45,569 bases of DNA from an uncultured Hyphomicrobiales bacterium. Its GTDB lineage: Bacteria > Pseudomonadota > Alphaproteobacteria > Rhizobiales > Xanthobacteraceae. The stretch lies in contig CAIRGJ010000027.1 of assembly GCA_903878085.1 (NCBI GenBank), positions 1 to 45,569 on the forward strand. The letters are read 5' to 3'. Positions 1 to 45,569 of this stretch are shown piece after piece. Each line of letters starts with the position of its first letter. Position 1 is the first letter of the stretch. The notes under the pieces are model-generated. The model made no database searches. It saw only the letters and a program-made list of their open reading frames with translations, and was not told where the DNA came from. Both the position numbers and the translations under genes were made by a program.

Positions 1-1242
1 TTCCGCATTGTTCTTGGTGTTGCGGAGCTTGTCGAGCAGGAAGTCGATAGCATCCATCGTGCCCATCGGATTGAGGATGCGGCGAAGCACATACATCTTC
101 TTGAGCAACTGCGGATCGGTGATGAGCTCTTCCTTGCGCGTGCCCGAGCGCGAAATGTCGATCGCCGGGAAAGTGCGCTTGTCAGAGACCTTGCGATCAA
201 GAATCAGCTCGGAGTTACCGGTGCCCTTGAACTCTTCGAAAATCACTTCGTCCATGCGGCTGCCGGTATCGACGAGGGCCGTCGCGATAATGGTCAGCGA
301 GCCGCCTTCCTCGATATTGCGCGCCGCACCGAAGAAGCGCTTCGGCCGCTGCAAGGCGTTGGCATCGACGCCGCCGGTCAGCACCTTACCGGATGACGGC
401 ACCACGGTGTTGTAGGCGCGGCCGAGACGAGTGATCGAATCCAGCAGGATCACGACGTCGCGCTGATGCTCGACCAGACGCTTGGCCTTTTCGATGACCA
501 TCTCGGCCACGGCAACATGCCGCGAGGCCGGCTCGTCGAAGGTCGAGGACACCACCTCGCCCTTCACCGAACGCTGCATGTCGGTGACTTCTTCCGGCCG
601 TTCGTCGATCAGCAGCACGATCAGATAGCACTCGGGATGGTTGGCGGTGATGGCGTGCGCGATGTTCTGCAGCAGCACCGTTTTGCCGGTGCGCGGTGGC
701 GACACGATCAGCGCGCGCTGGCCTTTGCCGATGGGCGCCACGATGTCGATGACGCGGGCGGAGAGATCCTTCTTGGTCGGATCCTCATGCTCCATCTTCA
801 GCCGCTCTTCGGGATACAGCGGCGTCAGGTTGTCGAAGTTGATCTTGTGGCGCGCCTTTTCCGGGTCCTCGAAATTAATCGTGTTGACCTTGAGCAGCGC
901 GAAGTAGCGCTCGCCTTCTTTCGGCGAACGGATCTGGCCTTCGACGGTGTCGCCGGTACGCAGGCCGAAGCGGCGGATCTGCGAGGGCGAGACATAGATG
1001 TCGTCGGGGCCGGACAAATAGTTGGATTCCGGGGAGCGCAGGAAGCCGAAGCCGTCGGAGAGAACTTCGACCACGCCTTCGCCAATGATGTCGATTTCGG
1101 CGGTCGCGAGATTCTTCAGGATGGCGAACATCAACTCCTGCTTGCGCAGGGTGCTGGCGTTCTCGACCTGGTGCTCTTCAGCGAACGCGGTCAGCTCGGC
1201 CGGGGTCTTGGCCTTAAGGTCTTGGAGTTTCATTTCCCGCAT
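1..1242 (-). CDS. rho: Transcription termination factor Rho (3' end cut by window)
   Basis: Rho is the hexameric RNA-dependent ATPase/translocase that ends transcription. The reading frame runs off the left edge; 414 codons are present and only a few C-terminal residues should be missing. Visible parts: N-terminal RNA-binding region with [10 protein letters not shown] and [12 protein letters not shown] (cold-shock-like primary site), Walker A PPRTGKT, Walker [20 protein letters not shown] stretch, and the RNA-binding loop/R-finger end with [15 protein letters not shown] chose ATG at 1242 ([10 protein letters not shown]) rather than the in-frame ATG at 1233, because AAGGA lies 11 nt ahead of it while the inner ATG has its purine run directly adjacent. 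Followed upstream by hemJ on the same strand, the usual order in this group. Confidence 0.96.
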
Positions 1243-1514
1243 TGGGGGATACGTCCTTGGCAGAGTAACCGGGGGAGTCTTGAAAAATAAGAAGACTCAA
1301 AGCTCGGTGGCTCAGGGGGGAGAGAGAAAGATCGCAGGTCTGGGGTGACGAGGTGTTTTGGAAAGGTGCCCGGGACCCGATGCTGCGGCCGGCCCGATCG
1401 TGGGGACCGGAACGCGACTGGCATCTGCCTGCGTTCGGTGGGAGCCCCTTACATAAGGCGAAGCCGCAATTTTAGCAAGAGCGGCGCCCGGCTGTGGACG
1501 AATTAATGCTGTCC

Positions 1515-1937
1515 TTAGAACGGCTTAACGGTCGCCAACAGCACGATAAAGATCATCAATACCGTCGGTATCTCATTGACGATACGGAAGAATTTCTCCG
1601 TGTGCGTGTTGCGGTCGCGGGCGAATTCGGCCACCCAGCGGCTGAAAAATCCGTGCATCGCCGACAACGCAATGACGAGCACGAACTTGGCGAGAAACCA
1701 CGGCGTGCTCATCCAGTGGCCCTGGATCGCCAGCGCGACGCCGAGAATCCAACTCACCGCCATCGCCGGCGTCATGATGAAGTTCAGCAGCCGGCGTTCC
1801 ATCACCTTGAAGGTTTCGGACTGCTCGGAGCCGGGCTTCGATGCCGCGTGATAAACAAACAGCCGCGGCAGATACAGCATGCCTGCCATCCACGAGATCA
1901 CAGCGATGATGTGGAAGGCTTTGAGGGTGAGGTACAT
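1515..1937 (-). CDS. hemJ: Protoporphyrinogen IX oxidase HemJ
   Basis: A 140-residue inner-membrane protein of the HemJ family, which oxidises protoporphyrinogen IX to protoporphyrin IX in the penultimate step of heme synthesis. It begins MYLTLKAFHIIAVISWMAGM with the conserved early histidine (H9) in the first membrane segment, and has further hydrophobic segments near residues 55-72, 84-98 and 122-138. The length is typical of the family. It sits between hemE and rho on the same strand; the linked hemE fits heme synthesis. About 270 bp separate it from rho, and I see no further gene there. Confidence 0.92.
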   Translation of the reverse strand: MYLTLKAFHIIAVISWMAGMLYLPRLFVYHAASKPGSEQSETFKVMERRLLNFIMTPAMAVSWILGVALAIQGHWMSTPWFLAKFVLVIALSAMHGFFSRWVAEFARDRNTHTEKFFRIVNEIPTVLMIFIVLLATVKPF

Positions 1938-1981
1938 GAGCCGAACCTAACCTAGTTTCTCATTGCCGACGATATATCATC

Positions 1982-2019
1982 TTGTCATGGCCGGGCTTGT
2001 CCCGGCCATCCCGCTTAGG
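1982..2019. repeat. Left 38-bp inverted repeat of a GIY-YIG unit
   Basis: This is an exact reverse complement, over 38 bp, of positions 2336-2373. It also has an internal hairpin: ATGGCCGGG, a 5-nt loop CTTGT, then CCCGGCCAT. The sequence resembles the dispersed GGCCGGG..CCCGGCC palindromes common in Bradyrhizobium-type genomes. It lies just before the GIY-YIG gene; an upstream ATG inside it (giving MAGLVPAIP..) would read the repeat as protein and is probably not the true start. Confidence 0.9.
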
Positions 2020-2031
2020 CAGGCAGGATCG

Positions 2032-2340
2032 ATGGCCGAGTACTACGTCTACTTTCTCGCCAGTCGTCCCGGCGGCGCCATTTACGTCGGCGTGACCAAC
2101 GACCTTGTTCGTCGTGTGTACGAACATCGGATCGGCGCAGTCAAAGGCCACACCAAGCGCTTCAACATAAAACAGCTCATTTATTTCGAGGCTTACGGCG
2201 ATATTCGCGACGCTCTTCAACGCGAGCACAACATCAAGCATTGGCCGCGGGTATGGAAGACCAGGTTGATCGTCGAACAAAATCCCTCGTGGCTTGATTT
2301 GTACGAGGAAATTGCTGGAGCTGGCGTTTTGCCCTCCTAA
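2032..2340 (+). CDS. Small GIY-YIG nuclease-family protein (COG2827-like) inside inverted repeats
   Basis: A 102-residue single-domain GIY-YIG protein. Visible motif positions: YYVYFLAS at residues 3-10 and IYVGVT near 16-21 form the GIY/YIG pair, RRVYEHR near 26-32 carries the family arginine, and FEAYGDIRDALQREH with the following IKHWPR.WK carries the metal-binding glutamate region. Family members are candidate DNA endonucleases of unknown target. The start at 2032 is preceded by an AGG/GGA-rich ribosome site in the 12 bases between the left repeat and the ATG; longer starts read through the repeat. The stop codon TAA lies inside the right 38-bp repeat, so gene and repeats form one 392-bp unit between hemJ and hemE. 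No mobility has been shown; that is inference. Confidence 0.85.
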   Translation: MAEYYVYFLASRPGGAIYVGVTNDLVRRVYEHRIGAVKGHTKRFNIKQLIYFEAYGDIRDALQREHNIKHWPRVWKTRLIVEQNPSWLDLYEEIAGAGVLPS

Positions 2341-2373
2341 GCGGGATGGCCGGGACAAGCCCGGCCATGACAA
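2336..2373. repeat. Right 38-bp inverted repeat of the GIY-YIG unit
   Basis: Exact reverse complement of 1982-2019, including the same internal 9-bp-stem hairpin. It supplies the stop codon of the GIY-YIG gene (TAA at 2338-2340). I saw no obvious target-site duplication outside the two repeats. Confidence 0.9.
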
Positions 2374-2398
2374 AAGTGGAGGCTCGCTTTGCTCGCCA

Positions 2399-2419
2399 CC
2401 CTCCCCTTTCAGGGGAGGG
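2399..2419. repeat. Short GC hairpin (CCCTCCCC / GGGGAGGG)
   Basis: An 8-bp perfect stem with a 5-nt loop just beyond the hemE stop. On the hemE strand it has no T-run after it, so it is more likely a dispersed REP-like hairpin than a classical intrinsic terminator, although it could still slow transcription leaving hemE. The CCTCCCC type resembles the hisF-hisE spacer repeat at 17160-17285. Confidence 0.55.
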
Positions 2420-2427
2420 ATTAAAAA

Positions 2428-3471
2428 CTAACCCGCCCTGACCCGCTTCAGCATCCGTTCGACATGCGCGATCGGGGTGGCCGGCAGAATGCCGTGGCCA
2501 AGATTGAAAATCAGCGGCTTGCCGGCAAGTTGCGTCATCACATCGTCGACCTCGCGGTCGAGCGCCTCGCCGCCGGCGAGCAGGGCCAGTGGATCGACAT
2601 TGCCCTGCACCGTCACGCGGGGTTGCAGTATGTCAGCCGCGAGCGAGCGCGGGAAAGTCCAGTCGAGCCCGACGCCGTCGACGCCGGTGGCAACCACGTA
2701 AGGCAGGGTCATGGCGCCGGCACCGCGCGGAAAACCGATGATTTTGGCACCCGGCACCTGATGGCGCACGCCGGCAACGATTTTTTCGGTTGGTTGAATG
2801 CACCAGCGGTCGAACTGCGTCGGGGACAGCACGCCGGCCCAGGTATCGAAAATCTGCACCACTTCGGCGCCGGCCTTGAGCTGCCCGACCAGATATTCGA
2901 TAGAACCTTCGACCAACCGGTCAATCAATCGTCCGAAGCCTTCCGGATCGCGATAAGCAAACAGCCGCGCCGGTGCCTGGTCCGGCGTCGCTTCGCCGGC
3001 AACCATGTAAGTCGCGACCGTCCACGGTGCGCCACAAAATCCGATCAGCGTCGTCTTGCTATCGAGCTGAGATTTGACCCGAGACACCGTCTCATAGATT
3101 GGCGCCAGCACCTTGCCGTCGATGGCTTCGTGCATGCCGGCGACCGCCGCGGCATCGGCCAAAGGCTCGAGCTTGGGGCCTTCGCCAACCAGGAATTCAA
3201 CTTTGCGGCCGAAGGCTAATGGCACGATCAGAATATCGGAAAATAAAATTGCGGCATCGAAGCCGAACCGCCGCACCGGTTGCAACGTTACCTCAGCAGC
3301 CAGTTCCGGATTGAAACAAAGGTCGAGAAAACCGCCTGCCTTCTCCCGCACCGCACGATATTCCGGCAAATATCGGCCCGCCTGGCGCATCATCCAGACC
3401 GGCGGCACTGCTTCACGCTCCCTGCCAAGCACTCGCAGTAGCGGCTTTATCCCCATGCTGGCAGTGTTCAA
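2428..3471 (-). CDS. hemE: Uroporphyrinogen decarboxylase HemE
   Basis: Converts uroporphyrinogen III to coproporphyrinogen III by removing four carboxyl groups, in the cytoplasm. 347 residues, the usual length. Signature sequences are visible: [15 protein letters not shown] near residues 25-39, [15 protein letters not shown] near 52-66, and FSDIL near 78-82 with the catalytic aspartate; [13 protein letters not shown] and [11 protein letters not shown] are further conserved blocks. It diverges from the PDRP gene across the 366-bp oriC-like region, and is upstream of hemJ and rho on the same strand with the GIY-YIG unit in between. Confidence 0.97.
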
Positions 3472-3837
3472 GGCTTCTTCCTCTTAAGAATCTTTAGAAC
3501 TCTTTGTAGTTATTATTAGGCAGTTGATTGGACTCATGACTCGCGGTCAACATTCTGTCCACCGCCTGTAAGGCCTGGATTCAGAATCCAGCCCAATTTG
3601 TCGTATTTCTATCCACAGTGCTGGGCCTAATTTTACTGGGCTTTCGAGCGGCTATCCCCTGCTGTCCCCAGCCCGCTGTCCACATCCGGCCATCAAGGTC
3701 TGATTGGGCCTCCCAAGTTTATCCCACAAGGCAGCCTTGTGGACGAAAATGCAGCTTCTGCCCTGTGTTAGGTTGCCTAGCGCCTTTAGCCGTGGCCTCC
3801 TCCCGTCCTGTCCACAATCCATACTGAAACCATACAG
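3472..3837. other. Candidate chromosomal replication origin (oriC) between hemE and PDRP gene
   Basis: In Caulobacter, Rickettsia and Sinorhizobium the chromosomal origin lies beside hemE, and this gap is that position. The hemE side (about 3481-3530) is AT-rich. Five GANTC sites (CcrM methylation) fall within about 100 bp: 3488, 3531, 3538, 3578 and 3584. DnaA-box-like 9-mers related to TTATCCACA: CTATCCACA at 3609 (one mismatch), CTGTCCACA at 3676 and 3808, TCGTCCACA on the minus strand at 3738-3746, and the weaker CTGTCCACC at 3555. Genes point away on both sides. There is no convincing ORF in the gap. Exact boxes are imperfect, so the call rests on position plus the GANTC cluster. Confidence 0.72.
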
Positions 3838-4671
3838 ATGACCGAACCTGGATATTTCCATCTGCATCTCGTCTCCGACGCCACCGGCGAAACCTTGATC
3901 ACGGTGGCGCGCGCTGCCGCGGCGCAATACGCCAATGTGTCGCCGGTGGAGCATCTGTATCCGATGGTGCGTTCGCGGAAACAGCTGGATTCGGCGCTGG
4001 TCGAGATCACCGATGCTCCGGGCCTGGTGCTTTATACGCTGCTCGAGGAAGACCTGATCAAGCTTCTGGAAGATAAATGCCGTGAGCTCGGGCTGCCCTG
4101 TATGTCGGTCCTGGGACCGATTTTGCGGCTGTTCCAATCGTATCTCGGCGCCGAGACCATCCATCGCGTCGGCGCCCAGCATGTTCTCAACGCCGAATAT
4201 TTCCAGCGCATCGAGGCGCTGAACTACACAATGTTCCACGACGACGGCCAGCACGTCGAAGGCCTGGAGGACGCCGATGTCGTCTTGATCGGCGTGTCGC
4301 GCACCTCGAAGACGCCGACCTCGATCTATCTCGCCAACCGTGGCGTCAAGACCGGCAATGTGCCGTTGGTGCCGGGCGTGCCAATGCCGCCGCAGGTCGA
4401 GGCACTGAAGCGGCCGCTGGTCGTCGGGCTCTACGCCAGTCCGGAGCGCATCGTGCAGATCCGCGAAAATCGGCTGCTCGGCCTCAACGCACATCGCGAC
4501 GACAACCAATATATCGATAAAGCCGCGGTCGCAGAGGAAGTGGCCTATTCCCGCAAGCTTTGCGCCAAGAATAATTGGCCGAGCATCGACGTGACGCGCC
4601 GCTCGATCGAGGAAACCGCCGCCGGCGTGATGAAACTGTTGGCCGAACGCCGCCGCGGGCCGGGGAGATAG
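3838..4671 (+). CDS. Pyruvate, phosphate dikinase / PEP synthase regulatory protein (DUF299, RP001 homologue)
   Basis: A bifunctional serine/threonine kinase and pyrophosphorylase that inactivates and reactivates PPDK or PEP synthase through a phosphothreonine next to the catalytic histidine. 277 residues, standard for the family. The start [14 protein letters not shown] (residues 7-20) and the P-loop-like [11 protein letters not shown] (near 151-161) are diagnostic. It is the first gene to the right of the candidate origin, as in other alphaproteobacteria, and the maf gene begins 8 nt after its stop, suggesting one operon. The family is sure; whether the target here is PPDK or PEP synthase cannot be told from this window. 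Confidence 0.93.
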
Positions 4672-4679
4672 GAAACGCG

Positions 4680-5288
4680 ATGCCGCTTTGGCTCGAACGT
4701 CAGCCGCTGGTTCTTGCCTCGAAAAGCGACGTGCGCGGAAAGATTCTCGCGGCCGCAGGTCTCCGGTTCGAAATCAGGCCGGCGCAGATCGACGAGCGCG
4801 CGGTCGAAGCGAAAGCTGGCCTTTCCGATGCAGCGGCGGTGGCGCGGTTGCTGGCGCGCGCCAAGGCGGAAGCGGTGTCGGCGACGCGGCCCGGACAACT
4901 GGTGCTTGGCGCCGACCAGACGCTGGCGCGCGGCGCCATGCGCTTGAGCAAGCCAGCCAATCGCGACCAGGCCGGCGAGCAATTGCGGGCCTTGCGCGGC
5001 CGGAAACATGAGCTGCATTCGGCGGTGGCTTTGGTGCGCGACGGCGCCGCGCTGTTCGAATGCGTCGATACCGCGCGGCTGACGATGCGCGACGTGTCCG
5101 ACCGCTTTCTCAGCGACTATCTCGACATGGCGGGCGACGCCACGCTGCACAGCGTCGGCGCCTATCAGCTCGAAGGCATCGGCATTCATCTATTCGAAAA
5201 GGTGGAGGGCGACTACTTCACCATTCTTGGGTTACCGCTGATGCCGCTGTTGGCGTTCATGCGGCAGAGCAAATTTATCGATGGGTAG
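4680..5288 (+). CDS. maf: Maf-family nucleoside triphosphate pyrophosphatase
   Basis: Maf proteins hydrolyse non-canonical or modified nucleoside triphosphates to monophosphates. 202 residues. The N-terminal motif LVLASKSDVRGKIL replaces the commoner SASPRR form, and the conserved aspartate is in GADQTLA; Q after D is reminiscent of the YceF/m7GTP branch rather than the dTTP/UTP branch (inference). The C-terminal GAYQLEGIGIHLFEKVEGDY block is well conserved. ATG at 4680 follows a purine-rich GGGGAGATAGG stretch at the end of the PDRP gene. Its stop codon touches the palindromic repeat at 5288-5336; coaE follows. Confidence 0.93.
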   Translation: MPLWLERQPLVLASKSDVRGKILAAAGLRFEIRPAQIDERAVEAKAGLSDAAAVARLLARAKAEAVSATRPGQLVLGADQTLARGAMRLSKPANRDQAGEQLRALRGRKHELHSAVALVRDGAALFECVDTARLTMRDVSDRFLSDYLDMAGDATLHSVGAYQLEGIGIHLFEKVEGDYFTILGLPLMPLLAFMRQSKFIDG

Positions 5289-5336
5289 CGCATGATCCCG
5301 AAAAGCGGGAACCGGTTTTCGGATAAGATCATGCGC
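5288..5336. repeat. Dispersed palindromic repeat, copy 1 (GCGCATGATC..GATCATGCGC)
   Basis: A 49-bp imperfect palindrome with ends GCGCATGATC and GATCATGCGC and a core CCCGAAAA..CCGGTTTTCGG. Near-identical copies are at 17617-17665 and, inverted, at 33602-33648. This type is abundant in Rhizobiales intergenic DNA. It fills the place where aroE stands in many relatives, between maf and coaE. Confidence 0.92.
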
Positions 5337-5360
5337 AAAAGAGATCAAAAGAGATATTGC

Positions 5361-5960
5361 ATGTTCGTCCTTGGCCTGACCGGCTCGATCGGCATGGGAA
5401 AGTCTGCCACGGCGAAGATGTTCGCCGACGCGGGCGTGCCGGTGCACGATGCCGATGCGGTCGTGCATCGGCTCTATGAGGGCGACGCGACGCCGCAGAT
5501 CGAGGCGGCGTTTCCGGGCACGACCGTTGGCGACAGGGTCGACCGCGACAGACTTGGCAAGCGGGTGCTCGGCGATGCGGCTGCGATCAAGCAACTGGAG
5601 CAGATCGTGCATCCGCTGGTGGCTCAGGCGCGCGACAGGTTCTTGAGCGAGGCCGAACGCAGCGGGGCGACGGTTGCGGTGCTGGATATTCCGCTGCTCT
5701 TTGAGACCAAAGGCGATGTGCGTTGCGACGCGGTGGTGGTGGTTTCGGCGCCCGCCGACATGCAGCGCACGCGCGCCTTCGAGCGGCCCGGAATGACCGA
5801 GCAGAAGCTCGACGCCATTCTGGCCAAGCAGATGCCGGACGCCGAAAAACGCCGGCGCGCCGATTTCGTAGTGGATACATCGCAAGGCTTCGATCACGCC
5901 CGCGATCAGGTGCGTGATATTCTAAAAGCAGTTGCTACGATGCCGAAACGGCGGCAGTGA
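5361..5960 (+). CDS. coaE: Dephospho-CoA kinase CoaE
   Basis: Phosphorylates the 3'-hydroxyl of dephospho-CoA, the last step of coenzyme A synthesis. 199 residues. The P-loop [11 protein letters not shown] is at residues 5-15, the HDAD motif ([12 protein letters not shown]) follows near 29-40, and DIPLLFE near 113-119 marks the CoA-binding/lid side. ATG 5361 is chosen because upstream in-frame codons read through the palindromic repeat. dnaQ follows 44 nt later on the same strand. The window also encodes pantothenate kinase (coaA), the first enzyme of this pathway. Confidence 0.96.
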
Positions 5961-6004
5961 TTCTCTGAGCCAATTTCTTGGCGCCCCGAACAGATCGAAA
6001 GCAC

Positions 6005-6697
6005 ATGCGCGAAATCGTTCTCGACACCGAAACCACCGGGCTGGATCCCAACCAGGGCCACCGTCTGGTCGAGGTCGGCTGCATCGAGCTGCTCAACCGG
6101 ATTCCAACCGGCGCGGTGTTCCATGCCTACTTGAACCCCGATCGGGACATGCCGGCGGAAGCCTTCGCCATTCACGGGCTGTCGATCGAATTCTTGCGCG
6201 GCCACAAGCGGTTCAGCGATGTCTGCGACGAGTTCCTGGCCTTCATTGGCGACGACACGCCGCTGGTGATCCACAATGCCAGCTTCGACTACGGCTTCCT
6301 ATGCGCCGAGCTCAAGCGCGTCGAACGGGCGCTAATCACGCGCGAGCGGCTGGTCGATACGCTGGCTATGGCGCGGCGCAAACATTCGGCCGGGCCGTAT
6401 AATCTCGACGCACTCTGCGCGCGCTATGGCATCGATACGTCACGCCGCACCAAACACGGCGCGCTGCTCGATGCCGAGATTCTTGCGGAAGTTTATCTCG
6501 AACTGATCGGCGGCCGTCAGGCACAGCTTGGTCTGGCTGAAACCGCCGCCAAGCGCGTCACCGGCGTCGATGGCGTCGTCATCCGGCGCGAGCGCACCAC
6601 GCCGCTGACGCCGCGCATCAGCGATGCGGATCGCGAAGCGCACCGCGCGTTCGTTGGAACGCTCGGTGCGGAAGCGATCTGGCAGAAGTATTTGTAG
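6005..6697 (+). CDS. dnaQ: DNA polymerase III epsilon subunit (3'-5' exonuclease) DnaQ
   Basis: Proofreading exonuclease of the replicative polymerase. 230 residues. The DEDDh active site can be followed: DTETTG at residues 6-11 (Exo I), HNASFDYGFL near 97-106 (Exo II), and HGALLDAE near 153-160 with the final histidine and aspartate (Exo III). The C-terminal tail ending AIWQKYL is the part that binds the alpha subunit. The ATG at 6005 gives the usual MREIVLDTETTG start. It converges with secB, whose stop is only 3 nt away. Confidence 0.96.
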   Translation: MREIVLDTETTGLDPNQGHRLVEVGCIELLNRIPTGAVFHAYLNPDRDMPAEAFAIHGLSIEFLRGHKRFSDVCDEFLAFIGDDTPLVIHNASFDYGFLCAELKRVERALITRERLVDTLAMARRKHSAGPYNLDALCARYGIDTSRRTKHGALLDAEILAEVYLELIGGRQAQLGLAETAAKRVTGVDGVVIRRERTTPLTPRISDADREAHRAFVGTLGAEAIWQKYL

Positions 6698-6700
6698 AAA

Positions 6701-7177
6701 TTATTGCGGCTGCGCTTCGTTCGGCTCGAGTTGCGCCATCTTGTTGCGATAGAGCCCGACGAAATCCACCGGGTCGAGCAGCAGCGGCGGGAAGCCGCCA
6801 TTGCGCACGGTGGTGGCGATGACCTCGCGTGCGAACGGGAACAGCAGGCGCGGGCATTCGATCAGCACGACCGCGTTCAGGCTTTCCTGCGGCACGTTGC
6901 GGATGCGGAACACGCCGGCGAATTCCAGTTCGAACTGGAACAGCAGCTTACCGGCGTTCTCCGCCTTGCCCTCAAGCTTGAGCGTGACCTCGATGTCGGT
7001 ATCGCTCAGCGGCACGGCGCCGACATTGATCTGGATGCCGATCTGCGGCGGCTCGCTGCTGGGGGCGAGCGATTGCGGCGCGTTCGGATTCTCGAACGAG
7101 AAATCCTTGATGTACTACATCACCACCGTGAGCTGGGGCTGCAGCTCCTCGGACGGGCCGCCGTTGGTCGTCGACAT
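6701..7177 (-). pseudogene. secB: SecB export chaperone gene interrupted by an in-frame TAG at codon 21
   Basis: SecB is a tetrameric cytosolic chaperone that keeps preproteins unfolded for SecA. The frame would give 158 residues, the normal length, and matches SecB throughout: [12 protein letters not shown], then [62 protein letters not shown]. The start at 7177 has a strong AGGAGAG site. Codon 21 (7115-7117) is TAG where the family normally has glutamine just before Y(I/T)KDFSFENP, so a single CAG-to-TAG change explains it. The only later in-frame start I see is GTG at 7015, which would lose the first third of the protein. It is either a recent nonsense mutation, a sequencing error, or suppressed amber. 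The remaining frame shows no other damage. Confidence 0.88.
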
Positions 7178-7255
7178 GAACTCTCCTGAGCCGGGCTTTT
7201 TATTGTCGGGGGGTGGCTAACATGGTGCCGGTAGGGGAACAAGGATTGGCGGTCG

Positions 7256-7729
7256 TTACGGTTTGCGCTCGTCGCCGCGCCGATCCGGCAGCACGGGGTC
7301 TGGCACCCGCTGCCATTGCTCGGGTTCCAGATCGACCACCCCATCGGCGCGGGCGGCAGGCCGTACACCGGTAAACGGAGCGGCCAAAGCCCGCCGCAAC
7401 GGTGAAATCAGCAGCAAAAGGGCCAGAACATCGGTGATAAACCCAGGAATCAGCAGGAGAAACCCGGCAATGAGGGTGGCTGCGCCGGTGCTGTCGGCTT
7501 GTAGGGCCGTAAAACTGGCTTGATTGAGGCCCTGATTCAGGGCGACGCGAACGCGGGCAATGTGGTTGCCGCCGGCGTGGCGCAGCAACAGCCCACCGGC
7601 GAACGAGGTCGCAAGCACCATCAGCAGGGCCAATCCGAAGCCGATGCTGGCGGCGACCATGATGAACACCACCAGTTCCGCGATGGGCAGCGCCACAATC
7701 GCCAAGAGTAGCCATTTTGCCACATTCAT
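7256..7729 (-). CDS. fxsA: FxsA family membrane protein
   Basis: A 157-residue FxsA-type inner-membrane protein (named for suppressing F exclusion of phage T7 when overproduced; its normal role is unclear). Hydrophobic segments lie near residues 5-22, 27-47 and 83-108. Family motifs include PIAELVVFI near 15-23 and the GFLLLIPGFITDVLALLLL stretch near 90-108. The tail after residue 115 is charged. It lies upstream of secB on the same strand, separated by 78 nt, and diverges from the Tim44-like gene across 231 bp. Confidence 0.92.
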   Translation of the reverse strand: MNVAKWLLLAIVALPIAELVVFIMVAASIGFGLALLMVLATSFAGGLLLRHAGGNHIARVRVALNQGLNQASFTALQADSTGAATLIAGFLLLIPGFITDVLALLLLISPLRRALAAPFTGVRPAARADGVVDLEPEQWQRVPDPVLPDRRGDERKP

Positions 7730-7960
7730 GCGCGTTTCTCTCGGGCCTTAATTATTGGCGTTGGCGCCCTGATCGTCTAAGGTTTCTAATGAGTTCTCTT
7801 GGCGAGGCACGATTGCGCCGAATGGTGGCGCAGGGCCTATGGAACGGCACCGCCACCAACATAGATAGGAAGGGTCGGACCGGCCGCACCGCCGTCTAGG
7901 CGAAGATTTCTAGACGAGTCTGGGTCGGAACGCCGATCTGCCGTTACGATAGCCGAAAGC

Positions 7961-8671
7961 ATGAACGACGTGTTCGACATCTACACCATCATATTCATCG
8001 CCCTCGCAGGGTTCATTTTCTGGCGTCTGCGCAGCGTGCTCGGGCAGCGCACGGGGCGGGAGCGTCCGCCTTACGACCCCTTTACGGCACGCGACCCGGT
8101 GCGGCCGGCTGAAAATGTCGTTGCCCTGCCTAGCCGCAAGCCGGAAGCCACCGTGCAGACGCCTGCCGCGCCGGCCGAACCGGTCGATCGCTGGAAGGGC
8201 GTGGCCACGCCAGGCTCGCCGGTCGCTATCGGTCTCGATGCCATTGCCGCCACGGCGCCCGATTTCGACGCCAAGCATTTTCTCACCGGCGCGCGCGCGG
8301 CCTACGAGATGATCGTCAACGCCTATGCCGAGGGCGACCGCCGCACGCTGAAAAATCTGCTGTCGCGCGAAGTCTTTGACGGTTTCGAGGCCGCCATTAA
8401 CGAACGCGAGAAGCGCGGCGACGTGGTCGAAAGCCGTTTCGTGTCGATCGACAATGCCGAGATCGCCGCGGCCGAAGTGCGCGGCCGCACCGTGCAGGCC
8501 ACCGTCCGCTTCCAGTCCAAGTTGGTGTCGGTAACGCGCGACAAAGCCGGTACCGTGATCGACGGCAATGCCGAGAAGGTCACCGACGTCACCGACGTGT
8601 GGACCTTCGCCCGCGATGTGTCGTCGCGCGATCCGAACTGGAAGCTGGTCGCTACCGAAGCCGGACAGTGA
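7961..8671 (+). CDS. Tim44-like domain protein (TimA type)
   Basis: 236 residues with one N-terminal membrane segment (about residues 5-22, IYTIIFIALAGFIFWRL), a proline-rich linker (about 40-75), and a C-terminal Tim44/NTF2-like domain containing DFDAKHFLTGARAAYEMIV near 103-121. Bacterial Tim44-like proteins are inferred relatives of the mitochondrial import motor subunit; their job in alphaproteobacteria is not settled, but they stand beside secB/fxsA and mltA in many genomes. The gene diverges from fxsA; mltA starts 4 nt after its stop, so the two are probably co-transcribed. Confidence 0.88.
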   Translation: MNDVFDIYTIIFIALAGFIFWRLRSVLGQRTGRERPPYDPFTARDPVRPAENVVALPSRKPEATVQTPAAPAEPVDRWKGVATPGSPVAIGLDAIAATAPDFDAKHFLTGARAAYEMIVNAYAEGDRRTLKNLLSREVFDGFEAAINEREKRGDVVESRFVSIDNAEIAAAEVRGRTVQATVRFQSKLVSVTRDKAGTVIDGNAEKVTDVTDVWTFARDVSSRDPNWKLVATEAGQ

Positions 8672-8675
8672 ACGC

Positions 8676-9917
8676 ATGGCGGGGCGGGGGCCACGTTTTC
8701 TGATTTGTTGTGCGCTGGCCGCGGTGCTCAGCACGCCGGCTGCGGCCAAAGTTGGCAAGCATAGCGTCAAGCACAGCGCGCAGAGCGGCGCCAAGAATAG
8801 CGCCTTGAAACTCCATAACGCCCAGGTCGAAACGCTCGACTTCGCCGCGCTCGCCGGCTGGAAAGACGACGATCACGCCGAAGCCTTCGGCGCCTATTTG
8901 AAAAGCTGTAATGCGATCCTGCAAGGCACGCCGGCGATGCGCCGGGCGCGGCCGATCTACGGCGCGCTGTTCAACGTCTGCGAGCGAGCCAAAGCGGCCG
9001 GCCCGCTCGACCGCGAACAGGCGGCAAAATTCTTCGAGGCCAATTTCAATCCGGTGCGGCTCGCGCCGCCGGGCCAGAGCGAAGGCTTCTTTACCGGCTA
9101 TTACGAAACCGAAGTCGACGGCTCGCGCGTCCAGACGGCGGAATACAACGTGCCAATCTACACCGCGCCTTTGAGCACGGTGAAGAACAAGAAGAGCAAG
9201 GTTTTCGCCGATCTCGACCGCGCCAAGATCGAGGACGGCGCGCTCAACGGCAAGAAGCTCGAAATCTGTTATGTAAAAAGCCCGATCGATGTATTCTTCG
9301 CCCAGATTCAGGGTTCGACCCGGGTCAAGCTCGATTCCGGCCCGCTGCTGCGGCTCAATTACATCGCCAGCAATGGGCATCCTTATACGCCGGTCGGAAA
9401 ATTCCTGATCGACCGCGGCATCATCGCCAAAGAAGACATGTCGATGGACCGTATCCGCGACTGGATGGAAGCCAATCCGGAAGAGGGCAAGGATTTGCGG
9501 CGCAAGAACCGCTCGTTCGTGTTCTTCCAGGAGACCGCTTTGGGCGCGCATGATGAATGCCTCGGCGCGCAGGGCATTCCGCTGACGCCGGGACGTTCGT
9601 TGGCGGTCGACAAAAAAATCCACACCTACGGCACGCCGATCTGGATCGATGCCGAGCTGCCGATCGCGAGCGAGAAGCCGGACACGACATTCCGCCGGCT
9701 GCTGGTGGCGCAGGACACTGGCTCAGCCATCGTCGGGCCGGCGCGCGCCGATATTTATTTCGGGCACGGCGACGGCATCGGCAGCATTGCCGGCCGTATC
9801 AAGCAGCACGGCCAGTTCGTCATGCTGGTGCCGCGCAGCGTCGAGGTGAAGGGCGACATCGACATTCCGTTGCCCCGGCCGAGGCCGAAAGACATCGTCG
9901 CCGTCGTTGCACCATGA
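8676..9917 (+). CDS. mltA: Membrane-bound lytic murein transglycosylase A (MltA)
   Basis: Cleaves the MurNAc-GlcNAc bond of peptidoglycan to form 1,6-anhydro ends. 413 residues with an N-terminal Sec-type signal (hydrophobic core near residues 8-20, ending TPAAAK); no lipobox cysteine follows, so it may be periplasmic rather than a lipoprotein. The MltA domain includes GFFTGYYETEVDGS near 139-152, FFAQIQGS near 207-214 and NYIASNGHPYTPVGK. The C-terminal 3D domain has AQDTGSAIVGPARADIYFG with the two aspartates of the double-psi barrel. The stop codon overlaps the smr start (ATGA), giving translational coupling. Confidence 0.94.
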   Translation: MAGRGPRFLICCALAAVLSTPAAAKVGKHSVKHSAQSGAKNSALKLHNAQVETLDFAALAGWKDDDHAEAFGAYLKSCNAILQGTPAMRRARPIYGALFNVCERAKAAGPLDREQAAKFFEANFNPVRLAPPGQSEGFFTGYYETEVDGSRVQTAEYNVPIYTAPLSTVKNKKSKVFADLDRAKIEDGALNGKKLEICYVKSPIDVFFAQIQGSTRVKLDSGPLLRLNYIASNGHPYTPVGKFLIDRGIIAKEDMSMDRIRDWMEANPEEGKDLRRKNRSFVFFQETALGAHDECLGAQGIPLTPGRSLAVDKKIHTYGTPIWIDAELPIASEKPDTTFRRLLVAQDTGSAIVGPARADIYFGHGDGIGSIAGRIKQHGQFVMLVPRSVEVKGDIDIPLPRPRPKDIVAVVAP

Positions 9918-10498
9918 CCCGTGACGGCAAACGGCGGCGCGGTCTCTCCTACGAAGACCGCGTGCTGTGGACCCACGTCACCAAGGCGATCAAGCCGTTG
10001 CGCGCCGAAGGCCTGAGCCCGGCCGACGAGAGCGCCGAGGACGCGCATGCGACGCCTCAAGAGATAGCCAAGCCGCCGGCGAAACATCCGCCGAAATTCG
10101 TAAAGCCGGTTGCGCATTCTAGAACCGCCGCTGCGCCGTTGCCGCCGAAACCGCCAGCGCCGTCATTCGAGCCGCTGACCCGCCGCATGAAGCAACGCGT
10201 TGCGCGCGGCAAACATGAGATCGATGCGCGGCTCGACCTGCACGGTTTCACCCAGCACGAAGCCCATGCGGCGCTGCTGCGCTTTCTGCGCAGCGCCAAT
10301 GCGCGTGACGCCCGGCTGGTGCTGGTGATCACCGGTAAAGGCCGCGGCGGCGAAATCGGCGTCTTGCGCCGCCAGGTGCCGCAATGGCTGGGCCTGCCGG
10401 AATTCCGCGCGCTGGTGATCGGTTTCGAGGACGCCGCCATCACGCATGGCGGCGAAGGCGCGCTCTACGTGCGGGTGCGGCGCAGCCGGACCGATTGA
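9914..10498 (+). CDS. Smr/MutS2 C-terminal-domain protein
   Basis: 194 residues: a basic N-terminus, a proline/alanine-rich linker (about 40-90) and a C-terminal Smr domain with the family motifs LDLHGFTQHEAH (near 110-121) and VITGKGRGG (near 141-149). Smr domains are nicking or RNA-cleaving nuclease modules; the substrate of these stand-alone alphaproteobacterial proteins is not established. The start overlaps the mltA stop by ATGA. The last 34 nt overlap, on the other strand, the small ORF at 10465-10746. Confidence 0.93.
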   Translation: MTRDGKRRRGLSYEDRVLWTHVTKAIKPLRAEGLSPADESAEDAHATPQEIAKPPAKHPPKFVKPVAHSRTAAAPLPPKPPAPSFEPLTRRMKQRVARGKHEIDARLDLHGFTQHEAHAALLRFLRSANARDARLVLVITGKGRGGEIGVLRRQVPQWLGLPEFRALVIGFEDAAITHGGEGALYVRVRRSRTD

Positions 10499-10746
10499 TC
10501 GTCCGGCCGCTTGTGCCCCTTTACGCCGTGCCCGGCGGGGGGCCGATGCAGCGGCCTTGGCTGGTGGCGTCGCGCGGGCGACTGAGCCGCCTCGTCTTTG
10601 GGGGCAGGAACGCTGCGCACGCGGGCCATCAGGTGCGATAGGCCAATCCAAAGCTCGAGGACGTCCCCCGCGATGTCGTCGCGCCAGGCGGCTTCGATCG
10701 GATCGCATTCCGTCTGCGCCCGGATTTTCTGTTTACGCTCACGCAT
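10465..10746 (-). CDS. Small hypothetical protein (93 aa)
   Basis: No family recognised. 93 residues: a charged start (MRERKQKIRAQTE), an acidic/hydrophobic middle (DDIAGDVLELWIGLSHLMA near 23-41), and a basic, histidine/arginine-rich tail. Support for a real gene is a GGAG ribosome site 5-8 nt before the ATG and a good promoter 60-85 bp upstream (TTGACA at 10827-10832 and TATCCT at 10805-10810, read on the minus strand). It overlaps the 3' end of smr antisense by 34 nt, so its tail may be accidental. It lies downstream of, and in the same direction as, the HTH-Dcd fusion gene. Confidence 0.45.
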   Translation of the reverse strand: MRERKQKIRAQTECDPIEAAWRDDIAGDVLELWIGLSHLMARVRSVPAPKDEAAQSPARRHQPRPLHRPPAGHGVKGHKRPDDQSVRLRRTRT

Positions 10747-10804
10747 ATCTCCGTCCCCCTGCGAAGGCTCGCGCCAAGTTGCCGAATTACCACTTACAAC
10801 CGGA

Positions 10805-10858
10805 AGGATAGGCCGCGACCCCTATGTGTCAAGAAAATATTATATTCAAGCTGACACA
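10805..10858 (-). promoter_or_regulatory. Promoter with operator-like inverted repeat TGTGTCA-N20-TGACACA
   Basis: On the minus strand TTGACA (10827-10832) and TATCCT (10805-10810) are separated by 16 bp, facing the small ORF at 10746. The arms TGTGTCA (10825-10831) and TGACACA (10852-10858) form a perfect 7-bp inverted repeat around an AT-rich 20-bp centre, and one arm covers the -35 box. This looks like a repressor site. The adjacent HTH protein is the obvious candidate ligand, which is inference. Confidence 0.6.
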
Positions 10859-10872
10859 ACCTATAGCCGTGC

Positions 10873-11616
10873 CTAGGTTGTGGCTGGCCCGGCCGGGGTT
10901 GTGCCGAGACGCACAATCTCCAGGCTGGCGATCGGATCGAGCGGTCGCAGGCGGAACGGGTCGATGCCGGCGTTAAACAGGCAGAAATGCAGGCGTCCCT
11001 TGAAGCCCGGCTCGATTTGAAGGGCGTAGGAGGCGATAACGCCGAGGGCGCCGAGCCGGCTCACGGCGCCGATCCGGCCCAGGTAATCGAGCGGCAACTC
11101 GATGCGCTCCGCCGTGGTCGCGCTCACCGACTGGCCGGGCTTGAGCAGAAAGCCCTTTCCCTGCCGGATACTGACCCGATTGCCGCCGGCGGTGGTGACG
11201 GTATCGCTCAAGGTCAGAGCAATTGAAGCGGCCTGCAGGTTTTGCCTGACGAAGGGCGCGATACCGATGATGCCGTCCTTCACGGCCCGCACGATTTGGT
11301 GATTGACCAGGAGGCCGGTGACCGGCGCCGGTGCGTCCGCGGCAGGCCGCGCATTGCCAATGCCGAGGAAGCTTTCGCTGAGCCAGTAGTCCGAGCTGCG
11401 CCCGGTGAGCCGGCCGAGCTTTCCGGCCATGGCCCGCGAGATCGTCTGACGGCCGTTGACGATATTGTTGACGGACTGGCGCGAAACGCCGGTCGCTTTG
11501 CTCACGGCAACCTGATCGAGGCCCAGCCGCTGGATTTCCGCTCTCAGATGCGCGCCCGGCGTTAAGCGTCCGGCGTCTCCATTAGCGACCGCCTTGCCCC
11601 GGCTTTCGGCAGACAT
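10873..11616 (-). CDS. HigA-type XRE helix-turn-helix fused to dCTP deaminase/dUTPase-like domain
   Basis: 247 residues in two parts. Residues about 18-85 are an XRE HTH of the HigA antitoxin kind (LTPGAHLRAEIQRLGLDQVA, GVSRQSVNNIVNGRQTISRAMAGKLGRL, followed by DYWL). From about 98 to 240 the sequence follows the trimeric Dcd/dUTPase jelly-roll: LLVNHQIVRAVKDG resembles Dcd starts, then LQAASIALTLSD, FLLKPGQSVSATTAERIELP, GAVSRLGALG where Dcd has GRSSLARLG, and IEPGFKGRLHFCLFNAG where Dcd has IDPGW.G.I.LE..N.G. The Dcd RSS motif and the glutamate of that last block are not preserved, so catalysis is doubtful and nucleotide sensing is a fair guess. ATG 11616 has GGGGAGAAG just upstream. There is no HigB-like toxin beside it. 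Confidence 0.8.
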   Translation of the reverse strand: MSAESRGKAVANGDAGRLTPGAHLRAEIQRLGLDQVAVSKATGVSRQSVNNIVNGRQTISRAMAGKLGRLTGRSSDYWLSESFLGIGNARPAADAPAPVTGLLVNHQIVRAVKDGIIGIAPFVRQNLQAASIALTLSDTVTTAGGNRVSIRQGKGFLLKPGQSVSATTAERIELPLDYLGRIGAVSRLGALGVIASYALQIEPGFKGRLHFCLFNAGIDPFRLRPLDPIASLEIVRLGTTPAGPATT

Positions 11617-11725
11617 GCTCTTCTCCCCGAGCAATATTTATTCCTACTCTAGCCGTTGTAAATACGCGCCAGCCTTTCAACCATAAATTGTGATTTCGAA
11701 CAAAAGAGAGCTTCGCCCGGCCGGG

Positions 11726-13036
11726 CTAAAGAATAAACCGGCTCAGGTCGGTATTTTTTGCCAGATCGCCGATGTGCTTGTCGACGTAGGCGGCGTCGAT
11801 CCTGACGGTCTCGCCGGAGCGGTCGGTGGCGGCGAATGAGATTTCGTCGAGTACGCGCTCCATCACCGTCTGCAGCCGCCGCGCGCCGATATTCTCGATC
11901 GCTGAGTTCACCGACACCGCGATATTGGCAATGGCGTCGATGGCGTCCTCGGTGAAATCCAGCGTCACGCCTTCGGTGGCGAGCAGCGCGATGTACTGCT
12001 TGATCAGCGATGCTTCCGGCTCGGTGAGGATGCGGCGGAAATCGTCGCGGGTCAGCGCCTGCAATTCGACGCGGATCGGCAACCGGCCTTGCAGCTCGGG
12101 CAACAGATCCGACGGCTTGGAAATGTGAAACGCGCCTGAGGCAATAAACAGAATGTGGTCGGTCTTTACCGGGCCGTGCTTGGTGTTGACGGTGGTGCCC
12201 TCGATCAGCGGCAACAAATCGCGCTGCACGCCCTCGCGCGATACGTCGGCGCCGCCGCGGCCCTCGCGTCCGGCGATCTTGTCGATCTCGTCGAGAAACA
12301 CGATGCCGTTCTGTTCGGTCGCCTTGATCGATTCCTGAACGAGCTGTTCGCTGTCGAGCAGTTTGTCGGATTCTTCGTTGATCAGGATATTGTGCGACTG
12401 CTCCACGGTGACGCGCCGCGTCTTCGGTTTGCCGCCGCCGAGCTTGCCGAAAATATCGCCAATATTGATGGCGCCCATCTGCGCGCCCGGCATGCCCGGA
12501 ATCTCGAACATTGGCATGCCGCCACCGCCGCCGCTTTGCACCTCGATTTCGATTTCCTTGTCGTTGATCTCGCCGGCGCGCAGCTTCTTACGGAAGCTTT
12601 CGCGAGTCGCGGGGCCCGACGCAGGCCCGACCAGCGCATCGAGCACGCGGTCTTCAGCGGCCTGTTCGGCCCGCGCCTGCACGTCTTTTCGCTTGCGCTC
12701 GCGGGTCAGCGAAATTGAAATCTCCACCAGGTCGCGGATGATCTGCTCGACGTCGCGGCCGACATAGCCGACCTCGGTGAATTTGGTGGCTTCGACTTTC
12801 AGGAACGGCGCGCCGGCGAGTTTCGCCAGGCGGCGCGAGATTTCGGTCTTGCCGACGCCGGTCGGCCCGATCATCAAGATGTTTTTCGGCAACACTTCTT
12901 CGCGCAATTTGTCGTCGAGCTGCAGCCGCCGCCAGCGGTTGCGCAGCGCGATGGCGACCGCGCGCTTGGCATCGTTCTGGCCGACGATGTAGCGGTCGAG
13001 TTCGGAAACGATTTCGCGGGGGGAGAAGTCGGTCAT
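11726..13036 (-). CDS. hslU: ATP-dependent protease ATPase subunit HslU
   Basis: AAA+ unfoldase of the HslUV (ClpYQ) protease. 436 residues. [17 protein letters not shown] is at the N-terminus, Walker A GPTGVGKT at about 58-65, the intermediate domain with glycine-rich [19 protein letters not shown], Walker [11 protein letters not shown], and the C-terminal DLSRFIL tail that inserts into HslV. The ATG at 13036 follows a purine-rich site; longer frames read into the repeat at 13049-13176. hslV lies upstream on the same strand with that repeat between the two. Confidence 0.97.
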
Positions 13037-13048
13037 TTTTCCTCTTTT

Positions 13049-13176
13049 CCCGGGCGCGGCGCAGCGCAAAGCGGTGCGCTGCAAACCCGGGATCGTTTCA
13101 CACTCAGAATTCGTAAAGGCCCCGGCTCAGCGTCGCACCATTTCACTTGCGCTCGTGCTGCGCCGCGTCCGGGGCA
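13049..13176. repeat. Dispersed ~128-bp intergenic repeat, copy A
   Basis: Starts CCCGGGCGC and ends GCCGCGTCCGGGGCA; it has two palindromic arms (CCCGGG..CCCGGG and GGCCCCGG..CCGGGGC). A second copy is at 36407-36534 in the same orientation; the ends and the GTAA.GGCCCCGG centre match closely. Such elements are widespread between Bradyrhizobium-type genes. Here it separates hslV from hslU, and may act as a partial terminator or mRNA-stability structure (inference). Confidence 0.85.
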
Positions 13177-13181
13177 AGTCG

Positions 13182-13733
13182 TCATGCCTTCAAACTCTCA
13201 ATCGTGACGTTGCGATTGGTGTAGACGCAGATGTCGGCGGCGATATCGAGCGATTTGCGCACGATCGCCTCGGCCTCCAGGGGGCCGTCGAGCAAGGCGC
13301 GGGCGGAGGCGAGCGCGTAATTGCCGCCGGAGCCGATGCCGGCGACGCCCATTTCCGGCTCCAGCACGTCGCCGGTGCCGGTCAGCACCAGCGAGACATT
13401 GGCGTCGGCGACGATCATCATGGCCTCTAAGCGGCGCAGATAGCGGTCGGTGCGCCAGTCCTTGGCGAGCTCGACCGAGGCGCGCAGCAATTGCCCCGGA
13501 TACTGCTCCAGCTTGGCTTCCAGCCGCTCGAACAAGGTAAAGGCGTCGGCGGTAGCGCCGGCGAAGCCGCCGATCACATCACCTTTGCCGAGTTTGCGCA
13601 CTTTTTTGGCATTGGACTTGATGATGGTCTGCCCGACCGTGACCTGGCCATCGCCGCCGATCACCACCATGCCGCCCTTGCGGACGGTCAGAATGGTGGT
13701 GCCGTGCCAATTGGGCATTTCGTTCTGGGACAT
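13182..13733 (-). CDS. hslV: ATP-dependent protease peptidase subunit HslV
   Basis: Threonine peptidase that forms the proteolytic core with HslU. 183 residues. [13 protein letters not shown] carries the catalytic threonine, exposed after N-terminal processing; [12 protein letters not shown] and [20 protein letters not shown] are further signatures. The ATG at 13733 has a GAGGGG site 9 nt upstream. It diverges from hisB across 121 bp. I saw no clear heat-shock promoter in that gap. Confidence 0.97.
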
Positions 13734-13854
13734 ACGGTTTAACCCCTCGGAATGCTCACCATGTAGGCATGGCGGGCGGACGATGCAAATACGTGGCCTA
13801 AGGTGGCGAATCCCGCAAACCCCTGATAAAAGGCGCGCAAATTAGGACACCGCC

Positions 13855-14448
13855 ATGCGCACTGCCACCGTGAAGCGCAAGACCAAGGAAACCGACGTCG
13901 AGGTCACCGTCGATCTCGACGGTAAGGGGACGTCGAGTGTTTCGACGGGCATCGGCTTTCTCGACCATATGCTCGACCTTTTGGCGCGGCACTCGCGCAT
14001 CGACATCACGGTCAAGGCCGTGGGCGACCTGCACATCGACTTCCATCACACCGCCGAGGACACCGGCATCGCGCTCGGCCAGGCGGTGAAGCAAGCGCTC
14101 GGCGACATGAAGGGCATCACCCGCTATGCCGACGTGCACGTGCCGATGGACGAGGCGCTGACGCGTGTCGCCATTGATATCTCAGGCCGTCCGTTTCTGG
14201 TGTTCAAGGCCGAGTTCGTGCGCGACAAGGTCGGCACCTTCGACACCGAGCTGGTGCAGGAGTGGTTCCAGGCTTTCGCCATGAATGCCGGCATCACGCT
14301 GCATGCCGAGTGTCTGTACGGCACCAACGATCACCATATTGCCGAGTCATGCTTCAAAGGTCTGGCAAGGGCGCTGCGTGCCGCGGTGGCGATCGATCCG
14401 CGCGCCAAGGACGAAGTGCCATCGACCAAGGGTTCGCTCGGCAACTGA
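13855..14448 (+). CDS. hisB: Imidazoleglycerol-phosphate dehydratase HisB
   Basis: Dehydrates imidazole-glycerol-phosphate to imidazole-acetol-phosphate in histidine synthesis. 197 residues, a monofunctional dehydratase without the phosphatase domain. Manganese-binding HHxxxD/E motifs are visible: [10 protein letters not shown] near 61-70 and NDHHIAES near 160-167, with [13 protein letters not shown] near 33-45. It opens the histidine cluster; a DUF2628 gene follows 44 nt later. Confidence 0.97.
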
Positions 14449-14492
14449 TGTCCCCACGCGGGGCATGACGATAAATGTAACGAGTATTGGCA

Positions 14493-14993
14493 ATGCCCAC
14501 GTTCACCGTTCACGCGCCGCCGCCGCGCAAAGACGAAAGCGTCACCAGCCCGGAACGCTTCGTGTTCGTGCGCGACGGATTCTACTTCTGGGCCTTCCTG
14601 CTGGCGCCATTGTGGCTGCTGCTGCACCGGTTGTGGCTGGCGCTGCTCGGCTATCTTGTCGTGACCATCGGGCTGGGCGCGGTGCTGGTGCTCACCGGCG
14701 TGCCGGCATCGGTGCGCTATCTTGCTGCGTTCCTCGTCGCCTTGCTGGCCGGCTTCGAAGCCGCATCGCTGTGGCGCTGGACCCTGGCGTGGCGCCAATG
14801 GAAGACGCTCGGCTTCGTCGTCGGCGAGGACGCCGAAATGGCGGAGCGGCGCTTCTACGCCGAATGGACGAAACGCGACGACGCGCCCGCGCCTGCGCCT
14901 CAAGAGCCAACCTACAGCGCGCCGCTATGGCGCGGCGCCCCGGCGCCGTCCGACGTCATCGGGCTGTTCCCAGAGCCGGGGCAACAGCGATGA
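14493..14993 (+). CDS. DUF2628 membrane protein in the his cluster
   Basis: 166 residues. Two or three hydrophobic segments: about residues 32-44 ([13 protein letters not shown]), 48-70 ([21 protein letters not shown]) and 75-90. The rest is soluble, with a proline/alanine-rich C-terminal tail. Proteins like this (DUF2628) are often found between hisB and hisH in Rhizobiales, but no function is established. ATG 14493 is preferred over TTG at 14487. Its stop overlaps the hisH start as ATGA, so it is translationally coupled. Confidence 0.82.
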
Positions 14994-15640
14994 GCGTCGC
15001 CATTGTCGATTACGGTTCGGGCAATCTGCATTCGGCGGCCAAGGCCTTCGAGCGCGCTGCGCGCGAGAGCGGCCACGATCAGCCCATTATGGTGACGCGC
15101 GATCCCGCCGAAGTGGCGGGCGCCGATCGGGTCGTGCTGCCCGGTGTCGGCGCTTTCGCCGATTGCCGCCGAGGGATCGACGCCATTCCCGGCATGATCG
15201 AGGCGCTGGAGACCGCGGTGCGCCGGAACGGCCGGCCGTTTTTCGGCATCTGCGTCGGCATGCAGTTGATGGCGGAGCGCGGCCGCGAATATCAGGTGAC
15301 GCCGGGCTTAAGCTGGATTCCGGGCGAGGTCGACCGCATCGCGCCGGCCGATCCGGCGCTGAAAATTCCGCATATGGGGTGGAATACGTTGAACATGCTG
15401 AAAACCCATCCGTTGCTGGAAGATATCCCCCTTGGTCCGGATGGCCTGCATGCCTATTTCGTGCATTCCTATGAGTTGAAAGTCGCGCAGCGTTCCGATT
15501 TGGTGGCGCAGGCCGACTATGGCGGGCCGCTGACGGCGATCGTCGGCCGCGACAACATGGTCGGCACGCAGTTTCACCCGGAGAAGAGCCAGAAGCTCGG
15601 CCTGCGGCTGATCGCAAATTTTTTGAATTGGAAGCCATGA
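14990..15640 (+). CDS. hisH: Imidazole glycerol phosphate synthase glutamine amidotransferase subunit HisH
   Basis: Hydrolyses glutamine and passes ammonia to HisF. 216 residues of the class I amidotransferase type. The triad is visible: Cys88 in GICVGMQLM, and His196 and Glu198 in QFHPEKS. The start [18 protein letters not shown] is typical. ATG 14990 overlaps the DUF2628 stop and its own stop overlaps hisA (ATGA), giving a chain of coupled genes. Confidence 0.97.
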
Positions 15641-16377
15641 TTTTATTTCCCGCCATCGACCTCAAGGAAGGCCTCGCCGTACGGCTACAGCAGGGCGACA
15701 TGGCGCGCGCCACCGTGTTTCATCGCGATCCGGCGCAGCAGGCCCAGGCGTTCCAGGCGCAGGGTTTCAAGCACCTGCACGTGGTCGATCTCGATGGCGC
15801 TTTTGCCGGCAAGCCGATGAACGTCGCCGCGGTCGAGCGCATCCTCGAAGCGGTCGGCCAATGTGTGCAGCTCGGCGGCGGCATCCGCGACATGGCGACC
15901 ATCGAGGGCTGGCTGGAGAAGGGCGTCAACCGCGTCATCATCGGCACCGCGGCGGTGCGTAATCCCGATTTGGTCAAGGAAGCGGCGAAGCGGTTTCCAA
16001 AAAAAGTCGCGGTCGGGCTCGACGCGCGCGATGGCAAAGTCGCGGTGCAGGGCTGGGCGGAGTCGTCCGAATTGTCGGCGCTCGAAATCGCGCGGCGCTT
16101 CGAAGACGCCGGCGTCGCCGCCATCATCTACACCGACGTGGCGCGCGACGGCATGCTGCAAGGCATCAACTGGGACGCCACCATCGCGCTGGCCGATGCG
16201 ATTTCGATTCCGGTAATCGCCTCTGGCGGGCTGGCCTCGATCGAGGACATCAAGACGATGCTGCAGCCGCGCGCGAAGAAGCTCGAAGGCGCTATCGCCG
16301 GCCGCGCGCTCTATGACGGACGGCTGGACGCGGCCGAAGCGCTGCGGCTCATTCGCGAAGCGCGGACCGTGGCCTGA
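15637..16377 (+). CDS. hisA: ProFAR isomerase HisA
   Basis: 1-(5-phosphoribosyl)-5-[(5-phosphoribosylamino)methylideneamino]imidazole-4-carboxamide isomerase, a TIM barrel that feeds HisF. 246 residues. Catalytic Asp8 is in FPAIDLKEG and the second aspartate lies in [15 protein letters not shown]; phosphate-binding loops QLGGGIRD and ASGGLAS are present. Overlaps hisH at the start and hisF at the stop by one to four bases. Confidence 0.97.
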
Positions 16378-17153
16378 TGTTCAAAGTCCGCGTCATTCCC
16401 TGCCTCGACGTCAAAGACGGCCGAGTCGTCAAGGGCGTCAACTTCGTCAATCTGCGCGACGCCGGCGATCCGGTGGAAGCGGCGATTGCCTATGATGCCG
16501 CCGGCGCCGATGAGCTCACTTTCCTCGACATCACCGCAAGCCATGAAAAGCGCGACACCATCTACGACGTGGTGACGCGCACGGCGGAAGCCTGCTTCAT
16601 GCCGCTGACCGTCGGCGGCGGCGTGCGCACGGTCGACGATATCCGCAAGCTTTTGACCTGTGGCGCCGACAAGGTCGCGATCAACACCGCGGCGGTCGAG
16701 CGCCGCGCCTTCGTCAAGGAAGCGGCGGAGAAATTCGGCGACCAGTGCATCGTGGTGGCGATTGACGCCAAGAAGGTGTCTCGCCCGAGCGAGCCAGACC
16801 GCTGGGAGATTTTCACCGTCGGCGGCCGTAAACCCACCGGCATCGATGCGGTCGCCTATGCCAAGGAAGTCGTGGCGCTCGGTGCCGGCGAAATTCTGCT
16901 GACCTCGATGGACCGCGACGGCACCAAGTCCGGCTACGACATCGCGCTGACCCGGGCGGTCGCCGACGCTATTCCGGTGCCGGTGATCGCCTCCGGTGGG
17001 GTCGGCACGCTCGACCATATGGTGGCGGGCATCCGCGACGGCCACGCCACCGCGGTGCTGGCGGCCTCGATCTTCCATTTCGGCGAGCACAGCGTGCGGG
17101 AAGCCAAGGTTTATATGGCGAAAGCCGGTCTGCCGATGCGGCTCGATCCGTGA
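16377..17153 (+). CDS. hisF: Imidazole glycerol phosphate synthase cyclase subunit HisF
   Basis: Cyclase that makes imidazole-glycerol-phosphate and AICAR from PRFAR and the ammonia supplied by HisH. 258 residues, TIM barrel. Asp11 ([14 protein letters not shown]) and the second catalytic aspartate (VVAIDAKK) are present, with phosphate-binding TVGGGVRT and ASGGVG. Its first base is the last base of the hisA stop. The operon is then broken by a 150-bp repeat-bearing spacer before hisE. Confidence 0.97.
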
Positions 17154-17159
17154 TTTCTA

Positions 17160-17285
17160 TCCCTCCCCCGCGAGCTGTTGCGAGCGTGGGGAGGGTCGGC
17201 GACGAAGTCGCCGGGGTGGGGGTTCTTTTCTTCAAATTTGGTCTCCCACCCCCGACCCCTCCCCGCGCTTCGCGGGGGAGGGGAG
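17160..17285. repeat. Large inverted repeat in hisF-hisE spacer
   Basis: Two CCTCCCC-type arms face each other. The left arm (17160-17225) starts CCCTCCCCCGCGAG and ends GGGGTGGGGG; the right arm (17245-17283) reads CCCACCCCCGACCCCTCCCC and ends in a CGCGCTTCGCG hairpin and GGGGGAGGGG. The arms can pair imperfectly over a long stretch, and each has a small internal hairpin. This fits the CTCCCC dispersed repeats seen in many alphaproteobacteria. There is no T-run, so it is not a clear terminator. Confidence 0.7.
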
Positions 17286-17303
17286 AAGTGATAAGGACGC
17301 CTC

Positions 17304-17624
17304 ATGACCAAGTTCACACTGTCGGAACTGGAAGCCCGCGTGCACGAGCGCGCCAAGGCGAGCGCGGGTGAGTCCTATACCCGCTCGCTGATCGACAAGG
17401 GCGTCGCCCATTGCGCCAAGAAACTGGGCGAGGAGGCCTTCGAAACCGCGATGGCCGCCGTGCAAGAGGATAAGCCGCGGCTGATCGCGGAAGCCGCTGA
17501 CCTGCTCTATCATCTGCTGGTGGTGCTGGAAGCGCGCGGCGTCAAGCTCGCCGAGGTCGAGGCCGAATTGGACAAGCGCACCGCGCAATCCGGGCATGCG
17601 GAGAAAGCTGCTCGCGGCGCATGA
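17304..17624 (+). CDS. hisE: Phosphoribosyl-ATP pyrophosphatase HisE
   Basis: Hydrolyses phosphoribosyl-ATP to phosphoribosyl-AMP, the second step of histidine synthesis; an all-alpha MazG-like fold. 106 residues. Metal-binding acidic helices are visible: KKLGEEAFETAMAA near 39-52 and EAADLLYHLLVVLEARG near 62-78. Single-domain form without HisI. Its stop codon (17622-17624) lies inside the palindromic repeat at 17617-17665, so the last codons come from the repeat's end. Confidence 0.96.
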   Translation: MTKFTLSELEARVHERAKASAGESYTRSLIDKGVAHCAKKLGEEAFETAMAAVQEDKPRLIAEAADLLYHLLVVLEARGVKLAEVEAELDKRTAQSGHAEKAARGA

Positions 17625-17665
17625 TCCCGAAAAGTGGAAGCCGGTTTTCGGATAAGATCATGCGC
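17617..17665. repeat. Dispersed palindromic repeat, copy 2, overlapping the hisE stop
   Basis: Same 49-bp palindrome as 5288-5336 with a few differences in the centre (AAGTGGAAGCC). It overlaps the last codons and stop of hisE and stands 21 bp before coaA. Confidence 0.92.
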
Positions 17666-17686
17666 AGAGTGAAGAGCTGACGCCTT

Positions 17687-18640
17687 ATGGAACAGCGCAC
17701 CGAAGAAACGCTTTCGCCCTACCGCACCTTCTCGCGGGCGGAGTGGGCGTCGTTGCGCGACGACACGCCGATGACGCTGACCTCGGAAGAGGTGACGCGG
17801 CTGCGCTCGCTGCATGACCGGCTCGACATCAAGGAAGTCGAAGAGGTCTACCTGCCGTTGTCGCGGTTGCTGTCGCTCTACGTCAACGCGACGCAACGGC
17901 TGTTCCGCGCGCAGGAACGCTTCCTCGGCACCGAAGACATCAAGATGCCGTTCATCATCGGCGTCGCCGGTTCGGTGGCGGTGGGAAAATCGACCACCGC
18001 GCGCGTGCTGCAGGCGCTGCTGGCGCGCTGGCCGAACGTGCCGAAGGTCGATCTCGTCACCACCGACGGCTTTCTGTTTCCGAACACGATCCTCGCGCGC
18101 GAAGGCTTGATGGAGAAGAAGGGCTTTCCGGAAAGCTACGACCTGCAGGCGCTGCTGCGCTTCCTCACCGACGTGAAGGCGGGACGCCATCCGGCGCGGG
18201 CGCCGGTCTATTCACACCTGACCTATGACGTGACGCCGAACCAGTGGGTCGAGGTCGACCGGCCGGAAATTCTGATCGTCGAAGGGCTGAACGTGTTGCA
18301 GACCGGACGGCTGCCGAAAGACGGCAAGGCGATCCCCTTCGTGTCGGATTTCTTCGATTTCTCGGTCTATCTCGACGCCGACGAGGACGTGCTCAAGGCC
18401 TGGTACGTCGATCGTTTTCTAACGTTGCGCTCAACCGCGTTCCGCGATCCGAAGTCGTACTTCCATCGCTATTCGCAGTTGTCCGATGACGAGGCGGTGC
18501 AAACTGCATCGTCGATCTGGGAGCGCATCAACCTGGTCAATCTGCACGAAAATATTCTGCCGACGCGCCAACGTTCGGACTTGATCCTCAAGAAAGGCGA
18601 AAGCCATTTGGTTGAGGAAGTGTCGCTGCGAAGACTGTGA
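17687..18640 (+). CDS. coaA: Pantothenate kinase CoaA (type I)
   Basis: Phosphorylates pantothenate, the committed step of CoA synthesis. 317 residues, close to the E. coli enzyme. P-loop [12 protein letters not shown] begins near residue 92; TTDGFLFPN near 125-133, SYDLQALL, and [18 protein letters not shown] are typical. It follows hisE by 62 nt including the repeat. Its stop directly abuts the stop of the convergent olsB gene (18641), leaving no intergenic terminator. Confidence 0.97.
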
Positions 18641-19576
18641 TCAGGCCGCCCTGCGGCTCAGATCGAAATGCTGCAGATAGCGCTGCTTGATCGCCGACAT
18701 CGGCAGCACGATCAGTACATCGGTGGTGCCGAATTCGTGGTCGACCACCGCGCCATCGCCGATATAGGCGCCGAGCCGCAGATAGCCCTTCACCAGTGGC
18801 GGCAGCATTTTCAACGCCTGCTTGGGATCGATCGATTCCTTCGACATGCGGTTCATCTCGACATAACGTTCCGGCAGCGCCTGGGCACGCCAGGCTTCCG
18901 GCGCGCGCGCATAGTGATGCAGGAACGACAGCGGCAGTGCGAGTTGCTTGGGCTCGGTGCCGTCGAGGCTGGCGCAGCCGATCATGACGTCGATGCGGTT
19001 CTGCAGCACGTAGCCGTGGATGCCGTGCCACAGCAATTCGACGGTGCCCTTGTTGCGATAGGGCGCCAGCACGCAAGAGCGGCCGAGCTCGAGGAATTGC
19101 AGATTGTTATGCCGCGCGATCAAGCCGCCGATGTCGAATTCGCCGGAGGTGTAGAAGCCGCCATATTCCTCTGCCAGCGGCTGGCGCAGCAGGCGGTAGG
19201 TGCCGACGACCGCCGGCCGGTTGCCGGGGTGGCCGTCGCGCGCGGCGTGATCGAGCACCAGCAGGTGGTCGCAGATCGCGTCGTAGCTATCGACGTCGCG
19301 GCGGGCGAACAGCCGGCCGGGATTGGGGATCGCCGAGCCCTCCTGGTAGAAAACCCGGTAGCGCAATTTCTGCGCCTGCCGGACTTCGGCGGCGGTCTGC
19401 GCCAGCCGCACTTCCAGCGAGCCGATGCGTCCCAAAGTTTGGGACGGCCGGTGCGCGCGCGCCGCCCAGGCTTGCAGGCCGCCATAGGCCTGCAAAGTCG
19501 AGATCAGATTTGGGACGCCGGGCCCGAGCAGGCTGCGCGGGGGCGTACTGCGATTGCTGTCGTCGCGGCTAACCAT
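18641..19576 (-). CDS. olsB: OlsB-type ornithine N-acyltransferase (GNAT, hemolysin-like)
   Basis: 311 residues. The GNAT-like core includes LRYRVFYQEGSAIP near residues 71-84, DHLLVLDH, VVGTYRLLR, FLELGRSCVLAPYRNKG, and IGCASLDGT. This matches OlsB, which adds a 3-hydroxyacyl chain from acyl-ACP to ornithine to make lyso-ornithine lipid; olsA is not in the window. The leading ~50 residues are less conserved. It converges with coaA and is followed upstream by the sensor kinase on the same strand, 137 bp away. Confidence 0.82.
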   Translation of the reverse strand: MVSRDDSNRSTPPRSLLGPGVPNLISTLQAYGGLQAWAARAHRPSQTLGRIGSLEVRLAQTAAEVRQAQKLRYRVFYQEGSAIPNPGRLFARRDVDSYDAICDHLLVLDHAARDGHPGNRPAVVGTYRLLRQPLAEEYGGFYTSGEFDIGGLIARHNNLQFLELGRSCVLAPYRNKGTVELLWHGIHGYVLQNRIDVMIGCASLDGTEPKQLALPLSFLHHYARAPEAWRAQALPERYVEMNRMSKESIDPKQALKMLPPLVKGYLRLGAYIGDGAVVDHEFGTTDVLIVLPMSAIKQRYLQHFDLSRRAA

Positions 19577-19713
19577 CTGATTTTAGGGACCTTTTCCGCG
19601 CCAAAGCCGGGAAATCGTCTACAGGTTCAACGTTGTTCGAATCAGCGATCAAGTTCCGGCAAGTCTACAGCATGGGTCGGACACCGAATTATGACAATGT
19701 GGGGGAAGCCGCT

Positions 19714-21981
19714 TCAGGCCGCAAGCGGGGCCCGCCGGGCGGCCGCTTCGAGGGCCTCGCGCAGGCGCTCGCGGTCAAGCGGCTTGACCAGCAGGGCATC
19801 CATGCCGGCGGCGAGGCAGGCCTCGCGGTCCTCGGCATAGGCGTTGGCGGTCAGCGCCACGATCGGGGTCGGCGGGCCGCCGGCTTCGTCGGCGCGAATG
19901 CGGCGGGTGGCTTCCAGGCCGTCCATGCCGGGCATCTGCACATCCATCAAGATCAGGTCGTAAGGCGTGCCGGCGGCGCGCGCGGCTGTCCAGGATTCCA
20001 CCGCGGCTGCGCCGTCGGCGGCGATGACGGGACGATGGCCGAGCCGCACCAACAAAGCGCGCACCAGCAGCGCGTTGATGTCGTTATCCTCGGCCACCAA
20101 AATCGACAGGCTGCCGCTCTTGTTTGCGTCCTTGCCCTTGTCGCTGCCGTCGGTGGCCGAGGCGCAGCTTTCAGCGGCGGCCTCTGCGGCCGCGTGTTCG
20201 AAATCGTCGCCGTCGCGCAGACTTGTTTGCAGTCTTGCGGCGAGCGAAGCGGCGCGCACCGGCTTGATCAGGTAACCGGTGAAGCCGGCGGACTTCAGCG
20301 CGGGCAACTCATGGCGCTCCGACGGCCGGATCAGCACGATGCGGCGTGGCACTCGCAGTTTGCCGACATTGCCGTTGGCAATCATCTTCTGCGCCATCGG
20401 GAAATCGGCCAGCAGCGCGTCCCAGCGCCGTTCCGGCAGCAAGGCCCATGCGACGCTGTCGTCGATCGCCGCGCAGGTTCTGGCGCCCCAGCGTCCGAGC
20501 CGTCGCGCCAGCAGCGACGCCTCTATATCCGCCGCCGCCACAATCATCATCGCCGCGCCATGAAGATCGGGGGCGACGAATTGGGACTCGGTCTCCGCCG
20601 CCGGCAACAGCGGCACGGTGAAGCTGAACGTGGAGCCTACGCCCGGTGTGCTTTCGACCGCGATGCGGCCATCCATGCGTTCGACGATACGTTTGGAGAT
20701 CGCCAAACCTAGACCGGTGCCGCCGAACTTGCGTGTCGATGAGCCGTCGGCCTGTTCGAAATCGAGGAAGATGCGCGCCTGATCCTGCGGCGCCAGGCCG
20801 ACGCCGGAATCGCGCACCTGGAAACAGATCTCGCTGTCGCGTTCGCCCGGCTCGACGACGACCGCGACGCCGCCTTGCTCGGTGAATTTGATGGCGTTGC
20901 CGGCGAGATTGAGCAGCACCTGGCGAAGCCGCGCCCCATCGCCGACCAAATTCGCCGGCAGGCGTTCGTCGACGAAGGACGCGATTTCAATGCCGCGAGC
21001 CTGCGCGCGCGGCGCTAGCAGTTCGACGGCTTCCTCGACCAGGGCGCCGAGCGCGAATGGCCGCGCTTCCAGATCGAGCTTGCCGGCTTCGATTTTGGAG
21101 AAGTCGAGAATTTCCTCGATCAGCGACAGCAATGTTTCACCGGAGGTTTTGGCCGCCTTGGCGTAGGTGATTTGCTCCGGCGTCAACGGCGTGTCGAGCA
21201 AGAGATCGGCCATGCCGAGGATGCCGTTGAGCGGCGTGCGGATCTCGTGGCTGACGATGGCGAGAAACCGCGACTTAGCGCGGTTGGCGGTTTCCGATTG
21301 ATCGCGCGCGACACTGAGCGCGTGTTCGGCCTCGACCCGGTCGGTGACGTCGCGGCCGACACCCTGCACTTCGTTGCCGCGTTCGCCGCGCACCGCGACT
21401 TCGCGCCACGCGATCCAGCGCGCGCCGGCGCCAGCGCCGGAAGCGATCTTCTGGTCGTGCACGCAGGTGCCATCGGCGAGAACGGTCATGGCACCGCGAT
21501 CCAGCACCGGCAATTCCATCGCTTTGCCGATCAAAGCCTCGCGCGTCTTCCCGGCCAAGGCGCAGAACGCGTCGTTGGCGTAAGTGACGCGGCCGTCCTG
21601 GTCGCGGCGCACGATCAGATCGCCTTGCGCCTCGAGCAGGCTGCGGGCGCGCTCTTCGGCCTCGCGCAATTCCCAATTGCGGTCGGACAAGTCCTCGACG
21701 CGCGCTTCGAGCACGCGCAGCTTCTCTTTGGTGATGCGGCGGCGCATCAGCAGCAAGGCGATGGCGGCCATCGCGGCGGCAAATAGCGCGCCGGCGCCGA
21801 TCGCATAAGAATGCGGATCGTAGGTGCCGCTCTGCATCCGCACGCCGGCGAGAAAGCCCAAGCCCGCTGAAATAACCGACAACGTGATCACGACGCTGCG
21901 GCCGAACAGCACCAGCGACTTGGTGTTGCGCGAGGCGGCGCGGATAGCGGATACGCGTTGGTTTGCCGATACCGTTTTCAT
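19714..21981 (-). CDS. Hybrid sensor histidine kinase with PAS and two receiver domains
   Basis: 755 residues. Two membrane segments (about 25-48 and 58-78) with a very short periplasmic loop, a coiled linker, a PAS domain (about 100-215), HisKA with phospho-acceptor His245 in [10 protein letters not shown], a HATPase domain with [18 protein letters not shown] and [14 protein letters not shown], then two receiver regions. The first receiver (about 480-590) is degenerate, without the usual acid pocket but with a KPVR-like end; the second is complete, with acceptor Asp680 in [13 protein letters not shown] and VKPLD. I chose ATG 21981; ATG 21996 or TTG 22017 would add a few residues. The ligand is unknown. 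It diverges from a chemoreceptor gene. Confidence 0.88.
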
Positions 21982-22209
21982 GGTTCCCGCCGCCATTTGG
22001 CGCCAGGAATCTTGCAATTTTATTTCGCGGTAACGGGTGCCGCGGCGTTCGCGTCAACGTGGTGAAAGGACGGTTAAGGCCGGCGGCGGATGGCCGTGCC
22101 GCCATCGATCGCGGCGTAAAGCGCCGGCCGATGTTCGGGCCCGACTTTCAATCGATCAACTGGATTAACACGCTCGATTGATAGCTTTGCGCGCATTTTA
22201 TCCGCACCG

Positions 22210-22275
22210 ATCGTTCATGTATTCCATTCAAGTTAGCTGCAAACCCGCAATCGTTCATAAACCACAATCGTTCAT
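22210..22275 (+). promoter_or_regulatory. Three direct repeats ATCGTTCAT upstream of the chemoreceptor gene
   Basis: The 9-mer ATCGTTCAT occurs at 22210-22218, 22250-22258 and 22267-22275, start-to-start spacings 40 and 17 bp, all on the + strand and within 80 bp of the chemoreceptor ATG at 22289. Two copies share the longer CAATCGTTCATA. They may be binding sites for a regulator; no known motif is claimed. Confidence 0.45.
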
Positions 22276-22288
22276 ATCGAGGCGCTTC

Positions 22289-24352
22289 ATGCTTAACCGG
22301 CTGTCGGTCAACGTTCTTCTCAATTCAGTCGTCGCAATTCTGGCCGCAGCCGTAGTCGTCATGCTGTCGCTCGGCGCCTGGGAGTCGGTGAACCGGTTGG
22401 CTGTTGTGGGCCGCATCGCGAGCGTCACCGAAGCGTCGGGCTATCTGTTCACGGCGCTGCACAGTCTGCGCTTCGATCGCTCGTCCACGACCCGCGAACT
22501 GAATTCCGAGCAGCAGCTTACCTCACTGATACCGGCGCATAGACAGGGCCGCGACGCGGAAATGGCTGCGCTGAAATCCGGCCTGGTCGTGATCGAAGCG
22601 ACGGATTTTCCGGGCCGGCCGGAAGCGGTCGCCAAGCTCAGTCAGGCGATCAATAAATTGACGGCGCTGCACCAGGAAACGGCGGCGGCGTTTGCGCAGC
22701 CGAAGGCGGCGCGGCGCGCGGGCCTGACGCAAGAATTCACCAAAATGGTCAGCGATCTGACGGACACCCTCGATCAGATCGCATCGCAGATGACCAAGTC
22801 GGTGGCGCTGGCCGATTCGTATATCGACCAGTTGCTGGAGTTGAAGCAATTGGCCTGGATGGCGCGCAACGCCGGCGGCGATGCGTCGGTCATCGTTTCC
22901 AGCACACTCGCTGGGACGCCGCTGCCGTCCGATGCGCTTCTTAATTACACCGCCAATCTCGCCAAGCTTGAGGTGATCTGGGCTGCACTGGAGGATCTAG
23001 CCTCCAGGCTGCCGCTGCCGGCGAGCTTCGCGGGCGCGATCGACAAGGTCAAACAAAGCGTCATCAGCGGCGAATTTGCCGAACTCCGCACCAAGACCCT
23101 GAAGGCGCTGATCGCCGGCGAGAAGGTCGCTATCAAACCGGCGGATTGGTCGCAGATAGCGACCGAGAAGCTCGGATCGCTGCTGGCTGTCGCCGAAAAT
23201 GCTCTGGCCGTCGCCAAGGATCACGCGGCAGATCAGCGCGCGCGTTCGATGACGACTTTGTGGGTCCAGCTTGGCTTTCTGGCGGTCGCCCTCGCGCTGA
23301 GCGCCACGATGATGCTGATCGTATCGCGCCGCGTGATCGTGCCGCTCGGCATGATCCGGCAGGCGATGCTCAAAGTCGTCACCGGCGACTTCAACGTTCA
23401 TTTGCAGGAGCTGCATCGTAAAGATGAAGTTGGGCAGATTGCCGAAGCCGTCGATCAGATGGCGGGCCGTATTCGTTCGACCATCGGCAATATCAAGAAC
23501 TCGGCGCGCGAAGTCACCAACGCGTCCGCCGAGATTTCCACCAGCACCACCGACCTGTCGCAGCGGACTGAAGAGCAGGCCGCGAGCCTGGAAGAAACCT
23601 CCGCCTCGATGGAAGAGATTTCTTCGACGGTGAAGAAGAACGCCGAGAATGCCCAGCACGCCAACGAGTCCGCGGCCGTGACGCGCCAGGTCGCCGATCG
23701 CGGCGGCGCCGTCGTTGCCAAGGCGGTCGGCGCGATGGCCAAGATTGAAGAGTCATCGCGTAAGATCGCCGACATCATCGGCGTGATCGATGAGATCGCG
23801 CGGCAGACGAACCTGCTGGCGCTCAACGCCGCGGTGGAAGCCGCTCGCGCCGGTGAAGCCGGCCGCGGCTTCGCCGTGGTCGCGTCGGAAGTTCGCAGCC
23901 TGGCGCAGCGTTCCTCGCAGGCCGCCAAAGACATCAACGACCTGATCAGCAACAGCAACAGCCAGGTGAAGGACGGGGTCAACCTGGTCAATGAGGCCGG
24001 CACCGCGCTCACCGAGATCGTGGATTCGATCAAGGTCGTGGCTTCGATCATTGCCGAGATCGCGTCGGCCAGCTCGGAGCAGGCGACCGGCCTCGACGAG
24101 ATCAACAAAGCGATAACCCAGATGGACGAGGTGACGCAGCAGAACTCGGCGCTGGTCGAGGAAAATGCCGCGACCGCCAAGACGCTCGAGCAGCAGGCCA
24201 AGTCGATGGACGAGCAGGTCGCGTTCTTCCAGATCGAGGCCAGCGCCGGCGAGAACGGTGGGGAAGCTTCCTCGTCGGCAAACCGGGGGCGCAGCAAAGT
24301 CGGAAGAAAGGCCCGCCGCCGCGTCGCGCCGCCTAGCGCAATATCGCGCTAA
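22289..24352 (+). CDS. Methyl-accepting chemotaxis protein (687 aa)
   Basis: Transmembrane chemoreceptor. TM1 near residues 8-30, a long helical periplasmic domain (about 35-320), TM2 near 323-345, HAMP (about 345-400), then the cytoplasmic helical hairpin. The tip is unmistakable ([40 protein letters not shown]). Repeated [19 protein letters not shown] segments are methylation-helix style. It ends in a basic tail ([12 protein letters not shown]). I chose ATG 22289 because a GAGG site lies 7 nt upstream; longer starts have no such support. Divergent from the hybrid kinase. The ligand cannot be read from sequence. Confidence 0.93.
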
Positions 24353-24358
24353 ACGCGG

Positions 24359-24871
24359 TCAGGGGCGGGAGGCGACTTGGCGCGCGTCAGCTTGGCGCGT
24401 GCCGACTTGACGAAGGTCGCCAGTCCGGCGGGCGTTCTGCCAGATCACCGCGAACAGCGCCGCGGCGTCCTGTTCGCTGAAATTCGCCGAGCGGACGAAT
24501 ACTTTGTAGTCGGCGTCCGAACGCGACAGCGCCACCGTCAGGTCGGGCTGCTGCGCCGCTGGATCGATACGGACGGTCTTGAGCGAACTCGCCGCCGTGC
24601 AGGCCTGCGTGACGTCGCCGTCGTCGACCATGACGAAATCGGCGGCTGCCAGGTCGTCGACCAGTTGCATGCGCAGGTTCGGGCGCGCCGCGGCATTGTC
24701 GATGCGGACGGTGTAGTCGGCGGCGGCGCTGCCGGATAATTTGTAGGCCGCGTTGCCGGAAATGAAACAGGGCGTGGCGTCCGTCGCGCTCGACGAGAAG
24801 AACGAACCGGCGGTGGCTGCGGGCACCGCGACGACCAGAGCCATCAGCGAGATAATATGCGCGCGTTTCAT
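24359..24871 (-). CDS. Secreted hypothetical protein (170 aa)
   Basis: No family recognised. MKRAHIISLMALVVAVPAA is a clear Sec signal with a likely cut after ATA, so the product should be periplasmic, about 150 residues. The mature part has two cysteines (PCFISG and TQACTAA) that could pair, and many aspartates and alanines. ATG 24871 is preferred to the frame start at 24898 because it begins at the signal peptide. It converges with the chemoreceptor, 6 nt away. A 10-copy tetranucleotide array lies 102-141 bp before its start. Confidence 0.7.
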   Translation of the reverse strand: MKRAHIISLMALVVAVPAATAGSFFSSSATDATPCFISGNAAYKLSGSAAADYTVRIDNAAARPNLRMQLVDDLAAADFVMVDDGDVTQACTAASSLKTVRIDPAAQQPDLTVALSRSDADYKVFVRSANFSEQDAAALFAVIWQNARRTGDLRQVGTRQADARQVASRP

Positions 24872-24972
24872 GGGTGGCCCCCCAGCCGGCGCGACCAAAT
24901 CAGTCGCGTTGCTGCAAGGCTAGGGCCGAGTAATTACCGGTTTATTAAGTTTTGTGTCCGGCCGCTAACCCT

Positions 24973-25012
<40 letters not shown>

Positions 25013-26551
25013 CTAGGCCGCTTTGCGCACTTCGTCGGTCAGCGCGCGGTACGACAAGGCCTCGGCCAGATGCACTCGGCCGACTGTGGCGGCGCCATCG
25101 AGATCGGCCAGCGTCCGCGCCACGCGCAGCACCCGGTGATAGCCGCGCGCCGACAGGTGCATCAGATCGGCGGCGTCGCGCAACAGCGCCATGCCTTGGC
25201 TATCTGCGCGCGAGACTTCTTCCAATACCGGACCGCTGGCCTGCGCATTGGTGCGCACATGGGGCAAGCCCAAGCCGGCATAGCGTTCGGTCTGGATATC
25301 GCGGGCGCGCGCCACGCGCGCGGCGACCTCGCGGCTGCCTTCGGACGGCGGCGGCAAGATCAGATCGGCGGCAGTGACAGCGGGGACTTCAATATGCAGG
25401 TCGATGCGGTCGAGCAGCGGGCCCGACAACCGGCCTTGATACTCGGCGGCGCAACGCAGATTGGGCCCGCGTTTGCAGGCAAAACCGGGGTCGCTGGCGC
25501 GTCCGCAGCGGCACGGGTTCATTGCCGCCACCAGCATGAAGCGTGCCGGATAGGTGATGCGGTGATTGACGCGCGCGATGGCGACCTCGCCGGTCTCTAG
25601 CGGCTGGCGCAGCGAGTCGAGCACCTGGGCGGAAAATTCCGGCATCTCGTCGAGAAACAGCACGCCGTTATGCGCCAGCGAGATCTCGCCGGGCCGCGCG
25701 CGCAGGCCGCCGCCGACCAAAGCCGGCATCGAGGCGGAATGATGCGGCGCCCGGAACGGCCGCTTGTTGGTGAGCGCGCCGCCTTCGATCACGCCGGCTA
25801 CCGAGGCGATCATCGAGACTTCGAGCAATTCGGTCGGCGACAGCGGCGGCAGGATCGAGGGCAGCCGCGCCGCCAGCATCGACTTGCCGGCGCCGGGCGG
25901 CCCGACCATCACCAGATTATGGCCGCCCGCGGCGGCGACTTCGAGCGCGCGCTTGGCGCTCTCCTGGCCCTTGATGTCGGCAAGGTCGAGCGGCGCGCCG
26001 TCGATCTCGCGGATTTTCGGCAGCGGTCGCGTCAGCACCTGCGTGCCTTTGAAATGATTGGCGAGCTGGATCAGCGATTGCGCGGCGACGATCTCGATCT
26101 CAGGGGAAGCCCAGGCCGCTTCCGGTCCGCACACTTGCGGACAGATCAGGCCTTGGCCGCGCGCATTGGCGCCGATCGCCGCTGGCAACACGCCGGCCAC
26201 CGGTGCGATGCCGCCGTCGAGGCCCAGTTCGCCGAGCACGGTGAAGCCGGAGATGGCGTCCTGAGGGATGGCGCCGATGGCCGCCATCAGGCCGAGCGCG
26301 ATCGGCAGGTCGTAGTGGCTGCCTTCCTTCGGCAGGTCGGCGGGCGCCAGATTGATGGTGATGCGGCGCGCCGGCAGCGCCAGGCCCGAGGCGACCAGTG
26401 CCGCGCGCACCCGCTCCTTGGCTTCGGACACGGCCTTGTCGGGCAGGCCGACGATATTGAAGGCCGGCAGGCCGGGCGCGACCTGCACCTGCACGTCGAC
26501 GGCGCGGGCTTCGATGCCCTCGAAAGCCACCGTGCTGACGCGCTGGACCAT
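25013..26551 (-). CDS. comM: ComM/YifB family Mg-chelatase-like AAA+ ATPase
   Basis: 512 residues, a hexameric AAA+ helicase; in naturally competent bacteria ComM promotes branch migration during transformation. N-terminal domain with VEVQVAPGLPAFNIVGLPD-like sequence (here VQVQVAPGLPAFNIVGLP near 20-37), Walker A VGPPGAGKSMLA near 215-226, Walker B GVLFLDEMPEF, RVNHRITYPARFMLVAAMNPC with its zinc-ribbon-like cysteines (CRCG..CKRG), and the C-terminal SARGYHRVLRVARTLADLDG. ATG 26551 is chosen at MVQRVSTVAFEG. Upstream starts 125 bp from a divergent IS1595-type transposase, where the accessory block begins. Confidence 0.93.
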   Translation of the reverse strand: MVQRVSTVAFEGIEARAVDVQVQVAPGLPAFNIVGLPDKAVSEAKERVRAALVASGLALPARRITINLAPADLPKEGSHYDLPIALGLMAAIGAIPQDAISGFTVLGELGLDGGIAPVAGVLPAAIGANARGQGLICPQVCGPEAAWASPEIEIVAAQSLIQLANHFKGTQVLTRPLPKIREIDGAPLDLADIKGQESAKRALEVAAAGGHNLVMVGPPGAGKSMLAARLPSILPPLSPTELLEVSMIASVAGVIEGGALTNKRPFRAPHHSASMPALVGGGLRARPGEISLAHNGVLFLDEMPEFSAQVLDSLRQPLETGEVAIARVNHRITYPARFMLVAAMNPCRCGRASDPGFACKRGPNLRCAAEYQGRLSGPLLDRIDLHIEVPAVTAADLILPPPSEGSREVAARVARARDIQTERYAGLGLPHVRTNAQASGPVLEEVSRADSQGMALLRDAADLMHLSARGYHRVLRVARTLADLDGAATVGRVHLAEALSYRALTDEVRKAA

Positions 26552-26615
26552 CAATCCCGCCCCTCTTGCTACCTGGGAGTGTAGCCCAAGTTGTGGAGAG
26601 GAGGCGTTTATATAC

Positions 26616-26643
26616 TTGACAAACCCCGAATCGGCGGTAGAAT
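26616..26643 (+). promoter_or_regulatory. Sigma-70-type promoter of the transposase gene
   Basis: TTGACA (26616-26621), 16-bp spacer, TAGAAT (26638-26643), 33 bp before the transposase ATG at 26677. A near-consensus pair in AT-richer DNA. Confidence 0.65.
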
Positions 26644-26676
26644 CGTGAATAAGCTGATTAAATAAGGCTTTTTCAC

Positions 26677-27615
26677 ATGTCGATGCTCTCAAAAGTCTAC
26701 TTTCAGAACGAGAAGGCGGCTTTCGCTCACCTTGAAAAAACCCTTTGGAATGAAGGGGTTATCTGCCCGCACTGCGGCTGCGTCGATAGCGCGCGTAGGT
26801 TGCAGGGCGTAAAAGGTAAGAACGGCAAGGTTCGTAACGGTTTGTGGAAGTGCTACGCGCGGGAATGCCGCAAGCAGTTCACGGTGCGGGTCGGCACGGT
26901 GTTCGAGTCGGCTCATATCCCGCTGCACAAGATGCTTCAGGCGGTTTACCTGATGTGCTCCAGCAAGAAGGGCATCAGCAGTCATCAGCTGCACCGCACG
27001 CTGGAGATCACTTACAAGTCGGCGTGGTTCTTGACCCATCGCATTCGCGAAGCAATGCGCGACGGCACGCTTGCCCCGATGGGTGGCGCTGGTGGCACCA
27101 TTGAAGCCGACGAGACGTTCATTGGCCGTCTAAAGGGCCAGCCGAAAGGCAAGTCGGGCTACGCACACAAGAACGTGGTTCTCACGTTGGTAGAGCGCGG
27201 CGGTTCGGCGCGTAGCTTCCATATCGACAATGCCAGCGTTAGCCAGATCGTCCCGATTGTTCGCCAGAACGTGCGCCGCGAAAGCACGCTGATGACCGAC
27301 GAGGCGCGGCACTACGTCGGCGTTGGCAAGGAATTTTCGGCGCACGGTGCTGTCGAGCATTCAGCCGATGAATACGTGCGCGGTGAAGTGCACACGAACA
27401 CGGTTGAAGGCTACTATTCAATTTTCAAGCGCGGCATGAAGGGCGTGTATCAGCACTGCTCTGAGAAGCACCTGCACCGCTATCTTGCCGAATTTGATTT
27501 CCGTTACAGCCATCGCATTGCGCGCGGCGTTGATGACAAGATGCGGGCTAGCCGTGCAATGAAGGGCATCGTCGGCAAGCGGCTAACGTATCGACAAGCT
27601 GACGAAGTACGTTAA
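26677..27615 (+). CDS. IS1595-family (ISXO2-like) transposase
   Basis: 312 residues. N-terminal zinc ribbon with C30PHC33 and C59..C64, then the DDE-type ISXO2 domain: ADETFIGRLKG near 146-156, TDEARHYVGVG near 209-219, and HTNTVEGYYSIFKRGMKGVY near 238-257, ending in LAEFDFRYSHR. All expected acidic residues appear present, so it could be active. I could not find convincing terminal inverted repeats or a target duplication, so the IS ends are not defined. It diverges from comM and is followed by a small-RNA candidate and a DUF3800 gene. Confidence 0.93.
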   Translation: MSMLSKVYFQNEKAAFAHLEKTLWNEGVICPHCGCVDSARRLQGVKGKNGKVRNGLWKCYARECRKQFTVRVGTVFESAHIPLHKMLQAVYLMCSSKKGISSHQLHRTLEITYKSAWFLTHRIREAMRDGTLAPMGGAGGTIEADETFIGRLKGQPKGKSGYAHKNVVLTLVERGGSARSFHIDNASVSQIVPIVRQNVRRESTLMTDEARHYVGVGKEFSAHGAVEHSADEYVRGEVHTNTVEGYYSIFKRGMKGVYQHCSEKHLHRYLAEFDFRYSHRIARGVDDKMRASRAMKGIVGKRLTYRQADEVR

Positions 27616-27661
27616 GCCAAAAGCGCAAAAAGCTTGATTCGATCAATGGGTTAGCAACCCC

Positions 27662-27690
27662 TTGATTATATTGGTTGAATCTGTTATATA
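27662..27690 (+). promoter_or_regulatory. Promoter of candidate small RNA
   Basis: TTGATT (27662-27667), 17-bp spacer, TATATA (27685-27690). The expected start is near 27697, just before two hairpins and a terminator. A GGGTT-AGC-AACCC hairpin (27648-27660) immediately upstream may end the transposase transcript. Confidence 0.6.
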
Positions 27691-27696
27691 AAGGGC

Positions 27697-27766
27697 AATC
27701 CAACGCAAAGTTGGAGGGACAACCGCAAGGTTGGAGCGGCCCCGTTTTACGGGGCCGTCTTTATTC
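27697..27766 (+). ncRNA. Candidate ~70-nt structured small RNA
   Basis: Three hairpins follow each other. Hairpin 1: TCCAAC, loop GCAAA, GTTGGA (27699-27715). Hairpin 2: CAACC, GCAA tetraloop of the GNRA class, GGTTG (27720-27733). Hairpin 3: an intrinsic terminator (27737-27757 and the T-rich tail). A promoter with 17-bp spacing is placed so that transcription would start at the foot of hairpin 1. The two similar GCAA-capped stems are joined by GGAGGGA. No ORF of its own explains this stretch. It is not matched here to any named RNA family; function unknown. Confidence 0.62.
27737..27766 (+). terminator. Intrinsic terminator (CGGCCCCG-TTTTA-CGGGGCCG, T-rich tail)
   Basis: Perfect 8-bp GC stem with a 5-nt loop, followed by TCTTTATT. 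It ends the candidate small RNA. Its right half also encodes the last codons of the convergent DUF3800 gene, whose TAA lies in the loop (27747-27749). Confidence 0.82.
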
Positions 27767-28559
27767 TGGGTCTCCAGATTCGACCGTATCCATCTATTTG
27801 TCCGTTCGTTTGCCGGTAGTATTTTTCATCTTCCATGATTGCGCAGATGGAAGAAACGAACCCGCGAGGTGCGGGAACGTCCGCATAGATGGACCTGCAG
27901 TGATCGAAGCTTGGCTTCGCAAGTAGGTCCGCTAACTGAAGGCCGGCGATATCGTCCTTCTTTGGTTTGATCTTGATTTCTTTCGACGTGAGGACGGACT
28001 GGAGTTCTGCGGCCTTCAAATCGAGGGTGCCATTCTGATAAACGCGTTCATATCGCGCGCTGAGTGCTCTATCAGGCTTAAGCCCGATAGCTTCTGCCAT
28101 TACGTCGCCAACACCCTTCCTTGATTTTAAGAAGTAGTAATACCGCTCAAGTGCATTCTGAATCAGAAGTAGATAAATTTCTTCGCGCCATTTCGGATAA
28201 CGAAAGTAAAAGGCGACTTTATCGATGCATACCGTGATGACGTGGTAATTGTGCTGCCTGTACATCTGAAGACAGTCCGCGTCCCATTTTCGCTTATTGT
28301 TGGTGTTGTCTAGTGCGGAAAACTTGCCCTCTTTGCCGAGAATAGCGCGCCGCTGAAGCACTGGTGGCTTGTTATTTTTGTTCAAGCCGAAGTGTTTGGA
28401 CCTGAGGTCGCGGAAGTTTGGAACGAAGGTGTGGTAGTAATGTCCCCATTCAAAGATGACGCCTGTAATGCTAGCGAAGCGCCGCTCATCGTCGTTTGTT
28501 GCGGCGTTATCGACTTCACCGGTATCGTCGATGAACATTCGGAAGCGGGTTGGCTTCAT
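27747..28559 (-). CDS. DUF3800 domain protein
   Basis: 270 residues. DUF3800 proteins are predicted to have an RNase H-like fold, and are often found near mobile elements and defence genes; no activity is established here. The N-terminal acid motif is MFIDDTGEVDN (near 8-18), and the C-terminal aspartate motif is DDIAGLQLADLLAKP (near 214-228). Between them is a helical region rich in tyrosine and lysine (YYYFLKSRKG). The coding sequence is clearly AT-richer than its neighbours, a sign of transfer. Its ATG overlaps, on the other strand, the ATG of the small gene at 28558. Its stop is inside the small-RNA terminator. Confidence 0.85.
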   Translation of the reverse strand: MKPTRFRMFIDDTGEVDNAATNDDERRFASITGVIFEWGHYYHTFVPNFRDLRSKHFGLNKNNKPPVLQRRAILGKEGKFSALDNTNNKRKWDADCLQMYRQHNYHVITVCIDKVAFYFRYPKWREEIYLLLIQNALERYYYFLKSRKGVGDVMAEAIGLKPDRALSARYERVYQNGTLDLKAAELQSVLTSKEIKIKPKKDDIAGLQLADLLAKPSFDHCRSIYADVPAPRGFVSSICAIMEDEKYYRQTNGQIDGYGRIWRPRIKTAP

Positions 28560-28755
28560 GGCTAAGAAATCTCAGATCGACAAATTCCGCGATGCGGCCA
28601 AGGCCGTCGAGGCGGACGATAACGAGGCGAATTTTGACGCCGCGCTGCGCAAGATCGCCAAAGGCGACCCGAGGGCGTTGGACGAGGTGGCCGAGAAGAT
28701 CGGCCAGAAGGACCCAAAGGCGGATTTTGTGCCACCTCGGAAGCCTCGTGGCTGA
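28558..28755 (+). CDS. Small charged hypothetical protein (65 aa)
   Basis: MAKKSQIDKFRDAAKAVEAD, then DAALRKIAKGDPRALDE and a PPRKPRG tail: a short, highly charged, helical protein. Short proteins of this make-up are common in Bradyrhizobium-type accessory regions, but no function is known. Its ATG (28558-28560) and the DUF3800 ATG (28557-28559, minus) overlap in a CATG, so the two genes diverge with no space for promoters between start codons; each promoter must lie within the other gene. The ribosome site is weak. Confidence 0.62.
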   Translation: MAKKSQIDKFRDAAKAVEADDNEANFDAALRKIAKGDPRALDEVAEKIGQKDPKADFVPPRKPRG

Positions 28756-28909
28756 CCGGCCCGATCTGGATGAACTGATCGCTCTGGGAATGCCTCTTTG
28801 GCGGGCGCTGGAGGTTTGGGCTACTTGGCCTTGGTCAAGTGATCCACAAGACGCGCCAGATTCCGATTTATCTGCCCTAGCTGATAGGCCGCGTACTCCG
28901 CTGCATTGA
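28748..28909 (+). CDS. Possible small protein (53 aa), coupled to the preceding gene
   Basis: A GTG-started frame overlapping the previous stop, with GGAAG 4 nt before the GTG. The beginning (VADRPDLDELIALGMPLWRA) looks protein-like, with acidic and aromatic residues, but the end overlaps the opposite-strand gene at 28821-29024 by 89 nt. It may be a real coupled gene or a chance frame. Confidence 0.3.
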   Translation: MADRPDLDELIALGMPLWRALEVWATWPWSSDPQDAPDSDLSALADRPRTPLH

Positions 28910-29024
28910 CCAACCTAGCTTCGGCCGGAGGCGTGTGTTCGGGCGTGTAGCCGGGGTTAAAGTCGCCCTCCATGATTGCCCTGCGGCGTTCAGCGAGGGC
29001 TTTGTTTCGCTCATCCATGTCCAT
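28821..29024 (-). CDS. Small hypothetical protein (67 aa)
   Basis: MDMDERNKALAERRRAIMEG, then a proline-rich GYTPEHTPPAEA segment and a helical tail (AAYQLGQINRNLARLVDHL). The AGGAG site 6 nt before the ATG is strong evidence of translation. No family recognised. It is part of the accessory block after the transposase. Confidence 0.6.
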   Translation of the reverse strand: MDMDERNKALAERRRAIMEGDFNPGYTPEHTPPAEARLVNAAEYAAYQLGQINRNLARLVDHLTKAK

Positions 29025-29205
29025 TGAAGTCTCCTAGTTGTAAGGCCCCCACTAGGAGTCAAATTACGCGCGTTACCGATTCGTCGCTGAGAACAAACCG
29101 AGTCCTCCACAGGGTTTGCAAAGTACACAATCGCCGGAGAGGAACGAGAACATTTGCAGAACAAAACGACTCAGTTATGGTCGGCCCATCAACAGGGATC
29201 GCGAC

Positions 29206-29392
29206 CATGATCGACAGCAAAGCAATGGCGCAGCAGTTGGAGCAGGCACGGCAGGCCCGCATTGAGGCCGAAACGGCCTATTGCGACATCGAGGAATTGC
29301 TCTGGCAGATGCACCACCAGCAGCCGCACGAGCCGCGCATCGCCTACGCCTTTGATGGCTTCGGTCGGGCGTTGGCCGACTGGGCCAATTAG
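29206..29392 (+). CDS. Small hypothetical protein (61 aa)
   Basis: MIDSKAMAQQLEQARQARIE then AETAYCDIEELLWQM and DGFGRALADWAN: a short mostly helical protein. ATG 29206 has GGGA 9 nt upstream; an in-frame ATG at 29177 is also possible. No function recognised. It converges with the Bug-type gene, 7 nt from its stop. Confidence 0.5.
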
Positions 29393-29399
29393 CGCAGCC

Positions 29400-30371
29400 T
29401 CATTCCAGCTTCAGGCCGCGGTCCTTGATGACCTTGGCCCATTTCTCGTTCTCGGCCTTGATGTAGGCGGTGAAATCCTTTTGCCCGCGGCCGATCACGT
29501 CGATGCCCTGAATGGCGAACTTGTCCTTCATGTCGGGTGACGCCGCGGCCGCCAGGATGGCGGTCTCTAGCTTTTTGGAGACGTCGGCCGGCAAGCCATT
29601 GGGCGCGAGCAGACCGGACCAGACCGACGATTCGAAGCCCGGCAGACCTTCTTCCGCCACCGTCGGCAAGTCGGGCATAAGGGCGAGTCGGTGCAGCCCG
29701 GTCGCGGCAATCGCCCGCAACTTGCCGGCTTTCACCAGATCGACGACGGTCGACGCCGGCACAAACATCAGCGACGTGCGTCCCTCGAGCAGATCCGGCA
29801 TGGCCGCCGCGCTGCCTTGGTAGGGCACATGCAGCATCTGCACGCCGGTGCGCGACGAGAATAATTCCGCCGCCATATGCAGCGCAGTGCCCGCGCCTGC
29901 GCTGGCGTAGGTCAATTCGCCGGGTTTGGCTTTGGCGAGGCGGATGACGTCGGCGACGGTGCGGGCATCGAGCGACGGCGTCACCACCAGCATGTTCGGC
30001 ACCTCGCCGATCTCGGCGATCGGCATGAGGCCGCTCGCCAGGTCGATATAGCTGTCGCTCTTGGCCGCAAAGTTGATGCTGTTGGCGACGGTGCCGAGAT
30101 AGAGCGTATAGCCATCCGGCGTCGATGTGGCGACGTAGCGCGCGCCGACTTCGCTGCTGGCGCCCGGCTTGTTCTCAACGATGACGCCGACCTTGAGCAT
30201 CTCGCTCAGTTTCTGACCGACCAGGCGCGCCGCGACGTCCGACGCGCTGGCCGCGCGGAAGCCGACGATGATCCGGATCGCCCGCTCCGGAAACGTCTGC
30301 GCGACTGCCGCCGTCGTAGCGGTCATCAGGCCAAGCGCAACCAGACCGGCGGCAAGTTTGCGTAGGTTCAT
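29400..30371 (-). CDS. Bug/TctC family tripartite tricarboxylate-type binding protein
   Basis: 323 residues with a Sec signal (MNLRKLAAGLVALGLMTATT, cut after AVAQ). The mature part has the Bug pattern: FPERAIRIIVGF, ASDVAARLVGQKL, VENKPGASSEVGARYVA, PDGYTLYLGT, YASAGAGTALHMAAELF, VPYQGSAAAMPDLLEG, TVAEEGLPGFE. Bug proteins are periplasmic receptors for small carboxylates. No TctA/TctB membrane genes are nearby, which is common for this expanded family. GGGAGGA precedes the ATG at 30371. An alpha/beta hydrolase gene is upstream on the same strand. Confidence 0.92.
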   Translation of the reverse strand: MNLRKLAAGLVALGLMTATTAAVAQTFPERAIRIIVGFRAASASDVAARLVGQKLSEMLKVGVIVENKPGASSEVGARYVATSTPDGYTLYLGTVANSINFAAKSDSYIDLASGLMPIAEIGEVPNMLVVTPSLDARTVADVIRLAKAKPGELTYASAGAGTALHMAAELFSSRTGVQMLHVPYQGSAAAMPDLLEGRTSLMFVPASTVVDLVKAGKLRAIAATGLHRLALMPDLPTVAEEGLPGFESSVWSGLLAPNGLPADVSKKLETAILAAAASPDMKDKFAIQGIDVIGRGQKDFTAYIKAENEKWAKVIKDRGLKLE

Positions 30372-30428
30372 GGGCGTCCTCCCGGACATGGCTCGATGTT
30401 TGCGAGCCTTTGTTGTTTTGTTTCGCGA

Positions 30429-31373
30429 TCAGTTCGGCGGTCCGACGAAGACCGGCCGGGGCTGGCTAAAGAACGAATGCAGCGTGTGATAGACGAGAAG
30501 ATAATTGGTCTGCTGGAAGCTCGCATGTGCAACGCCGGGCATCAGCGCGAAGTGCTTATCCGGGTTGGGCAGGCGCTCGAAGAATTCATACAGGTCTTTG
30601 ATGTGCGCGATGCCGTCATATTGACCGCGCATCACGATGGTGGGGACCGGAATATCTTTGGGCTGCACCATCGGCAGCTTGGTGCACATGTCGAGGTAGG
30701 TGCCGGTCGGCACCGAATCGTCCAACGCCATCGACGCTTGCGCGAAAGCTTCGATCATTGCCGGCTCGGCGGCGCCGGGATAATCCCGATCGAACACGGC
30801 CTGAATCACCTGGCGGGTAAACGGCCGGCGGTTGTGTTTCGACAGCTCCGGCACGGTTTTGCGGCGCTGCTCTAGGGTTGGGCTGTCCTTGCCGGTCCAC
30901 ACAAAAGCATCGAGCGCCAAACGCGAGACGCGCTCCGGAAACCGCGTGGTGAACAAAGAGCATTTCAAGGCGCCAGCCGAGACGCCGTAGAGCAGCACGC
31001 TGGGGATGTTTCGCAGCTTGAGGATGTAGTCGGTGGCGGCGGCGATATCGTCGGCGCCGGGCTCGATGCCGAATTTGCTGTCGCGGTTTTTGTCGGAACG
31101 TCCGTAACCTTCGGCGTCGAGGCACCAGCTATCGAAGCCCTGCACCGCGAACCAATCCATCACGGAAGAATAAGGCCGGCCGGGGACGTAGAGATCGAAG
31201 GTCGGTTGCCCGCACCACGACGAGCCATGGATGAAAAGAATCGTGCCTTGATACTCGGTGCCGGGGAAGCGGCGCTTTTCCCACATGAACAGCTTGATGT
31301 TGCCGTCTTTGTGGGTCCAGTGCTCCTGGCCGGCAACCACCGGCTTGTCGGCATCGGCGAGCGGACTGTGCAT
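30429..31373 (-). CDS. Alpha/beta hydrolase
   Basis: 314 residues, alpha/beta hydrolase fold. The oxyanion region is ILFIHGSSWCG (near 45-55), the nucleophile elbow is YGVSAGA with the catalytic serine near residue 134, the acid is in RGQYDGIAH and the histidine in GVAHASF near the end. GAGGAAACAGGA precedes the ATG at 31373. The substrate is unknown; the neighbouring carboxylate-binding proteins and a Pht5-like protein suggest catabolism of an ester or aromatic acid (inference). Upstream is a gshB fragment. Confidence 0.85.
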   Translation of the reverse strand: MHSPLADADKPVVAGQEHWTHKDGNIKLFMWEKRRFPGTEYQGTILFIHGSSWCGQPTFDLYVPGRPYSSVMDWFAVQGFDSWCLDAEGYGRSDKNRDSKFGIEPGADDIAAATDYILKLRNIPSVLLYGVSAGALKCSLFTTRFPERVSRLALDAFVWTGKDSPTLEQRRKTVPELSKHNRRPFTRQVIQAVFDRDYPGAAEPAMIEAFAQASMALDDSVPTGTYLDMCTKLPMVQPKDIPVPTIVMRGQYDGIAHIKDLYEFFERLPNPDKHFALMPGVAHASFQQTNYLLVYHTLHSFFSQPRPVFVGPPN

Positions 31374-31461
31374 TCCTGTTTCCTCAACGCTTAGTTGATC
31401 GCGCCGTTGTGCGACGGGCGCTTGCAACAAAGCGGCAGTGAAACAGCGGCAGCCTCTGCCG

Positions 31462-31592
31462 TCAAACTTTGCGTTTGTTCTCGATTACGTCCCAGACCAG
31501 AGCTGCGACGTCGGAGCCGCTGATGTTATTCACCGCGCGACATTCCCTTGGGTGAAGTGACGTTGATCTCGGCGGCAAAACCGCCGATCATC
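31462..31592 (-). pseudogene. Remnant of gshB-like C-terminus with frameshift
   Basis: Read on the minus strand, one frame gives AAEINVTSPKG and a shifted frame continues RAVNNISGSDVAALVWDVIE then NKRKV and a stop. The intact gshB at 33650-34600 ends [13 protein letters not shown]..., [13 protein letters not shown], so this is a diverged copy of the last ~40 codons. One extra base (about 31541-31555) breaks the frame. The homology fades beyond about 31592. It lies between the hydrolase and the solute-binding-protein gene, about 2.1 kb from the real gshB end. Confidence 0.8.
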
Positions 31593-31617
31593 CCGCCACG
31601 CCAAGCGGGAGCGTGCG

Positions 31618-32601
31618 ATGATCGGCAAATCAACCAGCTCAGCCATCCTCGCCGCGGTCTTGCTGCTGGTGGAATTCCCAAATATTGGGGCGCAGGAGCT
31701 AAAGCCCTGGCGGCACGGCGTCATCGAGCCCAAGGGCGACGCCGGATTTTCGCTGATGGTTGGCCAGCGCGGCTTTGCCGAGAAGCACGGCCTCAAGATC
31801 GAGATCGTTGCGTTCAAGAACGGCGCGACCGCACACAAGGCGCTGCTGGCCGACGAGCTCGATAGCATTGAGTCGAGCCCGGGCGCCGCGATCCTTGCCG
31901 GCGCTCGCGGCGCCGATATCAAAATCGTCGGCTGCGACTGGCCGGGCGTGCCGCACGGGCTCATTGTGCGATCGACCATCACCAAGGTCGAGGATCTGAA
32001 GGGCAAGACGGTGGCGGTGGCCGCGCCCGGCTCGCTGCCCAATCTGCTGGTCGATGCGATCCTGAAAAAATATCAGATCGCGCCAGCCGACGTTCGCTTC
32101 GCCAATCTTGGCGGCGACCTCGACCGTTACAAGGCAGTGGTGGCCGGCGTCGCCGATGCCGGCATTGTCGCCGGGGAATTCATGGCGGTGGCGCCGAAGG
32201 ATGTGACCATGCTGGTCGCCGGACACGATGTGCTGCCGAATTATCTGCGGCTGTGCCTGACCATGACCGGCAAGACGCTTGCCGGCAAACGCGAGGACGC
32301 CATCAATTTTGTTGCCGCGGAAATGGATGCGCTGAAGTTCGCGGTGTCGCATCGCGACGAGACCATCAAGCTCACGCAAGAGTCGATCCACACAAAGCCC
32401 GACGATCCGCGGCCGGCCTATGCCTTCGACGATATCATCAAGCAAAGCGCCGTCGATCCGGCGATCGCGCTGCCGTTGGACAAATTGAACTGGATGCAGG
32501 ACGAGTTAGTAATGGCCGGCAATTTGAAAGCGCCGATCGACCTCGCCAAGATCACCGATGTCGATATCCGCACCGAGGCGGTCAAACGTGCCGGAAAATA
32601 A
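31618..32601 (+). CDS. NMT1/SsuA-like ABC transporter substrate-binding protein
   Basis: 327 residues. A signal-like start (SSAILAAVLLLVEFPNIGAQ), then the NMT1/THI5-like pattern: GFAEKHGLKIEIVAFKNGA, VEDLKGKTVAVAAPGS near 120-135, LVDAILKKYQI, and the hinge ADAGIVAGEF. Such proteins bind sulfonates, pyrimidines or similar small molecules for ABC uptake. No ATPase or permease gene is in the window. GGGAG lies 8 nt before ATG 31618. It converges with the Pht5-like gene with 2 nt between stops. Confidence 0.85.
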   Translation: MIGKSTSSAILAAVLLLVEFPNIGAQELKPWRHGVIEPKGDAGFSLMVGQRGFAEKHGLKIEIVAFKNGATAHKALLADELDSIESSPGAAILAGARGADIKIVGCDWPGVPHGLIVRSTITKVEDLKGKTVAVAAPGSLPNLLVDAILKKYQIAPADVRFANLGGDLDRYKAVVAGVADAGIVAGEFMAVAPKDVTMLVAGHDVLPNYLRLCLTMTGKTLAGKREDAINFVAAEMDALKFAVSHRDETIKLTQESIHTKPDDPRPAYAFDDIIKQSAVDPAIALPLDKLNWMQDELVMAGNLKAPIDLAKITDVDIRTEAVKRAGK

Positions 32602-32603
32602 TT

Positions 32604-33590
32604 TTAAATCTTGACCGAAGCCATGATGCCGGCAGGGAAGATGTCTTCCGGTTTGACAAGCTTGTGGGCGATGCCCTGCTCATACGTGTAGCGCAAGAAT
32701 AATTCGAGCGTCGGCCGGTTGGGCTCGATGCCGTAGGGAAACAGTTCGCCGCCGAACATCTCCTGCATGTGCCGCGCATAATTGGTCAGCCATGGCACCG
32801 GATAGCGCGACACCGCGGGATCGAGAATGCGTTCCAGGCTGCGGCGTTTGGACTCTTCGAACGCATTGAGCAGATTGCGCGCGATCCACGGATTGCCGAC
32901 GAGGATCGCCTTGCGCAAGGCGATCACATGCATGATCGGATAGACGCGCGTGTCCTGGTAATAGCGCTGCTCCATCGCCTCGAAATCGGGGAACAGCCGC
33001 ACCACATAGGGGTGTTTTTCGCGGAACGAATTCGGCGGCCGCGCGATGATGACGGCGTCGAGCTCGCCCGACGCGATCATGCCGCTCAGCGTCTTATCGG
33101 GAGCGGGCGTCAGCGAGACGCCTTTTGGCAGCGTCAATTCAACCTTTTCGATGCGGCCGGCCTCATTGGTGCCGGCTTGCACCCAGTCGATATCGGCGAG
33201 CGGAATGCCGCCCTCGTTCATCAGCCAGCCGCGCACATAAACTGCGGCGGTGTGAGCCCATTCCGGCACGCCAATGCGTTTGCCGCGCAGATCCTTGACG
33301 GTCTTGATACCCTTGTTGCGGTTCACATAAATAGAGGAGAAACGGAACAGCCGCGAGGCGTAGACGGGAAGGCCGATGATGTCGGAGTCTTCTCGCGTCA
33401 CCTGTGCCATGAACTTGGCGAAGGACAGTTCGGAAACGTCCCATTCGCGGTTGAAGGTGAAGCGCGAAAATATTTCGTGGTGACCGAGCGTGAGCCAATT
33501 CGCCTCGATGCCTTCGGTGCGCACCAGGCCGAGCCGGAAATCGCGGAAGTGGTCGTAGTCGGTGGTGGCGATGGTGAGTGTGACGCTCAT
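32604..33590 (-). CDS. 4,5-dihydroxyphthalate decarboxylase (Pht5)-like / substrate-binding-like protein
   Basis: 328 residues without a signal peptide. The pattern LTIATTDYDHFRDF, FNREWDVSELSFAKFMAQV, IIGLPVYASRLFRFSSIYVN, GIKTVKDLRGKRIGVPEWAHTAAVYVRG resembles the Pht5 family, which has a periplasmic-binding-protein fold and includes the phthalate-pathway decarboxylase as well as proteins of unknown role. The lack of a signal suggests a cytoplasmic enzyme rather than a receptor. ATG 33590 has AGGAAAG upstream. A palindromic repeat separates it from gshB. Confidence 0.75.
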   Translation of the reverse strand: MSVTLTIATTDYDHFRDFRLGLVRTEGIEANWLTLGHHEIFSRFTFNREWDVSELSFAKFMAQVTREDSDIIGLPVYASRLFRFSSIYVNRNKGIKTVKDLRGKRIGVPEWAHTAAVYVRGWLMNEGGIPLADIDWVQAGTNEAGRIEKVELTLPKGVSLTPAPDKTLSGMIASGELDAVIIARPPNSFREKHPYVVRLFPDFEAMEQRYYQDTRVYPIMHVIALRKAILVGNPWIARNLLNAFEESKRRSLERILDPAVSRYPVPWLTNYARHMQEMFGGELFPYGIEPNRPTLELFLRYTYEQGIAHKLVKPEDIFPAGIMASVKI

Positions 33591-33601
33591 GGTGCTTTCC
33601 T

Positions 33602-33648
33602 GCGCACGATCATTTCCGAAAACCGGTTCCCACTTTTCGGGGGCATAC
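33602..33648. repeat. Dispersed palindromic repeat, copy 3 (inverted)
   Basis: Reverse-complement relative of the palindrome at 5288-5336 and 17617-17665 (GCGCACGATCATTTCCGAAA start, CACTTTTCGGGGGCAT end), more diverged than the other two. It lies just 3' of gshB (stop at 33650) and at the boundary of the accessory block. Confidence 0.85.
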
Positions 33649-33649
33649 A

Positions 33650-34600
33650 TTACGCCGGTTGTTTCCGCTTCTTCTCGATCACATCCCACACCATCGCCGC
33701 GGCATCCGGCCCGCCGAGAGTCTTCACCGCGCGAATGCCGGTCGGCGAGGTGACGTTGATTTCAGTAATGAAATCGCCAATCACGTCGATGCCGACAAAG
33801 ATCATGCCGCGTTCGCGCAAGGGTGGGCCAAGCCGTGCGCATATTTCGCGCTCGCGGGCGGTGAGGTCGGTGGCCTTGGGCGAGCCGCCGCGCACCATGT
33901 TGGAGCGCAGATCGTCGGCTGCCGGCACGCGGTTGACCGCGCCGGCGAATTCGCCGTCGACCAGCAGAATGCGTTTGTCGCCCTGCTTCACCGCCGGCAG
34001 GAATTTCTGCACCACCCATTGTTCGCGGAACGTGACCGCAAACATGTCGTAGAGCGAGCCGAAATTGAGGTCGTCTCGCGTAATACGAAAGACAGCTCCT
34101 CCGCCGTGGCCGTAGAGCGGCTTCATCACGATGTCGTTGTGCTCGTCGCGGAACGCCTTGATCTCGGCGAGGTCGCGCGTGATCAGCGTCGGCGGCATCA
34201 GGTCGGTGAATTCGGTGACGAAAATCTTCTCCGGTGCGTTGCGCACGTGGCCGGGGTCGTTGACCACCAGCGTCTTGGGATGGATGCGCTCCAGGAGATG
34301 CGTGCTGGTGATGTAGGCGAGGTCGAACGGCGGGTCCTGGCGCAGCAGCACCACGTCGAACTCGGACATTTCGACGCGGCGTGGCGCTGCAAGCGTGAAA
34401 TGGTCGCCGGCCTGGTCGCGCACGGTCAGGCTCTCGACGGTCGAAAACACCCGGCCGTCGCGCATGGCCAGCCGGTCGGTGGTGTAATAACTGAGCGAAT
34501 GGCCGCGTTTTTGCGCCTCCAGCAGCAGGGCGAAGGTCGAATCGCCCTTGATGTTGATCCGCTGGATCGGATCCATCTGCACTGCGACTTTGAGGTTCAT
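33650..34600 (-). CDS. gshB: Glutathione synthetase GshB
   Basis: ATP-grasp ligase joining gamma-glutamylcysteine and glycine. 316 residues, the bacterial tetrameric type. [20 protein letters not shown] at the N-terminus, [11 protein letters not shown] near 88-98, [16 protein letters not shown] near 158-173 in the ATP-grasp, and INVTSPTG near 285-292. The neighbouring yraN-rsmI and LpoA-like genes to the right, after a chemoreceptor gene, follow the usual Rhizobiales order. A decayed partial copy of its 3' end is at 31462-31592. Confidence 0.97.
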
Positions 34601-34715
34601 GGCGACCTTCTCGGCGTTCTGGGGAGGTAGCGGAGGAATAAGGCAAACAACCCGTTAACGTTTTTTCGCCACTATAGCCGCTCTGGGACCTGTCTGGCAC
34701 GGGGTGGGGGCGACT

Positions 34716-36395
34716 GTGACTTTGCCGAAGCTTTCGATTGCCGCCAAGCTCTATGCGATCTTCGCATTGATGGCCACCACGACGCTGGCGCTGTCGTGGG
34801 TCGCGGTGTCGAACGCGCGCCACCATGCGACGCTGACCGACGAATTCGAATCCGCCAATGCCGGCACCTGGAACGTCGAGCGCGTCAACGGCCTGATCTA
34901 TGCGGTGGTGATGGAATCGCGCGGCGTCTACATGTCGCCGGACCTTGCCACGTCGAAGGTCTACGCCGACGGGATTCTCAAATTAAACCGGCAACTCGCC
35001 AAAGTCGTGCAGGACTGGAAAAGTTCGGTGCGCGGCGAGGACACTGAACTGTTTGACCTGTTCTCGCACCGCGTCCTTAAGTTCATCGAATTTCGCGACG
35101 AACTGGCGCGGCTCGGCACGGTAGTGAGTCCCGCCGCCGGCCGCGAGTGGGGCGACAACGACGCCAACCGCTCGGTGCGCCAGGCGCTCAACGCCGATCT
35201 GGAAAAGCTGACGACCATTTACGCTAACCGGTCCAAGCGCGTTTATGCCGATCTCGACAGCGCCATGGACGGCACCGGGCTGTGGATGAGCTTGCTCGCG
35301 GCCTTCGCGGTCATGTTGGCGTCCGTCGGCGCCATCGTGATCAATCGAAGCGTGGCCATACCGCTCGCCAATATCACGAGCATCACCGAACAAGTCGCCG
35401 CCGGCGAAACCGGTGTGGCGATACCCTACGGCGAGCGCAGCGACGAGATCGGCGCGCTATCGCGTTCGATCGGCGTGTTCAAGAACGCGATGCAGCACAA
35501 CGAAGAGCTCAACCGCACCGTGGTCGATGACGCCGCCACCCGGACGCAGCGTCAGGAACAGATGTCCGGCGAGATCTCGCGATTTTCCGCCGAGGTCGAA
35601 GCGACGCTGTCCGAACTCGGCCGCATTTCCGATCAGATGCTGGCGGCCTCGACCCAGCTTGCCACTGCCGCCGACGATGCCTCGACAAAAACCGCACGCG
35701 CCGAGGCTGCTTCGGCTGAAGCTTCTTCGAATGTCAGCGACATCGCCTCGGCAGCGGACGAGTTGTCGGCGTCGGTCAACGAGATCGACCGCCAGGTCGC
35801 GCAGTCCAACGCCATCGCCACCAAGGCCGTCGGCGAAGCCGGCCGTACCAATCTCGCGGTCAAGGAACTCGACGAGGCGGTGGCGCGCATTGGCGACGTC
35901 GTCAAGCTGATCACCGACATCGCCGAGCAGACCAATCTCTTGGCGCTCAACGCCACCATCGAAGCGGCGCGCGCCGGCGATGCCGGACGCGGCTTTGCCG
36001 TGGTCGCCGGCGAAGTGAAAGCGCTGGCCGGGCAGACCAGCCGCGCCACGGAAGAAATCGGCGCGCAGATCGCCGGCATGCAGCGCGCCACCATGCGTTC
36101 GATCGAGGCGATCACTGCGATCGAGCAAACCATTCGTGAAATCGGCAATATCAGCGGCGCCATCGCCGCCGCCGTCACCGAGCAGGGCGCCGCCACTGGT
36201 GAGATCGCGCGCAGTGTGGAAACTGCGGCGCGCCGCACCGTCGAGACCGCGGCGGAAGTCAATCTGGTCGGCTCCGCGACGGAAGATACCCGCGCCAGCG
36301 CAGTTGCGGTGAAAATCGTGGCCGACGATCTCGGTAATGTCGCCGGCCGCATTCGCGGCCAGGTCGATCAGTTCTTCGAGCGGCTGAGCGCTTAA
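34716..36395 (+). CDS. Methyl-accepting chemotaxis protein (559 aa)
   Basis: Chemoreceptor with TM1 near residues 10-31, a four-helix-type periplasmic domain of about 150 residues, TM2 near 188-210, HAMP, and a shorter cytoplasmic hairpin. The tip reads [20 protein letters not shown] and RGFAVVAGEVKALAGQTSRA. No ATG is present; GTG at 34716 after a GGGGG stretch gives MTLPKLSIAAKL, and GTG 34704 would add four residues. It diverges from gshB. The C-terminal end (QVDQFFERLSA) is without a CheR-binding pentapeptide. Ligand unknown. Confidence 0.9.
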   Translation: MTLPKLSIAAKLYAIFALMATTTLALSWVAVSNARHHATLTDEFESANAGTWNVERVNGLIYAVVMESRGVYMSPDLATSKVYADGILKLNRQLAKVVQDWKSSVRGEDTELFDLFSHRVLKFIEFRDELARLGTVVSPAAGREWGDNDANRSVRQALNADLEKLTTIYANRSKRVYADLDSAMDGTGLWMSLLAAFAVMLASVGAIVINRSVAIPLANITSITEQVAAGETGVAIPYGERSDEIGALSRSIGVFKNAMQHNEELNRTVVDDAATRTQRQEQMSGEISRFSAEVEATLSELGRISDQMLAASTQLATAADDASTKTARAEAASAEASSNVSDIASAADELSASVNEIDRQVAQSNAIATKAVGEAGRTNLAVKELDEAVARIGDVVKLITDIAEQTNLLALNATIEAARAGDAGRGFAVVAGEVKALAGQTSRATEEIGAQIAGMQRATMRSIEAITAIEQTIREIGNISGAIAAAVTEQGAATGEIARSVETAARRTVETAAEVNLVGSATEDTRASAVAVKIVADDLGNVAGRIRGQVDQFFERLSA

Positions 36396-36406
36396 GCCCT
36401 TCCTGT

Positions 36407-36534
36407 CCCGGGCGCAATGCAGCGTGCAGCGGAGCGAAACGCTGCGTTGCAGAACCGGGACCTTCAAAAGGTCGGAATTTGTAACGGCCCCGGATCTGCG
36501 GCGGCAGCGCTTCGTGCTGCGCCGCGTCCGGGGC
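36407..36534. repeat. Dispersed ~128-bp intergenic repeat, copy B
   Basis: Second copy of the element at 13049-13176: same CCCGGGCGC start, GTAACGGCCCCGG centre and GCCGCGTCCGGGGCA end, diverged loops. It fills the gap between the chemoreceptor and the convergent yraN. Confidence 0.85.
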
Positions 36535-36540
36535 AGGAGG

Positions 36541-36966
36541 TCAACTCTCAAACGCCGCCGTGATATGGCGCGGCAATTTGCCGGGCGCGACCAGGATCAC
36601 ATCGAAGCGCATGTCGGTGATTGCCGGCACCGGATTATTGGCCAGCCAGATTTCCGCCGCGCCGGCGATGCGCTGCTGCTGACGTTGCGTCACGGAATAA
36701 GCGGCGTCGTCCAGCGTGGCGCGCGCTTTGACCTCGACGAAGATCAGCGTGCGGCGCCGCGCCGCGACGATGTCGATCTCGCCGAGCGGCGATTTGAAGC
36801 GCCGTGCCAGAATGCGATAGCCATGCGCGATCAGCCAGGCCGCGGCGCGGCTCTCGGCGGAAATGCCGAGGCTGAAGGCGGCAATCTTTTCAGGACGCGC
36901 TTCGCGCTTTTGCCGTTCGGGCCGCGGCGCGGGCTTTATGACTTTTGGTTTCGGCGCCCGCGTCAT
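36541..36966 (-). CDS. yraN: YraN / UPF0102 family protein
   Basis: 141 residues with a predicted PD-(D/E)XK nuclease-like fold; function unproven. [21 protein letters not shown], then GEIDIVA (aspartate) and FVEVKAR (glutamate and lysine) form the core. A basic, proline-rich N-terminal extension of about 28 residues precedes the domain. Its ATG overlaps the rsmI stop, as usual for the pair. Confidence 0.92.
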
Positions 36967-37886
36967 CGCTCTTTCTCAAGTTCGAGCGCACGCTGATAGA
37001 CCTCACGGCGCGAACGCCCGGTGGCGAGCGCGACTTCGCCGACTGCGTCCTTCACCGACACCCGCGTCAGCGCGCGGCGCAGCAGGTCGTCGAGATCACT
37101 GGCGCTCATTTGCGCCTCGGCCGGCGGCGCGATCACGATGACGATCTCGCCGCGGGTTTCCGCAGCATCGTTTGCATAGTGCTGCGCCAGCGCCGCCAGA
37201 TCGCCGCGGCGGACTTCTTCGTGCAGCTTGGTCAGCTCGCGGCACACCGCCGCCGCGCGCGGGCCCAAGCCTTGTACGAGATCGGCCAGTGCGTCGCCGA
37301 GCCGCGGTCCGCTTTCGAACAGCACCAGCGTTGCCGGGATGGCGCTCAATTCGGCGATGCGCTTTTGCCGGCCGACTTGCTTGGGCGGCAGGAAGCCTTC
37401 GAAGAAAAACCGGTCGGTCGGCAGTCCGGCGACATTGAGCGCGCCCATCACCGCGGAGGCGCCCGGCATTGCCGTGACGGCGTGCCCGGCCTCGACCGCG
37501 GCGCGCACCAGTTTGTAGCCGGGGTCCGAGATCAACGGCGTACCGGCGTCCGACACCAGTGCGACAACCTGGCCCTCGTCGAGACGGGCGATGATCTTCG
37601 GCCGCGCCTCGCCGGCATTGTGCTCGTGATAGGCCATCAGCGGCGTTGCGATGCCATAGCGCTCGGTCAACTTGCGGGTGACGCGGGTGTCCTCGCAGGC
37701 GATGACGTCGGCCGCCGCCAGCAGTTCGAGCGCGCGCAGGCTGATATCGCCCAGATTGCCGATCGGCGTCGCCACCAGGTAAAGCCCGCCCGCGGCCGCC
37801 GGGGCCTCGATCGGCGCGTCGAACGGCGCATAGCTGCGCGGGCGATCCCCGGTCTGCGTTTGGTGGTTCCTGTTGTCTTTGGCCAT
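36963..37886 (-). CDS. rsmI: 16S rRNA (cytidine1402-2'-O)-methyltransferase RsmI
   Basis: SAM-dependent tetrapyrrole-methylase-fold enzyme that 2'-O-methylates C1402 of 16S rRNA. 307 residues. [20 protein letters not shown] near 35-54 is the signature, followed by [29 protein letters not shown] and the C-terminal [20 protein letters not shown] 37886 is taken over a longer upstream start. It diverges from the lipoprotein gene and overlaps yraN. Confidence 0.96.
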
Positions 37887-38071
37887 GGCCGGCACTGTAG
37901 AGGCTCGCTTAGGCCCCGTCATGGGCGCCCGCTCGGAGCCAAATTCCTCCGCCTTTTCATTGCCTTAACTTTTCCGCGACAGAATGGCCCATTAAAGCTA
38001 GGACTAAAGCTATTCGCCGTCGCGCTGGGGAGCGGCCATTGCCGGAGATATCGCTGGACGAGGGGTCGGTC

Positions 38072-39262
38072 GTGACGCGCGGGTTTCGCCGCGTGCGTCT
38101 GGCGCTATCGATTGCGGCCGCCGCGCTGGCGCTGGCGGCTTGCACCAATAGCGCGTTCGACCGCCTCGGTGCCGGCGAGCCGGTACAGCAGCCGGTCGAG
38201 CAACCCGCCGCGGGCGGTAACATCGGCGCCGGACAGATTCGCGTCGGCCTGATCCTGCCGCTGTCGGCGCAAGGCAATGCCGCTATCGCCGCGGCCTCGA
38301 TGAAGAACGCCGCCGAAATGGCGTTGGCTGAATTCAAAGATCCGAACATCCAATTGCTAGTGAAGGACGACGCCGGCTCGCCGCAAGGCGCGCAGCTTGC
38401 AGCGCAGCAGGCGATCGACGAAGGCGCCGAGCTCATCGTCGGGCCGCTGTTCGCGCAATCGGTCAGCGCGGTCGGCAGCGTCGCACGCAGCCGCAACATT
38501 CCGGTGATCGCGTTCTCGACCGACGCCAGCGTCGCCGCGCGCGGCGTTTATCTGTTGAGCTTCCTGCCGGAGTCCGACGTCAAGCGCATTGTCGATTTCT
38601 CGGCGTCGCGCGGCAAGCGTTCGTTTGCGGCGCTGCTGCCGGACAATGCCTATGGTGCGGTGGTCGAAGCCGCGTTGCAGCAGGAAGTGGCGCGGCGCGG
38701 CGGCCGTGTGCTGGCGATCGAAAAATATCCGCTCGATCCCGGCCGCATGGCCGAGCCGGTGCGCCGCGTGGCGCAACAGGCCGGCTCGGTCGACAGCATC
38801 TTGATCGCCGACGGCGCCGACGCGGTGCCGCAAGTGGTGCAGGCGCTCACCGCTGGCGGCATCAACACCAAGCGCGTGCAGTTGCTCGGCACCGGGCTGT
38901 GGGACGATCCGCGCATCTTCAATACGCCGGCGCTCGAGGGCGGCTGGTTTGCCGCGCCGGAATCCAATGGCTTCCGCAGTTTCGCCACCCGCTATCGCGC
39001 GCGCTACGGCAACGATCCGGTGCGCACCGCGACGCTCGCCTATGACGCGGTGGCGCTAGTGGCGGCGCTGGTGAAGACGCAAGGTCCGCAACGTTTCAGC
39101 GAACAGATCCTCACCAATTCGTCGGGCTTTGCCGGCATTGACGGCATCTTCCGCTTCCGCTCCGACGGCACCAGCGAGCGCGGTCTCGCGGTCATGAAAG
39201 TCGCGCCTGGCGGTGCCCAGCCGGTCAGCCCGGCGCCGAAGTCGTTCTCGCCAGGGACTTGA
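38072..39262 (+). CDS. LpoA-like / periplasmic-binding-protein-fold lipoprotein
   Basis: 396 residues. Signal and lipobox LALAACT put the acylated cysteine near residue 24; the mature part is a type I periplasmic-binding fold (RVGLILPLSAQGNAAIAAAS, LIVGPLFAQSVSAVG, IPVIAFSTD, VYLLSFLPESD, AYDAVALVAAL). In alphaproteobacteria this gene is usually annotated as a penicillin-binding-protein activator (LpoA type), which is inference from similarity. GTG 38072 is preferred to TTG 38039 since GAGG lies 8-10 nt ahead and the signal then has normal length. Divergent from rsmI; convergent with hemW with no gap. Confidence 0.8.
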   Translation: MTRGFRRVRLALSIAAAALALAACTNSAFDRLGAGEPVQQPVEQPAAGGNIGAGQIRVGLILPLSAQGNAAIAAASMKNAAEMALAEFKDPNIQLLVKDDAGSPQGAQLAAQQAIDEGAELIVGPLFAQSVSAVGSVARSRNIPVIAFSTDASVAARGVYLLSFLPESDVKRIVDFSASRGKRSFAALLPDNAYGAVVEAALQQEVARRGGRVLAIEKYPLDPGRMAEPVRRVAQQAGSVDSILIADGADAVPQVVQALTAGGINTKRVQLLGTGLWDDPRIFNTPALEGGWFAAPESNGFRSFATRYRARYGNDPVRTATLAYDAVALVAALVKTQGPQRFSEQILTNSSGFAGIDGIFRFRSDGTSERGLAVMKVAPGGAQPVSPAPKSFSPGT

Positions 39263-40420
39263 TTAAGCCGCCAAATCGGCAACCACCGCATCGAGCAGTG
39301 GAAACCCCGACTTGGTGACGCGCAGGCGGCCGTCTTCGGTCGTCTCCACCGCGCCGCCGTCGCGCAGAAATGAAATCCGTGCCGGATCGAGATCGCGGCC
39401 GGAAATCTGCGTGAAGCGTTCCGGCTCGATGCCTTCGACCAGCCGCAGCCCCATCAGCAAAAATTCGTCGGCGACTTCGCCGGGCTGCAGCTTCTCGTCG
39501 ACGGTCAGGCCGACGCCTTGCGTCTCGACTTTCTCCAGCCAGGCTTCCGGCTTCTTGTCGGTTTCGGTAGCGTAACGGCGGCCGTCGATGTTGAGCCTGC
39601 CATGCGCGCCGGGACCGATGCCGGCATATTCATGGCCGCGCCAATACACCAGATTGTGCCGGCACTCCGCGCCTGGCCGCGCGTGATTGGAAATCTCGTA
39701 GGCCGGCAGCCCGGCGTCGCCGCACACTTCTTGCGTCAGATCGTAGAGATCGCGGCCGAGGTCTTCGTCCGGCGTGATCAGCTTGCCGGCTTTGTGCAGG
39801 CCGAAGAACGGCGTGCCGGGCTCGATGGTCAGTTGATACAGCGACAGATGCTCGGCCGCTTCCGAGATCGCGCGCTTGAGTTCGGCGCTCCAGGCCTCGA
39901 GCGTCTGGCGCGGTCGCGCGTAGATCAGATCGAACGAATAGCGGTCGAAGATCGAGCGCGCGATGGCGACGGCATCGAGCGCCTCCTGCGCGCTGTGCAG
40001 ACGGCCGAGTTCTTTCAGCGACTGATCGTCGAGCGCTTGAACACCAAGCGAGACTCGGTTGACGCCGGCGGTGCGATAGCCGCGAAACCGCGTCGCCTCG
40101 ACGCTGGTCGGGTTGGCCTCCAATGTCACTTCGACATCGGGTGCGACCGACCAATGTTTGCCTATTGAATCGAGCACGGCCTGCACTGATGACGGCTGCA
40201 TCAGCGACGGCGTGCCGCCGCCGAAGAAAATCGTCGAGACGGTGCGGCCCGGCACGCGCGCCGCGGTGGCGGCGATTTCGGCTTCGAACGCGCGCACGAA
40301 GCGCGCCTCGTCGACGCCGCCGTGGCGCACGTGGCTGTTGAAGTCGCAATACGGGCACTTCGACAAACAGAACGGCCAGTGCACATAAACGGCGAACGGC
40401 GCGGATGTGGTTAATGTCAT
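39263..40420 (-). CDS. hemW: Heme chaperone HemW (radical SAM)
   Basis: 385 residues. The radical SAM cluster motif is C-LSK-C-PY-C near 17-24 in VHWPFCLSKCPYCDFNSH, followed by FFGGGTPSL, SLGVQALDD, YDLIYARP-like FDLIYARPRQTL, and the HNLVYWRG motif that separates HemW from coproporphyrinogen dehydrogenase HemN. It inserts heme into apoproteins. ATG 40420. rdgB lies upstream on the same strand, 87 bp away, in the usual rph-rdgB-hemW order. Confidence 0.94.
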   Translation of the reverse strand: MTLTTSAPFAVYVHWPFCLSKCPYCDFNSHVRHGGVDEARFVRAFEAEIAATAARVPGRTVSTIFFGGGTPSLMQPSSVQAVLDSIGKHWSVAPDVEVTLEANPTSVEATRFRGYRTAGVNRVSLGVQALDDQSLKELGRLHSAQEALDAVAIARSIFDRYSFDLIYARPRQTLEAWSAELKRAISEAAEHLSLYQLTIEPGTPFFGLHKAGKLITPDEDLGRDLYDLTQEVCGDAGLPAYEISNHARPGAECRHNLVYWRGHEYAGIGPGAHGRLNIDGRRYATETDKKPEAWLEKVETQGVGLTVDEKLQPGEVADEFLLMGLRLVEGIEPERFTQISGRDLDPARISFLRDGGAVETTEDGRLRVTKSGFPLLDAVVADLAA

Positions 40421-40507
40421 GTTAACAGCATAGGCGCGGCAGCGCGTTGCAGCCAGCGCCAATTGAAATCGTCTGCGGACAAGTGCTTAAAATTGTAACG
40501 AAAGTTC

Positions 40508-41152
40508 CTAGCGCAAACAGGCATCCGCCAGCATGATGAAGGCGCGGGCGCGGTGCGACAGGCCTTTGCCGTGCGGCGGCAGGCCGTGTTTTTCCAGCGC
40601 GCTCATCTGACCGAAGGTGCGTTCATGACCGTCGGGCAGGAATAGCGGATCATATCCAAAGCCCGCATCCCCTCTTGGCGGCCATACCGCGGCACCGTCG
40701 ACGCGGCCTTCGAATTCTTCCAGATGGCCGTCGGGCCAGGCCACGCACAGCGCGGCCACGAAATGAGCGCGGCGTTGCGCGGGCGATGTCGCACCGCGCT
40801 CGATCAGCAGCGTCTGGATGCGATTCATCGCGAAGCGGAAATCTTTGTCGGGTCCGGCCCAGCGCGCCGAATGAATGCCGGGCTCGCCGTCGAGGGCGTC
40901 GACCACCAATCCGGAGTCATCGGCGAAAGCGATCTTGCCGGTCGCCTTCATCGCGGCAACCGCCTTGATGCGGGCGTTCTCGGCGAAGGTCGTGCCGCTC
41001 TCTTCCGGTTCAGCGAGTTTCAATTCGCCGGCCGATTGCGCCTTGATGCCGTAAGGCGCCAGCAGCTCGCGCATTTCCGCAAGCTTGCCAGGGTTGTGTG
41101 TGGCGATCACCAGTGGGCCGGTGAGGCGGCGGTGTGGCACGGCCGAACTCAC
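40508..41152 (-). CDS. rdgB: XTP/dITP pyrophosphatase RdgB (HAM1)
   Basis: Removes non-canonical purine nucleotides such as dITP and XTP. 214 residues. [17 protein letters not shown] near 16-32, [32 protein letters not shown], and GYDPLFLP are typical. No ATG; GTG 41152 overlaps the rph stop (GTGA), giving coupling. Confidence 0.95.
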
Positions 41153-41874
41153 GCTACCGCCAGCTTTTGCAGATCGACCAATTTGCCGATGCCTTTGCGT
41201 GCCAGCGCCAGCAGCGTCAGCAATTGCTCTTCGCTGAACGGGTCTTTCTCCGCGGTGGCCTGGACCTCGACGATGTTGCCGCTGCCGGTCATGACGAAGT
41301 TGGCATCGGTGTCGGCTTCCGAATCCTCGGCATAGTCGAGATCGAGCACCGCGGTGCCCTTGAACACGCCGCACGACACCGCTGCGATGTGATCGCGCAG
41401 CACTGGAGCGTTTCCTTGCGACTTGAACATGTCGCGCGACTTCATCCACGAGATGCATTCCGACAGCGCCACCCAGGCGCCAGTGATCGAGGCGGTGCGG
41501 GTGCCGCCGTCGGCCTGGATCACGTCGCAGTCGACGGTGATCTGCCGCTCACCCAAGGCTTGCAGGTCGATCACCGAACGCAGACTGCGGCCAATCAGCC
41601 GCTGGATTTCGACGGTGCGGCCGCCTTGCTTGCCGGCGGCGGCCTCGCGGCGGGTGCGCTCGGAAGTCGCCCGCGGCAACATGCCATATTCGGCGGTGAC
41701 CCAGCCGCGGCCCTGGCCCTTGAGCCACGGCGGCAGGCGCTCCTCCAGGCTGGCGGTCACCAGCACATGGGTGTCGCCGAACTTCACGAAACAGGAACCT
41801 TCGGCGTATTTGACCACGCCGCGCTCGAGCGATACGGCGCGCAACTCGTCGATCTGTCGGCTGCTGGGCCGCAT
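41149..41874 (-). CDS. rph: Ribonuclease PH
   Basis: Phosphorolytic 3'-5' exoribonuclease trimming tRNA 3' ends. 241 residues. [73 protein letters not shown] and [19 protein letters not shown] are all present. Its stop overlaps the rdgB GTG. It diverges from hrcA across a 271-bp gap that holds two 76-bp palindromes. Confidence 0.97.
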
Positions 41875-41951
41875 CGAATCCTCCAGGGCAGGGAATTATT
41901 GGTTTCGGCGGACACCATAGCCATATGCCCGGCTTGAACAAGTGCGGCCCA

Positions 41952-42027
41952 CTAGTGCCCCGCTTCCGAAGTTCGTGATACCTTGCGGCCGCTTCTGACT
42001 CGAACTTCGGAAGCAAAGGGGCACTAG
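41952..42027. repeat. 76-bp palindromic element 1 (CTAGTGCC ends)
   Basis: Ends CTAGTGCC and GGCACTAG; the inner arms CCGCTTCCGAAGTTCG and CGAACTTCGGAAGC pair over a long stem around a 25-nt centre. Exactly the same total length as element 2, 13 bp away. Confidence 0.85.
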
Positions 42028-42040
42028 CAATTATTTTATT

Positions 42041-42116
42041 CTAGTGCCGCTTTCGATTTGAAGGTCCTGAAAAAGTTGCGGCGAATGGCGCAGGACCTTC
42101 AAATCGGCGGCACTAG
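42041..42116. repeat. 76-bp palindromic element 2 (CTAGTGCC ends)
   Basis: Same ends as element 1 but a different stem: CGATTTGAAGGTCCTG pairs with CAGGACCTTCAAATCG around a ~22-nt centre. It ends 30 bp before the hrcA start, so it may lie in or beside the hrcA promoter. Confidence 0.85.
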
Positions 42117-42145
42117 TCATTGTTGGGCTGAATTGAGAGGTTGCC

Positions 42146-43231
42146 TTGGCTTCCCACGACGTCCCGATCGGCTCTTCGCAGGTCAGTCTCGCGGCGCTCA
42201 ACGAGCGCTCGCGCGAGATTTTCCGCTCCATCGTCGAGAGCTACCTGACCACCGGCGAGCCGGTCGGCTCGCGCAATCTGTCGCGCATTCTGCCGATCTC
42301 GCTGTCGCCGGCCTCGGTGCGCAACGTGATGTCGGACCTCGAACAGCTCGGCCTGATCTATGCGCCGCATACCTCGGCCGGCCGCTTGCCGACCGAACTG
42401 GGCCTGCGGTTCTTCGTTGATGCGCTAATGCAGGTCGGCGATCTGAACGAAGGCGACCGCCGTTCGATCGAAGCGCAGGTCGCCGGCGCTGGCGCCGGCA
42501 AATCGGTGGAGTCGGTGCTCACCGAAGCCTCGCAGATGCTGTCGGGTCTGACGCGTTCGGCCGGCGTCGTCCTGACGACAAAGGCCAATGTGCGCATCAA
42601 GCATATCGAGTTCGTGCGGCTCGAACCGGAGCGCGCCCTGGCGGTGCTGGTCGCCGAAGACGGCCAGGTCGAAAACCGCGTGCTCAACATCCCGTCGGAT
42701 CTGCCGACCTCGGCGCTGACCGAAGCCGCCAATTTCCTCAACGCGCATATTCGCGGCAAGTCGCTGGCCGAGCTGCGCACCGAGATCGAGACCTCGCTGG
42801 CCCAGGGCCAGGCGGAACTCGATCTGCTGACGCAGAAAATCATCTCAGCGGGTTTGGCGAGCTGGTCGGGCGGCGAGAGCAAGGACCGCCAGCTCATCGT
42901 GCGCGGCCACGCCAATCTCTTGGACGATCTGCACGCGCTCGATGATCTGGAGCGAGTGCGCTCGCTGTTCGATGCGCTGGAGACCAAGCGCGGCGTCATC
43001 GATCTGCTCGGCCGCGCCGAACGGGCCGATGGCGTGCGCATCTTCATCGGGTCCGAGAACAAGCTGTTCTCGCTGTCCGGCTCCTCCACCATCGTCGCGC
43101 CCTACCACGACAGCGAAGGCCGGATTGTCGGCGTCATCGGCGTGATCGGCCCGACCAGGCTCAATTACGCCCGGGTCATCCCGATGGTCGATTACACCGC
43201 CCGCGTGGTCAGCCGGCTCCTGGCGCCCTGA
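42146..43231 (+). CDS. hrcA: Heat-inducible transcription repressor HrcA
   Basis: Repressor of the CIRCE regulon (groESL in many bacteria). 361 residues: N-terminal winged helix ([65 protein letters not shown]) and the GAF-like core ending [23 protein letters not shown] 42146 with GAGAGG 5 nt upstream is the best start; there is no ATG. No CIRCE sequence was seen at hrcA, grpE or dnaK. grpE follows after 83 bp. Confidence 0.94.
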
Positions 43232-43245
43232 GATTTGCTTAAACG

Positions 43246-43274
43246 CTTGATTTTTCGCCCCCGAACCCTGATAT
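43246..43274 (+). promoter_or_regulatory. Possible heat-shock promoter of grpE
   Basis: CTTG (43246-43249), 17-bp spacer, CCTGATAT (43267-43274). The -10 differs from the alphaproteobacterial CYTATNT form, so this is weak. It lies in the 83-bp hrcA-grpE gap. Confidence 0.3.
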
Positions 43275-43314
43275 CCCGGGCATCCAATACATTCCTGCAG
43301 ATGGATTACGAGCT

Positions 43315-43926
43315 ATGACGGATAAGCCCGCCGCAGACGACATGGGTGTGAAGCCCGAGGGCGAAGCCACCGCCGCGCCTGAAATGGTGCCGGCCGAGCA
43401 GGTCACCGCCGCCTTGGAAGCCGCCGCCGAGTTCAAGGACAGGCTGCTGCGCACACTGGCCGAGATGGAAAACCTGCGCAAACGCACCGAGCGCGAGATC
43501 GCCGACGCGCGGACCTATGCCGTCAGCGGCTTTGCCCGCGACGTACTGGCGGTCGCCGATAACATGCACCGGGCGCTGAGCACGATCGACCCCGAATTGC
43601 GCGCGCAGGCCGACGCGAAGATGAAGGCGCTGATCGAAGGCGTCGAGTTGACCGAGCGCGAGTTGCTGAAGGTTCTGGAAAAGAACGGCGTCAAGAAGTT
43701 TTCGCCCGAGGGCGAAAAGTTCGATCCGAATATGCACGAGGCGATGTACGAAGTGCCGACCCAAGACCTGCCCGCCGGTCATGTCGCCCAGGTCATGCAG
43801 GCCGGCTACATGCTGGGCGAGCGCGTGTTGCGCCCGGCGATGGTCGGCGTCTCCAAGGGCGCGCCAAAGGCGGCGCCGAAGGGCTCGCCGGCCTACGATC
43901 CGCAGTCGGATAACGCCGCCGGCTAG
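43315..43926 (+). CDS. grpE: Nucleotide exchange factor GrpE
   Basis: DnaK co-chaperone releasing ADP. 203 residues: an acidic/alanine-rich N-terminus, a long coiled-coil helix (about 35-85, with [19 protein letters not shown]), and the beta-domain with [15 protein letters not shown] and [17 protein letters not shown]. It continues the hrcA-grpE-dnaK heat-shock group, although a secreted-protein gene on the other strand separates it from dnaK. Confidence 0.97.
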
Positions 43927-43930
43927 ACCG

Positions 43931-44869
43931 TCAGCGCGTGGCGACGCCGTCGCGGATGCCGCGCAGGCGGGTGAAAATCGCGTCCCAGCCTGTTGGCGGG
44001 CCGACACCGATCACGCGCAGGAAGCCGCCCGAGCCGAATCGCACCCATTGCACCAGCTTGACCGGCTCGCCGTTAAGGCCCTGAGCCTCGCCGCGAATTT
44101 CGTTACCCTGCATGCCGCCGATACGCATCGGTTCGGAATTCGTGACGTTGACCGCGCGCAGCGGCGCCGACGACAGTAGCTCGCGGGCGAATTTGCCGCG
44201 CTCGTCCGGCGTCTCCGGCGCGCCGGCGCCAATCGAGACGACGACATAAGTCGTCGTGCTCATGTTATCGCCCGGTCCGTCGATCAGGACGACGCCACCT
44301 TGCGGCAAGACCTGGAGCACACGGAAGCCGGACAGCTCGTTGACCTGGAACGGCAGCATGCCAAGCTGCTCTTTGATCGGCGCCGGCCGGAACGTGACGG
44401 TCGCCAGCATTTTGCGGACAACGGCGTCGGAATAGACCCCGAGGTCCGCTTCCGGGACCTGGACGTTGACCAGCACCGCGAGATCCTTGACCTCGCCGGC
44501 CACCGCGGTCGCCAGCAAGAACCACTTCCGTACCTTGACGCCGCTTTCCTGCGCCGTGCCGGTGATCAGAAAGCCGACGCCGCTGGCAAAGGGGAAGCTT
44601 TCGCGCTTGAGATCGGCGAGGCCGGTCTGTTGCGGGCCGAAGGCCGAGCGCTCGATATCTTCGTAAGCGCGAGCGGGCAGGTCGAGGATCGCGACCGCGG
44701 CCTTGTGGCCAGGGTCCTCGAAGCCTGGAAAGGTCTTGCTCAGGACCAGATCGCCTTGCGGCTCCAGTCCGATCCGCAATCCGGGCGGAAACTGCGGGGC
44801 GGCCGAGGCCGGCAGCGCCGCAAAAGCCAGCGTGGCAGCGATCGCGAGCATGGTCAGTCGGCGCAGCAT
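43931..44869 (-). CDS. Secreted hypothetical protein (312 aa)
   Basis: No named family recognised. MLRRLTMLAIAATLAFAALP with ASAA is a clear Sec signal. The mature part has IGLEPQGDLVLSKTFPGFED, a central ITGTAQESGVKVRKWFLLAT and a C-terminal RVIGVGPPTGWDAIFTRLRGI. It looks like a single periplasmic domain of about 290 residues. It converges with grpE (4 nt) and diverges from dnaK; this placing between grpE and dnaK is found in related genomes, as far as I recall. ATG 44869 is chosen as the start of the signal peptide. Confidence 0.75.
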   Translation of the reverse strand: MLRRLTMLAIAATLAFAALPASAAPQFPPGLRIGLEPQGDLVLSKTFPGFEDPGHKAAVAILDLPARAYEDIERSAFGPQQTGLADLKRESFPFASGVGFLITGTAQESGVKVRKWFLLATAVAGEVKDLAVLVNVQVPEADLGVYSDAVVRKMLATVTFRPAPIKEQLGMLPFQVNELSGFRVLQVLPQGGVVLIDGPGDNMSTTTYVVVSIGAGAPETPDERGKFARELLSSAPLRAVNVTNSEPMRIGGMQGNEIRGEAQGLNGEPVKLVQWVRFGSGGFLRVIGVGPPTGWDAIFTRLRGIRDGVATR

Positions 44870-45040
44870 CGATGCGGCCTTTCGGGGCTGGCGGCAAACC
44901 GCCGGTTCAGGTGACTTAGCTATCTGCGCCAGTTGCGGCAATGGCGGCCAAACCGCCAAATCCTTCAGACCGCGAAAACCATGCCCGGACAAAGTAATCG
45001 GCGCTTGGCCCTGAGAACGCGCGCCAAACGCGATTTGCGC

Positions 45041-45071
45041 CTTGCGGCTCCGGGGGCCCCTCCTATATGAG
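45041..45071 (+). promoter_or_regulatory. RpoH (sigma-32) promoter of dnaK
   Basis: CTTG (45041-45044), 17-bp spacer, CCTATATGAG (45062-45071), an exact fit to the alphaproteobacterial heat-shock form CTTG-N17-CYTATNTNNG. The predicted start is near 45079, giving a leader of about 125 nt before the dnaK ATG. The rest of the 334-bp gap (44870-45203) contains small GGCGG..CCGCC hairpins but no gene. Confidence 0.78.
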
Positions 45072-45137
45072 CGTTGAGCCGCGAAGGGCGCGGTGAAATG
45101 TGTATCCAGGGGGCTGGATCGGGGGGTCTGCGGATAA

Positions 45138-45569
<432 letters not shown>

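Follow-up and report, generated by a model that had tools for sequence, protein, structure and literature searches.

The stretch of DNA analysed here (hereafter the window) comprises 45,569 nucleotides of a contig from an uncultured Hyphomicrobiales bacterium and contains an intact IS1595-family element (Table 1). The terminal inverted repeats and the 8-bp duplication fix its size, and similar ends were found in loci L036, L064, L074, L008 and L012. The transposase matches PF12762 (E 1.6e-34), PF12760 (E 2.5e-10) and NF033547 (191 bits, cut-off 75); its Zn-ribbon and DDE transposase domains, the inverted repeats and the 8-bp duplication are those of IS1595. Three more distant transposases (39-56% identical) are present in the host genome. 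Besides the transposase, the element contains a small RNA, a convergent DUF3800 gene and a small gene that accompanies the transposase widely, with a relative in 80 of the 87 sequences scanned (3 of the 80 being the window or copies of it). The 67-aa ORF matched only the window and its copies in the same 87 sequences and has no Pfam or NCBIfam match. NCBIfam also gave no match for the DUF3800 protein or the two small ORFs, and PADLOC gave none for the five proteins tried. The start codons of DUF3800 and the divergent small gene overlap (CATG, 28557-28560), and neither gene therefore has an intergenic promoter.

Table 1. Features of the IS1595-family element and of the transcription unit inside it.
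Feature	Position	Strand	Basis
Target-site duplication GGAGAGGA, 8 bp, left copy	26595-26602		sequence
IS1595-family element carrying the RNA, 2,533 bp, intact	26603-29135		inverted-repeat alignment
Terminal inverted repeats	26603-26626 and 29112-29135		inverted-repeat alignment
IS1595-family transposase, 312 aa	26677-27615	+	PF12762, PF12760, NF033547
Palindrome-like ATCAATGGGTTAGCAACCCCTTGAT, right arm includes part of the -35	27642-27666		sequence, promoter list
Sigma-70-like promoter TTGATT-N17-TATATA	27662-27690	+	read from sequence, promoter lists
-35 TTGATT	27662-27667	+	direct sequence reading
-10 TATATA	27685-27690	+	17-nt spacer from -35
Small structured RNA, predicted ~70 nt	27697-27766	+	sequence, fold, alignment with relatives
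Hairpin 1, stem 1 TCCAAC/GTTGGA	27699-27715	+	sequence
GGGA linker between hairpins	27716-27719	+	sequence
Hairpin 2, stem 2 CAACC/GGTTG	27720-27733	+	sequence
Terminator, perfect, 10 pairs, 8 G-C	27736-27758	+	sequence
DUF3800 protein, 270 aa, convergent with the RNA	27747-28559	-	PF12686; RNase H-like fold predicted
Small conserved gene, partner to the transposase (MAKKSQ..., ~65 aa)	28558-28755	+	relatives in related elements
67-aa ORF inside the element	28821-29024	-	ORF list
Target-site duplication GGAGAGGA, 8 bp, right copy	29136-29143		sequence

Between the transposase and the convergent DUF3800 gene lies the complete small transcription unit that the initial annotation had proposed; its promoter, two stems and perfect terminator can be read directly, and it recurs in relatives. 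From its 5' end, placed at 27697 on the basis of the promoter and a conserved AA, the predicted RNA runs through AA, hairpin 1, GGGA, hairpin 2 and the terminator. Loop 1 is GCAAA, with 5 nt, and loop 2 is GCAA; the initial annotation had described both as GCAA-type. The 75 nt from 27692 to 27766 fold with -36.7 kcal/mol (z -4.96), and none of 200 shuffles was equally stable. As had been stated, the 3' part of the RNA overlaps the last DUF3800 codons: the final 20 nt run antisense to the gene's 3' end, and the DUF3800 stop (27747-27749) falls inside the terminator loop. The region had been said to contain no ORF, which is not quite accurate, as an 83-aa ORF on the + strand with a TTG start (27675-27926) runs across it, though we found no support for it as a gene. 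The RNA region has one match in the host genome, and stretches resembling the palindrome-like ATCAATGGGTTAGCAACCCCTTGAT were found upstream of several related RNAs.

Taken as a single sequence, this evidence is suggestive. The terminator is the first entry in the terminator scan of the window, but the number of terminator-like sites overall is close to that expected (12 versus 8.3 +/- 2.9 in shuffles). A simple promoter scan of the window did not include the + strand TTGATT/TATATA promoter among its sites; on the - strand it reported, across these bases, a promoter-like site (TTTATA-16-TATAAT, 27692-27665, 10/12 matches), from which transcription would run back into the 3' end of the transposase. 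Comparison with related loci was therefore needed.

The protein encoded opposite the RNA matches PF12686 with an E value of 5.5e-8, and its predicted fold is RNase H-like with acidic active-site residues. In two publications (PMC10910872, PMC12669027), an RNase H fold is reported for DUF3800 proteins, they are associated with putative noncoding RNAs, and for CRISPR-linked members it is guessed that they take part in CRISPR interference or handle crRNA. The window's protein is divergent, with matches in 5 of 397 genomes of the order, 5 of 385 of the class and 18 of 391 of the family, its own genome included each time. No relative was found in the viral contigs searched; phages gave one record and plasmids ten, all below 60% identity. 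In a tree of 42 rows, from which five fragmentary proteins were omitted, the window and L097-L102 form a 7-row clade (support 97/95), and a wider 12-row clade (97/91) adds L036, L064, L074, L088 and L089. Judged by eye, DUF3800 clades appear to keep their own RNA types. At L067, L091 and L103 the DUF3800 genes are in pieces.

Structured RNAs associated with DUF3800 were reportedly presented as a group by Weinberg et al. in 2017. PMC10910872 cites Weinberg et al. 2017 for this group. The initial annotation had missed that DUF3800-adjacent structured RNAs have already been described and that two of their families lie at the equivalent site in related loci. Rfam DUF3800-VIII (RF03075) is found there in L009, L034, L041 and L045, and DUF3800-VII (RF02967) in L057 and in L002, whose transposase is a C-terminal piece only; five of these six loci show a convergent DUF3800 gene, and the DNA of L009 ends ~195 nt past the RNA.

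We fetched the best 80 of 525 transposase relatives. Cargo slots vary among these loci and hold DUF3800, Panacea-type, methyltransferase or unknown genes; DUF3800 is carried by 27 of the 83 cassettes, window and L002 included. A strict promoter (TTGA, 16-18 nt, 4/6 of TATATT) lies 3' of the transposase in 22 of the 27 elements with DUF3800 versus 6 of the 56 without a detectable one, within these best 80 of 525; the 56 include L009, where the DNA stops before the gene, together with L007 and L010, which look by eye to carry RNAs too.

Across 47 loci with a DUF3800 gene, 125-nt segments antisense to its 3' end fold with a mean z of -2.44, compared with -0.85 for 90 control ORF ends (Mann-Whitney p 2.6e-8), and z is below -2 in 60% versus 20%. 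All 47 loci reach a promoter score of at least 8, against 57 of the 90 controls (p 8e-11), and 36 of the 47 have the strict promoter. Because the loci are related, these p-values overstate independence. The controls are other ORF ends from the same loci, that is, mechanical ORFs of which some are perhaps not genes. The test left out L001, L003 and L087 (copies of the window), L105 and L106 (scores identical to L104), L111 and L112 (the same loci as L099 and L102) and L113-L115, and L108 was absent from the profile list; L034, L045 and L085 were retained on clustering or profile match, though below the Pfam cut-off.

Scans at Rfam gathering scores covered L002, L004-L084 and part of L088-L110, excluding L085, L086, L091, L095, L105, L106, L108 and L111-L115. 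A DUF3800-n match was obtained in 5 of the 44 DUF3800 loci scanned, and the relatives thus suggest that the catalogued families cover few such RNAs. A sister RNA type with a CCG..CGG hairpin, a GATGG/CCATC hairpin and a terminator was seen in L088, L036, L064, L074 and L089 and had no Rfam match at the thresholds applied. Two further hairpin-bearing sequence types lie antisense to DUF3800 3' ends in L090/L094 and in L104/L107/L109/L110, again with no Rfam match at those sites.

Other RNA genes were seen in or near related elements. An Rfam skipping-rope RNA (L072:5515-5616) lies ~0.5 kb beyond the small gene of one of them. tRNAs whose anticodon, TTA, would decode the UAA stop occur in three related IS1595 elements (L048:4737-4822, L069:4771-4857 and L078:4765-4851) and adjoin a 136-146-aa protein of one cluster; the L048 protein, the one searched, had no Pfam match. 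Downstream of the transposase in other relatives are a tRNA-Lys (TTT, L071:4740-4825) and a tRNA-His (GTG, L047:4089-4163).

We then considered to which family the window's RNA belongs. That it matches no known RNA family, as initially noted, was borne out for Rfam: searches with the window in full, with the stretch around the RNA and with its homologues left it without a match except one to Cis52_sRNA at chance level (18 bits, gathering 56), and no Rfam 15 model matches the RNAs of the window or of L097-L102. The RNAs of L099-L102 consist of AA, a 6-bp stem, a 4-nt loop, GGGA, a 5-bp stem, a 4-nt loop and a terminator. The window's RNA has the same layout, with loop 1 one nucleotide longer and the linker before the terminator slightly extended. 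A pattern for this layout, written after the window had been compared with L099 and scanned without the terminator, has a single site in the 45.6-kb window, namely this RNA, and in 628 kb of other loci it finds only L099-L102 and two duplicate loci. When the AA is dropped, the same scan gives 5 chance sites, shuffling the intergenic stretch 20,000 times produces the layout in 10 cases, and there are no sites in 559 kb of viral DNA. A scan of viral contigs with a 14-base pattern returned 66 stretches, none with the layout; two of the 66 had weak DUF3800-profile matches (E 1.2e-4). All 11 relatives, with promoters chosen by script, have 29 nt from the end of the -35 to the conserved AA. In the window TTGATT/TATATA also gives 29 nt, the script having printed another pair tied with it at score 8.

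The RNAs that accompany the 12-row DUF3800 clade, aligned by eye, share one order of elements and a common pairing. In this alignment, changes on both sides of a pair occur at pairs 2, 4 and 6 of stem 1 and at pairs 1, 3, 4 and 5 of stem 2; five of the 12 lack pair 1 of stem 1, and two more cells are unpaired. With the window removed, both-sided changes persist at pairs 2 and 6 in stem 1 and at pairs 3 and 4 in stem 2. When the window was aligned automatically with L099-L102 at the DNA level, the hairpins were misplaced, and these alignments were excluded from the counts. In a window-free alignment of the six L097-L102 sequences, fitted to the covariance model R1, 98.1% of cells pair, and sliding it by 1 to 3 columns lowers pairing to 38-60%. 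Both-sided changes affect 3 pairs (a number reached by 113 of 500 shuffles) and 6 cells (0 of 500 shuffles), which reflect few independent events. The compensating changes that the initial annotation had proposed to look for are thus seen in part: both stems show paired changes among the 12 aligned by eye and, with few events, among the window-free six; recovery of the window by window-free models did not reach significance.

Two such models were built, R1 from four and R2 from six sequences. Run over the window with default filters, R1 did not report the RNA; on a stretch of 201 nt it gave 11.0 bits in register (E 0.00075). R2 over the window gave 12.0 bits, at rank 4 (E 0.18), and did not confirm the register in which the window had been aligned by eye. 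The same model scores L064 at 29.8 bits (E 9.8e-6), linking L064 to the L097-L102 type, and L036, L088 and L089 at 12.6-13.4 bits. In 248 genomes of the family, R1 found two seed genomes and three matches with no DUF3800 found nearby, and DNA similarity was found in 2 of 150 related genomes, the window's own and G040, in G040 by way of the promoter region. As the window-free models miss significance over the window, membership in the same family is not proven. By its position and build, the window's RNA falls within the DUF3800-associated group; it is probably, not certainly, a member of the L097-L102 family, and together with those RNAs it looks like a further family absent from Rfam 15. Among the titles listed for IS1595 with small RNA or passenger genes, none concerned this RNA, and none of the papers searched mentions both DUF3800 and IS1595.

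The RNA lies inside the mapped element and is a cargo of it; among the roles offered at the outset, that of a cargo RNA is the best. The ~1.5-kb flanks of L088, L089 and L097-L102 showed no IS1595 transposase, although L101 retains a relative of the small gene. As far as its distribution among these loci tells, the RNA module is not tied to IS1595. The association with both IS1595 and DUF3800 that had been expected is present, and the link lies with DUF3800 rather than with the transposase, given the strict-promoter counts with and without DUF3800 and the nearest-type RNAs with no IS1595 found within ~1.5 kb.

The promoters of these RNAs also contain GANTC (CcrM) sites, two of them in the promoter region of the window. 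In 22 RNA promoters inside IS1595 elements there are 32 such sites, compared with 5.4 +/- 2.1 and a maximum of 12 in 500 shuffles, and in 14 RNA promoters outside IS1595 elements there are 13 (shuffles 4.4 +/- 2.0, maximum 12). Regions upstream of the transposase hold 49 sites in 82 (26.1 +/- 5.0 in shuffles), those upstream of the small gene 29 in 78 (36.3 +/- 5.7), and stretches inside the transposase 1 in 83 (25.6 +/- 4.8). We thus observe an enrichment in RNA promoters and a weaker one upstream of the transposase; since TTGATTC itself includes GANTC and the promoters are related, it is a lead. Two matches to the RAMA domain, which marks CcrM-type enzymes, exceed the cut-off in the host genome; of 14 control genomes, only Caulobacter was positive. 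It is possible that GANTC-rich promoters link the RNA to the cell-cycle methylase.

The unit, its recurrence as a unit and its predicted fold are seen in the sequences themselves, and in this RNA the DUF3800 protein appears to have a genuine partner that is not yet catalogued. We consider it fairly probable that the locus encodes an RNA-protein pair, in which the RNA and a DUF3800 protein of RNase H-like fold form a ribonucleoprotein module carried as IS1595 cargo. The promoter just past the transposase would give rise to a free RNA of ~70 nt, ending at the terminator that reaches into the convergent DUF3800 gene at its 3' end. The protein encoded by that gene would bind this RNA as a dedicated partner and act as a ribonucleoprotein. 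Its status as mobile cargo suggests that the complex might benefit the element through defence, addiction or competition between mobile elements. A wider reading, which we offer tentatively, is that DUF3800 proteins are widespread RNA-dependent RNase H-fold nucleases, each clade with its own fast-evolving RNA as guide, activator or lock, shipped by IS1595 as exchangeable ribonucleoprotein cargo and expressed from CcrM-tuned promoters. The present locus is small and complete, with promoter, RNA, terminator, protein and mapped ends, which makes the partnership testable by co-purification.

An RNA with its own promoter, paired with one protein family of predicted nuclease-like fold in a mobile setting, could also be an antitoxin that restrains a DUF3800 nuclease harmful when free and so stabilises the element. 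However, the RNA is convergent with the gene, not upstream and co-directional as in type III systems, and no tandem repeats like theirs were found in it; the broken DUF3800 genes mentioned above prove little in either direction. We regard an antitoxin as unlikely. The initial annotation had proposed regulation of the transposase or DUF3800, which would agree with the location of the RNA directly 3' of the transposase and with its antisense 3' end. Base-pairing of this kind is not borne out, since the predicted duplexes are no better than those of shuffles at four sites, being as strong in 277 and 217 of 300 shuffles for the transposase start and 3' end and in 201 and 146 of 300 for the small-gene and DUF3800 starts. 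In addition, the strict promoter is missing in 50 of the 56 elements without DUF3800 (best 80 of 525), and related RNAs occur with no IS1595 transposase in ~1.5-kb flanks, which makes a base-pairing regulator decidedly improbable. That the site has no functional RNA and is just a convergent-gene terminator with chance hairpins would fit the overlap with the DUF3800 stop, the insignificant recovery by covariance models and the omission of the promoter from the simple scan, but is very improbable given that related DUF3800 loci repeat the promoter, the AA spacing and the arrangement of stems, that fold and promoter scores exceed those of controls and that Rfam families lie at the equivalent site in relatives.

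TnpB of IS200/IS605 and IS607 elements pairs an omega or re-RNA with a nuclease of RNase H-like fold, and the omega RNA of TnpB and IscB elements runs over the element end and takes its guide from the flanking DNA. The window resembles TnpB elements in combining a transposon-borne structured RNA with a nuclease-like protein of RNase H-like fold, predicted in the present case. However, DUF3800 is not TnpB, and the window's RNA lies inside the element, ~1.1 and ~1.4 kb from its ends, so that it cannot obtain a guide from flanking DNA by overrunning an end; a TnpB-like end-derived guide is excluded by this geometry. In type III toxin-antitoxin systems, the RNA is built of tandem repeats, lies upstream of the toxin gene and is transcribed in its direction. 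These systems share with the window a small RNA with a putative nuclease on mobile DNA, but the convergent orientation and the lack of a repeat family in the RNA set the window apart, and we did not assign its RNA to this class. Also close are Rfam DUF3800-VII and -VIII, whose structured RNAs, in six related loci, likewise lie just 3' of an IS1595 transposase. Neither of the two models matches the RNA of the window, and what this RNA has in common with the DUF3800-associated group is the genomic association and the kind of object.
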